Shown piece after piece: positions 1-64,000 of a DNA stretch of 64,000 nucleotides. How positions within the stretch are numbered: the first letter of the stretch is position 1; the number at the start of each line of letters is the position of its first letter. Origin of the DNA: an uncultured Muribaculaceae bacterium (GTDB taxonomy: Bacteria; Bacteroidota; Bacteroidia; Bacteroidales; Muribaculaceae); contig CALUMG010000003.1 of assembly GCA_944321705.1 (NCBI GenBank), positions 124,001 to 188,000 of the forward strand, in the 5' to 3' direction. Below the pieces are notes generated by a model. It did not search any database and had not been told where the DNA came from. It saw nothing but the letters and a program-made list of their open reading frames with translations. A program made the position numbers and the translations under genes.

Positions 1-1255
1 TCATCGTATAAGTCTTTATTGATTCCTGTGCTTTGAATGAGGCTTGGCTCACCTGCAACTCGATTTTTTCACGCGCGTCTTCAAGTTGCAATCTCCGCAC
101 GACAGTTTCGCTTTTCGCGCTTCTGTATTTATTGTAATTGCCACCCCAATGCCATATTGGAATCTTTATGACTGCTCCCACGCTGAACATGCCCGAGAAC
201 TCTTTTTTGAATCCGTCAAACACATTGGGATTTGAAAAAGAATACATGCCAACGACTCCCACATTTGGCAACATCGACGACAATGCGACTTTTTCTTTTT
301 GCTCATATATTTTCACGGCAAGTTCAAGCGACTGGAGTTCGTTTCTGCGGCTGTACACTTCATTCATGTCATAATCATTGGCCGGAAGCTGGTCGACGGT
401 TATTTCACGATCCTCATCGGCAAGCGTGAACACTGAGTCAAGCGGCAATCCGCACACTTGGGCTAAAGCCATTCTTGACAATGCAAGGCCGTTCTCAACC
501 TTTGTCAAGTCCACATTAGCTTCATTCAACTTCACAGCGACGCTCAATTGGTCGGCACGAGTAGCGACGCCCTCGGCAAACATCGCATTGACATTATGAT
601 TGAGGGAATCGAGCAACGCCACATAGCTTTTAGCAAGTTTCTCCTTCGCCTTCAGCGACACGACTTGCCAATAGGCCGCGTCCACGTTATATATCAATTC
701 GGATGCAGCTGTATTATATCCTGCCGCGGCAAGACGCTCGGCATATTTTGTTATTTGGTTCATCGCCCTTATTTTCCCTCCCATATATATGGGTTGAGTC
801 AACGTCACGGCACCGGCAAACACATTATGCACATCAAATGTCATCGCTTCTTTCGGAATCAACGCTACGGTCGACGGCACAGGTTGCCCGTTCACCATGA
901 CAGGCATGCCCGATGCATCGGTTACAAGATTGTAATTATATTGTCCCGTTGACGGGTCAAATGTCATCGTCGGCAATTTCTGGTCTTCATCAAGAAGAGA
1001 TATTTCCTTCTGATTATACAAATACATGCCCGAAAAATCCAACGACGGCAGATAAGCCGCTCTGGCTTCCTTCCGCTGATACGCGGCACCCGCCTGCTTC
1101 TCTTTCGCAATGCGCATCGATTTATTGTTTCGCAAAGCCATGCTTCTGCACGAATCAAGCGACATGACATTTTCGGCACTCGCCGAAAACGCGCTCATCG
1201 AAACGACAATCGCCATCAATATCATCTTAACTGCCAATACACTGCTCTTTCTCAT
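1..1255 (-). CDS. TolC-family outer-membrane efflux protein (partial, C-terminus beyond left edge)
   Basis: Reading the minus strand from an ATG at 1255, the frame stays open for 418 codons to the window edge, so the C-terminus is missing. The protein begins with a signal peptide (about residues 1-27, ending SASA), followed by the TolC N-terminal motif LDSCRSMALRNN. Long helical stretches follow that are rich in Ala, Gln, Glu and Lys, including GVATRADQLSVAVKLNEA and LALSRMALAQVCGLPLD, which are typical of the paired coiled coils of the TolC periplasmic tunnel. It would form the outer-membrane exit duct of a tripartite pump or type I system, but the partner pump is not in the window. A TAnnTTTG element lies about 30 bases upstream. 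The family call is firm; the exported substrate is unknown. Confidence 0.88.
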   Translation of the reverse strand, partial: MRKSSVLAVKMILMAIVVSMSAFSASAENVMSLDSCRSMALRNNKSMRIAKEKQAGAAYQRKEARAAYLPSLDFSGMYLYNQKEISLLDEDQKLPTMTFDPSTGQYNYNLVTDASGMPVMVNGQPVPSTVALIPKEAMTFDVHNVFAGAVTLTQPIYMGGKIRAMNQITKYAERLAAAGYNTAASELIYNVDAAYWQVVSLKAKEKLAKSYVALLDSLNHNVNAMFAEGVATRADQLSVAVKLNEANVDLTKVENGLALSRMALAQVCGLPLDSVFTLADEDREITVDQLPANDYDMNEVYSRRNELQSLELAVKIYEQKEKVALSSMLPNVGVVGMYSFSNPNVFDGFKKEFSGMFSVGAVIKIPIWHWGGNYNKYRSAKSETVVRRLQLEDAREKIELQVSQASFKAQESIKTYTM

Positions 1256-1283
1256 ATCAATTTTTCGTTTTTTCTTATATATA

Positions 1284-1291
1284 CAAATATA
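1284..1291 (-). promoter_or_regulatory. -7 promoter element for the TolC-family gene
   Basis: On the minus strand these bases read TATATTTG, an exact match to the Bacteroidetes -7 consensus TAnnTTTG. Transcription would start near 1277, leaving a leader of about 22 bases. No good -33 box is visible. Confidence 0.55.
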
Positions 1292-1525
1292 GCACCATTT
1301 TCTCTCCTTTTCATCACACAAGTTGCCACATATCCTTTTTTGACCAACAAAAAAGTATTTGCATCTAAATTTCATGTGGCGTGGAGAATTGACAAGTCGG
1401 ACATGGATGACAAAACCAGATGCACATCATCCCTAATCCCGACGGTTTTATATCCAAATGTCGTCATAACAGCCGAAAATGTTTTATTTTTTCACATTAC
1501 ACGGCATTATGACATCATTTATAAT

Positions 1526-1533
1526 TAACTTTG
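1526..1533 (+). promoter_or_regulatory. -7 promoter element for metH
   Basis: TAACTTTG matches TAnnTTTG exactly and ends 19 bases before the metH ATG, so the mRNA leader would be only about a dozen bases. That leaves no room for a cobalamin riboswitch in front of this B12-dependent enzyme, and none is recognisable in 1256-1552. Confidence 0.5.
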
Positions 1534-1552
1534 CTAAAAATTTTCAAAAAAC

Positions 1553-4500
1553 ATGACAACAAACGCAGGCCTTGGCACAAACGACGACTTCACAAATGCT
1601 CTCGGGCATCGTGTCCTCGTTCTCGACGGTGCAATGGGCACAATGATACAAAAATATAAACTTGACGAAAGTGATTTCAGAGGCAAACGGTTCTCAGAAT
1701 GGAAACAACCGTTGAAAGGATGCAATGACGTCCTCGTCTTGACCAAGCCCGAAATCATTTCTGAGATACATCGTGCATATATCGAAGCCGGTGCCGACAT
1801 AATAGAAACAAATTCATTCAATGCCAATGCGATATCCCTTGCCGATTACGGACTTGCCGACATGGTAAAGGGAATAAACATCACCGCTGCCCGGGTGGCT
1901 CGACAATGTGCCGACTCATGCAATCGAAAATGCTGGGTGGCAGGCAGCATAGGACCGACCAACCGAAGCCTTTCTATCTCTCCATCGGTTGAAAATCCGG
2001 CATTGCGCAATTTGTCGTGGGATGAATTGACCGAAACCTATTGCGACCAGATTTCCGGCCTAATCGAAGGCGGCGTAGACATCCTTTTAATCGAAACGGT
2101 ATTTGACACGCTCAATGCCAAAGCTGCCTTATGGGCTGCAAATAAAGTAATGAACGACACCGGCAAGAAGTTGCCGATAATGGTTTCGGCCACATTGACC
2201 GAAAGTGGCCGAATACTAAGCGGACAAACCATCGAGGCGTTTCTTGTTTCCATCGAGCATGCCAATGTAACATGCGTGGGACTGAATTGCGGCTTCGGAG
2301 CTAAAAAAATGGCTGAATGGCTTGAAGAACTTGCCGACAAATCTCCCGTAGCAGTCAGTGTCCATCCTAATGCCGGACTGCCAAACGAAATGGGGGAATA
2401 TGACCAATCGCCCGAAGAAATGGCCGGGCAAATGAAACCATTCATCGAAAAATCATTGGTCAACATCGTGGGAGGCTGTTGCGGCACCACCCCCGACCAT
2501 ATCCGGGCCATTGCCGCGATTACTGCCGGAGCAACACCAAAACACATTGCCCATCACAAGGGAAACAAACTCGTGCTTTCGGGATTTGAAAGCATGGAAG
2601 TGTCTCCCGAGCGTTGTTTTGTAAATATTGGGGAACGGTGCAATGTGGCCGGAAGCCGCAAATTCCTGCGGCTAATAAATGAGAAAAATTATGACGAAGC
2701 TTTGTCTGTCGCAAGCAAGCAGGTAGAAAACGGTGCGCAAATAATCGATGTGAACATGGACGACGCCATGCTTGACGCTCCTCGCGAAATGTCGCATTTC
2801 TTGCGACTTGTAGCATCCGACCCCGATGTGGCAAAAGTCCCCATAATGATTGACTCATCCAATTGGAATGTGATAACCGCCGGACTGAAAGAATTGCAAG
2901 GCAAGGGCATCGTGAATTCCATAAGTCTGAAAGACGGGGAACAGATGTTCATCGACAAGGCGCGATACATACGCGACATGGGAGCTGCAGTTGTCGTAAT
3001 GGCTTTCGATGAGAAAGGACAGGCCGACACATTTGAACGGAAAATAGAAATATGCCGCAGGGCCTACGACTTGCTCATTTCCCGGCTTGACTTCAAGCCT
3101 CAAGACATAATTTTCGACCCTAACGTGCTTGCAATCGCCACTGGCATGGAGCAACACGCCGATTACGCACTCGACTTCTTAAAAGCGGTAGAATGGATTA
3201 AAGACAACCTGCCCGGAGCAAAAGTGAGCGGAGGCATCAGTAACCTGTCATTCTCGTTCCGTGGCAACAACTTCGTGCGTGAAGCCATGCATTCGGCATT
3301 CTTGTTCCATGCCATTGCTCGAGGGCTTGACATGGCTATTGTCAACGCCGCAGCGGCAATGCCCTACGATGACATACCGCCGAAATTGCGTGCGACTATC
3401 GAAGATGTCATTTTCAACCGCACAGCCGATGCCACCGACCGTCTTGTAGAAGAAGCTGCCGAAATAAAAGAGAAGCAAAATCCAAATGTGCCGGTAAAAA
3501 ATGACACATCCACCGACGATGCAGAACTTGATGTTTCGCAAAAACTCGAACAACTCGTCGTGCGCGGTTCTACCGAGAACCTTGAGGAACTCCTCGACAA
3601 AGCATTGTCAAGCGGGAATTCAGCCATAAGCATCATCGACGGGCCGTTGATGAAAGGTATGGACCGCGTAGGCAAACTATTTGGCGAGGGCAGAATGTTC
3701 CTTCCTCAAGTTGTAAAAAGTGCAAGAATAATGAAACTTGCCGTCAACAAGCTCACCCCGTTCATCGAAGCCGAACGCAAGTCGGGCAGCAATGCCCGTG
3801 CTGGTAAAATGGTGCTTGCCACAGTAAAAGGTGATGTCCACGACATCGGGAAAAACATCGTCGCCATAATCATGCGCTGCAACGGATATGACGTGACCGA
3901 CCTCGGTGTAATGGTCCCGGCCGACAAAATCATAGAAACTGCCATAGCCGAACATGCCGACTTGATTGGCCTGAGCGGGCTCATAACCCCGTCGCTCGAA
4001 GAGATGTGCCATGTAGCCAAGGCTATGGAAGAACGTCACATCGACACGCCTCTGTTTGTTGGAGGCGCAACTACATCCGATATTCACACGGCAATAAAAA
4101 TAGCTCCTCTGTATCACGGTCCGGTAATTCACACTCGCGATGCGGCAGCACTGCCGGTTGTGGCAAAACGTCTTTTCTCCGACAATGAGAATTTCATCAG
4201 TGAATTAAACTTGCGTTATGCACAATTACGCAAGGAATATTCCGAAAGCCACAACTTGATGTCTTTGACCGAAGCTCGAAGCAAAAGGCTTAAATTAAAT
4301 TTTTCACCCGTAAAACCGTCTGAAACCCTTGGTATCCATCACGAATCGATAACAGTGAGCGAAGCAGCCGAATACATCAACTGGAAAGCATTTTTCGCTG
4401 CATGGAAACTTGGCGGCGACATGGCCGGAATCGCCAATGTGAAAGGTTGCGATTGCTGCAAAGCCTCATGGCTCGCAAGCCATGACCATGCCGACATGAA

Positions 4501-5248
4501 CCGGGCCTCGCAAGCCATGCAATTGTTCAAAGAGGCACAAAAGCTCCTCTCCTACCTCATAGACACGGCCAATGACAGCATCAAAGCCACATACGGATTG
4601 TGGGAAGCTTGTTCGCAAGATGATGATATTATGATATCAACGCCCGATGGCAAAAGAACTTGCATCCCTACTCTGCGCCAGCAACATCTCGACAGCGGAG
4701 GCAATTGCACTTTGTCTCTTGCCGACTTCATCGCTCCGGCCGATTCCGGAACAAGAGATTTCATCGGGACATTTGCTGTATCGACCGGCACCCAAATCGA
4801 GCGCATAATAGAATATCGCAAGGCAAAAGGAGAAGAATATGAAGCACTGCTCATCCAAACCATAGCCGACCGCCTTGCCGAAGCGGCCACCGAGCTTCTT
4901 CACGCCCGCATCCGCACTCGTCACTGGGGATACTCTGTCGAAGAAGACCTGTCACCGGCCAGCTTGCTGCATGGCAAATATCAAGGCATACGTCCTGCCG
5001 TAGGCTATCCGTCCCTGCCCGACCAAAGCATAATCTTCAATATCAACGACTTTATGCCTCTTTCTGGTTCGGAAATCGAAATTACGGAAAATGGGGCCAT
5101 GCGTCCTGCTTCAAGCACTTGCGGACTCATCATAGCACATCCCGACAGCCGATATTTCATGGTGGGAATAATAGGTGACGACCAAAAATCGGACTACGCC
5201 CGACGTCGAAATATCCCAGTCGAGAATCTCTCTCAATGGCTACGCTGA
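1553..5248 (+). CDS. metH: Cobalamin-dependent methionine synthase
   Basis: Transfers a methyl group from methyltetrahydrofolate to homocysteine through methylcobalamin, giving methionine in the cytosol. At 1231 residues it has the full four-module length. The homocysteine domain opens with DGAMGTMIQ and carries the zinc cysteines C246 and C309-C310 (GGCCGTTPDH). The pterin domain starts at NIGERCNVAGSRKF near residue 355. The B12 domain has the cap and the DVHDIGKN motif with the cobalt-ligating His763. The C-terminal reactivation (SAM-binding) domain has RPAVGYPSLPDQ near residue 1150. It stands alone, divergent from the TolC gene and followed by an unrelated secreted protein gene. Nothing key is missing, so it should be active wherever B12 is available. 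Confidence 0.98.
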   Translation: MTTNAGLGTNDDFTNALGHRVLVLDGAMGTMIQKYKLDESDFRGKRFSEWKQPLKGCNDVLVLTKPEIISEIHRAYIEAGADIIETNSFNANAISLADYGLADMVKGINITAARVARQCADSCNRKCWVAGSIGPTNRSLSISPSVENPALRNLSWDELTETYCDQISGLIEGGVDILLIETVFDTLNAKAALWAANKVMNDTGKKLPIMVSATLTESGRILSGQTIEAFLVSIEHANVTCVGLNCGFGAKKMAEWLEELADKSPVAVSVHPNAGLPNEMGEYDQSPEEMAGQMKPFIEKSLVNIVGGCCGTTPDHIRAIAAITAGATPKHIAHHKGNKLVLSGFESMEVSPERCFVNIGERCNVAGSRKFLRLINEKNYDEALSVASKQVENGAQIIDVNMDDAMLDAPREMSHFLRLVASDPDVAKVPIMIDSSNWNVITAGLKELQGKGIVNSISLKDGEQMFIDKARYIRDMGAAVVVMAFDEKGQADTFERKIEICRRAYDLLISRLDFKPQDIIFDPNVLAIATGMEQHADYALDFLKAVEWIKDNLPGAKVSGGISNLSFSFRGNNFVREAMHSAFLFHAIARGLDMAIVNAAAAMPYDDIPPKLRATIEDVIFNRTADATDRLVEEAAEIKEKQNPNVPVKNDTSTDDAELDVSQKLEQLVVRGSTENLEELLDKALSSGNSAISIIDGPLMKGMDRVGKLFGEGRMFLPQVVKSARIMKLAVNKLTPFIEAERKSGSNARAGKMVLATVKGDVHDIGKNIVAIIMRCNGYDVTDLGVMVPADKIIETAIAEHADLIGLSGLITPSLEEMCHVAKAMEERHIDTPLFVGGATTSDIHTAIKIAPLYHGPVIHTRDAAALPVVAKRLFSDNENFISELNLRYAQLRKEYSESHNLMSLTEARSKRLKLNFSPVKPSETLGIHHESITVSEAAEYINWKAFFAAWKLGGDMAGIANVKGCDCCKASWLASHDHADMNRASQAMQLFKEAQKLLSYLIDTANDSIKATYGLWEACSQDDDIMISTPDGKRTCIPTLRQQHLDSGGNCTLSLADFIAPADSGTRDFIGTFAVSTGTQIERIIEYRKAKGEEYEALLIQTIADRLAEAATELLHARIRTRHWGYSVEEDLSPASLLHGKYQGIRPAVGYPSLPDQSIIFNINDFMPLSGSEIEITENGAMRPASSTCGLIIAHPDSRYFMVGIIGDDQKSDYARRRNIPVENLSQWLR

Positions 5249-5337
5249 ATTTTGTTCAAATGCGCCGATTTCTTGTTCTTTTGTCATTATATGTCTATTT
5301 TTCAATGCTTTTTTATATCAAAACCACATATTTTTAT

Positions 5338-5345
5338 TAATTTTG
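5338..5345 (+). promoter_or_regulatory. -7 promoter element for the secreted calycin-like protein
   Basis: TAATTTTG matches TAnnTTTG and lies 39 bases before the chosen ATG at 5384. This argues against the longer in-frame start at 5252, which would lie upstream of transcription initiation. Confidence 0.5.
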
Positions 5346-5383
5346 CACCGCTTTTTGAAAATGCAAAATCTAAATCATTATTT

Positions 5384-7093
5384 ATGAACAAAAAATTTTA
5401 CACACTTTGCACCGCTGCTCTTATTTCGGCCGGTGCCGTTGCTCAGCAACTGCCTAACGGCGATTTTGATGGCGAGTGGGTCGATTGTTTGCCTGACGGG
5501 GTAAATGCCGTAAGCATCCAGCCTGAGGGATGGATGGCTTCGAACGTATATAAATATTTCTTCTTACCCGTTAAGGTCCCTCTCATATTCCAAGACACTG
5601 ATTCCGACCCTGAAAACAATGCAGACGGATATTCTGTAAGAATGGAAAACCTTTTCGCCGGAGCATTAGGCATCGGAGCCACAGCCCCGGGCTATATAAC
5701 ACTCGGCTCTTCTTGGGCTTACGGTGACATCACAAACGTCGGCAAGCCTGAAGATACCAGCGACGGCGGCTCATACGGAAGTCTTGCTTTCACTTACAGG
5801 CCCGATGCAATATCTTTGGACATAAAGCGCACCCTTGCAACCGAAGAGCCGTCAAGCGGAAGCTTCAACTCCAACGAAGTTGCATCGGTCATCTTCTATG
5901 CTTGGAAAGGCCAAACTTCATCAACTGTCACCACAGGGTTGAGTTCATCACCGGTTGAGACCACAATGGTTGACCGTGAAAAGGATGTGCTCGGAATGAT
6001 TACCGAAGATGTTACAAAATCGGAAGACTTCGAATTAATCGCAAAATCCGAAAATTACATCGAAGGCAGCGTAGACACATGGACAAATGTCATCTATCCT
6101 ATCGAATATGTTTCGGACAACGCTCCTGAGAAAATCAACATAATCATCGCGTCTTCCGACTACTTCCACCGTGAGAACCTCGGAACAGGCAACACATTGA
6201 ATGCCGACAACGTCAAGTTGGTGTACTACTCCACCCTTTCGGATCTGACTGTAAACGGTGAAGAGGTGACTCTTGAAGAAGGCACATACGAATACGCAAT
6301 GGAAGGTGCTGCTCCTGCCGACGCAAATGCAGTTGCTGCCACAACCAAAGGTCGCTACGCCAACGCTGAAGTTGCTGTAAACGGCAACATCGTTACCATC
6401 ACCGTTACAAACCAAGGCGGTGAAGACGTTGACGGTGAAACTTCGCACACCTACACTTTGACCTACGAAAGCGCAGCCGCCACCGGCGAATCAACTGAAT
6501 ATACCGGCTTCCTTAATATCTCAATGGGTACATCTATCGTTACCGACCAAGAAGCTACCGTTACAATAACCGACAACGGCGACGGCACTTGCACGTTCAT
6601 GCTTCCCAACTTGTCACTCGGCGACCTTGGCACAATAGGCGACATCGTCCTTGAAGGCGTAACAATGACCGAAGGTGAAGACGGTGCTACCAACTACGCA
6701 GGTTCTGAAGAAGACATGTCTTTGTTGGGCGGAATGATTCATGCCGGAGTCGTGCTTGAAGGAACAATAAATGCTAACGACAAGGTTGAAATGACTATCA
6801 ATGTGTCTTGGTATAAGGATTATCCTGCAAACACTCAAGTAATGCCTATCGTCGTTACATTCACCAGCGACAAGCTTGACTCTGTAAACGATGTTATCAA
6901 CAATGCAGCAACAGTTTATGGTGCTTCAGGCGCAGTGATAATCAACGGTTATACCGGCGATGCACACATTTATAATATCGCAGGCCAGCTTGTAAAAGCT
7001 ACTGCTGTTGACGGCAATGCCGAAATTGCTTTGCCAACAGGCATATATATCGTTCGCACAAGCAACTCCACTGTCAAGGCAGTTGTTAAGTAA
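5384..7093 (+). CDS. Secreted PCMF/calycin-like protein with C-terminal sorting domain
   Basis: A 569-residue exported protein. The frame is open from 5252, but the start at 5384 is chosen because it gives a clean signal peptide (MNKKFYTLCTAALISAG, cleavage after AVA) and lies just after a promoter element. The first ~280 residues (LPNGDFDGEW near the start) resemble the PCMF-type domain common in Bacteroidales surface proteins. A middle segment (YTGFLNISMG, DNGDGTCTFMLPNLSLG) resembles the calycin-like beta-barrel domain. The last ~70 residues (VNDVINNAATVYGASG, YNIAGQLVKA, LPTGIYIVR) have the form of a type IX secretion type A sorting tail. It may be a cell-surface glycan- or ligand-binding protein, but the ligand is unknown. 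The domain names rest on remembered motif patterns, not a search. A strong terminator follows, so it is monocistronic. Confidence 0.75.
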   Translation: MNKKFYTLCTAALISAGAVAQQLPNGDFDGEWVDCLPDGVNAVSIQPEGWMASNVYKYFFLPVKVPLIFQDTDSDPENNADGYSVRMENLFAGALGIGATAPGYITLGSSWAYGDITNVGKPEDTSDGGSYGSLAFTYRPDAISLDIKRTLATEEPSSGSFNSNEVASVIFYAWKGQTSSTVTTGLSSSPVETTMVDREKDVLGMITEDVTKSEDFELIAKSENYIEGSVDTWTNVIYPIEYVSDNAPEKINIIIASSDYFHRENLGTGNTLNADNVKLVYYSTLSDLTVNGEEVTLEEGTYEYAMEGAAPADANAVAATTKGRYANAEVAVNGNIVTITVTNQGGEDVDGETSHTYTLTYESAAATGESTEYTGFLNISMGTSIVTDQEATVTITDNGDGTCTFMLPNLSLGDLGTIGDIVLEGVTMTEGEDGATNYAGSEEDMSLLGGMIHAGVVLEGTINANDKVEMTINVSWYKDYPANTQVMPIVVTFTSDKLDSVNDVINNAATVYGASGAVIINGYTGDAHIYNIAGQLVKATAVDGNAEIALPTGIYIVRTSNSTVKAVVK

Positions 7094-7115
7094 ACAAACG
7101 TTGACACGACAACAT

Positions 7116-7151
7116 AAAAAAGTCCGGGATTTTGTTTCCCGGACTTTTTTT
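7116..7151 (+). terminator. Rho-independent terminator after the calycin-like gene
   Basis: The inverted repeat AGTCCGGGA / TCCCGGACT encloses a short T-rich loop and is followed by seven T. It begins 23 bases after the stop codon. Confidence 0.9.
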
Positions 7152-7252
7152 ATTTCCACCTGACCACGACCATAGAATAATACCGTGAAATATCGTAACG
7201 ACGCGATAAAATCGCGGCTCATTAATAGTAGATGTTGATACACAAGGTGTTA

Positions 7253-7283
7253 AAAAAACGAGACGCAATTAAAATCGCGTCTC
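7253..7283 (-). terminator. Terminator of ddh
   Basis: On the minus strand GAGACGC and GCGTCTC form a stem around an A/T-rich loop and are followed by GTTTTTTT. It lies 47 bases past the ddh stop. A related but less regular GACGCGAT/ATCGCG hairpin is at about 7199-7216, and a similar one at 14502-14521. Confidence 0.75.
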
Positions 7284-7329
7284 TATAAAATATTTTGTTA
7301 TTTAAAATCACTCTTTTGCTCGAATGCAA

Positions 7330-8226
7330 TCACACAAGATGCTTGATAAGCTCATCACGATCACCCGGCAACAAGTCAATGACAGGAATTTCTATCATAG
7401 TGTAAGCTCCGGGAGCTTGCTTGAAAGAAGCACGAGCCACATTGACAAGCATTTGAGCCGTGAGAGCAGGATTGTTTATGCTCATCGAAAACTCAAGTCG
7501 CTGATTGTGGGTAAGACCCGACACACCCTTGCGCTCCATGTTCACGCCATGTCCCATGTCGCGCAACTCGTCTACGCTCTGCACTTGCATCACATGAGTT
7601 TCATCCGACGAGAAATAAGGGTCTTCCTTTATGGCTTTGACAACTGTGGCAAAGTCGGCACCCTCTTCCAACTCCACATACACCATGCGGCGATGAATAC
7701 CTGTACCCAACGGAATTGTCATCGATAAGGCATCTTTCACTCCGGCTTTTGAACGCACTGCCACACTGTGTCCCATGCTCATGCCCGGACCGAAATTGGT
7801 ATATGTGACCCCCTTTGGAGCCGCAGCCTGCATCAAGGCCCTAACGACCGAATCGCTGCCCGGATCCCAACCTGCCGAAATCACAGCCTTCGTGCCATTG
7901 GCTTTGGCTATTGCGTCAAGACGGTTGCGCAATCCGCACACGTCAGTATGTATGTCAAAACTGTCAACGGTGTTTATACCGCAAGCAAGATATTTAGTCG
8001 CATATTTTTCCACCTCGCGAGTAGGGGTACAAAGAATTGCCACATCCACATGTCCCAACTCGGTAATGTCGGTAACGACACTGAATCCGTTCAATTCCGA
8101 AGGAACATTTGCAATGCTGCGGCGCACAATACCGGCAATCTCAAAATCGGGAGAAGCCTTCAATGCATCAAGCACATATTTCCCTATATTGCCATATCCG
8201 ACTATGGCAGCCTTAAATTTTTCCAT
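7330..8226 (-). CDS. ddh: meso-Diaminopimelate D-dehydrogenase
   Basis: An NADPH-dependent enzyme that converts tetrahydrodipicolinate and ammonia to meso-diaminopimelate in one step, feeding lysine and peptidoglycan synthesis. The 298-residue protein starts MEKFKAAIVGYGNIGKY, the Rossmann glycine motif of the family. It continues with VRRS near residue 37, ILCTPTREVEKY, and the substrate-domain motifs SAGWDPGSDSV and NFGPGMSMGHSVAVR. Length matches the family (about 300-325). The gene is monocistronic: a terminator follows it, and a repeat-borne promoter precedes it by about 60 bases. In Bacteroidales this route can coexist with the aminotransferase (DapL) route, but no other lysine gene is nearby. 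Confidence 0.95.
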   Translation of the reverse strand: MEKFKAAIVGYGNIGKYVLDALKASPDFEIAGIVRRSIANVPSELNGFSVVTDITELGHVDVAILCTPTREVEKYATKYLACGINTVDSFDIHTDVCGLRNRLDAIAKANGTKAVISAGWDPGSDSVVRALMQAAAPKGVTYTNFGPGMSMGHSVAVRSKAGVKDALSMTIPLGTGIHRRMVYVELEEGADFATVVKAIKEDPYFSSDETHVMQVQSVDELRDMGHGVNMERKGVSGLTHNQRLEFSMSINNPALTAQMLVNVARASFKQAPGAYTMIEIPVIDLLPGDRDELIKHLV

Positions 8227-8286
8227 AAAAAACTTTATATTACTATTTGGTTACAATTTTCAATTTAAATCGAAGAAAACACGATA

Positions 8287-8294
8287 CAAAGATA
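8287..8294 (-). promoter_or_regulatory. Repeat-borne -7 promoter element for ddh
   Basis: The minus strand reads TATCTTTG, exactly TAnnTTTG, formed by the left edge of the first repeat unit plus the C just before it. A TTG sits 20 bases upstream on the same strand, a plausible -33 box. The predicted leader is about 54 bases. Confidence 0.6.
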
Positions 8295-8530
8295 GTGAAA
8301 GGTGAATGCAGAGACAAGCAAAAACAACGTTTTTATGCTTGACTATGCTGAACCGCATCCTATCTTATCCAAAGATAGTGAAAGGTGAATGCAGAGACAA
8401 GCAAAAACAACGTTTTTATGCTTGGCTATGCTGAACCGTACCCTATCTTATTGAAAGATAGTGAAAGTCGAGCGTAATGAGAAAAATGAGCTCGCTTATT
8501 TTTACATTGCCGAGACGCATCCTATCCATC
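8288..8530. repeat. Array of three ~83-base imperfect palindromic repeats
   Basis: Units begin at about 8288, 8371 and 8454 (period 83) with AAAGATAGTGAAAG and end with CATCCTATC or close variants, so the outer ends are inverted (AAGATAG / CTATCTT). Units 1 and 2 (type A) are nearly identical and carry an inner inverted repeat around AAAAACAACGTTTTT. Unit 3 is the related type B, with an inner GAAAAATGAGC/GCTTATTTTT hairpin. The array fills the 430-base gap between trpS and ddh apart from the trpS terminator. It encodes nothing. Confidence 0.85.
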
Positions 8531-8592
8531 AGGTAAATTCAGTATAGACACAAAACGACTACAAATCATTCATGAAACAAACTAATAAACAA

Positions 8593-8627
8593 CCGGCAGG
8601 AGCTGCCTCACGGGTTGCTCCTGCCGG
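8593..8627 (-). terminator. Terminator of trpS
   Basis: A perfect 11-base inverted repeat, CCGGCAGGAGC / GCTCCTGCCGG, lies 30 bases beyond the trpS stop. The minus-strand tail (TTGTTTATTAGTTT) is only moderately T-rich. Confidence 0.75.
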
Positions 8628-8656
8628 AAATATGAAGTTATTCAAGAAATTCAAAA

Positions 8657-9724
8657 TCAGAAATGGCGTATTCCCATTATCTCGCGCACATCGCGCAACG
8701 TCTTAGAAGCATTCTCTCTTGCCTTCTCCGCACCCATCTTCACAACTTTTGCCAAATATTCATCATTGTTTTGGATATCTATGATGCGTTCGCGTATAGG
8801 AGTTGTAATTTTCAATATATCTTCGGCAAGTTCCTTTTTCAAGTCGCCATACCTTATCGAGCAATTATTGTAAGCATCAATGAAATATTGCACCTTGTCG
8901 GGAGTAGCCACAAGTTTAAGAAGAGTAAACAAGTTCTGTATAGGCTCGCTTATGGGTGAATTAGGCTCTTTGGGCCCTTCATCGGTAACGGCACGCATCA
9001 CCTTCTTGCGCAATGTCTTTTCATCGTCAAGCAAATAGATGCAATTGCCCTCCGATTTTCCCATCTTGCCTGAGCCGTCAAGTCCCGGGACTTTTACAGG
9101 TTCGCCACCGAAATCAAAATTTGTCGGTTCAGGGAAATATTCCACTCCGTAGAATGAATTGAATCGGCGTGCAAACCGGCGAGTCAATTCAAGATGCTGC
9201 TCTTGATCCTTCCCCACAGGCACCTTTGTGGCCCTTTGTATCAATATGTCAACGGCCATAAGTGTAGGATAAGTCAGCAATCCCGCATTCACACGCTTGT
9301 TGGAATTGTTACCAATGATTTCCTTTTCAATATTGTCGTCACTGTCGTCGCTCTTTATACCCAATTGCTTTCTCGCCTTGTCCTTGAAAGCAGCAGTACG
9401 CATAAGCTCGCCTATGCCCACATGCATGTTAAGCAATAGGTACATTTCCGGAATTTCGGGTACATCGCTCTGCACAAAAAGAGTCGATTTTTCAGGGTCA
9501 AGACCAGCTGCAAGGTATTCCGACAATATACTTTTTACATTTGCATGCAACGAGTTTGGGTCGGGACTGGTTGTGAGCGCATGATAATCGGCAATAAAGA
9601 AATAATTCTCATATTTGCTATCCGGGTCATTCTGCATTCTTACAAACTTGCGCAATGCACCGAAATAATTTCCCAAATGCAATTGCCCGGTAGGACGAAT
9701 ACCACTTAAAACAATTTCTTTCAT
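8657..9724 (-). CDS. trpS: Tryptophanyl-tRNA synthetase
   Basis: Charges tRNA-Trp with tryptophan, in the cytosol. The 355-residue class I synthetase opens with LSGIRPTGQLHLGNYFGAL, which contains the HIGH-equivalent HLGN, and has the KMSKS loop as KMGKSEGN. The TrpRS-specific VPVGKDQEQHLELTR and YPTLMAVDIL are also present. Length fits the bacterial family. It is flanked on both sides by repeat arrays and has its own terminator, so it is probably monocistronic, driven from the repeat-borne promoter at 9820-9827. Confidence 0.97.
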   Translation of the reverse strand: MKEIVLSGIRPTGQLHLGNYFGALRKFVRMQNDPDSKYENYFFIADYHALTTSPDPNSLHANVKSILSEYLAAGLDPEKSTLFVQSDVPEIPEMYLLLNMHVGIGELMRTAAFKDKARKQLGIKSDDSDDNIEKEIIGNNSNKRVNAGLLTYPTLMAVDILIQRATKVPVGKDQEQHLELTRRFARRFNSFYGVEYFPEPTNFDFGGEPVKVPGLDGSGKMGKSEGNCIYLLDDEKTLRKKVMRAVTDEGPKEPNSPISEPIQNLFTLLKLVATPDKVQYFIDAYNNCSIRYGDLKKELAEDILKITTPIRERIIDIQNNDEYLAKVVKMGAEKARENASKTLRDVREIMGIRHF

Positions 9725-9819
9725 AAATCGATTCTATGAACCTATAATAAATTCTTTGATATATACCACAATATTAGTTCTTACGGGCTTATTCCCCCCG
9801 TAAAACTACTTAACGGCTG

Positions 9820-9827
9820 CAAATATA
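9820..9827 (-). promoter_or_regulatory. Repeat-borne -7 promoter element for trpS
   Basis: The minus strand reads TATATTTG, exactly TAnnTTTG, formed by the edge of the gene-proximal repeat unit and the preceding C. The predicted leader is about 90 bases. No convincing -33 box is seen. The two more distal units have TATATTTC and TATATTTT at the same place. Confidence 0.55.
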
Positions 9828-10058
9828 GTGAAAGTTGAGTGCAATGGGAAAAATGAGCTCGCTTATTTTTCATCATTGCCGAAACGCATCCTATACTATC
9901 GAAATATAGTGAAAGCTGTGTGCAATGGGAAAAATGAGCTCGCTTATTTTTCATCATTGCCGAAACGCATCCTATATTATCAAAATATAGTGAAAGCTGT
10001 GTGCATTATGAAAAATTTGAACAAGTTCAAATTTTTTCGACACCGCCGAAACGCATTA
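9821..10058. repeat. Array of three ~81-base palindromic repeats (type B)
   Basis: Units start at about 9821, 9902 and 9983 (period 81) with AAATATAGTGAAAG. Each has an inner GGGAAAAATGAGCTCGC hairpin region and ends ACGCATCCTATA. The third unit keeps its ends, but its centre is replaced by a different palindrome (AATTTGAACAAGTTCAAATT). The array fills most of the 347-base gap between suhB and trpS. Confidence 0.85.
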
Positions 10059-10071
10059 CCTCCATGAGGGC

Positions 10072-10866
10072 TTAAACATGTCTGTCGTGCGACAATATGG
10101 CAAAAAGCTCTTCCTCGACATGCGGAGACCCGACAACCACCGATATGTTGCGGTCTCCTCTGAAATTGTCATGTTTGGCTCCGGCCTCATCGGCAATCAA
10201 TAAACCTGCACAAACATCCCACTCATGCAAATTCATTTCCCAATAAGCGTCAAGGAAACCCGCTGCTACATAAGAAATATCAATTGCAGCCGAACCAAGC
10301 CGACGCATACCTCTCACAAGAGGCAAAACTCGGCTCACGTTGTCAAGATTGTTGTCAGGGTTGACATCCTTATCGACAGGAAAGCCTGTGGCGACGACAC
10401 ATTGGTCCAATCGTTGCTTGGCTCCTGTAAAGATTCTTTCGCCATTCAAATAAGCTCCGCCACCTTTAACGGCATGGAACAACTCACCCAAATATGGCGC
10501 ATACACGACACCAACTACAGTCTCTCCATTCTGTTTTATTCCAATCGAAACACTGAAATTAGGCAATCCCACGCTAAAATTTGTAGTCCCATCAAGCGGA
10601 TCAATCACCCACAAATAACCCGAATCGTGGTTTTCACGACCAGACTCTTCCGAAAGAATCGAATGTTCCGGATATTTGCCATGAATGAAATCAATCACAT
10701 ACCGTTCCGATGCCTTGTCGGCAGCGGTGACAATATCACTTTCATTCCCGTGCTTGGCTTGAATGCCGATATCTTTCTTTCGGAAATAAGACATTATTAT
10801 CTCACCTGCCCCTTGAGCACACCGTATGGCATCAAGTAGCAAGTCGTCATATTCCTCATCTGTCAT
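10072..10866 (-). CDS. suhB: Inositol monophosphatase family protein (SuhB-like)
   Basis: A Mg-dependent phosphatase of the inositol-monophosphatase superfamily; in bacteria SuhB-type members also bind RNA polymerase/NusA, but that role is not visible here. The 264-residue form starts at MTDEEYDDLLLDA, which overlaps the end of the Lrp gene by 11 bases. A longer in-frame start (10941) would lie inside that gene and adds a poor N-terminus. Metal and substrate motifs are all present: GNESDIVTAADK, ILSEESG, WVIDPLDGTTNF and HEWDVCAGLLIADEAGA. Overlap with the upstream regulator implies co-transcription. The substrate could equally be another sugar phosphate. Confidence 0.9.
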   Translation of the reverse strand: MTDEEYDDLLLDAIRCAQGAGEIIMSYFRKKDIGIQAKHGNESDIVTAADKASERYVIDFIHGKYPEHSILSEESGRENHDSGYLWVIDPLDGTTNFSVGLPNFSVSIGIKQNGETVVGVVYAPYLGELFHAVKGGGAYLNGERIFTGAKQRLDQCVVATGFPVDKDVNPDNNLDNVSRVLPLVRGMRRLGSAAIDISYVAAGFLDAYWEMNLHEWDVCAGLLIADEAGAKHDNFRGDRNISVVVGSPHVEEELFAILSHDRHV

Positions 10867-11335
10867 TCTCAATCTTGTCGGCAATTGGAATTTGGCGTTT
10901 AAATACTTGCTTAAATGAAATAAGGGTCTCGGTACGCGCATACCCTATGGATTGCAACTGGTCATGTATCAATTGCAATAAATGTTCATTGTTACGAGCA
11001 TATAATTTTATCAACATGTCATACTTCCCGGTAGTGTAATGGCACTCAACCACCTCCGGCACTCCCTTGAGCTTTTCAACCATATCGTCAAATTTCGACG
11101 GGTCGCTCAAGAAAAATCCTATATAGGCACATGTGTCATAACCCACCGCTGCAGGATCGATTATCGATTCGCTTCCTTGCAACACCCCGACACTGTAAAG
11201 CTTTTGGATTCTCTGATGTATCGCAGCTCCCGACACATTACATTCGCGTGCTATTTCAAGATAAGGTTTGCGTGCATTTGACGACAACATTTTTAAAATC
11301 TTGCAGTCTAATTCGTCTAATTGGAAATTTGCCAT
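10856..11335 (-). CDS. Lrp/AsnC-family transcriptional regulator
   Basis: 159 residues: an N-terminal winged HTH (LDELDCKILKMLSSNARKPY, then IARECNVSGAAIHQRIQKL as the recognition region), then an alpha-beta RAM/ligand domain (YIGFFLSDPSKFDDMVEKL, CHYTTGKYDMLIKLYA). These proteins usually form octamers and sense amino acids or other small metabolites. It is translationally linked to suhB, whose ATG lies inside its last codons. A TAnnTTTG element lies about 150 bases upstream, in the region shared with the divergent GNAT gene, which could be a target. The effector is unknown. Confidence 0.93.
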   Translation of the reverse strand: MANFQLDELDCKILKMLSSNARKPYLEIARECNVSGAAIHQRIQKLYSVGVLQGSESIIDPAAVGYDTCAYIGFFLSDPSKFDDMVEKLKGVPEVVECHYTTGKYDMLIKLYARNNEHLLQLIHDQLQSIGYARTETLISFKQVFKRQIPIADKIENDR

Positions 11336-11488
11336 GAATAAAAATACTTTTGTTTAAATAGATAACGACTCCTGCAAGAACTACCCTTTTCCCATTGCAC
11401 ATGCATTGTTCTATATTTCATCAATAACGCATCGTCCCGTTTTTTATGTCAGGAAAATTTCGTATCTTGCATTCGTGTTATAAAGATA

Positions 11489-11496
11489 CAAACTTA
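11489..11496 (-). promoter_or_regulatory. -7 promoter element for the Lrp-suhB operon
   Basis: The minus strand reads TAAGTTTG, exactly TAnnTTTG. It leaves a leader of about 147 bases and lies in the 201-base divergent region shared with the GNAT gene. Confidence 0.45.
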
Positions 11497-11536
11497 TTAT
11501 TGATTTTCCATCAAATTGTAGAATATTTCAAAAAAA

Positions 11537-12091
11537 ATGAGAATGATTTATCAATATGCTTCAGTTTCCAACCCTTTGATTAGCGATATAAAAGAATTAT
11601 ATATATCGGCTTTCCCCGAAAATGAACGTCGAGATTTCGATGCATTTGCTTCATTATTGGCCAATCCCGACAGCCACTTCTCGGTCATTTGCGCCATCGA
11701 CGACGAAGAACAACCGGGACGGATGCTTGCCTTTATTTCTTTTTGGGAACTTGAAAAAATTACCTATTTGGAACACTTTGCCGTAATTCCGCAAATGCGT
11801 GGACGAAGCATTGGACGCACCATGTTGCGACACTTCCTCGACAATATTGCTTCGCGAATTGTCCTCGAAGTCGAACCGCCGACAACCGACATCGCATGCC
11901 GACGCATACGTTTCTATGAATCCATAGGGTTGACATTGCGCAACGACATCGATTACATTCAACCACCTTACAGTCCCGAAAAGGAATCCCTTGAGCTGAA
12001 ACTCATGACTCATGGGCAAATTTCCACCGAAGAATTAAAAGATGCTGCATCGCTCATTCATCTAAAAGTATATGGATTTGTCGACAAATGA
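11537..12091 (+). CDS. GNAT-family N-acetyltransferase
   Basis: 184 residues with the acetyl-CoA binding loop VIPQMRGRSIGRTML near residue 88 (the R/Q-x-x-G-x-G/A signature), preceded by YLEHFAV and followed by VLEVEPPTTDIACRRIRFYESIG, the usual motif B region with its Tyr. The protein transfers an acetyl group to an amine; the substrate (small molecule, peptide or protein N-terminus) cannot be told. It is divergent from the Lrp-type regulator and faces a bidirectional terminator shared with the HD hydrolase, so it is a single-gene unit. Confidence 0.88.
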   Translation: MRMIYQYASVSNPLISDIKELYISAFPENERRDFDAFASLLANPDSHFSVICAIDDEEQPGRMLAFISFWELEKITYLEHFAVIPQMRGRSIGRTMLRHFLDNIASRIVLEVEPPTTDIACRRIRFYESIGLTLRNDIDYIQPPYSPEKESLELKLMTHGQISTEELKDAASLIHLKVYGFVDK

Positions 12092-12118
12092 ATCCTTGCA
12101 CACATTAAAAAAATTAAA

Positions 12119-12161
12119 ATGACATGTGTAGCTCAGTCACTCGACTGCCTCACATGTCATT
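12119..12161. terminator. Bidirectional terminator between GNAT and HD genes
   Basis: The inverted repeat AATGACATGTG / CACATGTCATT lies between the two convergent genes, with A/T-rich tails on both sides. Confidence 0.75.
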
Positions 12162-12183
12162 ATTATATGTTACTACTATTTAT

Positions 12184-12723
12184 TCACCCAAACAATTCGT
12201 GCAACGCGTCAAAACGCGCAACAGTCTCTACCCCGTATTTTTCAAGTTTCTTGCGTGCATGCTCGACAGTAAATTCCTTGTCGGGATGCGACTTTGAATA
12301 AAACTTGTCGGCATAACATACAAGTTTTTCTTCAATGGTCAATGGCAACATGTCACGCAAAGGCAACGGCAATCCTTGCGACTTTATGTCGGCAATCGAT
12401 ATGCCTGCTCCGGTGTGGCGTTCACACACGAGGGCATGACGCGGCAACCCAAGCTCGTCGAGCAAGCCACGCCCCAATATGCCATGCTTTATGTACGGCT
12501 CAGTCCCGTGGCAATAAATATCGGGGGCATCGGTAAGAAACACTCCTATGTCGTGGAGCATAGCAGCTTCATACACGAAATCGCGATTCACTTCCAACTC
12601 AGGCTTTGCTTCTATTATCGCCATCGCCTTGTCGGCAACCTGACGGCTATGCCTCAAAAGCAGCTCAAAGGCATCACTACCCTCTTCATAGTACTTTTTT
12701 ATAATCGACAAAAAATCCATCAT
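12184..12723 (-). CDS. HD-domain hydrolase
   Basis: 179 residues (178 if the second of two adjacent Met codons is used). The HD metal-binding set is visible: LLRHSRQVADKA supplies the first His, AAMLHDIGVFLTD the HD pair, KHGILGRGLL and CERHTGAG further His residues, and YADKF the last Asp. This pattern (HDIG type) marks a metal-dependent phosphohydrolase, probably acting on a nucleotide or phosphorylated metabolite. No regulatory or GGDEF/PAS domain is attached. It follows ilvE in the opposite direction to GNAT and is separated from ilvE by a terminator. Confidence 0.85.
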   Translation of the reverse strand: MMDFLSIIKKYYEEGSDAFELLLRHSRQVADKAMAIIEAKPELEVNRDFVYEAAMLHDIGVFLTDAPDIYCHGTEPYIKHGILGRGLLDELGLPRHALVCERHTGAGISIADIKSQGLPLPLRDMLPLTIEEKLVCYADKFYSKSHPDKEFTVEHARKKLEKYGVETVARFDALHELFG

Positions 12724-12738
12724 GACTTATCAAAGAAA

Positions 12739-12762
12739 AGGGGCGGAAAGAAAACCACCCCT
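12739..12762 (-). terminator. Terminator of ilvE
   Basis: On the minus strand AGGGGTGG / CCGCCCCT forms a stem (one mismatch) followed by TTTTCTTT. It lies about 65 bases past the ilvE stop and just before the HD gene. Confidence 0.7.
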
Positions 12763-12827
12763 GAAATTTTTTACGTTTAGATTATAAAATCATGAAAAAG
12801 CAACTTTTCTTTTTTCACATTGCACAT

Positions 12828-13856
12828 TCAATCGAGCACGGTAACCCATCCGTGTGTATCGGGCTCGTCGCCAAGTTGTATGGCTCTCAAATGATTGTAC
12901 AATTTAGTAGTAACAGGACCAGGATTACCATCCTTTGATATCACATAAGTTTTTTTCTCATCAATGTCATCCACCTCGCTTATCGGAGCAGCCACTGCGG
13001 CAGTTCCACACTCTGCGGCTTCATCCACTTCGGCCAATTCTTCAAGCAACATCGGGCGGCATTCCACCTCAAGCCCCATGTCCTTGGCAATCTGCTGCAA
13101 GCTCATGTTGGTGATTGACGGTAGAATAGAGTTCGACTTAGGCGTGATATACTTGTTGCCCTTAATTGCAAAGAAGTTTGCAGGGCCACATTCATCAATA
13201 TACTTCTTTTCCTTCGGGTCGAGATATAATACAGCCGAATATCCGCCTTTGTGGGCAAGTTCTCCGGCGGTAAGGCTTGCAGCGTAGTTTCCACCCACTT
13301 TCCAACGACCGGTTCCGCAAGGAGCCGCACGGTCAAATTCTCTGTATATTGCCACCTTCGTAGGTTTGAACCCTTCTTTGAAATATGGGCCTACTGGAGT
13401 AACAAAAATTATGAACAGGTAATCAACGGCTGGCTTCACACCTACTTGCGCCGTCATACCTATTTCGAGAGGACGTATATAAAGTGACGAGCCGCTTCCG
13501 TATGGCGGAATGAAACGTTCATTCAATTTCACCACCTTCTCTACCATCTCGCGGAATTTTTCAACAGGCAGCGGTGCCATTTTTATACCGTTTGCACTGC
13601 GCTGAATGCGCTTTGCGTTTTCTTCGAGACGGAAAATGCGTATCTTACCGTCTTTACCCTTGAAAGCCTTCAAGCCTTCAAAGATTTCTTGACCGTAATG
13701 CAGGCATGTAGCCGCCATGTGAATATTTATATATTCCGAGTCGGTAACTTCGACTTCTCCCCAAGCACCATCCTTATAGGTACAACGCACGTTGTAATCG
13801 GTCTTTATGTAACCAAATGGCAAGTTGGACCAATCCAAGTTTATATTTTCTTCCAT
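12828..13856 (-). CDS. ilvE: Branched-chain amino acid aminotransferase
   Basis: A PLP-dependent class IV aminotransferase for the last step of Leu, Ile and Val synthesis (and the first step of breakdown). 342 residues from MEENINLDWSNLPFGY; the frame extends ten codons further but without a family-like N-terminus. Visible motifs: HYGQEIFEGLKAF, NAKRIQRSANGIKM, GSGSSLYIRP, the Schiff-base lysine in GRWKVGGNYAAS, and ECGTAAVAAPI near the end. Length is that of the longer BCAT II type. It lies 37 bases after a small secreted-protein gene and could be read through from that promoter. Confidence 0.96.
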   Translation of the reverse strand: MEENINLDWSNLPFGYIKTDYNVRCTYKDGAWGEVEVTDSEYINIHMAATCLHYGQEIFEGLKAFKGKDGKIRIFRLEENAKRIQRSANGIKMAPLPVEKFREMVEKVVKLNERFIPPYGSGSSLYIRPLEIGMTAQVGVKPAVDYLFIIFVTPVGPYFKEGFKPTKVAIYREFDRAAPCGTGRWKVGGNYAASLTAGELAHKGGYSAVLYLDPKEKKYIDECGPANFFAIKGNKYITPKSNSILPSITNMSLQQIAKDMGLEVECRPMLLEELAEVDEAAECGTAAVAAPISEVDDIDEKKTYVISKDGNPGPVTTKLYNHLRAIQLGDEPDTHGWVTVLD

Positions 13857-13893
13857 AACTATATAATTTTTATGTTTCTTGCACAATGAGACG

Positions 13894-14229
13894 TTACAAC
13901 ACCACCTTCTGGGTGAAATCGTCTATTTTAACCAAGTATATGCCACGGGAATTTATTTCAAGTACCGATGTCCCGGCCGCCAATTCGGCTTCCGACACGA
14001 CTTGTCCAAGAATCGTGAACACTTTCACTTGTACCTTGCGGTCGGTCTTGACGATAATCGACATGCCCTGGCTGTATACCTCGATGTCACCCGATGCATC
14101 AGAACCGGCGCGATTGGCGCTTTCCACCTTCACGCTGCCCTGTCTCCATTGCAATGCAGCTTGCATATTCATGCCGCACAAAGCAATGATGACACATAAG
14201 AATGCCGACGCTATCGTTTTTTTCATCAT
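13894..14229 (-). CDS. Small secreted protein made almost entirely of a C-terminal sorting-type domain
   Basis: 111 residues: signal peptide (MMKKTIASAFLCVIIALCG, cleavage near MQA), about 25 linker residues, then IEVYSQGMSIIVKTD, KVFTILGQVVSEAEL, GTSVLEINSRGIYLVKI and FTQKVVL. The last ~65 residues have the beta-strand rhythm of type IX secretion type A tails (V-x-GQ-x-V, G-x-Y-x-V-x-I). There is no cargo domain, which is unusual. Its promoter is supplied by the repeat array at 14254. It may be exported and processed as a peptide, or be a remnant. The start could be the second Met. Confidence 0.7.
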   Translation of the reverse strand: MMKKTIASAFLCVIIALCGMNMQAALQWRQGSVKVESANRAGSDASGDIEVYSQGMSIIVKTDRKVQVKVFTILGQVVSEAELAAGTSVLEINSRGIYLVKIDDFTQKVVL

Positions 14230-14253
14230 TTCCCGATTTTATATCTCTCAGTA

Positions 14254-14261
14254 CAAAGATA
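14254..14261 (-). promoter_or_regulatory. Repeat-borne -7 promoter element for the small secreted protein
   Basis: The minus strand reads TATCTTTG, exactly TAnnTTTG, at the edge of the gene-proximal repeat unit. The leader would be only about 18 bases. Confidence 0.55.
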
Positions 14262-14475
14262 GTGCAAATTGAATACAATGTAAAAAATGAGCTTGCTTAT
14301 TTTTTCATTGTTGAAATGCAGCCTTTCTTATGGAAAGATAGTGAAAGGTGAGCGCAGAGACAAGCAAAAAAACAACGTTTTTATGATTGGCTATGCCGAA
14401 CCGCAGCCTATTTTATCAAAAGATAGTGCAAATTGAATACAATGCGAAAAATGAGCTTGCTTATTTTTTCATGAC
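14255..14475. repeat. Mixed array of palindromic repeats (types B-A-B)
   Basis: Units start at about 14255 (type B), 14335 (type A) and 14419 (type B, truncated at ~14475), each with AAAGATAGTG at the left end. The inner hairpins match those of the arrays at 8288 and 9821. The rest of the 387-base gap (to 14616) holds a short AGGCGCGAT/ATCGTGCCT hairpin at 14502-14521 and no gene. Confidence 0.8.
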
Positions 14476-14616
14476 AGCCAAAACCTTGCAACTCCTTGTA
14501 GAGGCGCGATTTATCGTGCCTGGATCGTCAACATTACACAAATCTACACATGAGACGCAATAAATAACGTCTTTACAAGCATTTAATTCTATTTTAATAT
14601 GAAGCACTATCAGAGG

Positions 14617-14940
14617 TTACTTCTCCTTGTCAAAAGGATATGTCCGTCGCGGATTACGCGGAAACCATCCTTTCTGCACACGTTTCTGCTGCTCGAATAT
14701 TTCCAATATGCTCCAAAACGACGAAAAAGCCGTTACACCCAGCAATGCCGACCATAAAACCGTCTCCACCATGCACGACAACACGATGCAGACAATACCA
14801 AGCAACAAGAAAAACCACCAGCAGCGAGTGCCGAAATAGTACTCGCATTTTATAACTATCGGATGAAACACGCCTATGACAAGGAACGTGCAAATTCCTA
14901 TCACAAGCCCCAGCAAATTATGTTGACTCAGAAATTCCAT
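14617..14940 (-). CDS. DUF4491-like small membrane protein
   Basis: 107 residues with three predicted membrane helices: LLGLVIGICTFLVIGVF near residue 9, WWFFLLLGIVCIVLSCMV near residue 41 and SALLGVTAFSSFWSILEI near 64. The segment FHPIVIKCEYYFG between the first two is the conserved signature I associate with DUF4491. The tail is basic (QKRVQKGWFPRNPRR). The function of the family is unknown. A TATCTTTG element at 15000-15007 probably drives it. Confidence 0.75.
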   Translation of the reverse strand: MEFLSQHNLLGLVIGICTFLVIGVFHPIVIKCEYYFGTRCWWFFLLLGIVCIVLSCMVETVLWSALLGVTAFSSFWSILEIFEQQKRVQKGWFPRNPRRTYPFDKEK

Positions 14941-14967
14941 CAGCTTTATTGAAAATTAAAAAATTTA

Positions 14968-14999
14968 TTGCCACGCCGTGGAAAATCACAGCGTGGCAA
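14968..14999 (-). terminator. Terminator of the outer-membrane receptor-like gene
   Basis: The perfect inverted repeat TTGCCACGC / GCGTGGCAA is followed on the minus strand by AATAAATTTTTT. It lies 38 bases past the stop of the upstream barrel gene and abuts the next promoter. Confidence 0.8.
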
Positions 15000-15007
15000 C
15001 AAAGATA
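15000..15007 (-). promoter_or_regulatory. -7 promoter element for the DUF4491-like gene
   Basis: The minus strand reads TATCTTTG (TAnnTTTG). The predicted start near 14993 falls inside the terminator hairpin of the preceding gene, so only part of that hairpin would be in the new transcript. Confidence 0.45.
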
Positions 15008-15036
15008 TACATACGACTGCTTTTCTGCAAATATCA

Positions 15037-17484
15037 TTATTCGCCCGAAGGTGCTCCGCTACTGGAAACGTTGCCTCCACCGCCACCCACCACGTCGTCG
15101 TTGTTGATAGTGGTGCGAGTCTTCTTCACCGAAGCCTTGAGTGAGCCAAAGCGGAACGATACCGCCACTTGGAACATGCGTTGCGGATAATGTCCCACTT
15201 CCCAACCCGTATAATCGCCATAACGTGTTATCGACTTAGCCTTCATATATTTCGACAAGAACGGATTCATGGCATATAATTGCACCGTCAAGCGGTCGTC
15301 CTTCAAGAACGAACGTTGCAGTCCAAGTGTATAGAAATAATTGGGTTTTGAATAGCTGTATAAATTCCATATACCACCACCGTTGCGCCCACCCATCACG
15401 CTCAGGCGCAGTTTCCATGGCAGTTCTTGAGAAGCACGGGCGAAAAAATTAAAAGCCCAACGCTCGTTTTCTATCATCAAGCCATCATTACGATAGTCAC
15501 CGTATGACACCGACGCATTTATCGACAAGTTGGTCTTCTTCGTCGGCATCCATTGAGCATATAGGTTAAACCACCCATTGCGCACCTTGCCGATGTTGTC
15601 GTAGGTACCGTATCGTATGTCATACTCGGTATATACATATTTAGTAATCTGATCGTTGCTTAATGAGTAACCAACCGAAGTATTAAGTGTCAACTTAGGA
15701 TGTATGTAAGTATAAGTAGCTTGCAGCGAATGATTGCGCGCACTCACGAGCGAAGGATTTCCATAACTCACCTCGGTCGGCGACTCGTTGACGGTTGGGT
15801 CAAGATAGCTTATGCCCGGACGATTGATGCGCGTCGAGAAATTCAACCGCAGGTTGTTTTTGTCATTGACACGATAACCAAGGCTGAGAGTAGGCACAAG
15901 GTCATTCAAGTTCTTTCCCATGTAAGGGCTGTCACCTATTCGATAATCGGCAGTCATGCGGGCAAATTCATAACGCAATCCTGCGCGAGCCATCCATGGA
16001 CCTGACGAGAACGAATATTCCCCATAGATTGCACCGACATGAGTGCGGTGCATGAAGTCGAGCAACACAGGAGTCGATTCATCCTGTTGCGTTGAACTTG
16101 CGCTATGGTTTCGGCGGAAGATGTATTTCGCCCCCACGTCGAGCTTGTGCTTGTCGCCAAACGGGCGCGTGTAATCGAGCTGGAACGTATGTTCCCACAT
16201 CTTTTGGTCGGAATCATACAAGTAGCGCGTGTAATCGAATTGAGGATTAACAAGATCCTCAAAATTGGAATCATAATTATTCCCGGTCCCGGATGCCGAC
16301 AACAGATAAGAGAAATTCAAAGCCTCACCCTTGAGTTGGGTCAAGTGCTGGTAATCGAGCCGTCCGCTCACGTTGAAATAATCATACTGCTGCCCTTCAC
16401 CGAAAGTCTGCACATAAGAATACAGCAAGTTGCCATCAGCATCAAACATTTGCGTCGCATTATCACCATGCTGGTCTATCCCGAGTGCATATCCGCTGAA
16501 TGATGCAGTGACAAGATTAAGCGTGTCGATTTCATAACTCAAGTCGAGCGAGGCAAAATGCATGTTTCCCGGATTTTCCATCACAATGCTCCCTGTTTCA
16601 TTGTTTCCCGTTTCGGCATAAGTGTAGGAATGATCTTGATATTGCTCATATCCGCCTATGTTGACGTAAAAATAGTTTATGCTTGCCGTCAACTTGTCGT
16701 TGAAGCTCGTTGTCAAGTACAAGTTCCCTCCGGGTTGTTTCAAGGTGTTATATTGGGCATACAACGAGCCCATCACGCCGTCGATGCGACTGTTGTCCTT
16801 CATCACAATGTTCAAGATTCCGTTAACCCCTTCTGCATCATATTTCGCACCCGGCTCGGTGATTACCTCAATCTTTTCCACCATGTCGGCCGGTATCGAC
16901 TTCAGCACCTGCGACGGATTGCCCGACAGCGTATTGTCGGGACGACCGTTTTTGTAAATTTTGAAATCACTGCTTCCGTTCACCTGAATGTTGTCCTGTC
17001 CGTCAACTGTCACCATCGGCACTTTCTTCAGCATTTCGAGTATCGAGCTGGCCTTTGCATCCTCGTCGCTGGCCACATCATAGCTCAGGCGGTCGATTTC
17101 GGCAGTCACAAGCGGCTTCTGTGCCACCACTTCCACCTCCGAAAGAACATTTTCGGCTTGTCGTAACACTATTGTACCGAGGTCGGCAACCTTATTACCT
17201 CCATTCACTTCAAACCACCGGGAGAACTGCTCCTTGCCTACCGATGTCACCGTCAGCTTGTAACGCCCCGCGTAACCTATTTCTTCCATGAAACATCCAT
17301 CACCATCGGTCACGCCAACTTTACCGGCTTTCACTGTATCGCTTTCCGTATAAATTCTTACCGTAGCATATGGTTCTCCCACATTTATACTGTCCACGAC
17401 AATACCCTTAACCGAATATTGGGCAAATGCACCTGCCACCGTCCAGCATGACAAGACGACAGCCCAAAACACTTTTTTTATCAT
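15037..17484 (-). CDS. TonB-dependent-receptor-like outer-membrane beta-barrel protein
   Basis: 815 residues: signal peptide (ends AGAFA), a carboxypeptidase-regulatory-like Ig fold (YSVKGIVVDSINVGEPYATV), a plug-like domain (LSEVEVVAQKPLVTAEIDR, then VDGQDNIQVNGSSDFKIYKN and VEKIEVITEPGAKYDAEG), and a long barrel of alternating strands ending in VAVSFRFGSLKASVKK. The architecture is that of the OMP_b-brl_3 receptor family, which usually lacks an obvious TonB box. It may import a small ligand across the outer membrane. No SusD partner is adjacent, so it is not a polysaccharide-utilisation pair. Promoter element at 17619; a run of nine C lies upstream of it. Confidence 0.88.
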   Translation of the reverse strand: MIKKVFWAVVLSCWTVAGAFAQYSVKGIVVDSINVGEPYATVRIYTESDTVKAGKVGVTDGDGCFMEEIGYAGRYKLTVTSVGKEQFSRWFEVNGGNKVADLGTIVLRQAENVLSEVEVVAQKPLVTAEIDRLSYDVASDEDAKASSILEMLKKVPMVTVDGQDNIQVNGSSDFKIYKNGRPDNTLSGNPSQVLKSIPADMVEKIEVITEPGAKYDAEGVNGILNIVMKDNSRIDGVMGSLYAQYNTLKQPGGNLYLTTSFNDKLTASINYFYVNIGGYEQYQDHSYTYAETGNNETGSIVMENPGNMHFASLDLSYEIDTLNLVTASFSGYALGIDQHGDNATQMFDADGNLLYSYVQTFGEGQQYDYFNVSGRLDYQHLTQLKGEALNFSYLLSASGTGNNYDSNFEDLVNPQFDYTRYLYDSDQKMWEHTFQLDYTRPFGDKHKLDVGAKYIFRRNHSASSTQQDESTPVLLDFMHRTHVGAIYGEYSFSSGPWMARAGLRYEFARMTADYRIGDSPYMGKNLNDLVPTLSLGYRVNDKNNLRLNFSTRINRPGISYLDPTVNESPTEVSYGNPSLVSARNHSLQATYTYIHPKLTLNTSVGYSLSNDQITKYVYTEYDIRYGTYDNIGKVRNGWFNLYAQWMPTKKTNLSINASVSYGDYRNDGLMIENERWAFNFFARASQELPWKLRLSVMGGRNGGGIWNLYSYSKPNYFYTLGLQRSFLKDDRLTVQLYAMNPFLSKYMKAKSITRYGDYTGWEVGHYPQRMFQVAVSFRFGSLKASVKKTRTTINNDDVVGGGGGNVSSSGAPSGE

Positions 17485-17618
17485 AATATGACTATATATT
17501 TCATTTTCTCATTAGACGCAAGCAAGTTCAAATAAGTTGCAACTATCTATTAATATTTATATGCTCTAAAACGAGAAAGACAAAATCGTTACTTTCGTCT
17601 TCCTGTTTTTTCTTCGTG

Positions 17619-17626
17619 CAAATATA
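17619..17626 (-). promoter_or_regulatory. -7 promoter element for the barrel gene
   Basis: The minus strand reads TATATTTG (TAnnTTTG), leaving a leader of about 128 bases. Confidence 0.45.
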
Positions 17627-17669
17627 CATAATCATGGTACCAAACGTACAAATAACAGCAATAAAATTA

Positions 17670-17678
17670 CCCCCCCCC
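17670..17678. repeat. Homopolymer of nine C upstream of the barrel promoter
   Basis: Nine consecutive C lie about 44 bases upstream (on the minus strand) of the barrel gene's -7 element, between it and the rpsA terminator. A tract this long is slippage-prone. Confidence 0.8.
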
Positions 17679-17723
17679 GATTAACATCATTTAACACAAC
17701 TATCACATGTCATAAATAAAAAA

Positions 17724-17749
17724 CCGGGCACCACTGTAATGATGCCCGG
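17724..17749 (-). terminator. Terminator of rpsA
   Basis: CCGGGCA / TGCCCGG form a stem, followed on the minus strand by TTTTTTATTTATG. It lies about 30 bases past the rpsA stop. Confidence 0.85.
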
Positions 17750-17780
17750 ATAAAATATGACGGTTTGATTAACCTCCTGC

Positions 17781-19553
17781 TTACTTGTTGCCTTTAGAAA
17801 GTTTTTCCTTCAAAGCTGCAAGTTCTTCGATGTCACCAAGAGTAGTCTTCTCGATTGCCGGAGTTGAAGCTACTTCTTCAGCCTTAGCCTTCTTTGCGGC
17901 TTTCTTAGCTTCAGCCTTAGCTTCATCTTCAAAGATACGGCTGTGAGAAAGAATGATTCTCTTAGCGTCCTTGTTGAATTCAATTACCTTGAAGTTGAGT
18001 TTTTCGTCTTGTTTTGCCTGAGTTCCGTCTTGTTTTACAAGATGCTTAGGAGTAGCGAAACCTTCAACGCCATAAGGCAAAGCAACTACTGCTCCCTTTT
18101 CAAGCATTTCAACGATTGTACCTTCGTGGATGCTGCCAACTGTGAAGATAGTTTCAAACACATCCCAAGGATTTTCTTCCAATTGCTTGTGGCCAAGGCT
18201 CAAGCGACGGTTTTCCTTGTCGATTTCAAGAACTTGAACATCGATGTCGGCACCGATTTGAGTGAATTCCGACGGATGTTTGATTTTCTTTGTCCAAGAA
18301 AGGTCGCTGATGTGGATAAGACCGTCAACACCTTCTTCAAGTTCTACAAATACACCGAAGTTGGTGAAGTTGCGAACCTTTGCAGTGTGCTTCGAACCAA
18401 CAGGATAATTCTTTTCGATATTTTCCCATGGATCTGGTTTCAATTGCTTGATACCAAGCGACATCTTACGCTCTTCGCGGTCGAGGGTCAAAATAACTGC
18501 CTCTACTTCGTCGCCAACCTTCATGAAGTCTTGAGCTGAACGCAAGTGTTGTGACCAAGACATTTCGCTCACATGGATAAGACCTTCCACGCCCGGAGCG
18601 ATTTCCACGAATGCACCGTAATCGGCCATAACGACAACTTTGCCCTTCACCTTGTCGCCAACCTTCAAGTTCGGGTCGAGAGCATCCCATGGATGTGGTT
18701 GAAGTTGCTTCAAACCAAGGGCGATGCGCTTCTTCTCGTCGTCGAAGTCGAGAATTACCACGTTCAACTTTTGATCGAGTTTCACAACTTCTTCCGGATG
18801 GTTTACACGACCCCAAGAAAGGTCGGTGATGTGGATAAGTCCGTCTACGCCACCCAAGTCGATGAATACGCCATAAGAAGTGATGTTCTTGACAGTTCCT
18901 TCCAATACTTGACCTTTTTCGAGCTTGGCGATGATATCTTTCTTTTGTTGTTCAAGCTCGGCTTCGATAAGAGCCTTGTGAGAAACAACAACGTTCTTAA
19001 ATTCTTGGTTGATCTTAACGACCTTAAATTCCATAGTCTTGCCTACGAATACATCATAGTCGCGAATTGGCTTAACGTCGATTTGTGAACCCGGCAAGAA
19101 TGCTTCGATACCGAATACGTCAACAATCATACCGCCCTTGGTACGGCACTTGATGTAACCCTTGATGACTTCGTCATTTTCCAAAGCTTGGTTAACACGA
19201 TCCCAGCTCTTGGCAGCACGAGCCTTCTTGTGAGACAAGATTAATTGTCCCTTCTTGTCTTCTTGGTTCTCAATGAAAACCTCTACCTTGTCGCCAACCT
19301 TGAGGTCGGGATTGTAGCGGAATTCGTTCAATGGAATGATACCGTCCGACTTGTAACCGATGTTAACCACTACTTCACGCTTGTTAAGCGCGATAACGGT
19401 ACCTTCTGTTACATCTTTGTCCTTAATAGTGTTCAAAGACTCGTCATAGGTCTTTTCCAGTTCCTCGCGAGATTTCTCTCCTTGAGTGTCGCCTTTTTCA
19501 AAGGCATCCCAATCGAAATCTTCAATTGGAGAATTTTTTAATTCTTCGCTCAT
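17781..19553 (-). CDS. rpsA: 30S ribosomal protein S1
   Basis: 590 residues containing six S1 (OB-fold) repeats, recognisable by recurring motifs such as GVFIDLGGVDGLIHITDLSW, GAFVEIAPGVEGLIHVSEMS and GVFVELEEGVDGLIHISDLSW, with the last repeat more divergent (GAVVALPYGVEGFATPKH). The acidic N-terminus (SPIEDFDWDAFEKGD) and the Lys/Ala-rich C-terminal tail are typical of Bacteroidetes S1. It helps recruit mRNA to the 30S subunit; in this phylum, where Shine-Dalgarno sequences are weak, that role is expected to matter. The start is fixed by MSEELKNSPIEDF. A promoter and a leader hairpin lie upstream. Confidence 0.97.
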   Translation of the reverse strand: MSEELKNSPIEDFDWDAFEKGDTQGEKSREELEKTYDESLNTIKDKDVTEGTVIALNKREVVVNIGYKSDGIIPLNEFRYNPDLKVGDKVEVFIENQEDKKGQLILSHKKARAAKSWDRVNQALENDEVIKGYIKCRTKGGMIVDVFGIEAFLPGSQIDVKPIRDYDVFVGKTMEFKVVKINQEFKNVVVSHKALIEAELEQQKKDIIAKLEKGQVLEGTVKNITSYGVFIDLGGVDGLIHITDLSWGRVNHPEEVVKLDQKLNVVILDFDDEKKRIALGLKQLQPHPWDALDPNLKVGDKVKGKVVVMADYGAFVEIAPGVEGLIHVSEMSWSQHLRSAQDFMKVGDEVEAVILTLDREERKMSLGIKQLKPDPWENIEKNYPVGSKHTAKVRNFTNFGVFVELEEGVDGLIHISDLSWTKKIKHPSEFTQIGADIDVQVLEIDKENRRLSLGHKQLEENPWDVFETIFTVGSIHEGTIVEMLEKGAVVALPYGVEGFATPKHLVKQDGTQAKQDEKLNFKVIEFNKDAKRIILSHSRIFEDEAKAEAKKAAKKAKAEEVASTPAIEKTTLGDIEELAALKEKLSKGNK

Positions 19554-19586
19554 TTAAAATTGTTAATAATTAAGTTAATTCTATCG

Positions 19587-19605
19587 CCGGGCACACTTCA
19601 CCCGG
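19587..19605 (-). promoter_or_regulatory. Hairpin in the rpsA leader
   Basis: The inverted repeat CCGGG / CCCGG around a nine-base loop sits inside the predicted rpsA 5' leader (start near 19609). A leader hairpin would suit S1 autoregulation as known in other bacteria, but this one is short and unproven. Confidence 0.35.
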
Positions 19606-19615
19606 AACGCGGTTG

Positions 19616-19623
19616 CAAATTTA
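19616..19623 (-). promoter_or_regulatory. -7 promoter element for rpsA
   Basis: The minus strand reads TAAATTTG (TAnnTTTG), giving a leader of about 56 bases. Confidence 0.55.
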
Positions 19624-19740
19624 CGCAGAAATTTCTAATAATCAACACTTTTTATCACATTTTATTCCATTTTTCATTTCAACATGCGCTTCTCGCGTTT
19701 TTTATCTCGCTCTTGTCGTTACAATACCGTTTTTTATGCG

Positions 19741-19748
19741 TAAGTTTG
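19741..19748 (+). promoter_or_regulatory. -7 promoter element for the ThiF-like gene
   Basis: TAAGTTTG matches TAnnTTTG and ends only five bases before the ATG at 19754, so the transcript would be leaderless or nearly so. Confidence 0.45.
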
Positions 19749-19753
19749 CACAC

Positions 19754-20473
19754 ATGATTACCGGAAACGACAATTTTCATCAACGCTACAAAAGGCACTT
19801 GATGCTACCGCAAGTGGGAGAAGAGGGCCAACGCAAGCTGTGCAACTCGTCTATTGCAATAATAGGTGCCGGGGGGCTCGGCTCGCCTGTCGCACTATAT
19901 TTGGCAGCAGCCGGCATCGGGCATCTGCGCATAATCGACAACGACCGCGTGGATCTTTCCAATCTTCAACGCCAAGTGATTCACACCACAGGTGACGTAG
20001 ACAAGGAAAAAGCCATTTCGGCCAAAGAAAAGCTTGCAGCAATAAACCCCGATGTGGAAGTGGAAAGCGTGTGTGAATACTTTTCTACCGAAAACGCTTC
20101 CGCACTGTTGAACGGCTGCGACATTGCCATCGACGCGACCGACAACTTAGGATCAAAATTCCTAATCAATGATTCATGCGTAGCTTTGGGCTTGCCTTTC
20201 GTGCACGGAGCCATCAACCAATTCTCAGGAAACGTGATGACCGTGCTGCCCGGCACAGCTACTCTGCGCGACCTTTTCCCTTCGGCCACGTCCGACATGA
20301 AAACAAGTTCGTGCGATGGCGTGCTTGGCGCAATACCCGGCATTATAGGGTCGATACAAGCTGCCGAAGCACTGAAATATGTACTTGGCATAGGTGAATT
20401 GCTGGTCAACAAAGTGCTCACATTTGATGCGCTCACCATGACTTTCTGCAAGTTCAATGTGACGCATCGGTGA
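19754..20473 (+). CDS. ThiF/MoeB/HesA-family E1-like adenylyltransferase
   Basis: 239 residues from MITGNDNFHQRYKRHLMLP, which aligns with the usual N-terminus; the open frame further upstream is not family-like. Visible: AIIGAGGLGSPVALYLAAAG (ATP-binding glycine loop), DRVDLSNLQRQ (catalytic Arg region), ATDN, and SSCDGVLGAIPGIIGS (reactive-Cys loop). Members adenylate the C-terminus of ubiquitin-like sulfur carriers such as ThiS or MoaD. The two CxxC zinc pairs normally seen are absent: where ThiF has CxxCLFP this protein has TATLRDLFP. No thiamine or molybdopterin gene is adjacent, so the substrate is unknown; tRNA modification (TcdA-like) is another possibility. Confidence 0.85.
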   Translation: MITGNDNFHQRYKRHLMLPQVGEEGQRKLCNSSIAIIGAGGLGSPVALYLAAAGIGHLRIIDNDRVDLSNLQRQVIHTTGDVDKEKAISAKEKLAAINPDVEVESVCEYFSTENASALLNGCDIAIDATDNLGSKFLINDSCVALGLPFVHGAINQFSGNVMTVLPGTATLRDLFPSATSDMKTSSCDGVLGAIPGIIGSIQAAEALKYVLGIGELLVNKVLTFDALTMTFCKFNVTHR

Positions 20474-20557
20474 CATTTTTCTTCACAAGTTAAAACATGC
20501 CGTAAAATTGGTTACATTACCTGTAATCGAGGTAGCCTGTGATTATCAATACATAAT

Positions 20558-20565
20558 TAATTTTG
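20558..20565 (+). promoter_or_regulatory. -7 promoter element for the acetyltransferase-ECF operon
   Basis: TAATTTTG matches TAnnTTTG, 19 bases before the ATG. Upstream, at about 20507-20535, lie short inverted repeats (ATTAC/GTAAT and TACCT/AGGTA) that could form an operator, though the arms are short. Confidence 0.5.
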
Positions 20566-20584
20566 CAAACGAGGATAATCGACT

Positions 20585-21589
20585 ATGACCGAAAAAGAAA
20601 AAGCAAAAGTCGGGATGCTATATGATGCAAACTACGACAAAGCCCTGATAGACGAGCGAGACAGGTGCAAAAACATCTGCCACATCTACAACAACCTGCC
20701 ACCATCGCAATTGAAGGAACGCTTCGAAGTATTGCGAAGCCTGCTTGGCTCGACAGGGAAAACGTTTCAGATTGAGCAACCCTTCTACTGCGACTATGGA
20801 TATAACATCTCGATAGGTGAAAACTTTTTTGCCAACATGAATTGCGTCATCCTCGATGGAGCCAAAGTGACATTTGGCGACAATGTATTTGTCGCGCCCA
20901 ACTGCGGATTCTACACCGCAGGACATCCGCTCGACATCGCCCGAAGAAACAAAGGGCTCGAATATGCCTACCCCATAACCGTAGGTAATAACGTGTGGAT
21001 TGGAGCCAACGTGGCAGTCTTGCCGGGCGTGACAATCGGTGACGGCGCAGTAATCGCAGCCGGAAGCGTAGTTACAGGAAACATTCCAGCCGGCGTGCTG
21101 GCTGCCGGCAACCCATGCCGTGTGATAAAAAAAATTGACCAGAACCCGACAAAGGAGCACGTCGAAATGGGAAAATTAGTAAATTTGCTTCACAAGAAAG
21201 GATGTTCATGTGTCATTGCCGACAGTCGCAATGAATTGACATTCTGCTACCGTCGCGGTGTCATCGACTTGTTCGAGATATTAAAACTTTCACCCGAAAC
21301 ACTTGATGGCGCACTAATAGCCGACAAGGTCGTAGGGAAAGGAGCGGCAGCATTGATGGCTCTTGGGAAAATAAAGGCCCTGCATACCGACGTAATAAGC
21401 AAACCGGCACTTGAACTGCTACATAGGCATGGAGACATTAAAGTGGGATATGACACACTTGCCGACAATATCATAAATCGAACAGGCACAGGCATCTGCC
21501 CGGTGGAACAATTGACTGCCGATGTCGATACTGCCGAAGAAGCCTTGCCTCTGATAGAACAATTTATCGCTAAAATGAAAAATTCATGA
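20585..21589 (+). CDS. Maltose/galactoside-type O-acetyltransferase fused to DUF1893
   Basis: 334 residues, roughly twice the family length. Residues 1-190 are a left-handed beta-helix sugar O-acetyltransferase: MTEKEKAKVGMLYDANYD, YGYNISIGENFFANMN, the catalytic His in YTAGHPLDIARRNKG, and hexapeptide turns through VAVLPGVTIGDGAVIAAGS. Residues ~200-334 are a separate domain: CSCVIADSRNELTF, ADKVVGKGAAALMALG, HTDVISKPALELLHRHG and NRTGTGICPVEQLT, the pattern of DUF1893 (TM1506-like, placed by others in the deaminase superfamily). No linker frameshift is visible, so this is a true fusion. It is 22 bases from an ECF S-subunit gene, suggesting joint work on an imported compound. The substrate is unknown. 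Confidence 0.82.
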   Translation: MTEKEKAKVGMLYDANYDKALIDERDRCKNICHIYNNLPPSQLKERFEVLRSLLGSTGKTFQIEQPFYCDYGYNISIGENFFANMNCVILDGAKVTFGDNVFVAPNCGFYTAGHPLDIARRNKGLEYAYPITVGNNVWIGANVAVLPGVTIGDGAVIAAGSVVTGNIPAGVLAAGNPCRVIKKIDQNPTKEHVEMGKLVNLLHKKGCSCVIADSRNELTFCYRRGVIDLFEILKLSPETLDGALIADKVVGKGAAALMALGKIKALHTDVISKPALELLHRHGDIKVGYDTLADNIINRTGTGICPVEQLTADVDTAEEALPLIEQFIAKMKNS

Positions 21590-21611
21590 ATTTTTAAAAC
21601 CATACTTTATC

Positions 21612-22124
21612 ATGTCTACCCAAAACGTAAAACTTTATGCGTACAACTACAACCAGCTAAAAACTTACATGGTTGCCTTGTTGTTTACCGCCGGCAACAT
21701 CATCTTGCCGCAATTATGCCATCTCATGCCGCAAGGCGGGCTCATTTGGCTACCTATTTATTTTTTCACTCTCGTGGCAGCCTATAAATATGGATGGAAA
21801 GCCGGATTGCTCACCGCCATGCTGTCGCCTGTAATCAACAGTGTTGCTTTCGGCATGCCGGCAACATCGATGCTTCCCATCATATTGATTAAATCATTGC
21901 TTCTTGCTTCGGCAGCAGGATATGCAGCCTATAAGTTCAAATCATTCTCATTGCTGACCGTAGCTGCCGTCGTAGTTGCCTATCAAGTGGCAGGCTCCCT
22001 CATCGAATGGGCCATTAGCGGTCCTTTAGTTGCTGCTTTGCAAGACATCCGTCTCGGACTACCGGGAATATTGGTTCAAATTTTCGGTGGTTACTTGTTC
22101 ATAAAATACCTCATAGGGAAATAA
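21612..22124 (+). CDS. ECF transporter S component-like membrane protein
   Basis: 170 residues with five to six hydrophobic helices (VALLFTAGNIILPQLC, GGLIWLPIYFFTLVAAY, GLLTAMLSPVINSVAFGMP, LPIILIKSLLLASAAGY, LTVAAVVVAYQVAGSL, ILVQIFGGYLFIKYL). The size and the segment YKYGWKAGLLTAMLSPVIN fit a substrate-binding S component of an energy-coupling-factor vitamin transporter. The T and A subunits are not in the window, so it would use shared ones. It is co-transcribed with the acetyltransferase-DUF1893 gene and followed by a terminator. The ligand is unknown. Confidence 0.75.
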   Translation: MSTQNVKLYAYNYNQLKTYMVALLFTAGNIILPQLCHLMPQGGLIWLPIYFFTLVAAYKYGWKAGLLTAMLSPVINSVAFGMPATSMLPIILIKSLLLASAAGYAAYKFKSFSLLTVAAVVVAYQVAGSLIEWAISGPLVAALQDIRLGLPGILVQIFGGYLFIKYLIGK

Positions 22125-22168
22125 CACACATTGAGTATACACTCTACAACTCCGACTTACCACTATTG

Positions 22169-22207
22169 CCTTCGGATCTACGCGAGTAGGGCCGAAGGAT
22201 TTTATTT
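22169..22207 (+). terminator. Terminator of the acetyltransferase-ECF operon
   Basis: CCTTCGG / CCGAAGG stem followed by ATTTTATTTT. Confidence 0.75.
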
Positions 22208-22270
22208 TATGACCATTGATAAATGTGCAACCGTAGCACGATGGCATTAGTCATTTTTCGCACAAAAAAA

Positions 22271-22297
22271 CGGTGTGGCGGTCGTTCCGTCACACCG
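22271..22297 (-). terminator. Terminator of the CorC-type gene
   Basis: CGGTGTGGCGG / CCGTCACACCG (one mismatch) followed on the minus strand by TTTTTTTGTGC, 32 bases past the stop codon. Confidence 0.85.
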
Positions 22298-22328
22298 ATA
22301 TGATTATTCTCATTTTTTCAAATGAATA

Positions 22329-23630
22329 TCACTCCGAGGTTTCCTCTTCTTCCCTCTTGATTACAAGCAACTTGTCTACACGGTCATTGTCCATGTCAAC
22401 CACTTCGAAATCCAAATTGCGATAACTGAACTTGTCGCCCTCCTTGGGTATGCTACCTATGAAGAACATTGCCATGCCTCCAACGGTCGTGAAGTCTTCC
22501 TGCTTGAGGTCGTCATAATACATTATGCCCATCTCTTCCATGAAATCATCCACGTTCATCAATCCTTCGACAAGGAAAGAGCCGTCTTGACGTTTCACAA
22601 TCTCCTTCTCATCGGGTTCATATTCCTCTTGTATGTTGCCAAATATGCTTTCGGTCAAGTCATGCAATGTAATGATTCCTTCAGTTCCGCCAAACTCGTT
22701 TACCACGATGCCAAAGTCCCTCTTGCTATTCTTGAAGAGTTCAAGAACCTTCTTTGCATAAAGGCTCTCGGGCATGAAAACTGCCGGCTGCGCAATGCTC
22801 TTCAAGTCAAAAGGCGTCCTATTCCCGATCATAAGAATCACATCTTTCACCGACACTATACCAATAATGTCATCAATCGAATTATTCAACAATGGATACT
22901 TGCTAAAACGCTTTTCGGCAATTATGTCGAGCACCTTCTTTTCATCATCGTCAACATTAAGAAACACCACATCGGTGCGGTGTGTCATCAGGTCATTGGC
23001 ACGCTTATCCGAGAACCTGAACACATCACCCAACATTTCTGTTTCATCCTTGTCAAGCACTCCCTGCTCTGAACTTTGATGCAACAGCATCTTCAATTCA
23101 TCTTGGGTCATCGTGCGCTCCTTGCTGTCTTTGATTCCGACAATTTTCCCGACCAACCTTGTCGACACGCTCAACAACCACACAAACGGATAGGAAATCT
23201 TGGCCAGCAAATTCATCATGTGGCAAAACATCATCGCGTATCGCTCAGGATTGTTCAAAGCAATCATCTTAGGAACCAGCTCCCCTATTATGAGCGACAA
23301 ATATGTGATAATGGCCACTACCGTTATCATGGCAAGATCTTCGGCATATACATCCGCATAAGGTAGATTTTCAAAGAATGGCACTAAGTTATCGGCCAAA
23401 GCCACACCACCAAATGCACCCGACACGATACCGATGAGCGTAATTCCAATCTGAATTGTGGAAAGGATTTTTTCAGGCTCTTGCAGTTGCTTTATTACTC
23501 TTTTGGCTGAACGATTCCCTTTATTTACAAATGTTTCGAGACGCGCCTTGCTCGATGACACTAATGCTATTTCATACATGGCGAAAACGCCATTCATTAA
23601 CAATAGGAATAATATTATTAAAAATTCCAT
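22329..23630 (-). CDS. CNNM/CorC-type transmembrane CBS-domain protein
   Basis: 433 residues in the classic order: a DUF21/CNNM membrane domain (residues 1-~190, FLIILFLLLMNGVFAMYEIAL, STIQIGITLIGIVSGAFGG, GELVPKMIALNNPERYAM), two CBS motifs (~205-330, MTHRTDVVFLNVDDDEK, DIIGIVSVKDVILMI) and a CorC/HlyC domain (~345-430, FLVEGLMNVDDFMEEMG, VGGMAMFFIGSIPKEGDKF). Members export Mg or Co or sense cytosolic adenine nucleotides; 'hemolysin' is a historical label. Acts in the inner membrane. The gene stands alone. No exact -7 element is seen upstream. Confidence 0.92.
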   Translation of the reverse strand: MEFLIILFLLLMNGVFAMYEIALVSSSKARLETFVNKGNRSAKRVIKQLQEPEKILSTIQIGITLIGIVSGAFGGVALADNLVPFFENLPYADVYAEDLAMITVVAIITYLSLIIGELVPKMIALNNPERYAMMFCHMMNLLAKISYPFVWLLSVSTRLVGKIVGIKDSKERTMTQDELKMLLHQSSEQGVLDKDETEMLGDVFRFSDKRANDLMTHRTDVVFLNVDDDEKKVLDIIAEKRFSKYPLLNNSIDDIIGIVSVKDVILMIGNRTPFDLKSIAQPAVFMPESLYAKKVLELFKNSKRDFGIVVNEFGGTEGIITLHDLTESIFGNIQEEYEPDEKEIVKRQDGSFLVEGLMNVDDFMEEMGIMYYDDLKQEDFTTVGGMAMFFIGSIPKEGDKFSYRNLDFEVVDMDNDRVDKLLVIKREEEETSE

Positions 23631-23835
23631 TCAAAAATATTTTATTTAAAGTGCGAATTTATTTGATAAATCGATATACAACAAGAAGCTTTTATACTTT
23701 TTTATATTTTTAATAATTAAAGCCGCAGTCATTTGCCATTAGATAAGTTATTGGGAAAATACACGATTATTGTCCTATTGTTCTTAAAATATTTCTTATT
23801 ACACTTCTCTTTCATCCACGTTTTACAGTATTTGA

Positions 23836-23843
23836 TATATTTG
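23836..23843 (+). promoter_or_regulatory. -7 promoter element for the phosphoesterase gene
   Basis: TATATTTG (TAnnTTTG), 22 bases before the ATG at 23866. The rest of the AT-rich 235-base gap shows nothing else I can support. Confidence 0.5.
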
Positions 23844-23865
23844 CAAGCCACTTAATTACACACTT

Positions 23866-24690
23866 ATGTACATTAAAGCCCACATTTTGGACACTGCCTT
23901 CTATGCAATCATGTTGACAGCATCGTTGCATTCCTGCGAGCTGATCGACTACCACCCATACGATGTGAGAATCTCGGGAGAATCAGACATTAATGCCAAG
24001 AATATCATGCGCATTGAAGACAAATGCAAGGACAAGGAAAAAATAAAAGTTGCTGCAATAGGCGACACCCACAAATGGTATGACGAACTGAAATTGCTCA
24101 TAAAAGACATAAACTCGAGAATCGACATCGACTTTGTCATTCATGACGGAGACATGAGTGAATTCGGATACACGCAGGAATTCATTTGGACTCGCGACTA
24201 CTTGCAGAACCTTAACATCCCTTACGTCTCTCTGATAGGCAACCACGATTGCCTTGGAACAGGCAAAGAGGCTTTTGAGGCAATCTTCGGGCCGACAGAT
24301 TTTTCTTTCATAGCAGGAAACATAAAATTCGTATGCCTTAACACCAACGCGCTTGAATATGACTACTCCCAGCCTATACCCGATTTTGAATTCATTATCG
24401 ACGAGTCAACATCACGCACCGATGAATTTTCTCACTCGGTAGCGTGCATGCACGCACGACCCGGTGACGATGTTTTCAACAACAATGTCTCCACAGTGTT
24501 CCACCATTACTTAAAAATGATTCCGGGGCTCATGTGCTGCATCAACGGCCACGGGCACTCGTTGAAAAATGATGACATCTTTGGTGACGGCATAATCTAT
24601 CATCAAACGACAAGCCTCGATGACCGAGCCTACTTATTGTTCACATTCAACAACGACGGAACTTATGAATGCGAAGAAATTCATTTTTAA
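23866..24690 (+). CDS. Metallophosphoesterase lipoprotein
   Basis: 274 residues. The N-terminus is a lipoprotein signal (IMLTASLHSCELID, lipobox LHSC at about residues 25-28), placing the enzyme on the periplasmic or outer face. The calcineurin-like core follows: GDTHKWYDEL (first metal motif), IHDGDMSEFG, LIGNHDCLGTG, ACMHARPGDDVF and the final INGHGHS. All five metal motifs are present, so it should be catalytic; the substrate (phospholipid, nucleotide, phosphoprotein) is unknown. Its last 26 bases overlap the start of the following probable outer-membrane protein gene, so the two are translationally linked. Confidence 0.88.
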   Translation: MYIKAHILDTAFYAIMLTASLHSCELIDYHPYDVRISGESDINAKNIMRIEDKCKDKEKIKVAAIGDTHKWYDELKLLIKDINSRIDIDFVIHDGDMSEFGYTQEFIWTRDYLQNLNIPYVSLIGNHDCLGTGKEAFEAIFGPTDFSFIAGNIKFVCLNTNALEYDYSQPIPDFEFIIDESTSRTDEFSHSVACMHARPGDDVFNNNVSTVFHHYLKMIPGLMCCINGHGHSLKNDDIFGDGIIYHQTTSLDDRAYLLFTFNNDGTYECEEIHF

Positions 24691-25354
24691 GATACTGGTT
24701 GCGATTATATCGTTTATTCCAACCTCGCCTGCCATCTCGGCGACAAAAGCCGACTCCGCGGCAATGGATTCCATGCAAATGGCAAGGCTTATAAAATATG
24801 AAAAAAGGATGATGCGAATGCAAGAGCGATGGCAACGCCACATCCCTTCCTATTATAAAATACAATATGCCGGCAACATGGGATTGCTGTCATTCGGCAC
24901 AGGATGGACCTATGGGAAGAACCGGCAATGGGAAACTGACCTGTTCATCGGATTCATTCCGAAATATGAATCGGACAAAGTAAAAGTAACCCTCACCGTA
25001 AAGCAGAATTTCATACCGTGGAAACTTGATGTCGGCAAATATTTCTCCTTCGAGCCGCTGGCCTGCGGTATCTATCTGAACACAATTTTGAGCAACCAAT
25101 TCTGGGTTAGGCAACCCGAAAGATATCCCAAAGGATACTATTGGTTTGCCACCAAGTTACGTCCTAACATATACATAGGACAACGATTCACATTCAATAT
25201 TTCCCCCGACAAGCGTTTTATAGCAAAAGCCATAACGGTATTTTACGAAATCAGCACCTGCGACTACTACATCCTGAGCCACATAGGCAATAGCGGATAT
25301 CCGCTGCACGACCTCATCAGCTTGTCTTTTGGAGTGAAATTTCAAATTCTTTAA
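24665..25354 (+). CDS. Probable outer-membrane beta-barrel protein, unknown function
   Basis: 229 residues from MNAKKFIFKILVAIISFI, a signal peptide ending SPAISA; the open frame 15 codons further upstream is rejected because this start gives the secretion signal. After a short helical stretch (MARLIKYEKRMMRMQERWQR) the protein is a run of amphipathic beta strands (KIQYAGNMGLLSFGTGWTYG, ETDLFIGFIPKY, RPNIYIGQRFTFNIS) ending in LISLSFGVKFQIL, whose terminal hydrophobic pattern suits an outer-membrane barrel. I do not recognise the family by name. The overlap with the phosphoesterase lipoprotein gene suggests a common surface task. Confidence 0.72.
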   Translation: MNAKKFIFKILVAIISFIPTSPAISATKADSAAMDSMQMARLIKYEKRMMRMQERWQRHIPSYYKIQYAGNMGLLSFGTGWTYGKNRQWETDLFIGFIPKYESDKVKVTLTVKQNFIPWKLDVGKYFSFEPLACGIYLNTILSNQFWVRQPERYPKGYYWFATKLRPNIYIGQRFTFNISPDKRFIAKAITVFYEISTCDYYILSHIGNSGYPLHDLISLSFGVKFQIL

Positions 25355-25375
25355 ACAATAGCCCGTCACTGCGAC

Positions 25376-26611
25376 TCAACCTTCTGTTTCCTCGCCCAAA
25401 TCATCATACTTCTGAAACAAGAAGTCATTATACGGGAATCGCTGAGTGTGGATTATTTTTGCTTTTTCATAAAGCATGTGTTTCAACTCATCGATATTTG
25501 TACGTTGCTTGGCCGATATGAACACGCAATTGTCATTCATCTTTGCCATCCACGATTCCTTCAATTCTTCAAGCGGAATGTTGCGGCGAGTGCGCGGAGT
25601 CAAGTCATCGGCATCTTTCGGGACATAAGTAAACGCGTCTATCTTGTTGAATACAAGTATCATCTCCTTGTTGGCCGCTTCACACACTTCGTTCAAAGTC
25701 TTGTTTACTACCTCTATCTGCTCTTCAAATTGAGGATGCGAAATATCTACTACATGTACCAATATGTCAGCATCTCGCACTTCGTCGAGTGTAGTCTTGA
25801 ACGACTCTACAAGATGCGTGGGCAACTTGCGGATAAACCCAACCGTGTCAGACAACAAAAACGGCAGATTGTCGATAATCACCTTCCTGCAAGTAGTATC
25901 GAGGGTTGCAAACAACTTGTTCTCGGCAAACACGTCGCTCTTGCTCAGCAAGTTCATCAACGTCGATTTTCCAACATTTGTATAACCCACAAGGGCGATG
26001 CGAGTCAACTTGCCACGATTCTTGCGTTGGATGGTCTTTTGCTTGTCGAGCGAACGCAAACGTTCTTTCAACAACGAAATCTTGTCGAGAATGATTCGGC
26101 GGTCAGTTTCTATCTGTGTTTCACCCGGGCCACGCATACCTATACCACCTCGTTGACGTTCCAAGTGGGTCCACATCCTCGTCAACCGAGGCAGCAAATA
26201 TTGGTATTGAGCCAGTTCTACCTGCATTTTTGCATTGGCAGTCTTGGCCCGCTTGGCAAATATGTCAAGGATTAAGCTTGTGCGGTCAAGAATCTTTACT
26301 TTTAATTCCTTTTCAATGTTGGCCACTTGTTTTGATGTAAGGTCATCATCAAATATCACAAGTCCCACTTCATTTTCCTCAACATATTGCTTAATTTCTT
26401 CCAACTTGCCTTTCCCGACAAAAGTTGCGCTATTGGGAGAATCCATGCGTTGCAAAAATTTCTTCACGGTGTCGGCTCCGGCCGTGTCGGCAAGGAAGGC
26501 CAGTTCATCAAGATATTCATTTGCCTTGCTCTCGCCCTGCGTGGGAGTGATTATGCCCACAAGGACAGCCTTTTCATTAGCACCTTCGGTAATCAAATGG
26601 TCTTCTATCAT
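25376..26611 (-). CDS. hflX: Ribosome-associated GTPase HflX
   Basis: 411 residues from MIEDHLITEGANEKAVLVG; the frame is open 42 codons further, but that part is not protein-like for the family. The N-terminal domain has LAFLADTAGADTV and VIFDDDLTSKQVANIEKEL; the linker carries GPGETQIETDRR, diagnostic of HflX. The G domain has GYTNVGKST (P-loop), DTVGFIRKLPTHLVESFK (G3) and NKIDA (G4). HflX splits stalled or hibernating 70S ribosomes. It runs convergent with the barrel gene and follows the OmpH-like gene on the same strand. Confidence 0.95.
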   Translation of the reverse strand: MIEDHLITEGANEKAVLVGIITPTQGESKANEYLDELAFLADTAGADTVKKFLQRMDSPNSATFVGKGKLEEIKQYVEENEVGLVIFDDDLTSKQVANIEKELKVKILDRTSLILDIFAKRAKTANAKMQVELAQYQYLLPRLTRMWTHLERQRGGIGMRGPGETQIETDRRIILDKISLLKERLRSLDKQKTIQRKNRGKLTRIALVGYTNVGKSTLMNLLSKSDVFAENKLFATLDTTCRKVIIDNLPFLLSDTVGFIRKLPTHLVESFKTTLDEVRDADILVHVVDISHPQFEEQIEVVNKTLNEVCEAANKEMILVFNKIDAFTYVPKDADDLTPRTRRNIPLEELKESWMAKMNDNCVFISAKQRTNIDELKHMLYEKAKIIHTQRFPYNDFLFQKYDDLGEETEG

Positions 26612-26774
26612 AAAAATATCTGTTTCTCTGTTTTTAGTTTTACGCACCACCCACGCAGGCCATCTCTCATCGACCATACGTCGGTACAAACATGCAGGCC
26701 GCGCCTCCATCTTCAATTGAAGCCGCGACCTGCACAAATGCGTTTCTTAACGAAGTAAAACTCGAAATTCCGCC

Positions 26775-27371
26775 TTATTTTTTCTCAACTTTGGTGTAAC
26801 GCTTGTTCAATCCTTCAACAACATCGTTGGTAACATCATATTTCGGATCGACATAAACGCTCGAAGCCTTGTAGAGAATCATGTCATACCCGTTTTGCTT
26901 GGCGTAATACTTGATAAAGCTTTCTATCGAGTCGTTAAGTTGAATGTTATATTGCTGCATTTCATTTTGCGCATCGCGTTGCAATTTCGACAGGTAATTT
27001 TGAGCGTCGACTTGCATTTGTTGCAATTTGGCTTGGTCGGCATTGAAACTTTCTTGTGTCAAGTAACCGTTGTTTTGATACTTTGATTGGATTTCGTTGC
27101 CAAAACGAGTTATCTCGGCACCTCTTTTTTGTTGCTCGCTGTCAAGTTGGTTGGAACGACGCAACATAGCCTCATTGATTTCCATCGCAAGATTATACTT
27201 GGCAAGCAAAGTGTCTCCGTCAATGTAACGTATGACCATTTGCTCGCTGTTTCCGGCTACAGGAGCCTGTGTTGCAACATCATTACTGTTATTGGCATTG
27301 TTGCACGATGTCACCATCAATAATCCTGCCGCAACAATAATGCATTTTACTGATTGCGTAAAAAATTTCAT
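26775..27371 (-). CDS. OmpH/Skp-like lipoprotein
   Basis: 198 residues. Lipoprotein signal with lipobox VTSC (about residues 20-23), then IRYIDGDTLLAKYNLAMEI, a long charged helical stretch (residues ~65-150, rich in Q, N, K, E) and a C-terminal AKQNGYDMILYKASSVYV / NDVVEGLNKRY segment, as in Skp-family periplasmic chaperones. Skp proteins hold unfolded outer-membrane proteins; lipidated versions are common in Bacteroidales. It follows the tiny membrane-protein gene by 15 bases, likely one operon. An imperfect GC-rich inverted repeat at about 26692-26735 may end the transcript, but it lacks a T-run. Confidence 0.88.
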   Translation of the reverse strand: MKFFTQSVKCIIVAAGLLMVTSCNNANNSNDVATQAPVAGNSEQMVIRYIDGDTLLAKYNLAMEINEAMLRRSNQLDSEQQKRGAEITRFGNEIQSKYQNNGYLTQESFNADQAKLQQMQVDAQNYLSKLQRDAQNEMQQYNIQLNDSIESFIKYYAKQNGYDMILYKASSVYVDPKYDVTNDVVEGLNKRYTKVEKK

Positions 27372-27386
27372 TTCTGTATGTTTAAG

Positions 27387-27554
27387 TTATTTATTTCTCT
27401 CATCAGTAGCGCAAGTGATTCCTCTTTTTCTCATGGCCGGATTGCTGTGAATATGAGTATTAGGGAACTTTCCCCCTTTCACAAAAAACACTTTCACTCC
27501 TAACAGCATAACCGAAATGCCAACAATTAATATCGTAACCAAGACTATTTTCAC
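27387..27554 (-). CDS. Small single-pass membrane protein
   Basis: 55 residues from a GTG start (MKIVLVTILIVGIS...). The frame opens at a TTG at 27578, but that codon overlaps the -7 promoter element, so the GTG is preferred. One membrane helix (VLVTILIVGISVMLLGVKV) is followed by FFVKGGKFPNTHIHSNPAMR and a short Cys-containing tail (RGITCATDERNK). I recall the signature KGGKFPNTH from small uncharacterised proteins in many Bacteroidales, so it is likely a real conserved gene. Function unknown. It sits 15 bases ahead of the OmpH/Skp-like gene. Confidence 0.68.
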   Translation of the reverse strand: MKIVLVTILIVGISVMLLGVKVFFVKGGKFPNTHIHSNPAMRKRGITCATDERNK

Positions 27555-27575
27555 TTCGTCGCTCAATTTGTGGTG

Positions 27576-27583
27576 CAAATATA
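27576..27583 (-). promoter_or_regulatory. -7 promoter element for the small membrane protein-OmpH operon, at a repeat remnant
   Basis: The minus strand reads TATATTTG (TAnnTTTG). The plus strand here, CAAATATATGAAAGGTAAATG in overlapping short pieces, closely resembles the left end of the palindromic repeat units at 8288 (CAAAGATAGTGAAAGG, then TGAATG), so this promoter may be a solo remnant of the same element. Confidence 0.5.
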
Positions 27584-27711
27584 TGAAAGGTAAATGTAAA
27601 ATTTGTTTTTACTCAAATTTATTTTGTAACTTAGTATGCAAAAATCGGATAATTTAACATTATTTCAAATTGGGATGTTTTTACTCCCGTTATTATACAT
27701 AAATTCACTAT

Positions 27712-29172
27712 ATGGACATTACTGGACTAAAACCGGCTGTTATTTGGAACATTTTTGATCAAATCACAAAAGTTCCTCGCCCTTCAAAAAAGGAAGGGAA
27801 AATTCATGATTTTCTCGTAAATTTCGCAAAAGAACACGGCATCGCCTACCGGACCGATGAAATAGGCAACGTGGCCATGTTCAAGCCTGCTTCCCCGGGA
27901 TATGAAAATTCTCCGCGCGTAGTATTGCAAGGTCACATGGACATGGTGTGTGAAAAAGACAACGGAGTGGAACATGACTTTGAAAATGACCCCATACAAA
28001 CATACGTCGATGGCGAATGGGTCAAGGCAAAAGGCACGACACTGGGAGCCGACAACGGTATCGGGATGGCTGCATCTTTGGCTGTCCTTGTAAGCCCTGA
28101 TTTGGTTCACGGGCCGGTTGAAGCCCTTTTCACAGTAGATGAAGAAACCGGTTTGACTGGTGCCAACAACCTTGGTAAAGACATGATTGAAGGCGACATC
28201 CTACTCAACCTCGATTCAGAAGAAGACGGAGAAATATGCATAGGATGCGCCGGTGGCATCGACACTGTTTCCCACTTGCATTACAAACGCTCGTTTGCTC
28301 CCGACAAATTCTTGTTCTTCAAGATTAACATTACAAAGCTACAAGGCGGGCACTCTGGTACCGACATCAACGCAGGCCGTGCAAATGCCAACAAGATTTT
28401 GGCGCGCTTCCTGTGGGACCTTTCTCAAGAATATGAAATATCTTTGTCTTCAATCGACGGTGGTAACTTGCGCAATGCCATTGCCCGTGAAGCACATGCC
28501 GTAGTGGGAATCCATTGCGACCACAAGGAGCAATTGAGAGTAAGGCTCAACAATTTCATCGCCGACATCGAGAATGAATATAAAGCCGTTGAAAAAGACA
28601 TGCTCATCACAGTGGAAACAGCCGATGCTCCTGAATATTGCATCGACATGGAAACATCTTCGGCTTTAATACGCGCAATCTATTGCGCTCCTCACGGAGT
28701 TGTATCGATGAGCAGGGATATTCCGGGACTCGTTGAGACGTCTACCAACCTTGCTTCAGTAAAGATGTTGCCCGACAATGAGATTATCATAACAACATCT
28801 CAACGCAGCTCGGTGGAAAGCCGCAAATATGACATCGCGCACCAAGTAGAAGCTGTATTCCAGCTCGCAGGAGCAACAGTGACCCACACCGATGGATATC
28901 CCGGATGGGCTCCGAACATGGATTCGAAGATTCTCGACATTGCAACTCGTGCCTATGAAGGACTATTCAACGAAACTCCAAAGGCAACAGCAATCCATGC
29001 AGGACTTGAATGCGGATTGTTCCTCAAGAACTATCCACACCTCGACATGATTTCTTTCGGCCCGACATTGAGAAACGTGCACTCGCCAAAAGAAGCCATG
29101 CATATCCCTGCCGTGGAAAAATTCTGGGCTTTCTTGACCCGCATCCTTGAAATGGTTGCCAAAGGTGAATAA
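27712..29172 (+). CDS. pepD: Aminoacyl-histidine dipeptidase (Xaa-His dipeptidase, M20 family)
   Basis: 486 residues; a cytosolic zinc peptidase cleaving Xaa-His and other dipeptides. Metal and catalytic motifs are in order: QGHMDMVCEKDN (first zinc His and catalytic Asp), GTTLGADNGIGMAA (bridging Asp), FTVDEETGLTGA (general-base Glu plus ligand), LDSEEDGEICIG, and a C-terminal SFGPTLRNVHSPKE with the last His. The lid domain lies between (LQGGHSGTDINAGRANA). Complete and probably active. Monocistronic, with a strong terminator. Confidence 0.95.
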   Translation: MDITGLKPAVIWNIFDQITKVPRPSKKEGKIHDFLVNFAKEHGIAYRTDEIGNVAMFKPASPGYENSPRVVLQGHMDMVCEKDNGVEHDFENDPIQTYVDGEWVKAKGTTLGADNGIGMAASLAVLVSPDLVHGPVEALFTVDEETGLTGANNLGKDMIEGDILLNLDSEEDGEICIGCAGGIDTVSHLHYKRSFAPDKFLFFKINITKLQGGHSGTDINAGRANANKILARFLWDLSQEYEISLSSIDGGNLRNAIAREAHAVVGIHCDHKEQLRVRLNNFIADIENEYKAVEKDMLITVETADAPEYCIDMETSSALIRAIYCAPHGVVSMSRDIPGLVETSTNLASVKMLPDNEIIITTSQRSSVESRKYDIAHQVEAVFQLAGATVTHTDGYPGWAPNMDSKILDIATRAYEGLFNETPKATAIHAGLECGLFLKNYPHLDMISFGPTLRNVHSPKEAMHIPAVEKFWAFLTRILEMVAKGE

Positions 29173-29199
29173 CATTTCTACAAGGCTTATGACATACCG

Positions 29200-29254
29200 A
29201 CTTGCGGGGAACTCCCCATGTTGAAAGACACGGGATTTCCCCGCAAGTTTTTTT
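29200..29254 (+). terminator. Terminator of pepD
   Basis: ACTTGCGGGGA / TCCCCGCAAGT, a perfect 11-base stem around a long loop, followed by seven T. Confidence 0.9.
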
Positions 29255-29305
29255 CACATCAATCCGAATACCTCGAAAACATAATCATGCCAATTACCGC
29301 ATCTC

Positions 29306-30067
29306 ATGAAAACATTAATCCACTCAATACTGGCAACAATGTCGATACTCCTGTTAATGGCACTATGCACAACCGGATATGACAACGGCAAAGACGTAAT
29401 TAAAAAAATTGACAATCTTGTAGATTCCGTTTCGAACGACAGTATTTCACAGGATTCAATAATCAAAATCTCTTGCAGGGAATTAAATGACATAGCAAAA
29501 ATTTCCAATATTGAGGTAGCGACCATAAAAGCGGTAAGTTTCATCGAAGCAGGCCCCGAACACACCGGATTCATCAAATATGGTTCTCCTATCGTACACC
29601 TCGAAGTTTCAATGTTCAAGAAAATGCTGCAAAAAGCCGGATATGACGTGGACTCGCTATCAAAACTTCATCCTGAAGCGTTAGGTCCATTAAAAAAAGA
29701 CAAATACGGTTCTGCCATATTAGCTCAAAAGGCTCAATTCGATTCGGCTGCAGCCATAAACGACAGTCTGGCAAAAATATGTACCTATTGGGGCATGTTC
29801 CAAATTAGAGGCTCCAACTGGCGACAATGCGGCTCTGCTTCACTTGACGATTTTATTGCACAAATGTGCAAATCAGAGACAAGCCAGCTGGATTTGTTTG
29901 TGAAATTCATAACAAACACAGGCTTGCATAAATATTTAATCGCAAAAGATTGGGAAAGTTTTGCAAAAGCCTATAACGGCAAGGGCTATGTCCGGAATCG
30001 CTATCACATCCGACTCGAACAAGCTTACCGACGTTTTGCTGCGCAAAAAAATGATTCCATCAGATAA
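29306..30067 (+). CDS. Exported N-acetylmuramidase-like protein (DUF3380 type)
   Basis: 253 residues. An N-terminal hydrophobic signal (TLIHSILATMSILLLMALC) is followed by a linker, then a lysozyme-like domain: IKAVSFIEAGPEHTGFI (likely catalytic Glu), GSPIVHLEVSMFKKML, YWGMFQIRGSNWRQCG, SLDDFIAQMCKSETSQLDLF and FAKAYNGKGYVRNRYHIRL. This order matches the N-acetylmuramidase family first known from phage endolysins. Here it has a secretion signal and no phage genes nearby, so a role in peptidoglycan remodelling or interbacterial competition is possible. The Cys at ~21 is not in a good lipobox, so it is probably not a lipoprotein. Confidence 0.8.
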   Translation: MKTLIHSILATMSILLLMALCTTGYDNGKDVIKKIDNLVDSVSNDSISQDSIIKISCRELNDIAKISNIEVATIKAVSFIEAGPEHTGFIKYGSPIVHLEVSMFKKMLQKAGYDVDSLSKLHPEALGPLKKDKYGSAILAQKAQFDSAAAINDSLAKICTYWGMFQIRGSNWRQCGSASLDDFIAQMCKSETSQLDLFVKFITNTGLHKYLIAKDWESFAKAYNGKGYVRNRYHIRLEQAYRRFAAQKNDSIR

Positions 30068-30110
30068 TGATGCGGAATCCACGAAAAATCAACATTTAAC
30101 AATGAAGACC

Positions 30111-31217
30111 TTATTGTCTTGATAAGACTTTATTGTAGACTTCCACAGTCTGTCTTGCTATATTATTCCAGTCGTAATTGGATAAATCATACGATCTTTC
30201 CTTAATTGTGGCATCAGAAGCTTGCGACAATTTATTCTTCAGTCCCGAAATAAGCGAATCGATATTTCCGCAATTGAAGAAATCATCGGCCGACAATTCA
30301 GGCAACCGATTGGCAGGAATGTCGCTCACAAGCACGTCGCGCTTGTAACTCATGGCTTCCAGCAGAGAAATTGGTAATCCTTCATGAAATGAAGGCAAAA
30401 CGAACAATGCCGCATGTGCCAACAACTGGCTCAATTTTTCACCCTTCACGAACCCGGTCAACACGACCCCGTTATCCAAGGCTTTCCGCTTAAGCATCAA
30501 AGAGTATTCGTCTTCATGGTCGGCATCTCCGGCTATCACCAACTTGAAATCATACATTTCTGCTTTGACAAACGCGTCTATCAGCATGTCAAAACCTTTT
30601 TCCTTGACAAAACGTCCTACTGCCAACACATATTTGCCGTCGCTCAAACCTATGGAATCGATGTAATCCGTCTTCCCTGAAACATGCGGAGCATTGACTC
30701 CGTTAAAAATCAAATTTGAATCACGATTATATTTAGTTTTCAATATATCGGCGATGACACGGGATATCACAATGACCTCATTGCTGTACAAGGCTCCATT
30801 GCGTTCTCCAAGTTGCAACATCAACTTAGCAAAACGTCCCCACTTCTTGCGGTCATAGTCTGGCCCGTGATGTGTGGTAACCACTTTCAAGCCAAGCAAA
30901 CGGGCAAACGGTGCCATCAACGATGGCCCGATTGCGTGTATATGCACCACGTCGGCTTTAAGCCGTTTTGCCTCGATGACGGCAAGAAAAGTATGGACTA
31001 TGGCTTCAAGGCTTTTCTTGCGCGGGGCATATACATCCTTCAGCTTTACGCCTTTATAAGATTCAATTTTATTGTTCTCTGCGACATAGCACGAGCGTCT
31101 TATTACAGTCACGTCATGCCCCATGGCGGCAATGCGAGGGAAAAGTTCCTCGCAATGTGTTTCCACTCCGCCCATTATGTCGGGAATTCCACGAGTACCT
31201 GTAACAACTATTTTCAT
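30111..31217 (-). CDS. Glycosyltransferase family 4 (exopolysaccharide cluster)
   Basis: 368 residues (370 from an ATG two codons upstream). A GT-B enzyme: N-terminal MKIVVTGTRGIPDIMGGVET and VTTHHGPDYDRKKWG, then the donor-binding half with VLAVGRFVKEKGFDMLIDAF, LTGFVKGEKLSQLLAHA and the E-x7-E motif in PSFHEGLPISLLEAMSYKRD. The start resembles the DUF1972 subgroup of rhamnosyl- or glucosyltransferases. It adds a sugar to the lipid-linked repeat unit in the cytosol. It is 18 bases after the radical SAM gene, in the same operon. Confidence 0.9.
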   Translation of the reverse strand: MKIVVTGTRGIPDIMGGVETHCEELFPRIAAMGHDVTVIRRSCYVAENNKIESYKGVKLKDVYAPRKKSLEAIVHTFLAVIEAKRLKADVVHIHAIGPSLMAPFARLLGLKVVTTHHGPDYDRKKWGRFAKLMLQLGERNGALYSNEVIVISRVIADILKTKYNRDSNLIFNGVNAPHVSGKTDYIDSIGLSDGKYVLAVGRFVKEKGFDMLIDAFVKAEMYDFKLVIAGDADHEDEYSLMLKRKALDNGVVLTGFVKGEKLSQLLAHAALFVLPSFHEGLPISLLEAMSYKRDVLVSDIPANRLPELSADDFFNCGNIDSLISGLKNKLSQASDATIKERSYDLSNYDWNNIARQTVEVYNKVLSRQ

Positions 31218-31241
31218 GGCCAAAAACAGAATTAAGCGTTT

Positions 31242-32312
31242 TTAAAATTTTTCTCGCAAGTTTCCTTGTTCCGGGTCTTGCCCCACATCATACCACTTCT
31301 TGTCGAGACAAGCTTCCTTGCCCTGCATCACGCGCAGCTTGTTTTTCAACACCCAACCAAGTGGATGACGTACATATTTGTGCATCACCGGCGACGCCGT
31401 GCCCACCATCCAGCAATTCTTGGGACAGCGGCGCACCTTGGCTCGCACTTCCTCGGCTTTAGGGCTTTCCCATATCTCGGAGAAATCTTTCACGTCACGG
31501 ATGTTACCCATGCTCTCTTTCCAATATTTTGACTCAAGGCCGTTGCATGGATACACATCCCCATAAGGCTCGATGAAGAAATTCATCGTGCCTGCTTCGC
31601 ATGGCAGCATCCTGCGCCCTCCTTCGACATAGTTTATCAATCCCATGTTGAAGAATGCGCGGAACCACGACTTTGGATGCTTCTCTTTCAATTGCCAGTC
31701 GATGAGCCGGGTGAAATTGGCACACACTTCATCTTTGTTGGTAATCACGTTATCGTCCTTGTGGAAATAGTAAGAATTATGGAATGCCGCCGTGGCAAAT
31801 TCCATTCCCAGAGACTTTGACAACAAGTATAACGACAACATGTCGCTGGAATTATAATTGGACACCGTGCAACCAAAGCCTATGTCCTTCAATCCCATTT
31901 CCTTCAATGTCAACAGCGTACGCAGCCCCTTGTCAAATCCGCCTTCACGGCCTCGCAACTCGTCATTTTTCTGCGACAACCCTTCAATTGAGATTCTTAT
32001 GCCTATGTTGGGATACTTTTTTGCAAGGGCGATTACCCTGTCTTCAAACCAGCCCGATGTCGAAATGACGATGCGGGGCGATTTCTTGTAGCACACCTTG
32101 ACGACTTCTTCAAGGTCTTCCCTTATGAAAGGCTCGCCGCCCGTAAGGTTTATGAATTTCAACTTTGGCAGGATTTCGAGTTCTTCGGGCTTGATTTCCT
32201 GTTTTATGTCGGTAGGGTTCTTCCAGATGTTGCACATCTTGCACCTCATGGGGCAACGATACGTTAATATGATGCTGGCATCTGTAGGCCGCTGTATAAC
32301 ATGCTTGTTCAT
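31242..32312 (-). CDS. Radical SAM protein in exopolysaccharide cluster
   Basis: 356 residues. The cluster-binding motif is TYRCPMRCKMCNIW (C20-x3-C24-x2-C27), followed by INLTGGEPFIREDLEE (SAM-binding GGE) and the strands of a partial TIM barrel. A C-terminal Cys set (PCEAGTMNFFIEPYGDVYPC, then RRCPKNCWM) looks like a SPASM or twitch domain binding an auxiliary 4Fe-4S cluster. Such enzymes modify peptides, sugars or lipids by radical chemistry. Its place between glycosyltransferase and polysaccharide genes suggests a carbohydrate or lipid-carrier substrate, but this is inference. It has its own promoter element at 32468. Confidence 0.88.
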   Translation of the reverse strand: MNKHVIQRPTDASIILTYRCPMRCKMCNIWKNPTDIKQEIKPEELEILPKLKFINLTGGEPFIREDLEEVVKVCYKKSPRIVISTSGWFEDRVIALAKKYPNIGIRISIEGLSQKNDELRGREGGFDKGLRTLLTLKEMGLKDIGFGCTVSNYNSSDMLSLYLLSKSLGMEFATAAFHNSYYFHKDDNVITNKDEVCANFTRLIDWQLKEKHPKSWFRAFFNMGLINYVEGGRRMLPCEAGTMNFFIEPYGDVYPCNGLESKYWKESMGNIRDVKDFSEIWESPKAEEVRAKVRRCPKNCWMVGTASPVMHKYVRHPLGWVLKNKLRVMQGKEACLDKKWYDVGQDPEQGNLREKF

Positions 32313-32467
32313 GTCTAAATGTGGTACTTAGTTCTTATATTAAACGCCCTTGCCGTTTCGACAAACAAGGCTCGCGGGCAATACATTCAAAAAAAGCAAT
32401 AGGTTTCGCGCACGCAACGTCCATGACATTCTCACGGGAGTGTCCTGTTGCCATTGCACACGTCGTG

Positions 32468-32475
32468 CAAAGTTA
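32468..32475 (-). promoter_or_regulatory. -7 promoter element for the radical SAM-GT4 operon
   Basis: The minus strand reads TAACTTTG (TAnnTTTG), leaving a leader of about 150 bases. The 261-base gap up to 32573 holds no gene I can support. Confidence 0.5.
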
Positions 32476-32573
32476 ACAATTTTACAAGACATAACCCAAT
32501 CATGCCGGCAATAAAAGGACAAAATCAATGTGTGCGTGCACCCGTCCCCGGCTAATGCCATTGCACAGGCTCA

Positions 32574-34718
32574 TCAATGCACAAGAAATATCATCTCTTG
32601 CCCCTTTGTAATGTCAATGGCATTTCGCCTGATGACTTTTCGTTTGTCAACTCCCGAATTTACGATATAAGCCATTCCGCAATCTTCGATGTTGTCAACG
32701 GCAAGCATGTTGCTCTGCACGAACGGAACATACAAGAACACCTTGCCACCATCCTTCCCGGCTTCTTCCATAAGTTGCTTGAAACGCACATGAGACAATG
32801 CTTCCACGGCGGCACCTCCCGAAAATCCGGCATAGGCGACACCTTCTCCTTGCTTTTGCATCTTCAATTCATTGCCTGCGAAATATGAATTCAGGCTATC
32901 ATCGGCACACTCTTGCGAGAAATCGAGAATGACTACCTTTTCGCCACATGCCACCAGCTTCTCGGCAAGTCCTTTTGCCTCGCTCTTCGCATGTTCGGCA
33001 CATTCTTGCGTGCCGGTATGCAAAAACGCCCAGTTGCGCTTCCCTGATGCACGAATCAACGCGATGCACGAATCGGGAGATTCCACTGTGACATAATTCT
33101 TGTTTTTCTTTATCACGTCGGGCATGTCCCATTCTCGCTCGACAAGGTCCTTGCGTAGCAACCGGTAAAGGACATATGCAAACGGCATCAAGAGCGACAT
33201 GACGAATGCCAATCCCACAATGATGTAGGCAGTCATCTTCGACGGCTCGGTCGAATCGCTATAAGCCTTGTCGATTATTGAACCTGTCATGGTACCCGAC
33301 ATTTGCTGCAACATGTAATCACCTTTCTTCCCGAGCAGATACAAGTACAGGCTGTTTTTCATTTCATTGTCACGCATCAAATTCAGATATTGGCGTTCCA
33401 ATTTTGGAGCATCGCCAAGACGAGCCATGAATTTGTCGTTTTGGCCTTCAAGAGTGGCAAGGCTTGCGTTGCTGTTTTCCTTGAAACGTTGCACGCTTTC
33501 GACCACCACGCCACGCATGGCATCAATGTTTTCCGACAATTCCTGCAATGTCGCATTGTCGGGCTTGGCCGAGCGTTCCAATCTCATTTTTTTAAGTATC
33601 AATTCGTTATACTGCGACACAACTTCATTGCCCGAATCGCCTCCGTTGCCGAAAGATGGTACCAGTGAATATTTATTTTCTTCTTTTGCAAGGAATTCAA
33701 GCATCAAGTCGCACATCATCACTTGAGCCTTTGCTTGAAGCATCAGTTCGTTCAACCTTCCCGACGATTCGAGAATCATGGCAAGCTCCGAAGGAATGTC
33801 CGACAATTTGTTTTCCGTTTTGAACTGTTCAAGTTCCGACTCCGACTGTGACAAGCTTTTATACATTTCGTCGAGCTGCCCGTCGATGAAGTCCATCTCT
33901 TCTCCTGCCCGCGAATTTTTTCCCGATAGCCTGAATTCATTGTACTCGGCCATCAACGTGTTTAGTATATCCTTGCCTCTTTCAAGGTTGGCATCAGAAT
34001 ATGTCAACACTATTCCATCCGACAGTTGGTCGTATGTATCCACCAGCAACACCTCAACCATATCCTCGGCGACAGTCTCGTTTCCTTTCACATACACGTT
34101 AAGCGACATTTCCTCTCCCTTGACGTAGTTTTCGGAAGCAAGCACCATAAATCGGCCATACTCCGTGTCAACGGCAGCCGGGAGCTGCAAGCCTTCCTTG
34201 TCAAAATAGGTCTTGGTGAAGCCTTTCACCACCTTTATGTCGGCACTTCCATTTTCATTCAATTTTATCTTGAATTGTAATGTTGTGCGAGCCGTGTCAA
34301 AATAATGCTCGTCGGTAACTACCAATACAGGTGTGTCCTTGTATAATGTCTTCTTCCTCAAGAACCCCTCTTTCAAGAAATATTCGCGGTTCAATCCGAG
34401 TTTTTTTATGGTATTGACCAACACGGCATGAGACTTGGCCACAAACAATTCATTGTCGACCGAAGAGCCACCGAATCCGCCAAACGCGAATGTCCTTGCC
34501 ATGCTTCCCAGCATCCCGGCGGCCATGCTTCCGGCACCGCCCTCTTCGCTTTCTATCAACATGGACGAATATAAGTCATACTTTGGCTCCCGTGTTGATG
34601 CAAAGAACACGCCGACAGCCATGACAATCACGAATGTCGCCACAAACAGCCACTTGTTCCTTTTTATGGAATTTATGTATCTTCGCAAGTCTATCGTATC
34701 ATCGTTAATATTGGCCAT
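32574..34718 (-). CDS. Polysaccharide chain-length (Wzz/Wzc-like) protein with degenerate kinase domain
   Basis: 714 residues. Wzz domain: residues 1-~45 with the first helix KWLFVATFVIVMAVGVFF, a periplasmic part with a long coiled coil (about 255-470), and a second helix near 500 (AYIIVGLAFVMSLLMPFAY). The C-terminal ~170 residues have the layout of a BY-kinase (AEKLVACGEKVVILDFSQ in the Walker A' place, FLYVPFVQSNMLAVDNIED near the Walker B side), but the P-loop is lost: where GxxxxGK[ST] is expected there is GTQECAEHAKSEA. It therefore probably sets chain length without kinase activity. It overlaps the polymerase gene by 14 bases. Confidence 0.85.
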   Translation of the reverse strand: MANINDDTIDLRRYINSIKRNKWLFVATFVIVMAVGVFFASTREPKYDLYSSMLIESEEGGAGSMAAGMLGSMARTFAFGGFGGSSVDNELFVAKSHAVLVNTIKKLGLNREYFLKEGFLRKKTLYKDTPVLVVTDEHYFDTARTTLQFKIKLNENGSADIKVVKGFTKTYFDKEGLQLPAAVDTEYGRFMVLASENYVKGEEMSLNVYVKGNETVAEDMVEVLLVDTYDQLSDGIVLTYSDANLERGKDILNTLMAEYNEFRLSGKNSRAGEEMDFIDGQLDEMYKSLSQSESELEQFKTENKLSDIPSELAMILESSGRLNELMLQAKAQVMMCDLMLEFLAKEENKYSLVPSFGNGGDSGNEVVSQYNELILKKMRLERSAKPDNATLQELSENIDAMRGVVVESVQRFKENSNASLATLEGQNDKFMARLGDAPKLERQYLNLMRDNEMKNSLYLYLLGKKGDYMLQQMSGTMTGSIIDKAYSDSTEPSKMTAYIIVGLAFVMSLLMPFAYVLYRLLRKDLVEREWDMPDVIKKNKNYVTVESPDSCIALIRASGKRNWAFLHTGTQECAEHAKSEAKGLAEKLVACGEKVVILDFSQECADDSLNSYFAGNELKMQKQGEGVAYAGFSGGAAVEALSHVRFKQLMEEAGKDGGKVFLYVPFVQSNMLAVDNIEDCGMAYIVNSGVDKRKVIRRNAIDITKGQEMIFLVH

Positions 34719-35973
34719 ATCTTTTATCTGTTAAAGGGTTAGTCATTAATATTTTCTTCTTCTTTTCTTTGTCTATTGTCCTGTATTTGGATATTATCAT
34801 TCCTAAAAGCATCAGGGGCAGCAAGCCGCCAAACTTGATAATCATTGAACCCGACGTAGATTCTATCATAGCGAATGCGATGATGATGATACCTATTGAA
34901 AATTCAAGAACCCCACCTTCGTGAAGCTTGAGCCTAAGTTTGCCGTAAATCCATTTCCAGTAATAAATGAACAGGACGATGCCTATAATTCCAAATTGCG
35001 CAAATTGCGCAAAAAAAGCATCGTTTATGAAATCGGGCATAGCTGGCGACAGTCCGTACACCACGTCGATACCATACTGATGATAGAGGTCGGAATAATG
35101 CACATGAGGCGACGAAGAGTGAGTCGCGAAAGAAGCAAGTCCCGACCCGAGCAAAGGATAATCCAAAAGGATAAAAAACATCGTCATGTACAACACCGGG
35201 CGTGCGTAGGTTTCCATAGCCTCGGGGTCATAAACGCCAGCAGTACCTGTTATATAATAATATTCTATCTTTTGCCATGCCGCCAACACCACAGCTCCCA
35301 TCAAAGCCACGATAAGCAGCACGCCCTTGAAATTGAAACTTTTAAACAGTCCCGGCTTGTACAGGAACAACATGAAGTAAATTATTACATATTCGCCATA
35401 GAATTTCGACCGCGTGCTGGTAAGTCCGACTGTCAATATGGCAAGCGCCGTGAACAAGTCCTTGCGCGACACCATGCCGTCATCGTCGATGCTGCAATAA
35501 AGATACACCAAGAATGAGGTGAAACACACCACGCCGGCATTCAAGACATGCACAAGAACATCTTCAAACACTCCACATGCAAAAGCCATCAACACTATTC
35601 CGGCGTTTACAATACACACCTTTTTCATCGCGTTCTTCAGCCTCGGAGAAAATTGCGGAGCTATGGCATAAGACACCAGCAACGGCAGATAGGCCTTTTG
35701 CTGCAATATGAAGTCATTAAAAGCCGCCATCTTGGTGTTGAAATCCCTGAAAGCGATAGTAAACAGGAAATATGCGAAAAATATCAACGCCACGACATAT
35801 ATCGGCTTGTAGCGCGTGAAATTCCGATTTATTACTATGTCCAGAAACATCACCACAAGCATTACCAAGACAACCAGTTCGTCGGCATATCCCAGAAATG
35901 GATGCACCCCCGGAATCTGCAACAACAATGTGACAAAGAACAATGCGCAATATGTCTTGTTTATGCTCAGCAT
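34705..35973 (-). CDS. O-antigen polymerase-like (Wzy-type) membrane protein
   Basis: 422 residues with about ten to twelve membrane helices (ALFFVTLLLQIPGV, ELVVLVMLVVMFLDIVI, YVVALIFFAYFLFTIAF, VLLIVALMGAVVLAAW, GIIGIVLFIYYWKWIYG and others) and one large periplasmic loop near residues 245-330 containing ETYARPVLYM and LLGSGLASFATHSSSPHVHYSDLY. The topology and the GSGLASF motif fit the Wzy/WaaL family. It would link polysaccharide repeat units at the periplasmic face. Sequence in this family is poorly conserved, so the call rests on topology and on lying between the Wza-, Wzz- and Wzx-like genes. Confidence 0.8.
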   Translation of the reverse strand: MLSINKTYCALFFVTLLLQIPGVHPFLGYADELVVLVMLVVMFLDIVINRNFTRYKPIYVVALIFFAYFLFTIAFRDFNTKMAAFNDFILQQKAYLPLLVSYAIAPQFSPRLKNAMKKVCIVNAGIVLMAFACGVFEDVLVHVLNAGVVCFTSFLVYLYCSIDDDGMVSRKDLFTALAILTVGLTSTRSKFYGEYVIIYFMLFLYKPGLFKSFNFKGVLLIVALMGAVVLAAWQKIEYYYITGTAGVYDPEAMETYARPVLYMTMFFILLDYPLLGSGLASFATHSSSPHVHYSDLYHQYGIDVVYGLSPAMPDFINDAFFAQFAQFGIIGIVLFIYYWKWIYGKLRLKLHEGGVLEFSIGIIIIAFAMIESTSGSMIIKFGGLLPLMLLGMIISKYRTIDKEKKKKILMTNPLTDKRYGQY

Positions 35974-35980
35974 GCCAGCG

Positions 35981-36787
35981 TCATTTCACCGCAAGAGCAA
36001 TAACCAACGAAGCAATCACCGAAATGGTGCTGACCACCACCGAAGCCACCTGCACTTTATATGACTTGTTCTGGTCGTACTCGGCATTAGACTTGCGTAT
36101 GTCGTTAGGCTCGACATATATCACGTCATTCTGTTGCAAATAGAAATATGGCGATTTAAGTATCTCCGCACTGCCCAAATCAAGACGATGGTAGGTGCGG
36201 TTGCCATCGACTTCGCGTATCAGCAACACATTGTCGCGACGACCGTATTGCGACAAGTCGCCTGCATCGCTTATTGCATCGAGAATCGAATACCGCTCCG
36301 TGCTGACGCTTTTTGCCCCGGGGTTGTTCACCTCGCCAAGCACGTTCACGCGATATCTGGGCATTTGGACTCTCACGTATGGGTTCTTCACATCCTTTGA
36401 AATCTTTTCCACAAGCATGTCGCTTATTTCGCTAGTGGTCATGCCTTCGACCTTTAATTTTCCAAGGACAGGAAAACTAATATATCCGTCGGCATCTACG
36501 ATGTAACTCATTAGCTTCGCTTGCGGAGTCGCTTCAGTGTCTCCTTTCCGGGAATAGTCCACTTGCGGCAAATTATATTGCACCGTGGCTTCCGGGACTT
36601 CGGAAGTGACAGTTATCAACAATTCATCTCCTTTTATCACTTTGACGGCATAGTCCTTGTATTTACTTTCAAGAAGCTCAGGATTGCTATCTATATCCTT
36701 GAAATACACAAGCTCGCGCCCCGATTTGCATCCTGTCGACATGAAACATGCAAATATGAACGACAGCAATAATAATTTTACCTTCAT
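35981..36787 (-). CDS. Polysaccharide export lipoprotein (Wza-like)
   Basis: 268 residues. Lipoprotein signal with lipobox STGC (Cys about residue 20), then the poly-export domain (VYFKDIDSNPELLESKYKDY, VIKGDELLITVTSEVPEA, VDADGYISFPVLGKLKVEG), an SLBB fold (VNVLGEVNNPGAKSV, TILDAISDAGDLS as YSILDAISDAGDLSQYG, FYLQQNDVIYVEP) and a C-terminal hydrophobic helix (VSTISVIASLVIALAVK). It forms the periplasm-to-outer-membrane export channel for the polysaccharide made by this cluster. Only eight bases separate it from the polymerase gene. Confidence 0.93.
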   Translation of the reverse strand: MKVKLLLLSFIFACFMSTGCKSGRELVYFKDIDSNPELLESKYKDYAVKVIKGDELLITVTSEVPEATVQYNLPQVDYSRKGDTEATPQAKLMSYIVDADGYISFPVLGKLKVEGMTTSEISDMLVEKISKDVKNPYVRVQMPRYRVNVLGEVNNPGAKSVSTERYSILDAISDAGDLSQYGRRDNVLLIREVDGNRTYHRLDLGSAEILKSPYFYLQQNDVIYVEPNDIRKSNAEYDQNKSYKVQVASVVVSTISVIASLVIALAVK

Positions 36788-36837
36788 TACAAATTGAAAT
36801 TTTCTATTATTTTAATAACGACTCAATTCCGTTTTTA

Positions 36838-38280
36838 TTATGAATCTGCCACTTTTTTTGCCATTCCTGTTTTTTCAAGGATAAACCGCTTCAGGTTCTC
36901 GGGAATTATCAACACCAACAATGCCACAACCACCAGCAAGTAAACACCCGACAAGTACAGGTTGTCAACCATCTGAAATACGAAACAGCTCACGACAAGC
37001 AACAAAACGCTCAACGTCGAATTCTTGTTGAACGATACATGGAACATTTTGCGCGTATCATACACCCTGTAAAGCAACAATATGGCGTAAGCAACTATCA
37101 TGGAAACGATTATTCCGTAAATGCCAAACGGGTTAACTAATGCAAAATTAAGGGCGACGTTGACTCCGGCTGCCGCCATGAGTCCAGGCAACACTTTTGC
37201 AGTCTTCTTAGTACACTGATAGCCTAACTCGTAGAACATGCAAAAGGCGTTCAACCCTTTTGCCACGAATATCAAGAACAAGTATTGCACGCTCTCATAA
37301 TAGGCATCATCCACAAGCCAGCCGTAATTCAGCTTGAGGCCGTATGAAATGACGATTATCAGTGATGCAACCACATAGGCAAACCCGTTGAAGATTCCCG
37401 TAAAGAACTTGTCGCGATCGTTGCTCGAATATTGCCTCAACGCCGTCTCTTGCCATGCTTGATAAAAAATATACACAAGTGTTTCAAGTATCGCCACAAA
37501 TTTGTTTATGACACTGAACAATCCATTGTCTTCAAGCCCGAGGCAGGCTTGGATTACAAATCGGTTGCTCGAACTTATGACCCACATCAGCAACGTCGCC
37601 GGAATCAGTGGCAGGCCATATCTCAACAGGCTCTTGATTCTGTTCTTGTTCAATTCGAGCTTGAAGGAAATATATTTCCTGAACACATGAAGCCGCAACT
37701 CCATGTAACCGATGGCCAAAACTCTCGCTAAGATGTTGGAATAAAATATGCCCGGAACGCCCATGTCAAGTATCATGACAAACAGGATGCCGAACAAGCA
37801 TATCATGAACGACGTTATTATGCCTGTCGAGACAAATGTCTTGGTGTGCCCCAACCCCCTGACCACTTGGATGGCGACATCGTAGAACGACATCGATATT
37901 GCAAGCAATATCACGAGCATGGCATATTTTATCGGCATGAAGAAACTCACTATGCCTCCAACGATGATAAAAAACAGGCTGCTGCCACTCATGAGACGGC
38001 ACGCTATGCTCGAAATCTGCCTTCGTTCATCGTCGTTCTCGGCATCCACGAGAAAACGAAAGACACTGTCCCTGAACTGGAGCATTATGAATGGCATGAG
38101 GAAAGTTATTACCATGAAACATATATCATAGTAACCATACTCTTCGGGCGAAATGAAATAGGTATAGAAAGGCATGAGCAGGAAAGTCACCAACTTGCTG
38201 CCCAAGTTACCTATGGCATATATGCCTATGTCATTTACAAATTTATTTCCTCTGGATTTGTTGCCGGGATTATTAGACAT
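36838..38280 (-). CDS. Oligosaccharide flippase (Wzx-like)
   Basis: 480 residues from MSNNPGNKSRGNKFVND (three codons longer from an upstream ATG). About 12-14 helices in the MATE/MVF-like arrangement: GIYAIGNLGSKLVTFLLMPF, YYDICFMVITFLMPFIM, AMLVILLAISMSFYDVAI, YGLPLIPATLLMWVISSSNRF, and paired C-terminal helices to LLVVVALLVLIIPENL. The opening G-N-x-G-S-K and E-Y-G-x-x-D motifs are typical of polysaccharide flippases. It moves the undecaprenyl-linked repeat unit across the inner membrane. First gene of the minus-strand cluster; no exact promoter element was found in the 134 bases before it. Confidence 0.9.
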   Translation of the reverse strand: MSNNPGNKSRGNKFVNDIGIYAIGNLGSKLVTFLLMPFYTYFISPEEYGYYDICFMVITFLMPFIMLQFRDSVFRFLVDAENDDERRQISSIACRLMSGSSLFFIIVGGIVSFFMPIKYAMLVILLAISMSFYDVAIQVVRGLGHTKTFVSTGIITSFMICLFGILFVMILDMGVPGIFYSNILARVLAIGYMELRLHVFRKYISFKLELNKNRIKSLLRYGLPLIPATLLMWVISSSNRFVIQACLGLEDNGLFSVINKFVAILETLVYIFYQAWQETALRQYSSNDRDKFFTGIFNGFAYVVASLIIVISYGLKLNYGWLVDDAYYESVQYLFLIFVAKGLNAFCMFYELGYQCTKKTAKVLPGLMAAAGVNVALNFALVNPFGIYGIIVSMIVAYAILLLYRVYDTRKMFHVSFNKNSTLSVLLLVVSCFVFQMVDNLYLSGVYLLVVVALLVLIIPENLKRFILEKTGMAKKVADS

Positions 38281-38414
38281 AAAAGCCAAGCATCTTACAG
38301 TTCATCAAACTATGAGTGCACCATGCACGCGACGAAGCACGTTAGCATAATGCAACATGCGCACACACATAAGTCTGCCATCAGCAAGTGTTGTCCTGTG
38401 CGCATTATTCCTTG

Positions 38415-39467
38415 TCAATCTATCACGAGCATCGCGTCGCCATAAGCCCCAAAACGGTACTTTTCTTCCACGGCAACGTCATAGGCATGCATCACTTTTT
38501 CGTAATCGCCAAACGCGGCAACCATCATCAACATTACCGAATAAGGCAAATGGAAATTACTTACCAAAGCATTGCATACCGTGAAATCGTATGGAGGGAA
38601 AATAAACTTGTTGGTCCATCCGGAGAACGACTTGATGTGCCCGTTCATGCCTACTGTGCTTTCTATTGCACGCAATGTTGATGTTCCTATCGAGCAGATG
38701 CGGCGTTCTTCGTCTTTTGCCTTGTTAACAAGAGTCACGAGTTCTTCGTTCACTTCCATTTGCTCCGAATCCATGCGATGCTTGGTCAAGTCTTCTACAT
38801 CTATCTCCCTGTAATTGCCTAATCCTGAATGCAAGGTAAGGAATCCGGCATCAACACCTTTTATTTCCATGCGTTTCATCAATTCACGGCTAAAATGCAA
38901 CCCTGCCGCAGGAGCCACCACGGCTCCTTCATTTTTGGCAAATATGCATTGGTAGCGTTCGGCATCTTCAGGTGTCGGTTGACGTTTTATGTATTCAGGC
39001 AGCGGAGTTTCTCCCAGCGCATATAAATTAGCCTTGAATTCATCATGAGGACCGTCATAAAGGAAACGCAACGTGCGTCCGCGTGATGTGGTGTTGTCAA
39101 TGACCTCGGCAACCATTGAATCGTCAAGGCCAAAATACAACTTGTTGCCTATGCGTATCTTTCTTGCCGGCTCCACAAGCACGTCCCACAATTTATGCTC
39201 TTCGTTTAGTTCGCGTAACAAAAAGACTTCAATTTTGGCTCCCGTCTTTTCCTTATTTCCGAAAAGCCTTGCAGGGAACACCTTCGTGTCGTTGAATACA
39301 AACACATCACCACTGTCAAAATAATCCAAGATTTCTTTGAAAACCTTGTGTTCTATTTCGCCCGTCGTGCGGTGCAGCACCATCAAACGCGATTCATCAC
39401 GCACAGCCGCCGGTTCGGTTGCTATCAACTCTTCCGGCAATTTGAACTTAAACTCAGATAATTTCAT
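38415..39467 (-). CDS. queA: S-adenosylmethionine:tRNA ribosyltransferase-isomerase
   Basis: Builds epoxyqueuosine at tRNA position 34 from preQ1 using the ribosyl part of SAM. 350 residues, starting [19 protein letters not shown], with [21 protein letters not shown]-like [38 protein letters not shown], the C-terminal [14 protein letters not shown] and [14 protein letters not shown]. All family blocks are present. It follows truB by 42 bases and is the last gene of the ftsX-DUF3098-uppP-truB-queA set. Confidence 0.97.
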
Positions 39468-39509
39468 ATAGCTTTGTTCTTAATATTCCCAATGACATTA
39501 AAATATTCT

Positions 39510-40325
39510 TTACGACACCAATGACTCCAAATCGTCGCCATTGGAGGCTTTCTTGCTTTCATTTTTTTCCAATGATGCTTCGACATCGGGCATCACCATG
39601 TCGGCGCAATCAAGATAAGACATCAAAGAATCGACCGTGAAGCAGTTGTCAACATTGTAATTTCCCACTCTCGTGCGACGCAAGGCAACAAGATGCGCGC
39701 CACTTTTCAATGCTGCCCCTATGTCGCGAGCGAGGGCCCTTATGTAAGTTCCCTTGCTGCACACCACGCGCACCGTGATATAGGGCAAATTAAAATCCAA
39801 GAGTTCAATCTCGTCAATTACAAGTTGTTTTGCCTTCAACTCCACTTCTTGGCCCTTCCTTGCCATCTTATAGGCGCGACGACCATCTATCTTGCACGCC
39901 GAGAAAACCGGCGGCACTTGCTCTATACAGCCCGTGAACTGCTCTTTCAATACAGTTTCTACTTCGGCACGAGTCACATGTTCCCACGGATATTCGGCAT
40001 CAACCTCCGTTTCCAAATCAAAACTCGGTGTCGTGGCACCAAGCTTTAACGTAGCCACATATTCTTTTTCATGTGCCTGAAGCTCGTCGATTCTTTTAGT
40101 GGCACGACCGGTACACACTATCAACACCCCCGTCGCCAGCGGGTCGAGCGTGCCGGCATGACCTACTTTTATCTTTTTCACCCCAAGGTTGTGCGCCAGT
40201 TTCGCTCTAACACGTTTCACCACGTCGAACGAAGTCCATTTCAATGGCTTGTCAACGGCAAACACTTCCCCGTTTATAGGGTCGAGTATCCTGTCTAATG
40301 TCAATTCTTCTTGAAATTCCATCAT
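39510..40325 (-). CDS. truB: tRNA pseudouridine(55) synthase
   Basis: Makes pseudouridine-55 in the T loop of tRNAs. 271 residues, with [33 protein letters not shown] (catalytic Asp in the GTLDP block), [14 protein letters not shown]-like [35 protein letters not shown] and [17 protein letters not shown]. The Glu/Lys/Ser-rich tail lacks a large PUA domain. The ATG overlaps the uppP stop codon as ATGA, so the two are translationally coupled. Confidence 0.97.
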
Positions 40326-41167
40326 GCCATTTCAAGACTCATGCCGCAAAGCAGCATTATGATAATTGCTCCTCCCACGATGATGCGGTAATATCCAAAC
40401 AATTTGAACCCGTATCTGGTCAAGTAGCTTATAAAGAACTTGATGGCAAGTATTGCAACGATGAATGCCACTACCATTCCAACGACAAGCACAGTCAGGT
40501 TGTCGGCCAGCAATTGGCTTGAAGCAGGATCGGTCAACAGTCCCCACAACTTGTAGACCGATGCGGCAAACATTGTAGGCACGGCAAGGAAGAACGAGAA
40601 CTCGGCGGCATCTTTCCTTGAAAGGCCTTGTTGCATACCTCCCACTATCGTCGCCATCGAGCGAGAAACGCCGGGAATCATCGATATGCATTGGTAGAAA
40701 CCTATGGCAACAGACCTGCGCTCGGTCATTTCAGTCTTTTTCCCTTCATTCTTGTTGAACCACTTGTCAACAAAAAGCATCAAGACGCCTCCTGCAACAA
40801 GCATGATGGCTACAACCGTCACATTTTCGAGCAAACTGTCGATGATGTCGCTAAGCAACAATCCCAACGCGGCTGCCGGAAGGAATGCTAAAAACAATTT
40901 CCAATAAAAATCATATCTTATTAAAAAGGCTTCCAATCCTTTCTTACCGGCAGGAACCGGGTTCAAGCGGAAAAAACGTTTCCAGTAAAGGCATACTACC
41001 GACAAAATGGCACCAAACTGGATTATTATTGTAAATGCTTTAACAAAAGCGTCCGACTCCACACCCAAAATTTCCTGCGTTATTATCATGTGTCCTGTGG
41101 AAGAAACAGGCAGGAATTCAGTCAAGCCCTCTACAATGGCAATGATAATCGATTGAAAAATATCCAT
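40322..41167 (-). CDS. uppP: Undecaprenyl-diphosphatase
   Basis: Recycles undecaprenyl diphosphate to the monophosphate carrier needed for peptidoglycan and polysaccharide synthesis. 281 residues, an eight-helix inner-membrane protein with both BacA signatures: [17 protein letters not shown] near the N-terminus (catalytic Glu and Ser) and [16 protein letters not shown] near residue 165 (catalytic Arg). An insertion of charged residues ([18 protein letters not shown]) precedes the second motif. It is co-transcribed with truB. Confidence 0.97.
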
Positions 41168-41309
41168 ACTTAAATAAAACTACAAAAAATATTAATACAT
41201 TAACTCTTTTTTCTTTCTATGCACAATTCCTCATCCTTGCCCCACACGCCGTGTGGACACCGAGTCGACGACAGCAGGACATAGGCCCATGTGCACTCAT
41301 ATTCCCTTA

Positions 41310-41609
41310 TTACTTGTCGTGTTTTTTCTTTTTATATATGATGGCAATTGCCATTGCAACAAAACCCACAAAAGCCATAGTCGGGCCAACGACTATGCGC
41401 CTCGTGCTGAAAATATCATAATTAAACGTCTCTCCGCTGTTTTGACTTCCAAGCATCAACAAAAATCCGACGACAATCAACAATCCGCTTATAGCCATCA
41501 ATATAAAATTGACTTTGGCAAGCGGGAATTCGCTGTATTGTATTTTATCCGACTCTTTAATGTCATCGGCGTTAAAGCCTTGACGTTTTTTTTGAGAATT
41601 CAATGCCAT
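41310..41609 (-). CDS. DUF3098-like small membrane protein
   Basis: 99 residues: a polar N-terminus (LNSQKKRQGFNADDIKE), a first helix FPLAKVNFILMAISGLLIVV continuing into GFLLMLG, a short loop (FNYDIFSTRRIVVGPT) and a second helix AFVGFVAMAIAIIYK with a basic tail. The STRR-x-x-x-G-P motif and its place between ftsX and uppP match the DUF3098 family of Bacteroidetes. Function unknown, though the constant neighbourhood hints at cell-envelope work. The 142-base gap to uppP has no gene and only a small CCACACG/CGTGTGG palindrome. Confidence 0.85.
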   Translation of the reverse strand: MALNSQKKRQGFNADDIKESDKIQYSEFPLAKVNFILMAISGLLIVVGFLLMLGSQNSGETFNYDIFSTRRIVVGPTMAFVGFVAMAIAIIYKKKKHDK

Positions 41610-41649
41610 ATTGCAAATAAGATTTTTATTCGATTTTTTTATTTTTCAA

Positions 41650-42528
41650 TCACCGCTTGAACAAGTCATCATACCCAAGTTTGATGAACTTGTTGGATGC
41701 AAGAACGGCAGCAATGCCGCACATTAACGCACCAAGCACCACCAATGCCCCAAACACGCACCACACTTCGGCCATAGGAGCCATCATGGCCCACATCGGC
41801 TCCATTCTGTTGATGTAAAACAACCCGGCACTTAATATCGCCATTGCGACAAATGCCGCAATGATGCCGTTAATGATGTTGCTCACTACGATAGGCTTGC
41901 GAATGAATCCCGGAGTTGCGCCTACGAGTTTCATGGTATGTATCAAAAAACGTCTTGAATAGACTGTCAACCTCACAGTATTGTTGATGAGAGCGAACGA
42001 AATCACCATCAACACCACGGCCACGACTCCAAGCACGGCCACAATGTTATTTATGTTACGGTTGATTCTCTCCACTTGGTCTTGATGAATCTGCACCTCG
42101 TCGATTGCCGTGTTGCGAGACAATTGCGATTTTATCATCATCAGGCTGTCGACACTGGCATAATCGGGCTTGACATGCACTTCAAACTCGGCAGTAAGAG
42201 GATTGAATCCAAGCACTTCCATCAAGTCTTCTCCGGTTTCCTGCTGCCAATAATGCAATGCTTCTTCCTTTGAAATGTATTTCACGCTTGCCGTATATGG
42301 AGCTGCGGCAAGTTGCCGCTTCAGTCTCAATATTTCACCATCGCTCGCCGCATCGGTCATCGACACGTCAAATCCGATATTGGCTTTAATTTGCCCTGTA
42401 ACCTCTCGGGCAAACAAGCCGAGAATCGCGCCGACACCCAACAGCAACAACACGAGCGACACGCTCATGATTGACGTTATATTGGCATCGACAAACGATA
42501 TTTTAGATTTTTTCTCAGAAGTATCCAT
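41650..42528 (-). CDS. ftsX: Cell-division ABC transporter permease FtsX
   Basis: 292 residues from MDTSEKKSKISFVDANITS; the open frame starts 38 codons earlier, but that part is not FtsX-like. First helix SIMSVSLVLLLLGVGAILGL, then the extracellular domain (DVSMTDAASDGEILRLKR, YISKEEALHYWQQETGEDL), then three helices (VAVLGVVAVVLMVISFALI, VVSNIINGIIAAFVAMAIL, VWCVFGALVVLGALMCGI). The FtsX motif VYSRRFLIHTMKLVGATPGFIRKP is clear. With FtsE it controls peptidoglycan hydrolases at the septum. ftsE is not in the window. A good promoter lies at 42691-42720. Confidence 0.93.
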   Translation of the reverse strand: MDTSEKKSKISFVDANITSIMSVSLVLLLLGVGAILGLFAREVTGQIKANIGFDVSMTDAASDGEILRLKRQLAAAPYTASVKYISKEEALHYWQQETGEDLMEVLGFNPLTAEFEVHVKPDYASVDSLMMIKSQLSRNTAIDEVQIHQDQVERINRNINNIVAVLGVVAVVLMVISFALINNTVRLTVYSRRFLIHTMKLVGATPGFIRKPIVVSNIINGIIAAFVAMAILSAGLFYINRMEPMWAMMAPMAEVWCVFGALVVLGALMCGIAAVLASNKFIKLGYDDLFKR

Positions 42529-42690
42529 TATCAATAATCCTCTACTCGCTAATGCCGGAGACATCCTTTCAATGCACACTCGCATTCGCAATAACTCCAA
42601 AACATAGCGAAAGCCAAGAGAAATAAAGGGAATCAAGCTCATCCGGCTCTCCCATTTCCAAGACTCGTCCTATATTTTTATAAATATCTG

Positions 42691-42720
42691 CAAAATTACT
42701 ATCCTCACGACCATTTGTCA
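42691..42720 (-). promoter_or_regulatory. Promoter of the ftsX operon
   Basis: The minus strand reads TTG, 20 bases, then TAATTTTG: both a -33-type box and an exact TAnnTTTG. The predicted start is near 42684. The rest of the 405-base gap to 43047 holds a one-mismatch -7 element for the next gene (TATCTTTA at 42989-42996) and no coding region. Confidence 0.6.
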
Positions 42721-43047
42721 ATATTTTTATGATTTATTTTATTTAATAGGTATATTTTTCACGCATTACGCATGTCAACACTGCAAATATGGCACGACAC
42801 ATGACAAAATCTCTCTCATTAGACAGGCGGCACCACCGCGGCCTCCAACTGGCACACTTTTGGATATATACTTTGCTGCAAATCAGGCTCTGCACCGCTC
42901 ATGACGAAAGTCAATAAAGCGAATACCCAGTTTTGCAAAAATTTATACTAATTTGTGTTAATATAAAGTGCGTTTTGCAAATTTAGTGTATCTTTACACC
43001 CATAATCAAGCTAATAGAATATTTAACCACATATAAACTTTAGCATT

Positions 43048-44733
43048 ATGAATAGTAAATTATTCTTATCTGTCTTAGTGGGAGCTACTTTGGCTTTAAC
43101 AAGCTGTAACAAGAAGCTCAGCGAAATCAGCGCCGAGTATTTCACTGTCAATCCATCTCCCCTTGAAGTAGTTGCCGGCAAGGTTCCTGCTACCGTGACA
43201 GGACAAATTCCGGAAAAATTCTTCGTGAAGAACGCAGAAGTAACTGTTACTCCATATCTTGTATATGGCGACCAAGAAACTGCTTCTACTCCTTACAAAC
43301 TCATTGGCGAAGACGTTAACGGCAATGGACAAACCGTTTCTTACGACAACGGTGGAACTGTTACCGTACCGGTTTCTTTCGACTATGTACCTGAAATGAT
43401 TAAATCAAGCCTCGTTCTTGACTTCCAAGTTCAACAAGGCAAAAAGACTTATGTATTGCCTCGCATCAAAGTTGCCGACGGCGTTATAGCTACCGCAACT
43501 CTTGCCGATGCCGGTGCCGTTGTTCCTGCAACAACTGCCGACAAGTTCCAACGCATCATCAACGAGCAATACAATGCCGAAATCAAGTTCTTGATCAACC
43601 AATCAAACGTTAGAAAGAGCGAACTTGAATCTCAACAACTTGCCGACTTCAATTCGGCTATTGCAAATGCCCAAGGCAACGACCGCATCGAAGTTGAAGA
43701 AGTGAACATCTCTTCTTACGCTTCTCCTGATGGTAAGTACGACTTCAACCAACGTTTGGCCGGAAATCGTGAAAAGAACACCAAGAAATATCTTGAAAAA
43801 TCTTTCAAGGACAACGAAATCAAGGAATTTGGCGAATTGACTGCCGACTTCACCGCTGAAGACTGGGAAGGCTTCAAGGAACTCGTTTCTAAGAGCGACA
43901 TCCAAGACAAGGACCTCATCCTTAATGTTCTTTCAATGTACAGCGATCCTGAACAACGTGAAAAGGAAATCAGAAACTTGTCGGAAGTATTCGAACAAAT
44001 CGCCGATGAAATCCTTCCTCAATTGCGTCGTTCTCGCTTGACTGCTTCTATCAACGTTATCGGTAAGAGCGATGAAGAAATCATGCAAGCTTTCAACAGC
44101 GATCCTAAATCTTTGAATGTTGAAGAATTGCTTTACTGCGGTACTTTGACCGACGATAACAACAAGCGCATCGAAATTTACAAGGCTTGCACCGAAAACT
44201 ATCCTAACGACTACCGTGGCTACAACAACTTGGGTATGTGCCAATACATCGCAGGAAACTATGACGCTGCAAAAGCCAACTTCAACAAGGCTGCAAACCT
44301 TGCTCCTGAAAGTGCTGAAACTCACATGAACCAAGGTCTTTGCGACTTGATAGATGAAAACTTCGACGCTGCAAACGAAAAATTCGGTGCTGCAGCTGGT
44401 GCTGAAGGCTTGAACGAAGCTATCGGTGTTTACTACATGGAAAAGGGTGACTACAATGCTGCTGCTAACGCATTTGGAGATGCTAAGACTAACAACGCTG
44501 CTCTTGCACAAATCCTTACTAAGGACTACAGCAAGGCTCGCAACACTCTTGCAGCTATCAACGAACCTGATGCTAACACCTACTACTTGATGGCAGTTCT
44601 TGGCGCACGCACTAACAACGAACAAATGGTTCTTTCTAACTTGCGTCAAGCTATCGACAAGGACAGCACTCTTCGCGACAAGGCTGCTAACGACCTTGAA
44701 TTTGCTAAGTTCAACATCACAAGCGCCCTCTAA
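43048..44733 (+). CDS. TPR lipoprotein with OmpA-like segment
   Basis: 561 residues. Lipoprotein signal MNSKLFLSVLVGATLALTSC. Residues ~25-160 are beta-rich (VPATVTGQIPEKFFVKNA); ~170-260 contain NQSNVRKSEL and SSYASPDGKYDFNQRLAGNR, resembling the OmpA-like peptidoglycan-binding fold; ~370-555 carry tetratricopeptide repeats (YRGYNNLGMCQYIAGNYDAA, ETHMNQGLCDLIDENFDAA, AIGVYYMEKGDYNAAANAFG). It probably sits in the outer membrane facing the periplasm and may scaffold envelope proteins. Codon use is visibly more uniform than in its neighbours (GCT, AAC, CAA, AAG preferred late in the gene), suggesting high expression. Exact role unknown. Confidence 0.82.
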   Translation: MNSKLFLSVLVGATLALTSCNKKLSEISAEYFTVNPSPLEVVAGKVPATVTGQIPEKFFVKNAEVTVTPYLVYGDQETASTPYKLIGEDVNGNGQTVSYDNGGTVTVPVSFDYVPEMIKSSLVLDFQVQQGKKTYVLPRIKVADGVIATATLADAGAVVPATTADKFQRIINEQYNAEIKFLINQSNVRKSELESQQLADFNSAIANAQGNDRIEVEEVNISSYASPDGKYDFNQRLAGNREKNTKKYLEKSFKDNEIKEFGELTADFTAEDWEGFKELVSKSDIQDKDLILNVLSMYSDPEQREKEIRNLSEVFEQIADEILPQLRRSRLTASINVIGKSDEEIMQAFNSDPKSLNVEELLYCGTLTDDNNKRIEIYKACTENYPNDYRGYNNLGMCQYIAGNYDAAKANFNKAANLAPESAETHMNQGLCDLIDENFDAANEKFGAAAGAEGLNEAIGVYYMEKGDYNAAANAFGDAKTNNAALAQILTKDYSKARNTLAAINEPDANTYYLMAVLGARTNNEQMVLSNLRQAIDKDSTLRDKAANDLEFAKFNITSAL

Positions 44734-44781
44734 TAGCGACACACTTCATCACATGTCCCCAGCGACATGAATGAGATAACG

Positions 44782-44817
44782 AATATCCGGGAGACAACAG
44801 TTTCCCGGATATTTTTA
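44782..44817 (+). terminator. Terminator of the TPR lipoprotein gene
   Basis: AATATCCGGGA / TCCCGGATATT stem followed by TTTATAT, about 50 bases past the stop. Confidence 0.85.
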
Positions 44818-44843
44818 TATGTTGCTGTCCGATAAAAAATTTA

Positions 44844-44875
44844 TTTGACTTCTATTGCCATTATTGCTAACTTTG
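44844..44875 (+). promoter_or_regulatory. Promoter of the interrupted acyltransferase gene
   Basis: TTTG, 20 bases, then TAACTTTG: both promoter boxes match the Bacteroidetes consensus. The start is predicted near 44882, 33 bases before the ATG. The promoter is intact even though the gene is out of frame. Confidence 0.65.
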
Positions 44876-44914
44876 CAGCCGAAAAAAATTCTTAACATCG
44901 AGTGCTATATATAA

Positions 44915-45982
44915 ATGGGAACTAAACGAATTGAATTTATCGACGCAATGCGTGGATTCACCATGCTGCTCGTGGTGTACACCCATATCATATTTTTTAG
45001 CTATTACAACTCAGGTTTTGATGATTTAAGTTATGGGGGGGGGTAAACTACTGAGTTTTAATGCTTTATTCGTCACATTCCGAATGCCGTTGTTTTTCTT
45101 CATCAGCGGATTCATATTATACAAGAACGATTTTGAATGGACACTGCCTGTAAGCGGAAAATTCCTGTTGAAAAAAGCCAAAGTCCAATTAATACCGACC
45201 CTGTTCTTCCTCGCAGTGTTTGTGTATATATTTGACAGGTCATTTGTAGATTCCATTTTTGATGGTACAAAAGGAGGATATTGGTTTACAATCGCATTGT
45301 TTGAATTCTTCCTGCTATATGTGCTTTTGCGCATCATATGCAACAAACTTGGATACAAAAACGGTGTCGATTGGTTGATTTTGGCAGCAGCAGTTATCAT
45401 TTACTTTGTAAGACGCTGGTATCTCACATCCGGCCTGTATGAAGAGCCTATGTTTCTTCTTGTTGGAATGGAAAATCTAAGCTACTTCCTCTTCTTCGTA
45501 ATAGGTACATTGGCAAGAAAACATTACGATAAAATACAGAAATTTGCCGAGAATGGATATATTGTCGCAGCATGCCTACTGTTTTCTTCGGTGTAATCAT
45601 ATATAAGCTCCATGAATCTCAAGAAATGAGTTCCGTGCTGTCAATATTATATTTATTAAGCCGTATAGTAGGCGTAATACTCGTTTTCATATTTTTCATG
45701 AAAAACGAGAACCTGTTCACACAAGAGACCCGACTCGGCAGGGCGCTGCAATATGTAGGCCGCCGCACACTCGACATATACCTTCTCCATTACTTTTTCC
45801 TGCCTCGCAATTTGGAGCCGATAGCCAATTTTTTCAACACCTATCAAAACCCGTCGCTGGAACTCTTTGTCTCACTCCTGCTGTCAATTATGGTAGTATA
45901 CCTGTGTCTGCTCATGAGCAAAATCATCCGCTTAAGTCCTGTCTTGGCCGACTGGCTGCTCGGAGTGAAGAAAAAAGCATGA
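44915..45982 (+). pseudogene. Acyltransferase family 3 gene interrupted at a G9 tract (and at a second indel)
   Basis: The ATG at 44915 opens KRIEFIDAMRGFTMLLVVYT, the classic acyltransferase-3 N-terminus. After 40 codons a run of nine G (45035-45043) leads straight to TAA. Removing one G would join it to the next frame (KLLSFNALFVTFRMPLFFFI... to FSSV, stop at 45594). That frame breaks near TTTT at 45582-45585; one extra T would restore the last segment (FFGVIIYKLHESQE ... VKKKA, ending 45982). The two shifts cancel, so the parent gene was ~355 codons, a normal length with about ten helices. Such enzymes O-acylate surface sugars. It is either phase-variable plus damaged, a decaying gene, or a homopolymer sequencing error. 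Confidence 0.85.
45035..45043 (+). repeat. Poly-G tract of nine bases inside the acyltransferase gene
   Basis: Nine G directly before an in-frame TAA. Eight (or eleven) G would allow read-through into the downstream acyltransferase frame; nine do not. Confidence 0.9.
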
Positions 45983-46016
45983 CAATGCGACTTTAATGTT
46001 TTTTTCATGTACCTGC

Positions 46017-46047
46017 TTGCCTAATCTTGTTTAAATTGCTAATTTTG
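46017..46047 (+). promoter_or_regulatory. Promoter of the unknown TM protein gene
   Basis: TTG, 20 bases, then TAATTTTG (TAnnTTTG); the predicted start is near 46054, 14 bases before the ATG. Confidence 0.55.
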
Positions 46048-46067
46048 GGAAAAATATAATTGCAGGT

Positions 46068-46583
46068 ATGACAGATATTATCCCCTTTCTCATTGTCATT
46101 GGGGTGATAGCATTCAGCTTGGTTGGCAAGGCCTTCAGCACGATTTCCAAGAAGCAAGGCCAAGCCGGACGACGCAGGGGCACGCAGCCTCCGCACAAGC
46201 CTTTTATGCCTCATACCGACACGACAAGCAGGCCTTCTGCCGAATTCCCAAAATTTCCAGACATTTCCTTTGAAGAATGGTTTCCGGGAGAACACAAGCA
46301 GGAAAGCACTATTTCCACAACCACCATCGACGACTGGTTATATGGAGAATCAAAGCATGTGAACAAGACTCCACCTCCAATCCCGACGAAAAAGAAAAAA
46401 AGCAAAAAACGGAAAGCTATGACAACAAAACCTTCAAAAGGAAATACAGCCATGCCGGAGGTAAAAAACAAACAAACCGACACGGTTTACACACAAAACG
46501 ATATTTCAGCAACCAACGCAGTTGATGACATCGACTGGAAAAAGGCAATCATTGCTCACGAGATATTGAAACGCAAATTCTAA
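46068..46583 (+). CDS. Uncharacterised membrane-anchored, low-complexity protein
   Basis: 171 residues; family not recognised. A single N-terminal helix (IIPFLIVIGVIAFSLVGKAF) with no cleavage site suggests an inner-membrane anchor. It is followed by a basic, proline-rich, probably disordered middle (RRRGTQPPHKPF, PPPIPTKKKKSKKRK) and a short C-terminal segment DIDWKKAIIAHEILKRKF. The form of that last segment suggests a conserved helical motif. Two WFPGE/WLYGE-like stretches (FEEWFPGEH, DDWLYGESK) form a weak internal repeat. No operon partner. Confidence 0.6.
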   Translation: MTDIIPFLIVIGVIAFSLVGKAFSTISKKQGQAGRRRGTQPPHKPFMPHTDTTSRPSAEFPKFPDISFEEWFPGEHKQESTISTTTIDDWLYGESKHVNKTPPPIPTKKKKSKKRKAMTTKPSKGNTAMPEVKNKQTDTVYTQNDISATNAVDDIDWKKAIIAHEILKRKF

Positions 46584-46669
46584 ACATGGCACGAAACACA
46601 CAAGCTATTGCTATGTGCATCGGCCTAAATCATAAATAACGAATTATTTTAACAAACTAAAAAGAAATT

Positions 46670-48163
46670 ATGATATACCCTATTATCACAGCACAAGAGG
46701 CCGCCAGCTATGTACAAAACGGCTTCAACGTCGGATTTTCAGGTTTTACCGCTTGCGGTACGCCAAAAGTTGTTCCCGTTGCAATCGCCGAACGCGCAAA
46801 ACAGGAACATGAAAACGGTCGTGAATTCAAAATCAACCTGTTCTCGGGAGCATCGACCAACGATAGCGTGGACGGGGAATTGTCGCGCGCCGAAGCTGTG
46901 AACATGCGTTCACCTTATCAATCTTGTCCTGACACAAGAAAAGCCATAAACGCCAACAAAATAGCTTATTTCGACTTGCACCTATCTGAAATGGCGCAAA
47001 AACTACGCTATGGCACATTTGGCGACATCGACATAGCGATAATCGAAGTGCAAAGCATCGATGACGAAGGAAATGCCGTTCTTGGCACAGGTATCGGCAA
47101 CGCCCCGACGTTTGCCGCAATGGCCAAGAAAGTCATTCTTGAAGTCAATGAAGGAATCAATCCGAAAATCAGAGGTCTGCACGACATCTATGTACCTCTC
47201 GACCCTCCTTACCGTCGCGACATCCCGATTTACAAACCGAGTGACCGTGCCGGAACTGCAACTTTGCACATCGACCCGAAAAAAATCGTAGGTGTAGTAA
47301 AAACCAACATCCCCGAAGGCGGACATCCGTTCTCTCCAAGCGATGAAACCACAATGATGATTGGCGAAAACGTGTGCCGCTTCTTGCACGGTGAGTTGAA
47401 AGCAGGCCGCATTCCAAGCACATTCCTCCCATTGCAATCGGGAGTAGGCAACATCGCCAATGCCGTGCTTGCAAGCCTCGAAGCCAGCAACGACATTCCT
47501 CCGTTTGAAATGTACACCGAAGTCATCCAAGACTCAGTTCTTAAATTAATAAAATCAGGCAAATGCCGCTTTGCCAGCACATGCTCAACGACTTTCTCAA
47601 CCGAAGCCCTGACCGACTTCTTCGACAACATCGACAAGCTACATGACAAAGTGCTCATGCGTCCTTCCGAAATATCAAATAATCCCGAAGTGATACGTCG
47701 TCTCGGTGTAATCTCCATGAACACTGCACTCGAAGCCGACATCTTCGGTAACATCAACTCGACACATGTCGTAGGTACAAAAATGATGAACGGAATAGGC
47801 GGCTCGGCCGACTTTACAAGAAATGCATATATTTCAATTTTCAGTTGTCCGTCGGTAGCTAAAGGCGGCCTCATCAGCGCAATCGTGCCAATGGTTTCCC
47901 ACCTCGACCACAGCGAACACTCTGTCGACGTGTTGATTACCGAACAAGGCATTGCCGACTTGAGAGGCAAGTCTCCTATCCAAAAAGCTCATCTCGTAAT
48001 TGAAAACTGTGCCCATCCCACCTACAAGCCTCTGTTGCGCGAATACCTCAACATGGGTAAAGGTGGGCACACTCCACACACGCTTAAAGCTGCATTTGCA
48101 TTCCACCAGACATTCACAAGTGAAGGCGACATGTCAAAAACCGACTTCTCGAAATTCTGTTAA
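46670..48163 (+). CDS. Acetyl-CoA hydrolase/transferase family (succinyl-CoA:acetate CoA-transferase-like)
   Basis: 497 residues, a family I CoA-transferase. N-terminal AASYVQNGFNVGFSGFTACG, VLGTGIGNAPTFAAMAKKVI, GGHPFSPSDETTMMIGENV and LPLQSGVGNIANAVLASLEA; the C-terminal half has MNTALEADIFGNINSTHVVG, which contains the expected catalytic Glu, then GIGGSADFTRNAYISIF and ITEQGIADLRGKSP. Length and motifs fit enzymes that move CoA between succinate, acetate or propionate, useful in the succinate-propionate fermentation typical of Bacteroidales. The exact acyl donor cannot be read from sequence. Monocistronic with a strong terminator. Confidence 0.92.
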   Translation: MIYPIITAQEAASYVQNGFNVGFSGFTACGTPKVVPVAIAERAKQEHENGREFKINLFSGASTNDSVDGELSRAEAVNMRSPYQSCPDTRKAINANKIAYFDLHLSEMAQKLRYGTFGDIDIAIIEVQSIDDEGNAVLGTGIGNAPTFAAMAKKVILEVNEGINPKIRGLHDIYVPLDPPYRRDIPIYKPSDRAGTATLHIDPKKIVGVVKTNIPEGGHPFSPSDETTMMIGENVCRFLHGELKAGRIPSTFLPLQSGVGNIANAVLASLEASNDIPPFEMYTEVIQDSVLKLIKSGKCRFASTCSTTFSTEALTDFFDNIDKLHDKVLMRPSEISNNPEVIRRLGVISMNTALEADIFGNINSTHVVGTKMMNGIGGSADFTRNAYISIFSCPSVAKGGLISAIVPMVSHLDHSEHSVDVLITEQGIADLRGKSPIQKAHLVIENCAHPTYKPLLREYLNMGKGGHTPHTLKAAFAFHQTFTSEGDMSKTDFSKFC

Positions 48164-48186
48164 AAGCAAGCCACATAAAAAACAAG

Positions 48187-48220
48187 CAGGCCGTGCCACA
48201 AAAAAGCACGGCCTGTTGTT
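48187..48220 (+). terminator. Terminator of the CoA-transferase gene
   Basis: CAGGCCGTGC / GCACGGCCTG, a perfect 10-base stem with an A-rich loop, followed by TTGTTATTT. Confidence 0.85.
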
Positions 48221-48250
48221 ATTTCGTCAATTACATCTGTTAATACTGTG

Positions 48251-48817
48251 CTACTTCAATACAATACGGCAATCGTCAAGGCTCAACACCTCGGCAAGAC
48301 TTTCCACGCGATAACCAAGCTGTCTCAACCGCACGCCACCTCCTTGGAACGATTTTTCGATGATGAAGCCAAATCCGACTATTCCGGCTCCAGCCTGCTT
48401 GGCAAGATCTATTATGCCATTGGCTGCATTGCCATAAGCAAGAAAATCATCAATAAACAATATCCGGTCATTTGCCGTAAGGAAATCAGCACTTATGCAC
48501 ACCGTATAGTCCCTGTCCTTGGTAAAAGAATGCACAGTGGATACAAGCATATTTTCCATGGTCTTGGGCTTCTTCTTTTTTACAAACACCACTGGCAGAT
48601 GCATTGCCACCCCGGCCATGATGGCTGGAGCTATGCCGCTTGCTTCTATCGTTACGATTTTGTTCACTCCCGCACCTTCATAAAGCCTTGCAAACTCCTC
48701 CCCGATTTTGCACATCAAGTCGGGATCCATCTGATGATTAATGAAACTGTCAACCTTCAATATGCCTCCGGGATAACAGCGGCCATCTTCCATTATGCGC
48801 TCTTTAAGCAATTCCAT
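48251..48817 (-). CDS. xpt: Xanthine phosphoribosyltransferase
   Basis: Salvages xanthine to XMP with PRPP. 188 residues starting [20 protein letters not shown]. It has [42 protein letters not shown] and the PRPP loop [17 protein letters not shown] (type I PRTase signature). The residues KKKKPKTM and ADFLTANDR are typical of Xpt, not of adenine PRTase. Length matches the family. A branched terminator-like structure lies 16 bases upstream, between it and the small ferredoxin gene, and no separate promoter element for xpt was found. Confidence 0.95.
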
Positions 48818-48832
48818 AATTTGCTACTGAAA

Positions 48833-48938
48833 TAAAAAAAACTGTTTTGATTTTTCTTTTCACATGCTTGGGAAAATTGTTCCCTGCAAAATGTAACCTT
48901 GCAAAAACAAGGTGACAGAAAAAGAAAATCAAAACAGT
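48833..48938 (-). promoter_or_regulatory. Branched terminator-like RNA between the ferredoxin gene and xpt
   Basis: Read on the minus strand: a 19-20-base arm (ACTGTTTTGATTTTC...) at 48938-48920 pairs with its complement at 48860-48841 and is followed directly by eight T. Inside are two smaller hairpins, ACCTTG/CAAGGT and GGGAA/TTCCC. The whole would fold as a three-way junction ending in an intrinsic terminator, 16 bases ahead of the xpt ATG. It may simply end the ferredoxin transcript, or act as an attenuator for xpt. The purine-riboswitch core bases are not recognisable. Confidence 0.6.
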
Positions 48939-48962
48939 CTTATAAAACTGAAATTTAATTTT

Positions 48963-49130
48963 TCAACCTTCGGTGATAGCGTCACTCGGGCAGTTAGCTG
49001 CGCAGCTACCGCAATCGATGCACTTATCAGGGTCGATAGAATAGATGTCGCCTTCAGAAATAGCGTCAACAGGGCAAACAGTCATGCAAGTGCCACAAGC
49101 AACGCAGGCGTCAGTAATAACATGTGCCAT
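48963..49130 (-). CDS. Small 2[4Fe-4S] ferredoxin
   Basis: A 55-residue protein on the minus strand beginning MAHVITDACVACGTCMTVCP. Two clusters are encoded by CVACGTCMTVCP and CIDCGSCAANCP (two C-x2-C-x2-C-x3-C-P motifs) with PVDAISEGD and PSDAITEG after them, the textbook clostridial-type ferredoxin. It carries electrons for oxidoreductases in anaerobes such as pyruvate:ferredoxin oxidoreductase. Preceded by a TACATTTG -7 element and followed by the branched terminator-like structure before xpt. Confidence 0.95.
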   Translation of the reverse strand: MAHVITDACVACGTCMTVCPVDAISEGDIYSIDPDKCIDCGSCAANCPSDAITEG

Positions 49131-49167
49131 TGTAGTTATAATTAGTTAGATTAAACAAATAACGCTA

Positions 49168-49175
49168 CAAATGTA
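49168..49175 (-). promoter_or_regulatory. -7 promoter element for the ferredoxin gene
   Basis: The minus strand reads TACATTTG (TAnnTTTG), 38 bases upstream of the ATG. Confidence 0.5.
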
Positions 49176-49219
49176 CTGTTTTTTTCAAAATAACAATTTA
49201 AAATATGAAAAAAAATTCA

Positions 49220-49227
49220 TATTTTTG
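49220..49227 (+). promoter_or_regulatory. -7 promoter element for the GT2 gene
   Basis: TATTTTTG fits TAnnTTTG and leaves a leader of about 82 bases. It overlaps the right arm of an ATATGAA/TTCATAT inverted repeat (49204-49223), which could be an operator or a weak terminator. Confidence 0.4.
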
Positions 49228-49315
49228 TGCATCTGAAAAAATTTCGGGGAGCCAATAGCAACATAATCAATATCTTATTATAAGCATTAGGACAGGTTCC
49301 ACATTACACACCGTC

Positions 49316-50074
49316 ATGGAGCATTTCTTCAGCATCATTACAATTACATTCAATGCGTCGGCAGTAATCGAGCCAACTCTGAGAAGCATAAAATCACAAA
49401 CGTTTCTCGATTATGAATACATAGTCGTTGACGGAGCTTCAAACGACGACACTCTTGCCAAAGTCAAAAATTCGGGAATCAAAAACATGAAAGTCATCAG
49501 CGAACCCGACAATGGCCTGTATGATGCGATGAACAAAGGTATAAAAAAGGCTACCGGCCAATACTTGATTTTCCTGAATGCCGGTGACAGTTTCGCCAAT
49601 GAAAATGTCCTGACCATGTATGCCCGAGCAAGCAATGATGGCACTGCCGACATTATATACGGACAAACATGTCTTGTCGACATGTCAAGAAATATAACAG
49701 GAATGAGGCATTTGTCAGCACCGCATGAATTGTCGGTCGACAGTTTCAAGCATGGAATGCTCGTTTGCCATCAGGCATTTGTCGTCAAGCGTGCCATTGC
49801 TCCGCTTTACGATACCGCATACCGATTTTCGGCCGACTACGACTGGTGCATCAAGTGTTTGAAAAAAAGTTCGTCAAATGCCTATGTCGGCGACAATCCT
49901 GTAATATGTTATCTCACCGACGGCCTCACCGATAAAAATCACAAAGCTTCATTAAAAGAACGTTTCAAAATCATGTGCCTATACTATGGCACCATACCCA
50001 CCATCTTGCGCCACCTGTCATTCATTCCTCGATATTTGAAAGAAAAACGACGCAAGCGATGCTCTGCCAAGTGA
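49316..50074 (+). CDS. Glycosyltransferase family 2
   Basis: 252 residues, GT-A fold: FFSIITITFNASAVIEPTLR, SQTFLDYEYIVVDGASND (nucleotide-binding Asp), SEPDNGLYDAMNKGIKKATG, and FLNAGDSF as the DxD-equivalent (with N-A-G-D). A later QAFVVKRAIAPLYDTAYRFS and SADYDWCIKCLKK supply the acceptor-side ED-like motif. Enzymes of this short type add single sugars to lipopolysaccharide or exopolysaccharide. It is isolated from the polysaccharide cluster, so the glycan is unknown. Confidence 0.9.
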   Translation: MEHFFSIITITFNASAVIEPTLRSIKSQTFLDYEYIVVDGASNDDTLAKVKNSGIKNMKVISEPDNGLYDAMNKGIKKATGQYLIFLNAGDSFANENVLTMYARASNDGTADIIYGQTCLVDMSRNITGMRHLSAPHELSVDSFKHGMLVCHQAFVVKRAIAPLYDTAYRFSADYDWCIKCLKKSSSNAYVGDNPVICYLTDGLTDKNHKASLKERFKIMCLYYGTIPTILRHLSFIPRYLKEKRRKRCSAK

Positions 50075-50140
50075 CAATATCGACATCTTGCTGTCATTAC
50101 ATTACTAATTTGCATAACAAAAAATTCCTGCCCGATAATT

Positions 50141-50557
50141 ATGGACATCGATTCACAACAACTCACTATATACTTCGACGATTGCATAGGCTCTTTGTCC
50201 AATGTAACAAGCATACTGTCTAATCACGCAATCAACATTTTAGCCATGACGGCACGCGGAGACAACAAAAACGGATTCGCGCACATCGTTGTAGACAAGA
50301 CTGCTTTGGCATGCAACATACTGAAAAACCACGGATACCACGTCGACATCGAGGATGTGATATGTTTGAAAGTTTGTAACGTGGCTGGAGCTTTGAACAA
50401 GTCATTGAAGATGCTCGCACAACACGACATTGACATTGAATACATATATGCCTTTGCTGCCGATGCCGGCACGGGCACAGCCGTCATCAAATGCAACGAG
50501 TGCAATCAAGCCAAGATTGTACTGACAGCACATTGCAAAGAACTGATGCTCCAATAA
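50141..50557 (+). CDS. Tandem ACT-domain protein
   Basis: 138 residues consisting of two ACT folds: residues ~5-68 (LTIYFDDCIGSLSNVTSIL, NILAMTARGDNKNGFAHIVV) and ~70-138 (CLKVCNVAGALNKSLKML, IDIEYIYAFAADAGTGTAVI). ACT pairs bind amino acids or related ligands. No catalytic domain is attached. In many Bacteroidales such a protein sits beside a phenylacetate-CoA ligase (my recollection); here there is none, but an acyl-CoA thioesterase follows by 14 bases, so aromatic or amino-acid-derived acyl-CoA metabolism is a reasonable guess. Confidence 0.82.
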   Translation: MDIDSQQLTIYFDDCIGSLSNVTSILSNHAINILAMTARGDNKNGFAHIVVDKTALACNILKNHGYHVDIEDVICLKVCNVAGALNKSLKMLAQHDIDIEYIYAFAADAGTGTAVIKCNECNQAKIVLTAHCKELMLQ

Positions 50558-50571
50558 AAAACAATAAACTC

Positions 50572-51015
50572 ATGTCTCAAAATAACCAAAATGAAACCTC
50601 TCTCGAAAAAGAAACTCGCAAAACATTTGCCGCCGACACGTTCTCGCAAGAAACAATCGGAGCCAAAATTGAATCCATGCGCCCGGGATATTGCCTCGCA
50701 TCGATGCAGGCTGATGAACATCATCTAAATGCTTGCGGAGTGCTTCACGGCGGAGCATTGTTCACGCTGGCCGACTTCGCCTCGGCAGTTGTCGCCAACA
50801 TGGACGGACAAACGGCTCTATCGGTAAAAGTAAATGTTGAATACATCAAAGCCGGCAACAAAGGACTGCTCACTGCCGAATCCCATGAAACCGCTCGTAA
50901 AGGCCGATTGATACTTGTCGACACTGCCATACGCGACTCCAACGGCACTTTGCTGGCCTCGGTCAAATCCACTTTTTGCATCTTGAAAAGCGACAATCCC
51001 ATTTCTGCACATTAA
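50572..51015 (+). CDS. PaaI-type hotdog thioesterase
   Basis: 147 residues from MSQNNQNETSLEKETRK; the frame is open upstream into the ACT gene, but this start fits the family. The hotdog core has LNACGVLHGGALFTLADFAS (the HGG motif and catalytic Asp) and VKVNVEYIKAGNKGLLTAES. PaaI-like enzymes hydrolyse aryl- or acyl-CoA to rescue CoA. Co-transcribed with the tandem ACT gene. Confidence 0.88.
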   Translation: MSQNNQNETSLEKETRKTFAADTFSQETIGAKIESMRPGYCLASMQADEHHLNACGVLHGGALFTLADFASAVVANMDGQTALSVKVNVEYIKAGNKGLLTAESHETARKGRLILVDTAIRDSNGTLLASVKSTFCILKSDNPISAH

Positions 51016-51047
51016 ATACAATCTCAATAAAAAACAAACTTTAATAT

Positions 51048-51078
51048 TTTGTCGTAAAAGAATAGTTAACTACCTTTG
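51048..51078 (+). promoter_or_regulatory. Promoter of the GYF_2/CD225 gene
   Basis: TTTG, 19 bases, then TACCTTTG: a full match to the Bacteroidetes consensus (TTTG-N19-TAnnTTTG). Start predicted near 51085. Confidence 0.7.
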
Positions 51079-51111
51079 GATAAGATATTTTAAGCTCAAA
51101 ACACAGGAATC

Positions 51112-51636
51112 ATGAAATATTACATTATACTGAACGGCCGCCAAGCCGGTCCATTTGAAGAAAACCAACTTTTGTCGATGGGTGTGACGCGTTCAACAAT
51201 GGTTTGGCGCGAAGGAATGCAAAACTGGCAAGAAGCCGGACAACTTGCCGAACTTGCCTACCTGTTCAACAACAATAATGGTAACAGCAACGGAAATTTT
51301 CAAGGAGGACAAACCCAACAGCCACCAAGATGGGACCAATATCAAGGCAACTATTCCCCTTATAATTCAAACATTCCGCCAATGCCAAAGACATGGCTCG
51401 TGGAATCGATTCTTGCCACATTGTTCTGCTGCCTTCCTTTCGGTATAGTAGGCATAGTATATGCTTCAAAAGTAAGCACCAGCTATCTGATGGGGAATTA
51501 CGCCCTCGCGCAAAAGCAATCGGACGATGCCAAGAAATGGACCTTGATAAGTGTCTTGGCAGGTCTTGCTTCAATCATAATCAGCATAATTTACTACGCA
51601 ATAGTTTATTCCTCGGCACTCATGCTCGGATTTTAA
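51112..51636 (+). CDS. GYF_2 (DUF4339) - CD225/dispanin membrane protein
   Basis: 174 residues. The N-terminal ~48 residues (YYIILNGRQAGPFEENQLL, SMVWREGMQNWQEA-like TMVWREGMQNWQEAGQL) are a GYF_2 domain, expected to bind proline-rich peptides. A flexible Asn/Gly/Gln-rich linker (NNNNGNSNGNFQGG) follows, then a CD225/dispanin part with two helices: TWLVESILATLFCCLPFGIV ... YASKVSTSYLMGNYALAQKQ ... WTLISVLAGLASIIISIIYY. The combination is frequent in Bacteroidetes, with no established function. It has its own consensus promoter. Confidence 0.88.
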   Translation: MKYYIILNGRQAGPFEENQLLSMGVTRSTMVWREGMQNWQEAGQLAELAYLFNNNNGNSNGNFQGGQTQQPPRWDQYQGNYSPYNSNIPPMPKTWLVESILATLFCCLPFGIVGIVYASKVSTSYLMGNYALAQKQSDDAKKWTLISVLAGLASIIISIIYYAIVYSSALMLGF

Positions 51637-51787
51637 CACGCAAGCATCACATACATGCGTTGCCCGATGTGAGAAGTTGTCTTCTGATACAACCTCCATG
51701 TTTTGCATCGCGGTTCTAAAGGGACCTGCGACAGCAAATATATGTTCATTTTTGTACATCCTTCTCGTCTTTCACTGTATTTTTGCG

Positions 51788-51795
51788 TAAATTTG
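51788..51795 (+). promoter_or_regulatory. -7 promoter element for miaB
   Basis: TAAATTTG (TAnnTTTG), 47 bases before the ATG. Confidence 0.5.
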
Positions 51796-51842
51796 CACCA
51801 TCATTTGAACAAAACAAGCTGACAGCTTAACACAAACATCGT

Positions 51843-53192
51843 ATGCAAGACAATAAAAACGCCGACAATAAAAAACTTTACATAGAGACTTACGGATGCC
51901 AAATGAACGTTGCCGACAGCGAAGTAGTGGCTTCGGTAATGAAAATGGCCGGTTACGACCTCACCGAGAATCTCGAAGAAAGCGATGCCGTTTTCCTCAA
52001 CACTTGTTCAATACGCGACAATGCCGAACAAAAAATATTTTCACGCCTGCAACAACTCAATGCAATAAAGAAAAAACATGGAGGCCGGTTCATAATCGGT
52101 GTATTGGGGTGCATGGCCGAACGCGTAAAGGAAAAACTCATCGACGAACATGGCGTGAACCTTGTCGCAGGCCCCGATTCATATCTTGACCTGCCCAATC
52201 TCATAGCGGCAGCCGAAAACGGTGAAAAAGCCATAAACATCGACCTGTCGACAGTCGAGACCTATCGCGACATAATTCCGTCAAGAATAGGCCACAGCCG
52301 CATAAGCGGATACATCAGCATCATGCGTGGTTGCAACAACTTCTGTTCTTATTGCATTGTCCCTTATACCCGTGGACGTGAACGCAGCCGCGAGCCGGAA
52401 AGCATCCTCAACGAACTGCAAGACTTGCAACAACGCGGATTCAAGGAAGTTACATTGCTCGGTCAAAATGTGAACTCTTATAAATTCACCGACACCGCCA
52501 CAGGCCAAACCATCGATTTCGCTCGATTGCTGTCGATGGTAGCCGAAGCTGCTCCATCGATGCGAATCAGGTTCACGACTTCCCATCCAAAGGACATGAG
52601 TGATGAAATAATCATGGCCATTGCCGCACACAAAAACATTTGCAACCATATCCACCTGCCTGTGCAATCGGGTAGCAACTCGGTGTTAAAAGCTATGAAT
52701 CGCAAATACACTCGCGAATGGTATCTCGACCGAATTGCCGCAATTCGCCGCATCATTCCCGACTGCGGAATATCGACCGACATGTTCACAGGTTTCCACG
52801 GAGAGACTGAAGAGGATTTCGCCCAAACTCTCGACTTGATGAAAGAAGTAGGTTTTGACTCAGCCTTTATGTTCAAATATTCGGAACGTCCCGGAACATT
52901 CGCCTCAAAAAATCTGCCCGACAATGTCCCCGAAGAAGTAAAAATCGAACGCCTCAACAGGATGATAAGCCTTGAAAACGAATTGTCACTGGCAAGCAAC
53001 CGCCGCGACATAGGCAAAGAATTTGAAATTCTCGTGGAAGGCTATTCAAAACGCTCAAGGGCAGACATGTTCGGACGCACCCAACAGAACAAAGTTGTAG
53101 TATTTCCCGCTACAAACACCAAATCGGGCGATTTCGTTACCGTCAAGGTAACCGACTGTTCTTCTGCAACATTGATGGGCACTCTCGTATGA
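51843..53192 (+). CDS. miaB: tRNA-2-methylthio-N6-isopentenyladenosine(37) synthase
   Basis: A radical SAM methylthiotransferase that thiomethylates i6A37 in tRNAs reading U-starting codons. 449 residues: the UPF0004 domain with its three Cys (ETYGCQMNVADSEVV, VFLNTCSIRDNAEQ, IIGVLGCMAER), the radical SAM motif ISIMRGCNNFCSYCIVPYTR (C-x3-C-x2-C), and a C-terminal TRAM domain (EFEILVEGYSKRSRADMFGR). It matches MiaB, not MtaB or RimO, by GCNNFCSYCIVPYTRG and length. Followed by an MFS gene after 60 bases. Confidence 0.96.
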   Translation: MQDNKNADNKKLYIETYGCQMNVADSEVVASVMKMAGYDLTENLEESDAVFLNTCSIRDNAEQKIFSRLQQLNAIKKKHGGRFIIGVLGCMAERVKEKLIDEHGVNLVAGPDSYLDLPNLIAAAENGEKAINIDLSTVETYRDIIPSRIGHSRISGYISIMRGCNNFCSYCIVPYTRGRERSREPESILNELQDLQQRGFKEVTLLGQNVNSYKFTDTATGQTIDFARLLSMVAEAAPSMRIRFTTSHPKDMSDEIIMAIAAHKNICNHIHLPVQSGSNSVLKAMNRKYTREWYLDRIAAIRRIIPDCGISTDMFTGFHGETEEDFAQTLDLMKEVGFDSAFMFKYSERPGTFASKNLPDNVPEEVKIERLNRMISLENELSLASNRRDIGKEFEILVEGYSKRSRADMFGRTQQNKVVVFPATNTKSGDFVTVKVTDCSSATLMGTLV

Positions 53193-53252
53193 ACCGTCTT
53201 GGCCAATTGCAATAAACAAAAGTATATTCTTCCGGCTTAAAACACACGACTT

Positions 53253-54449
53253 ATGGAACTCGCAAGCCAACAACCTAAAGAGCATCTGTGGAACAAGAAT
53301 TTCGTCAGAATATGCATCGGGAATTTCATGCTATTCTTTTCGTTCTACCTCATCATGCCTCTATTGCCGCTGTATTTACACGATACGTTTCATGCAAGTG
53401 AACAAATCATAGGAATTGTCTTGTCGGGATACACAGTCACCACATTGCTCATAAGGCCGTTCGGAGGTTTTATGGTCGACACTTTTCCTCGCAAAAAGGT
53501 ATTGATGATATGTTATTTCACATTCTTCATCTTTTTTGCCGGATATTTCCTTGCTTGGACAGTGCTGCTCTTTGCCATAATCCGCACTTTGCACGGGTTC
53601 TCGTTCGGCTCGACCACAGTCGCCAACAGCACAGTCGCCATCGACGTGCTTTACCCGAGCCGACGTGCCGAAGGTATCGGATACTATGGCCTCAGCAACA
53701 ACCTTGCAATGGCTATTGGGCCGACAGTTGCGGTGTACCTATATAACATAGTTCCCGATTTCAACTACATGTTTGCATTGTCGCTGCTCACATCCGGAAT
53801 CGGATTCTTCATCGTCACGACGGTAAAAACTCGCCAACGTGAAGCAGTAAAAGACAAGCAGCCGATGTCGCTCGACCGATTTTTCCTCATAAAAGGATGG
53901 CGTGAAGGACTTGTGATGATTTGCCTGTCATTCTGCTACGGGGTGCTGTCTACCTACCTTGCCATATACGGACAAAAAGAATTGGGAATAACCAGCGGCA
54001 CTGGCACATTCTTCATGCTCATGGCGATAGGCCTAATCATGTCGCGCCTAATAGGCAGCCGCTCGCTGCGCAAAGGCAAAATAACGCAAAACGTATCCAT
54101 GGGCATGACAATTGCTCTTGCCGGATATATTTTGTTTGCCATCGTCCGTGATCCGATAGCTTATTACTCGGCAGCCTTCATCATTGGCCTTGGAAACGGA
54201 CACCTGTTCCCGGCCTACCAGACCATGTTCATAAATCTGGCTCCTAATTCCCAACGAGGGACAGCCAATTCAACCTACCTCACATCATGGGATGCCGGAT
54301 TAGGCATAGGCGTGTTTGCCGGAGGTTGGCTGGTTGAGCAATTCGGATATCAGCACGCATTTGAAATAGCTGCCGCAATCAACGCAATCGGGGTGGCATA
54401 TTTCTTCCTGAAAGTACGGCAATCCTACAACGCAAACAAATTGCGCTGA
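53253..54449 (+). CDS. Major facilitator superfamily transporter
   Basis: 398 residues, 12 predicted helices. The first half has FMLFFSFYLIMPLLPLYLHD, the loop GGFMVDTFPRKKVLM (motif A, D-x-x-x-R-K) and HGFSFGSTTVANSTVAIDV. The second half has a motif-A-like SRLIGSRSLRKGK and GLGNGHLFPAYQTMFINLAP. It resembles drug or small-molecule exporters of the YfcJ/YhhS-like kind. The substrate cannot be inferred. It may be read through from miaB, since no separate promoter element is seen. Confidence 0.88.
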   Translation: MELASQQPKEHLWNKNFVRICIGNFMLFFSFYLIMPLLPLYLHDTFHASEQIIGIVLSGYTVTTLLIRPFGGFMVDTFPRKKVLMICYFTFFIFFAGYFLAWTVLLFAIIRTLHGFSFGSTTVANSTVAIDVLYPSRRAEGIGYYGLSNNLAMAIGPTVAVYLYNIVPDFNYMFALSLLTSGIGFFIVTTVKTRQREAVKDKQPMSLDRFFLIKGWREGLVMICLSFCYGVLSTYLAIYGQKELGITSGTGTFFMLMAIGLIMSRLIGSRSLRKGKITQNVSMGMTIALAGYILFAIVRDPIAYYSAAFIIGLGNGHLFPAYQTMFINLAPNSQRGTANSTYLTSWDAGLGIGVFAGGWLVEQFGYQHAFEIAAAINAIGVAYFFLKVRQSYNANKLR

Positions 54450-54545
54450 CAAACTGTAATTTTGTGAAAAATTTCTGTAATTTGTGTCATATCATTGCAT
54501 TTTCTACGTTATAACTTTGTAATGCATTGATACATTATTTTTTCA

Positions 54546-54553
54546 TATCTTTG
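54546..54553 (+). promoter_or_regulatory. -7 promoter element for the iron-sulfur/aldo-keto reductase operon
   Basis: TATCTTTG (TAnnTTTG), giving a leader of about 95 bases; a second match, TAACTTTG, lies at 54512-54519. Confidence 0.5.
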
Positions 54554-54568
54554 CATAAACACCTTTCC

Positions 54569-54585
54569 GTGCACAGTGTGTGCAC
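54569..54585 (+). promoter_or_regulatory. Perfect palindrome in the operon leader (possible operator)
   Basis: GTGCACA-GTG-TGTGCAC, seven-base arms with a three-base spacer, starts about nine bases after the predicted transcription start. It could be a repressor site or a small RNA hairpin. Confidence 0.4.
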
Positions 54586-54654
54586 ATGGACGCGCCAACG
54601 TGGCCTAACTACTTATAGTATTACATTTGCAAAAATCACAAAATCATCACGCCA

Positions 54655-56214
54655 ATGTTACGAAAAATAAGAGTAACTCTCGCCATCGTGTTTTTTGCGG
54701 CGATAACGTTACTGTTTCTTGACTTCACCGGCACAATTCACGCATGGCTCGGATGGATGGCAAAAATCCAATTCCTGCCGGCAATCTTTGCGCTTCACGC
54801 ATGGCTCGGATGGATGGCAAAAATCCAATTCCTGCCGGCAATCTTTGCGCTTAACACGGTTGTAATAATTGCACTCATCGCAATCACGCTAATTTTCGGC
54901 CGAATATATTGTTCTGTAATTTGTCCGTTAGGAGTTTTTCAAGATATCGTGTCTTGGATAAGTTCAAAACGCAAAAAAAAGAAAGCCCGATTCTCCTATT
55001 CTCCGGCAAAATCATGGCTGCGCTATTCAATTCTTGCGATTTTCATCATAGCATTCATCGCCGGCATCCATTCACTCGTTGCGCTACTCGCGCCCTACAG
55101 TTCTTACGGACGCATCGTTTCCAATCTGTTTGCCCCGATATGGCAATGGGGAAACAACGTCCTTGCATCAGTAGCCGAACACTACGACAGCTATGCTTTC
55201 TACCGCACCGACGTGTGGCTTAAAAGCCTGTCCACATTCATAATAGCTGCACTTACATTCTGCATAGTCATCGTCCTTGCATGGAAAAACGGACGTACTT
55301 ATTGCAACACCGTATGCCCGGTCGGCACCGTGCTCGGTTTCTTGTCAAAATACGCATTACTGAAACCTGTAATCGACACCGATAAGTGCAAAGGGTGCAG
55401 TCTTTGTTCAAGGAAATGCAAGGCTTCATGCATAGATTACAAAAACCATACTATAGATTATAGCCGTTGCGTCGACTGCATGGACTGCATCGACAACTGT
55501 GAATTCGACGCAATACATTATGGACTAAGGAAGAAAAACAATCACGTCATTGAAAATGACGATACTAAAGGGAAAAAGAAAAACCCGGCTTCGCGCCGCA
55601 CTTTTATTACGCTCTCCGCGCTCATGGCTGCCGAAACAGTACTAAAAGCTCAAGAAAAGAAGGTTGATGGCGGACTTGCCATAATAGAAGACAAAAAAAT
55701 CCCCAACCGCGCTACTGCAATCGTGCCCCCGGGAGCAATCAGTCATAGCAATTTCGCCACTCACTGCACTGCATGCCAATTGTGCGTGTCGGTCTGCCCT
55801 AACGGTGTATTACGCCCATCGACCGACATAACCCGGCTGATGCAGCCCGAAATGTCGTATGAACGCGGATACTGCCGTCCCGAATGCACCAAGTGTTCGG
55901 AAGTATGCCCGACAGGCGCCATTAACTTAATTGACATTGCCGAGAAATCGGCAATACATATAGGACACGCTGTGTGGGTAAAGGAAAACTGCGTGCCGCT
56001 CACCGACGGTGTGGAATGCGGCAACTGCGCACGCCACTGCCCCACCGGTGCGATACAAATGGTGAATTCCGACCCTGCCGACCCCGAATCACCAAAAATC
56101 CCGGTCGTGAACATCGAACGTTGTATAGGATGCGGCGCATGCGAGAATCTGTGTCCGGCACGTCCGTTCAGCGCAATCTATGTCGAAGGACACGAAGTTC
56201 ACCGCACTGTTTGA
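54655..56214 (+). CDS. Polyferredoxin membrane protein (NapH-like membrane part fused to NapG-like ferredoxin part)
   Basis: 519 residues. The N-terminal ~240 residues have about five helices with two Cys motifs of NapH/YccM type (GRIYCSVICPLGVFQDI, GRTYCNTVCPVGTVLGF). Near 245-285 lie two 4Fe-4S motifs (CKGCSLCSRKCKASC, CVDCMDCIDNC). Near 312 a twin-arginine-like SRRTFITLSALMAAE suggests that a once-separate secreted NapG-type protein was joined here. The C-terminal ~150 residues carry four more cluster motifs (CTACQLCVSVCP, CTKCSEVCP, CGNCARHCP, CIGCGACENLCP). It probably passes electrons from the quinone pool to a periplasmic partner. An exact 19-codon duplication occurs near residue 30. 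Twenty bases ahead of the reductase gene. Confidence 0.85.
   Translation: MLRKIRVTLAIVFFAAITLLFLDFTGTIHAWLGWMAKIQFLPAIFALHAWLGWMAKIQFLPAIFALNTVVIIALIAITLIFGRIYCSVICPLGVFQDIVSWISSKRKKKKARFSYSPAKSWLRYSILAIFIIAFIAGIHSLVALLAPYSSYGRIVSNLFAPIWQWGNNVLASVAEHYDSYAFYRTDVWLKSLSTFIIAALTFCIVIVLAWKNGRTYCNTVCPVGTVLGFLSKYALLKPVIDTDKCKGCSLCSRKCKASCIDYKNHTIDYSRCVDCMDCIDNCEFDAIHYGLRKKNNHVIENDDTKGKKKNPASRRTFITLSALMAAETVLKAQEKKVDGGLAIIEDKKIPNRATAIVPPGAISHSNFATHCTACQLCVSVCPNGVLRPSTDITRLMQPEMSYERGYCRPECTKCSEVCPTGAINLIDIAEKSAIHIGHAVWVKENCVPLTDGVECGNCARHCPTGAIQMVNSDPADPESPKIPVVNIERCIGCGACENLCPARPFSAIYVEGHEVHRTV
54739..54852 (+). repeat. Exact 57-base in-frame tandem duplication inside the polyferredoxin gene
   Basis: 54739-54795 and 54796-54852 are identical, adding 19 residues (the block that begins HAWLGWMAKIQ and ends IFAL). 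As I remember homologues, they carry the block once, before the first C-x3-C-P motif. Confidence 0.95.
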
Positions 56215-56233
56215 CATTAAAAAACTGACAATC

Positions 56234-57631
56234 ATGGACAACAATATAATTGACAACAATAACAAGAATGAAATTTCACGAAGGAATTTCATCAAAATAG
56301 TAGGGATAAGCGCGGCAACTGTCACTGCAGCCACTTTGCCTGGATGCAAAAGCGATGCTGAAAAGAATGTAACCGCAAATTCTTCACAACAACCAGGGCA
56401 AATGACCTATCGCACCAATCCAAGAACAGGTGACAAGGTTTCCATCCTCGGCTATGGATGTATGAGGTGGCCAACGTTGCCATCACCGGCAGGCGACGGT
56501 AATGTAATCGACCAAAACACCGTCAACCGCCTCATCGACTACGCTCTTGAACATGGCGTGAACTATTTCGACACGTCGCCTGTGTATGTGCAAGGCTGGT
56601 CAGAAAAATCCACCGGCATTGCCTTGAAACGCCATCCTCGCGACAAGTTCTTCATTGCCACTAAATTATCAAACTTCTCCAATTACACACGCGAAAACTC
56701 AATAGCGATGTACCGGCAGTCGTTCACCGATTTGCAAGTCGACTACATCGACTACTACCTGCTCCACTCCATCGGCAACGGCGGCATCGACATGTTCCGG
56801 GCAAGATACATCGATAACGGAATGATTGATTTCCTTATGGCCGAACGTGAAGCAGGTCGCATACGCAACCTTGGCTTCTCCTTCCACGGCACCAAAGAAG
56901 TATTTGACGAGGTTCTTGCAATGCACGACAAAGTTCATTGGGACTTCGTGCAGATTCAATTGAACTATGTCGATTGGAAGCATGCTTCGGGCAATAATGT
57001 CAATGCCGACTATCTTTATGGCGAACTGGTGAAGCGCAACATCCCTGCAGTGATAATGGAACCGCTGCTCGGAGGCCGCCTGTCAAACGTCCCCGACCAC
57101 ATTGCTGCACGATTGCTGCAACGCAACCCGACGTCGAGCGTGGCATCTTGGGCATTCCGTTTTGCCGGAACGCCAAAAGATGTACTTACCGTATTGAGCG
57201 GCATGACTTACATGGAACACCTGCAAGACAACTTGCGCACATATTCTCCACTGGTCGAACTTTCCGATGAGGAAACGCAATTCCTCTATGACACGGCCGA
57301 ATTGATGATGCAGTACCCTACAATCCCATGCAACGACTGTAAATATTGCATGCCGTGCCCTTATGGCATCGACATCCCGGCAATCTTGTTGCATTACAAC
57401 AAATGCGTCAACGAAGGCAACATTCCTGCATCGTCGCAAGACGAGAACTATCAGCGCGCACGCCGTGCCTACTTGATTGGATATGACCGCAGCGTCCCGA
57501 AGCTGAGACAGGCAAGCCACTGCATAGGATGTGGGCAATGCGTAATCCACTGCCCACAAAGCATCGACATCCCTCACGAGCTGCACCGCATCGACCAATT
57601 CGTCGAAAAATTAAAACAAGGCACGCTATAA
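56234..57631 (+). CDS. Tat-exported aldo/keto reductase with ferredoxin domain
   Basis: 465 residues from MDNNIIDNNNKNEISRRNF; a longer frame begins inside the preceding gene. It starts with a twin-arginine signal (SRRNFIKIVGIS) that runs into a lipobox (LPGC, Cys38), so it is a predicted Tat-dependent lipoprotein. The AKR barrel follows: ILGYGCMRWPTL, VNYFDTSPVYVQG (Asp and Tyr), FFIATKLS (Lys), YYLLHSIGNGG (His), IRNLGFSFHGT. The C-terminus adds two 4Fe-4S motifs (CNDCKYCMPCPYGIDIP, CIGCGQCVIHCPQSIDIP). With the upstream polyferredoxin it could form a periplasmic electron-transfer chain reducing or oxidising a carbonyl compound. Substrate unknown. Confidence 0.88.
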   Translation: MDNNIIDNNNKNEISRRNFIKIVGISAATVTAATLPGCKSDAEKNVTANSSQQPGQMTYRTNPRTGDKVSILGYGCMRWPTLPSPAGDGNVIDQNTVNRLIDYALEHGVNYFDTSPVYVQGWSEKSTGIALKRHPRDKFFIATKLSNFSNYTRENSIAMYRQSFTDLQVDYIDYYLLHSIGNGGIDMFRARYIDNGMIDFLMAEREAGRIRNLGFSFHGTKEVFDEVLAMHDKVHWDFVQIQLNYVDWKHASGNNVNADYLYGELVKRNIPAVIMEPLLGGRLSNVPDHIAARLLQRNPTSSVASWAFRFAGTPKDVLTVLSGMTYMEHLQDNLRTYSPLVELSDEETQFLYDTAELMMQYPTIPCNDCKYCMPCPYGIDIPAILLHYNKCVNEGNIPASSQDENYQRARRAYLIGYDRSVPKLRQASHCIGCGQCVIHCPQSIDIPHELHRIDQFVEKLKQGTL

Positions 57632-57660
57632 TTGAGTATTAAGAAGATTTTTAGATAAAG

Positions 57661-57705
57661 CTGAATCCTACTTTTACTGCATTTTAGGATTCAGTTTTAT
57701 TTTTA
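57661..57705 (+). terminator. Terminator of the iron-sulfur/reductase operon
   Basis: CTGAATCCTA / TAGGATTCAG, a 10-base stem, followed by TTTTATTTTTAT. Confidence 0.88.
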
Positions 57706-57888
57706 TGTGATAAATCGCTCCTTCCAAGCATCTGCCACATTAGCAGTGCTGTCATACTTCAATCTTTGCCAATCGCTGAAATTCAAAACAAAAGTTAATT
57801 TTACTCTCATCCGAATAGCAAAATATTAAATAATGCAAACAGATTGCATTTTCCTGCCGACAAACTATGTTTTACAACATATAATTTC

Positions 57889-58127
57889 TATCTTTGCACC
57901 AGTTATTCATGGTATTAGTTTTAAGGCAAAACTAAAATGGATGTCGTGATGACAATCATTTTGATGTTTTTAGGTTTATGTTATTAGAAGGTTAATTAGG
58001 TAAAGCGATCCCAGGCAGTGATGTCGGGGATTAATTTTTTATATACCCAACCACTCTTATCCCTAAAGAGTGTACACACGAGGAGCACAACAAATTGAAC
58101 TGTTCAACCATTTAATTTATCGGCATA
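57889..58127 (+). promoter_or_regulatory. Promoter and three-hairpin leader of the HigA-like gene
   Basis: TATCTTTG at 57889-57896 (TAnnTTTG) predicts a start near 57903 and a leader of about 225 bases. The leader contains: (1) a hairpin at 57934-57962 (AAAATG..TGTC / GACA..CATTTT around GTGAT) with a T-rich tail; (2) ATCCC/GGGAT at 58008-58031, followed by TAATTTTTT; (3) CACTCTT/AAGAGTG at 58052-58072. The first block, with GGTATTAGTTTTAAGG before it, resembles a leader I recall seeing repeatedly in Bacteroidales. A possible 16-codon peptide (MDVVMTIILMFLGLCY) overlaps hairpin 1. The rest of the 496-base gap (57706-57888) shows nothing. Confidence 0.55.
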
Positions 58128-58490
58128 ATGAGCACAATTACAAAAGAACAATATGAATTTGCCCAATCAAGAATCGAAGAACTTCTTCCGTTGGTAGATG
58201 ACAATACTCCTGTAAACGACAAGAACGCCGTAGAGCTTTCCATGATGTCAGATATTGTGATAGCCTATGAAAAAGAACATTATCCCATTGAAAAGCCTAC
58301 AGTGGCCGAGCTAATAGAACTATCCTTGGAAGAAAAGGGAATGACGCAAAAGCAGTTGGCTAAAGAAATCGGAGTAAGCGCATCTCGAGTAAACGATTAC
58401 ATCAACGGGCGTTCTGAACCGACCTTGAAGGTTGCGAGAAGCCTTTGCCGCATATTGGGAATACGTCCGGCTGCCATGCTCGGACTCTGA
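58128..58490 (+). CDS. HigA-like XRE-family antitoxin (orphan)
   Basis: 120 residues: an N-terminal helical part (YEFAQSRIEELLPLVDD, AVELSMMSDIVIAYEKEHYP) typical of HigA antitoxins of the HigB-HigA type II system, then a helix-turn-helix (MTQKQLAKEIGVSASRVNDY, GRSEPTLKVARSLCRILGI). HigB normally lies just upstream on the same strand, but the ~500 bases upstream encode no toxin in any frame I can support, and the next gene downstream is a tRNA on the other strand. It may be a stand-alone regulator or an antidote against a toxin elsewhere. Its long structured leader is unusual. Confidence 0.85.
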   Translation: MSTITKEQYEFAQSRIEELLPLVDDNTPVNDKNAVELSMMSDIVIAYEKEHYPIEKPTVAELIELSLEEKGMTQKQLAKEIGVSASRVNDYINGRSEPTLKVARSLCRILGIRPAAMLGL

Positions 58491-58514
58491 CCGAATTATC
58501 ATAAAACTTTTTTT

Positions 58515-58549
58515 AAGCGCGACCACACAAGGCTTCGCGCTTCTTTTTT
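58515..58549 (+). terminator. Terminator of the HigA-like gene
   Basis: AAGCGCGA / TCGCGCTT stem followed by CTTTTTTT. Confidence 0.9.
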
Positions 58550-58701
58550 TGCTGAAAACGCATCTCACCCAAATCCCAAGATCCAACTTCCCCAACAGGA
58601 CAGCACTGGCAGCAACAATGCCCAAACCATTGAAAATCAATACATTGCATTCTCATACATGCACAAAAAAGAGGACACATTCACATGTATCCTCTATCGT
58701 G

Positions 58702-58776
58702 TGGGTGTTGACGGATTCGAACCGCCGACCCTCTGCTTGTAAGGCAGATGCTCTGAACCAGCTGAGCTAAACACCC
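58702..58776 (-). tRNA. tRNA-Val (anticodon TAC)
   Basis: A 75-base cloverleaf on the minus strand: acceptor GGGTGTT / AACACCC, D arm GCTC...GAGC, anticodon stem TCTGC / GCAGA with loop CTTACAA (anticodon TAC, reading GUA and probably other GUN codons), and T arm GGCGG-TTCGAAT-CCGTC. The discriminator is A. The CCA end is not encoded, as is common in this phylum. It stands alone between the antitoxin terminator and purB. Confidence 0.95.
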
Positions 58777-58869
58777 TCGTTGTTCATTTCGCAACCGCTT
58801 TGTTTCTCAATTGCGATGCAAAGGTAAGGACATTTTTTTGAATGTGCAAAATATTTCGCGTATTTTTTT

Positions 58870-58907
58870 GAGAAAATTTATTTTCTCATCTTTTTTCACT
58901 AATTTTG
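58870..58907 (+). promoter_or_regulatory. purB promoter with palindrome in the -33 region
   Basis: TAATTTTG at 58900-58907 (TAnnTTTG). A perfect inverted repeat, GAGAAAAT-TT-ATTTTCTC (58870-58887), covers the place where the -33 box would be, so a bound protein could block transcription. The predicted leader is about 98 bases. The rest of the 521-base gap before purB holds the HigA terminator and tRNA-Val. Confidence 0.5.
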
Positions 58908-59011
58908 CAAAGGTAAATTTAGATAGAAACCCGTTAATATGGCGGCATTTAGATTCCGCACGCGACTGGGAACATATTTTTTCATTTTATCGGTACAAAA
59001 ATTTTAATTTT

Positions 59012-60355
59012 ATGAATCTTTCGCCACTAACTGCAATATCGCCCATCGACGGCAGGTATCGCTCAAAGACAGAGAGCTTGGATCTTTACTTTTCCGAATT
59101 CGCACTCATACGCTATCGCGTAAAAGTGGAAATAGAATATTTCATAGCATTATGCGAAATTCCATTGCCGCAATTGAGCGACATCGACCATAAGGTGTTC
59201 ACCCAATTAAGGGACATATATCTTAACTTCTCGATAAACGACGCACAACGGATAAAGGATATCGAAAGCATAACCAACCACGACGTAAAAGCCGTGGAAT
59301 ATTTCTTGAAAGAGCAATTTGACACGCTCGGCTTGTCGGCCCACAAGGAATTCATCCACTTCGGGCTCACGTCGCAAGACATCAACAACACCTCAGTGCC
59401 GATGTCGATAAAAGACGCGCTCCACGACGTGTACATGCCACTCGTGAACCAAATCGCCGACCTGCTCGACTCTTATGCCGAACAATGGAAAGATGTGCCG
59501 ATGCTGGCCAAGACCCATGGGCAACCGGCCTCCCCGACTCGTCTCGGAAAGGAAATCAAAGTGTTCTCATATCGCTTGCGCAACCAGCTCGCAATGCTCG
59601 AAGCAACTCCGATTTCAGGAAAATTTGGTGGAGCAACAGGAAATTTCAACGCACACCTCGCAGCATTCCCGCAATACGACTGGAGGCAATTCGCAAACGA
59701 TTTTTTGAAAAACAAGCTCGGCATAGAACGAGAACAATGGACTACGCAAATATCAAATTATGACAATCTCGGAGCCTTGTTTGACGCTCTCAAGCGCATC
59801 AACACAATCTTGATAGACCTTGACCGCGACTTCTGGCAATACATCTCGATGAACTACTTCAAGCAGAAAATCAAAGCCGGAGAAGTAGGTTCATCGGCAA
59901 TGCCACATAAAGTCAACCCAATCGACTTCGAGAACTCGGAAGGCAACCTCGGCATTGCAAATGCAATTTTCATGCACTTGTCGACCAAGCTGCCGGTTTC
60001 GAGATTGCAACGCGACCTTACCGACTCGACCGTGTTGCGCAACATTGGCGTTCCATTGGGGCACACAGTGATAGCAATGCACAGCACACTCAAAGGCCTC
60101 AACAAGCTGATATTGAACCAAGATGCAATAAACAGCGATCTTGACAACATGTGGAATGTGGTGGCCGAAGCAATCCAAACCATCCTACGTCGCGAGGGAT
60201 ATGAGAAACCTTATGAAACACTCAAGGCTCTGACTCGCACCAACAGTGTCGTCAATGCCGAAAGTATCTCGGAATTCATCGACACGCTCAATGTTTCGGA
60301 TGAAGTAAAAACAGAGTTGAAGAAATTCTCTCCTCATACTTACACGGGATATTAA
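59012..60355 (+). CDS. purB: Adenylosuccinate lyase
   Basis: Acts twice in purine synthesis: SAICAR to AICAR, and adenylosuccinate to AMP. 447 residues from MNLSPLTAISPIDGRYRSK; the frame is open 67 codons upstream, but those lie before and in the promoter region. Motifs: SPIDGRY, TNHDVKAVEYFLKEQF, FIHFGLTSQDINNTSVP, AKTHGQPASPTRLGKE (catalytic His) and the fumarase-superfamily loop GSSAMPHKVNPIDFENSEGN (catalytic Ser). It is the E. coli-like longer type. Complete. Confidence 0.97.
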   Translation: MNLSPLTAISPIDGRYRSKTESLDLYFSEFALIRYRVKVEIEYFIALCEIPLPQLSDIDHKVFTQLRDIYLNFSINDAQRIKDIESITNHDVKAVEYFLKEQFDTLGLSAHKEFIHFGLTSQDINNTSVPMSIKDALHDVYMPLVNQIADLLDSYAEQWKDVPMLAKTHGQPASPTRLGKEIKVFSYRLRNQLAMLEATPISGKFGGATGNFNAHLAAFPQYDWRQFANDFLKNKLGIEREQWTTQISNYDNLGALFDALKRINTILIDLDRDFWQYISMNYFKQKIKAGEVGSSAMPHKVNPIDFENSEGNLGIANAIFMHLSTKLPVSRLQRDLTDSTVLRNIGVPLGHTVIAMHSTLKGLNKLILNQDAINSDLDNMWNVVAEAIQTILRREGYEKPYETLKALTRTNSVVNAESISEFIDTLNVSDEVKTELKKFSPHTYTGY

Positions 60356-60376
60356 AAAACACTGAATAAACAACTT

Positions 60377-60402
60377 GGGCGGACCACCGTCAATGTCCGC
60401 CC
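60377..60402 (+). terminator. Probable terminator of purB
   Basis: GGGCGGA / TCCGCCC stem, extended by CAAC/GTTG, but followed only by GTTGTTAAC, not a clean T-run. Confidence 0.6.
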
Positions 60403-60450
60403 GGTTGTTAACAATTAGGAAAATTTAAGGCCAATTTTCACACTGCCAAG

Positions 60451-60481
60451 TTTGCATTATTTTGGCTTTTAAGTATCTTTG
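60451..60481 (+). promoter_or_regulatory. Promoter of the RGG-rich pseudouridine synthase gene
   Basis: TTTG, 19 bases, then TATCTTTG: a full consensus match. Start predicted near 60488. A short AGCC-GAGA-GGCT hairpin plus GGTTTTTT (60541-60558) just before the ATG could act as a weak attenuator. Confidence 0.75.
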
Positions 60482-60570
60482 CATTATTCAAGAACTTAAA
60501 CTCATTTCATATTCATTAATAACCTTATAGCTAAACAAATAGCCGAGAGGCTGGTTTTTTATTTATCATT

Positions 60571-62016
60571 ATGGAAGAAAACGTAGAAAAAAAAGCAAGA
60601 AGACCGCGTATTGGCGAAAGCAAAAGTGAAATCGTTGATACCAATGAAGGCCGCTACGAGCGAATAGAATACAATGCCGAAAATCGTGGCGATTCTTCTT
60701 CGAGTGGAGACTATGCATCGGGATACAACAATCAACGTGAATACGGAGACCAACGCGGCTACAATCAACGTGGAGGGTACGCCCCTCGAGGGAATTACGG
60801 GAACAACCGTTACAACAATTATGAAAACGCCGAAGGACAACAAGAAGGCGGCGAAAATGCAGGTTACCAGCAACGCGGGTACAACAACCAGCGTGGCGGG
60901 TACAACCAACGCGGAAACAACGGTGGATATAACAACCAGCGTGGTGGGTACAACAACCAGCGCGGCGGTTATAATCAACGCGGAAACAATGGTGGATATA
61001 ACAACCAACGTGGAGGATACAACAACCAACGCGGCAACAACGGTGGATATAACAACCAGCGTGGCGGGTACAACCAACGTGGCAACAACGGTGGATACAA
61101 TAACCAACGTGGCGGCTATAACCAACATGGCAACAATGGAGGGTACAACAATCAACGTGGAGGGTACAACCAACGCGGTGGTTACAATAATGGTGGAAAC
61201 CGCAACAACAATCGCCCCAACGGTGGTAAACCACAACAAATGCGCTTCACGCCGAGGCCGAAACGCATCGAATATGTTTTGCCCGAAGTTGATCCTAACG
61301 AACCGATACGTTTGAACAAATTCATGGCAAACGCAGGTGTTTGCTCGCGTCGTGAAGCCGATGAATTGATTCAAAAGGGCGAAGTAAAAGTAAACGGAAC
61401 TCCGGTTACCGAACTCGGAACAAAAATCACTCGCAACGATGTCGTTGAATACGATGGAAAAGTCGTTACGCTCGAAAGTAAGTGCTACATATTGCTCAAC
61501 AAGCCGAAGGATTGCGTTACAACAAGCGATGATCCTAACGGTCGCACAACTGTCATGGACTTGATAAAGGGTGCTTGCACCGAACGTGTTTATCCTGTAG
61601 GACGTCTCGACCGCAACACCACAGGTGTACTGCTGTTGACAAACGATGGAGACCTTGCTTCAAAACTTACACATCCTAAATATGTAAAGAAGAAAATATA
61701 TCAAGTGTGGACCGACAAGCCTATCTCGGAAGACGACATGCAACACATTGCCGATGGAGTCGAACTTGACGACGGCCCGATTCATGCCGACGCAATAAGC
61801 TATGTCTCTCCTACCGACAAGAAACAAGCCGGTATAGAAATCCACTCGGGACGCAACCGTGTGGTACGCCGCATATTCGAATCGCTCGGCTACCATGTGG
61901 TAAAACTCGACCGCGTGTACTTTGCAGGATTGACTAAAAAGAACCTTGCTCGCGGAAAATGGCGCTACTTGACACAAGAAGAAGTAAACTTCTTGAAACA
62001 AGGTTCATTCGAATAA
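60571..62016 (+). CDS. RluB/RsuA-family pseudouridine synthase with long RGG/Asn-rich N-terminal extension
   Basis: 481 residues. Residues ~1-225 are low-complexity: an acidic/basic start (KKARRPRIGESKSEI), then many copies of GGYNNQRGGYNQRGNN-like units rich in G, N, R, Y and Q. From ~232 comes a normal enzyme: an S4 RNA-binding domain (IRLNKFMANAGVCSRREADE, GEVKVNGTPVTE), then the pseudouridine synthase core with GRLDRNTTGVLLLTNDGDL (catalytic Asp), TDKPISEDDMQHIADGVE-type strands and HSGRNRVVRRIFESLGY. It modifies a uridine in large-subunit rRNA (RluB-like) or small-subunit rRNA (RsuA-like). The extension looks like an RNA-binding disordered region; cold or assembly-related roles are possible. 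Confidence 0.92.
   Translation: MEENVEKKARRPRIGESKSEIVDTNEGRYERIEYNAENRGDSSSSGDYASGYNNQREYGDQRGYNQRGGYAPRGNYGNNRYNNYENAEGQQEGGENAGYQQRGYNNQRGGYNQRGNNGGYNNQRGGYNNQRGGYNQRGNNGGYNNQRGGYNNQRGNNGGYNNQRGGYNQRGNNGGYNNQRGGYNQHGNNGGYNNQRGGYNQRGGYNNGGNRNNNRPNGGKPQQMRFTPRPKRIEYVLPEVDPNEPIRLNKFMANAGVCSRREADELIQKGEVKVNGTPVTELGTKITRNDVVEYDGKVVTLESKCYILLNKPKDCVTTSDDPNGRTTVMDLIKGACTERVYPVGRLDRNTTGVLLLTNDGDLASKLTHPKYVKKKIYQVWTDKPISEDDMQHIADGVELDDGPIHADAISYVSPTDKKQAGIEIHSGRNRVVRRIFESLGYHVVKLDRVYFAGLTKKNLARGKWRYLTQEEVNFLKQGSFE
60730..61215 (+). repeat. In-frame G/N/R/Y/Q codon repeats in the pseudouridine synthase gene
   Basis: Tandem imperfect repeats of 24-48 bases built from units such as AACAACCAGCGTGG and TACAACCAACGTGG. 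Lengths are multiples of three, so copy number can change without breaking the frame. Confidence 0.85.
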
Positions 62017-62050
62017 ACAATAATAGAATAAAAAATGAATAGTCGCGATT

Positions 62051-62114
62051 ATTGTGTTACACTTATAGACGGGCATCCCCTTTAATGGGATTGACGTGGA
62101 CGGTGTAACACAAT
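62051..62114 (+). promoter_or_regulatory. Closed-stem element ahead of asnS
   Basis: An exact 12-base inverted repeat, ATTGTGTTACAC / GTGTAACACAAT, encloses a 40-base apical region with its own small hairpin (ATCCC/GGGAT at 62075-62091). It ends 35 bases before the asnS ATG and is followed by AACGTCGTTTTT. It may be a leader RNA controlling asnS, or a weak terminator after the pseudouridine synthase gene. Confidence 0.55.
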
Positions 62115-62149
62115 AACGTCGTTTTTACAACAACCATAAAACCAACATC

Positions 62150-63544
62150 ATGTCAATAAAAAGAACTAAGATTGTCGATATCTTCGATTCGTCGCTCATT
62201 GGGCAGACGGTGTGCGTAAAAGGATGGGTAAGAACCCGTCGTGGCAACAAGAACGTGCAATTTGTGGCACTCAACGACGGTTCGACAATCAAGAACATAC
62301 AAATCGTCATAGACCTTGCCAAGTTTACCGAAGACGAGCTGAAACCAATTACCACCGGAGCAAGCCTTCATGTGGAAGGGCTTCTCGTAGAATCGCAAGG
62401 CAAGGGACAGTCGTGTGAAATTCAGGCCGACTTGATTGAAATCTACGGAACTGCCGACCCCGAAGCATATCCGTTGCAAAAGAAAGGCCACACGCTCGAA
62501 TTCTTGCGTGAAAAGGCACACTTGCGCCTACGCACCAACACATTCGGAGCAGTATTCCGCATCAGGCACAACCTCGCTTTCGCGATACACAAGTTCTTTA
62601 ACGAACATGGTTTCTTCTACCTCAACACGCCGCTCATCACTGCCAGCGACTGCGAGGGCGCAGGTGCAATGTTCCAAGTTACCACGCTCGACCTCAACAA
62701 CCTGCCTCGTACCGAAGATGGCAACATCGATTACTCACAAGATTTCTTCGGCAAGCAGACGAGTTTGACTGTCTCTGGACAGCTTGAAGGGGAACTCGGG
62801 GCAACCGCCCTCGGGGCTATATACACTTTCGGTCCGACTTTCCGTGCCGAGAACTCCAACACCCCGCGTCACCTCGCCGAGTTCTGGATGATTGAGCCTG
62901 AAGTCGCTTTCAACGACATCAACGACAATATGGACCTTGCCGAAGAGTTCATCAAATACTGCATCGGCTACGCGCTCGAGCATTCAAGGGAAGACATCGA
63001 GTTCCTCGCACAAATGTACGACAAGGAACTTATCAGCCGTCTTGAATTTGTCTTGCATAACGACTTCGTGCGTCTGTCATACTCCGAAGGCATCAAGATT
63101 CTCGAAGCATCGGGCAAGAAGTTCGAGTTCCCGGTATCATGGGGAATCGACTTGCAAAGCGAGCATGAACGCTACCTTGTAGAGGAACACTTCAAGAAGC
63201 CTGTAATCCTTACCGACTACCCGAAGGAAATCAAGGCATTCTACATGAAGATGAACGACGACGGCAAGACCGTAAGGGCAATGGACGTGCTATTCCCGAA
63301 GATTGGCGAAATAATAGGCGGCTCGGAACGTGAAGAAAACTACGACAAGCTGCTCGCACGCATCGAGGAACTCCACATCCCGATGAAGGACATGTGGTGG
63401 TATCTCGACACTCGCCGTTTCGGCACAGTGCCTCACTCGGGCTTCGGACTCGGATTCGAGCGTCTCATCCTGTTCGTGACAGGAATGACAAACATCCGCG
63501 ACGTCATCCCCTTCCCACGCACCCCAAACAACGCCGAATTTTAA
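62150..63544 (+). CDS. asnS: Asparaginyl-tRNA synthetase
   Basis: Charges tRNA-Asn. 464 residues, class IIb: an N-terminal OB-fold anticodon-binding domain ([36 protein letters not shown]), then the catalytic core with motif 1 region [18 protein letters not shown], motif 2 [20 protein letters not shown] and motif 3 [25 protein letters not shown] and the length point to AsnRS, not AspRS. Convergent with a glycosyltransferase gene, sharing a terminator. Confidence 0.97.
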
Positions 63545-63571
63545 AACTTAAAATAGCAAACACAATAAAAC

Positions 63572-63607
63572 GAGAGAGCCGCACTCACACTGGGATGCGG
63601 CTCTCTC
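63572..63607. terminator. Bidirectional terminator between asnS and the glycosyltransferase
   Basis: GAGAGAGCCGCA / TGCGGCTCTCTC, a perfect 12-base stem, with an A-rich left flank and a T-rich right flank, serving both convergent genes. Confidence 0.88.
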
Positions 63608-63637
63608 TTATATTTTATCAAATTTCTTACGTCAATA

Positions 63638-64000
63638 TCAATACAAATGCTCATATTGCTCGGCTATGTGCTTCCATGTGTAGTGCTGCCGCGCATATTC
63701 GCGCAACGGCTCGCCACTCTTAAAGTCAGGCAAAGAAAGGAGCTCCACCAATTCATCTCTACTGGGAAAATAATAAGCCTCGTTATTGGTAGTTTCGCGA
63801 TTATACACGACATCAAATGCCAGTATAGGCTTCCCAAAGAACATTGCTTCCACAAGTGACGGATTTGTACCTCCTGCGCTGTGCCCGTGAATGTAGCAAC
63901 GGCACCTGCTGCGCAACGCATAAAGCGTATCGAGATCGTACACTGCGTCAACGCAATGAATATTTTCATGTTTGCCATACTCTGCCTTCAACGTGCGCCC
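63638..64000 (-). CDS. Glycosyltransferase family 4 (partial, N-terminus beyond right edge)
   Basis: The minus-strand frame runs open to the window edge; 120 C-terminal residues are visible. HSAGGTNPSLVEAMFFGKPI is the donor-binding E-x7-E motif of GT-B enzymes, and CYIHGHSAGGTNPS is typical of the DUF1972 rhamnosyltransferase-like subgroup, as for the enzyme at 30111. The protein ends WKHIAEQYEHLY. It may belong to a second polysaccharide locus to the right of this window. Confidence 0.85.
   Translation of the reverse strand, partial: GRTLKAEYGKHENIHCVDAVYDLDTLYALRSRCRCYIHGHSAGGTNPSLVEAMFFGKPILAFDVVYNRETTNNEAYYFPSRDELVELLSLPDFKSGEPLREYARQHYTWKHIAEQYEHLY

Follow-up and report, generated by a model that had tools for sequence, protein, structure and literature searches.

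Slips in the copying of G runs let bacteria turn genes on and off. In gut Bacteroidales, phase variation is usually attributed to DNA inversions, and promoter inversions are known for the order. Acyltransferase-3 (AT3) proteins are a family of membrane enzymes that modify surface sugars, and their genes supply some of the closest described systems. The oafA gene of Haemophilus influenzae encodes a phase-variable AT3 O-acetyltransferase of lipooligosaccharide with simple repeats, and one genome proved to contain a frameshifted copy (PMC9558356). In Salmonella, O-antigen acetylation by the AT3 gene oafB is switched within the population (PMC9558356). The Bacteroides fragilis PSI/9 acetyltransferase-related gene is frameshifted at a short run of C, and slippage was proposed as one origin of variation in the capsule (PMC3090145). 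Poly-G contingency loci are described in Neisseria, for example the porA promoter and haemoglobin receptor genes (PMC3639595, PMC3786947). A limited search, without subscription papers or preprints, found no paper on poly-G phase variation in Bacteroidales.

Here, we describe an AT3 gene broken at a run of nine G, and again further downstream, in a 64,000-nucleotide stretch of an uncultured Muribaculaceae genome (hereafter, the window). Its parts are as follows.

44781–44814, plus strand: terminator-like hairpin of 15 pairs, 3′ of the upstream TPR-protein gene (43048–44733)
44844–44875, plus strand: promoter-like site with TTTG (−33), N20 and TAACTTTG (−7), as in the Bacteroidetes consensus for the primary sigma factor (PMC7366714)
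44915–45046, plus strand: AT3 piece 1, 43 amino acids, the N-terminus; PF01757 positions 2–31, E 2.8e-4
45035–45043, plus strand: run of nine G, site of the first frame break
45033–45596, plus strand: AT3 piece 2, 187 amino acids, in another frame; PF01757 positions 42–221, E 3.1e-13
about 45570–45596, plus strand: second frame change, between pieces 2 and 3
45572–45982, plus strand: AT3 piece 3, 136 amino acids, the C-terminal third; PF01757 positions 234–324, E 6.1e-5

When the window sequence was read directly, the nine G led straight into TAA (45044–45046), the end of piece 1 reading GGG GGG GGG TAA, and frame translation from the ATG at 44915 gave the same short open reading frame that the first-pass annotation had reported. 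That annotation had also taken this ATG as the start of an AT3 N-terminus, which is borne out by the PF01757 match and by an R-X10-H motif (R13, 44951–44953; H24, 44984–44986), placed in the first membrane helix of AT3 enzymes (PMC9833829). A protein started at the internal ATG 45033 would be without this motif. Its further claim, that a tract of eight G would carry the frame into the rest of the enzyme, failed: such a frame would run only to the TAA at 45594–45596, which halts piece 2 still inside the enzyme, and the C-terminal third lies in another frame. The gene thus has two breaks and not one, the second having been overlooked. Piece 3 shares the frame of piece 1, and piece 2 differs from both; in the alignment with a homologue (L010), all three pieces lie in one frame, with 85% identity over 27 residues for piece 1, 49% for piece 2, and 56% over 118 residues for piece 3. 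The alignment located the second frame change to the interval listed above and not to a single base, and the sequence of that interval contains no long homopolymer or repeat. In the profile search, piece 2 exceeded the curated PF01757 cut-off, and pieces 1 and 3, each taken alone, fell below it. Because pieces 2 and 3 contain no nonsense codon in their homologous parts, the breaks look recent. With two frame changes, the locus encodes no intact ten-helix AT3 protein. The RXXR motif at the third helix of AT3 enzymes is conserved highly, though not absolutely; it was not found in this protein, where KKAK stands near that place (positioned by eye), and the alignment shows KK at the same place in most close homologues as well.

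The upstream promoter was intact, as previously annotated, with TTTG at 44844–44847 and TAACTTTG at 44868–44875 matching exactly at the N20 spacing; the window holds six occurrences of this pattern, compared with an expectation of 1.4. The terminator-like hairpin is weak evidence by itself, because one was found and 1.0 was expected in shuffles. No Sigma70-type promoter was found in the locus region, and none is expected in Bacteroidetes. The TPR-protein gene and the CoA-transferase gene that flank the locus occur in all congeners and are not adjacent in them wherever the flanks were read; therefore, there is no clean empty site for comparison.

Building on the observed tract, frames, promoter match and second break, and on the finding that AT3 genes inside and outside the genus repeatedly carry G runs, we regard the locus as probably a slippage-prone, contingency-type AT3 gene that is off at nine G and carries a second lesion, making it a pseudogene or a locked-off allele. 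Its own promoter would drive a frame that crosses a G run where the loop following the first membrane helix is encoded, and gain or loss of one G there would shift the ribosome into or out of frame; the tract at nine G would be the off register in this genome, and the second frame change, in the last third, would leave a pseudogene or a locked-off allele. We infer slippage at the tract, and switching on and off in the past; judging from the family only, the substrate would be a surface glycan and the group an O-acyl. The second frame change breaks the gene in every register, so that no tract length yields an intact product and slippage of the G tract alone would be unable to switch this copy on. 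We therefore do not claim that it is a phase-variable locus. The phase variation by slippage proposed in the first-pass annotation, which was right in its detailed observations and incomplete, is thus partly supported: it stands for the gene class, in which AT3 poly-G tracts recur in both registers, and is doubtful for this copy.

The tract exceeds chance length, and the frame of the gene differs on its two sides, as in a contingency locus. The window contains two runs of nine G, whereas shuffles gave 0.06 expected per 64 kb. The window's genome has 10 G runs of nine or more and only one that is exactly eight long; across the nine genomes of the genus, the totals are 73 and 64, respectively, and all 73 of the longer runs were inspected in a census made by searches plus sequence stretches. 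Nine G at a frame break were found in seven of about 43 AT3 genes of these genomes (counted after merging fragments by hand), compared with 0.14 expected by length share when AT3 genes are taken as about 46 kb out of 23.6 Mb (Poisson 2e-10). Besides the window gene, these are L091 (in the window's own genome, G000), L177 (G003), L183 (G004), L199 and L200 (G005), and L213 (G006). L177, L199 and L183 are orthologous, giving at least five lineages, and the Poisson value is 4e-7 when the three are counted once. When the positions of runs and genes were compared, no G run of exactly eight overlapped an AT3 gene of the genus. Other G runs in the AT3 frames read were six or shorter, with runs of seven possible at several loci where the script had picked a neighbouring frame.

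In the genus, the tract leaves all seven of these AT3 genes out of frame, an outcome with a chance of about 6% under random registers, and decay would explain this pattern no less well than switching. The shift is one base too many in six of the seven tracts, the exception being L183. Further frame changes occur in four of the seven (L091, L199, L183 and the window gene); the extra lesion is one additional G in a short G run in L199 and lies at an eight-A run in L091.

No AT3 orthologue close enough for comparison of the tract was found in the eight congeners, nor any close orthologue in 297 genomes of the family (best, 44% identity); the closest homologue, in GTDB contigs, shared about 49% identity. 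Among 99 homologous loci read, G or C tracts of 8–9 in AT3 reading frames were in the frame of the gene start in five cases (two genes of L020, and L042, L059 and L159) and out of frame in two (L035 and L059), so both registers exist in AT3 genes. L010–L089 span 644 kb and contain nine runs of at least eight, six of which fell within Pfam-confirmed AT3 genes; these loci were fetched by AT3 homology and are hence AT3-enriched, and a test restricted to the query gene itself (4/9) gives 0.02. At the level of sequence, the repeated finding of poly-G tracts in AT3 genes, both in this genus and in other Bacteroidales, makes a slippage-prone class well supported. In a Bacteroides metagenome-assembled genome (L020, 2950–5924), three adjacent genes each have a G8 or G9 tract: two are confirmed AT3 genes in frame, and the third (at 3085) is AT3-like by eye, out of frame, and has no Pfam match.

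Tracts were also found in other genes of the genus. In the window's genome, a type I restriction S-subunit gene (L096, 3508–4561, minus strand) is split at nine G with PF01420 in both halves, which makes phase-variable specificity possible, and another gene (L094), which we think is a fucosyltransferase, is split at nine C and has no Pfam match. Tracts lie in frame in two hexapeptide-repeat acyltransferase genes (L183, L213), a family 2 glycosyltransferase gene with 13 G (L215), a sugar transferase gene (L214), an outer-membrane barrel gene (L212) and a D-Ala-D-Ala carboxypeptidase gene (L097). In two species (L092, L192), a HisB-like phosphatase gene is followed by nine G immediately after its stop codon. 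Loss of mismatch repair was considered as a cause and rejected, since a MutS domain was found in all nine genomes in open frames of about 870 amino acids or more; slippage therefore need not be frequent.

An ordinary decaying pseudogene, with an incidental G run and no slippage biology, would account for the two frame changes in the window gene and for the off state of every tract-bearing AT3 gene in the genus. Decay is visible elsewhere: the orthologues L199 and L183 carry additional breaks, and genome G008 retains only a C-terminal remnant. The window gene also sits between genes that are separate in congeners, and it has no close orthologue in the family genomes. An incidental run, however, leaves unexplained both the excess of nine-G runs in AT3 genes and the in-frame tracts of other Bacteroidales, and we consider this explanation unlikely. 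At the other extreme, the locus could be a working phase-variable switch in which eight or nine G toggle the whole enzyme and the second break was introduced during assembly or belongs to a minority variant. Tracts of the same class in other AT3 genes, some of them in frame, agree with this, as do the intact promoter and the two tract-broken genes of the same genome (L094 and L096), which show no further visible frame change. The second break is nevertheless present in the assembly, outside any long homopolymer, and the assembly, 99.82% complete, is good in other respects, which makes a live switch a rather improbable account of this copy.

The one-base excess common to six of the seven AT3 tracts, together with second breaks at a short G run (L199) and an A run (L091), is what would be seen if sequencing or assembly had added one G at homopolymers. 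Such errors would be expected across all gene classes without a bias to AT3 genes, and elsewhere long tracts keep the frame (L097, L212, L214 and L215); we therefore find an artefact very unlikely. A slippage-prone gene with a second lesion remains our preferred reading.

A further class of tracts, intergenic and 8–11 G long, lies at promoter-like sites and is kept upstream of orthologues in up to seven species, with differing lengths. Of 72 tracts, 17 are preceded by a TTAAC/TTAAA/GTTAA-type element no more than 25 bases away and followed by TAnnTTTG no more than 60 bases away, compared with 0.24% of random positions, which included coding DNA, so that the excess is smaller if set against intergenic DNA. 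A small lipoprotein gene has G8, G9 or G10 upstream in seven species (L090, L175, L178, L190, L203, L227 and L233), and at this promoter-like site the distance from TTAAC to TATATTTG (TACATTTG in L190) stays at about 31–33 though the length of the tract varies. The second nine-G run of the window (17670–17678, minus strand) is likewise intergenic, with an rpsA-like gene on one side and an outer-membrane beta-barrel gene (L093, about 15037–17484 of the window, minus strand) on the other, the tract being upstream of the latter; a TTAA-type element lies upstream of the run and TACGTTTG downstream. Genes similar to this barrel gene in L181, L191, L218 and L229 have G9 or G10 upstream, the flanks in L181 and L229 being identical around ten and nine G, respectively. 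In the sequences compared, these differences in promoter-tract length are differences between species. The intergenic promoter class may be more novel than the coding tracts. In four congeners (L172, L180, L220 and L223), tracts of G9–G11 lie by a malic-enzyme-like gene, with TAnnTTTG 18–25 bases downstream.

It is conceivable, though we put it short of probable, that the genus has a genome-wide poly-G slippage system, alongside promoter inversions, comprising the frames of AT3 genes and of a restriction S-subunit gene and a set of promoters, such as those of a lipoprotein gene and of outer-membrane barrel genes, in which the tract sets the spacing between TTAAC and TAnnTTTG. If so, poly-G switching would act on enzymes of surface sugars, on restriction specificity and on proteins of the outer membrane, as in Neisseria or Campylobacter, and genes in the off phase may account for many of the 'pseudogenes' of gut genomes, something that tract counts in existing metagenome reads could reveal. 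The AT3 gene of the window also serves as a warning: an off register may come with a second lesion, and a G tract alone is therefore no proof of a live switch.

Compared with the systems described above, the locus differs from Salmonella oafB in that control there is epigenetic, without slippage. The B. fragilis PSI/9 gene is likewise a Bacteroidales acetyltransferase-type gene with a homopolymer frameshift, but its run is just four C plus one extra, AT3 membership was not shown for it, and few strains were compared. The Neisseria loci also have poly-G within the promoters or frames of surface genes; they belong to another phylum and to other genes, and switching was demonstrated there, whereas here past switching is proposed from sequence. 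In H. influenzae oafA, the repeats are tetranucleotides in place of poly-G, and the product and its switching were studied experimentally (PMC9558356); the likeness lies in an AT3 gene with simple repeats and a frameshifted copy.
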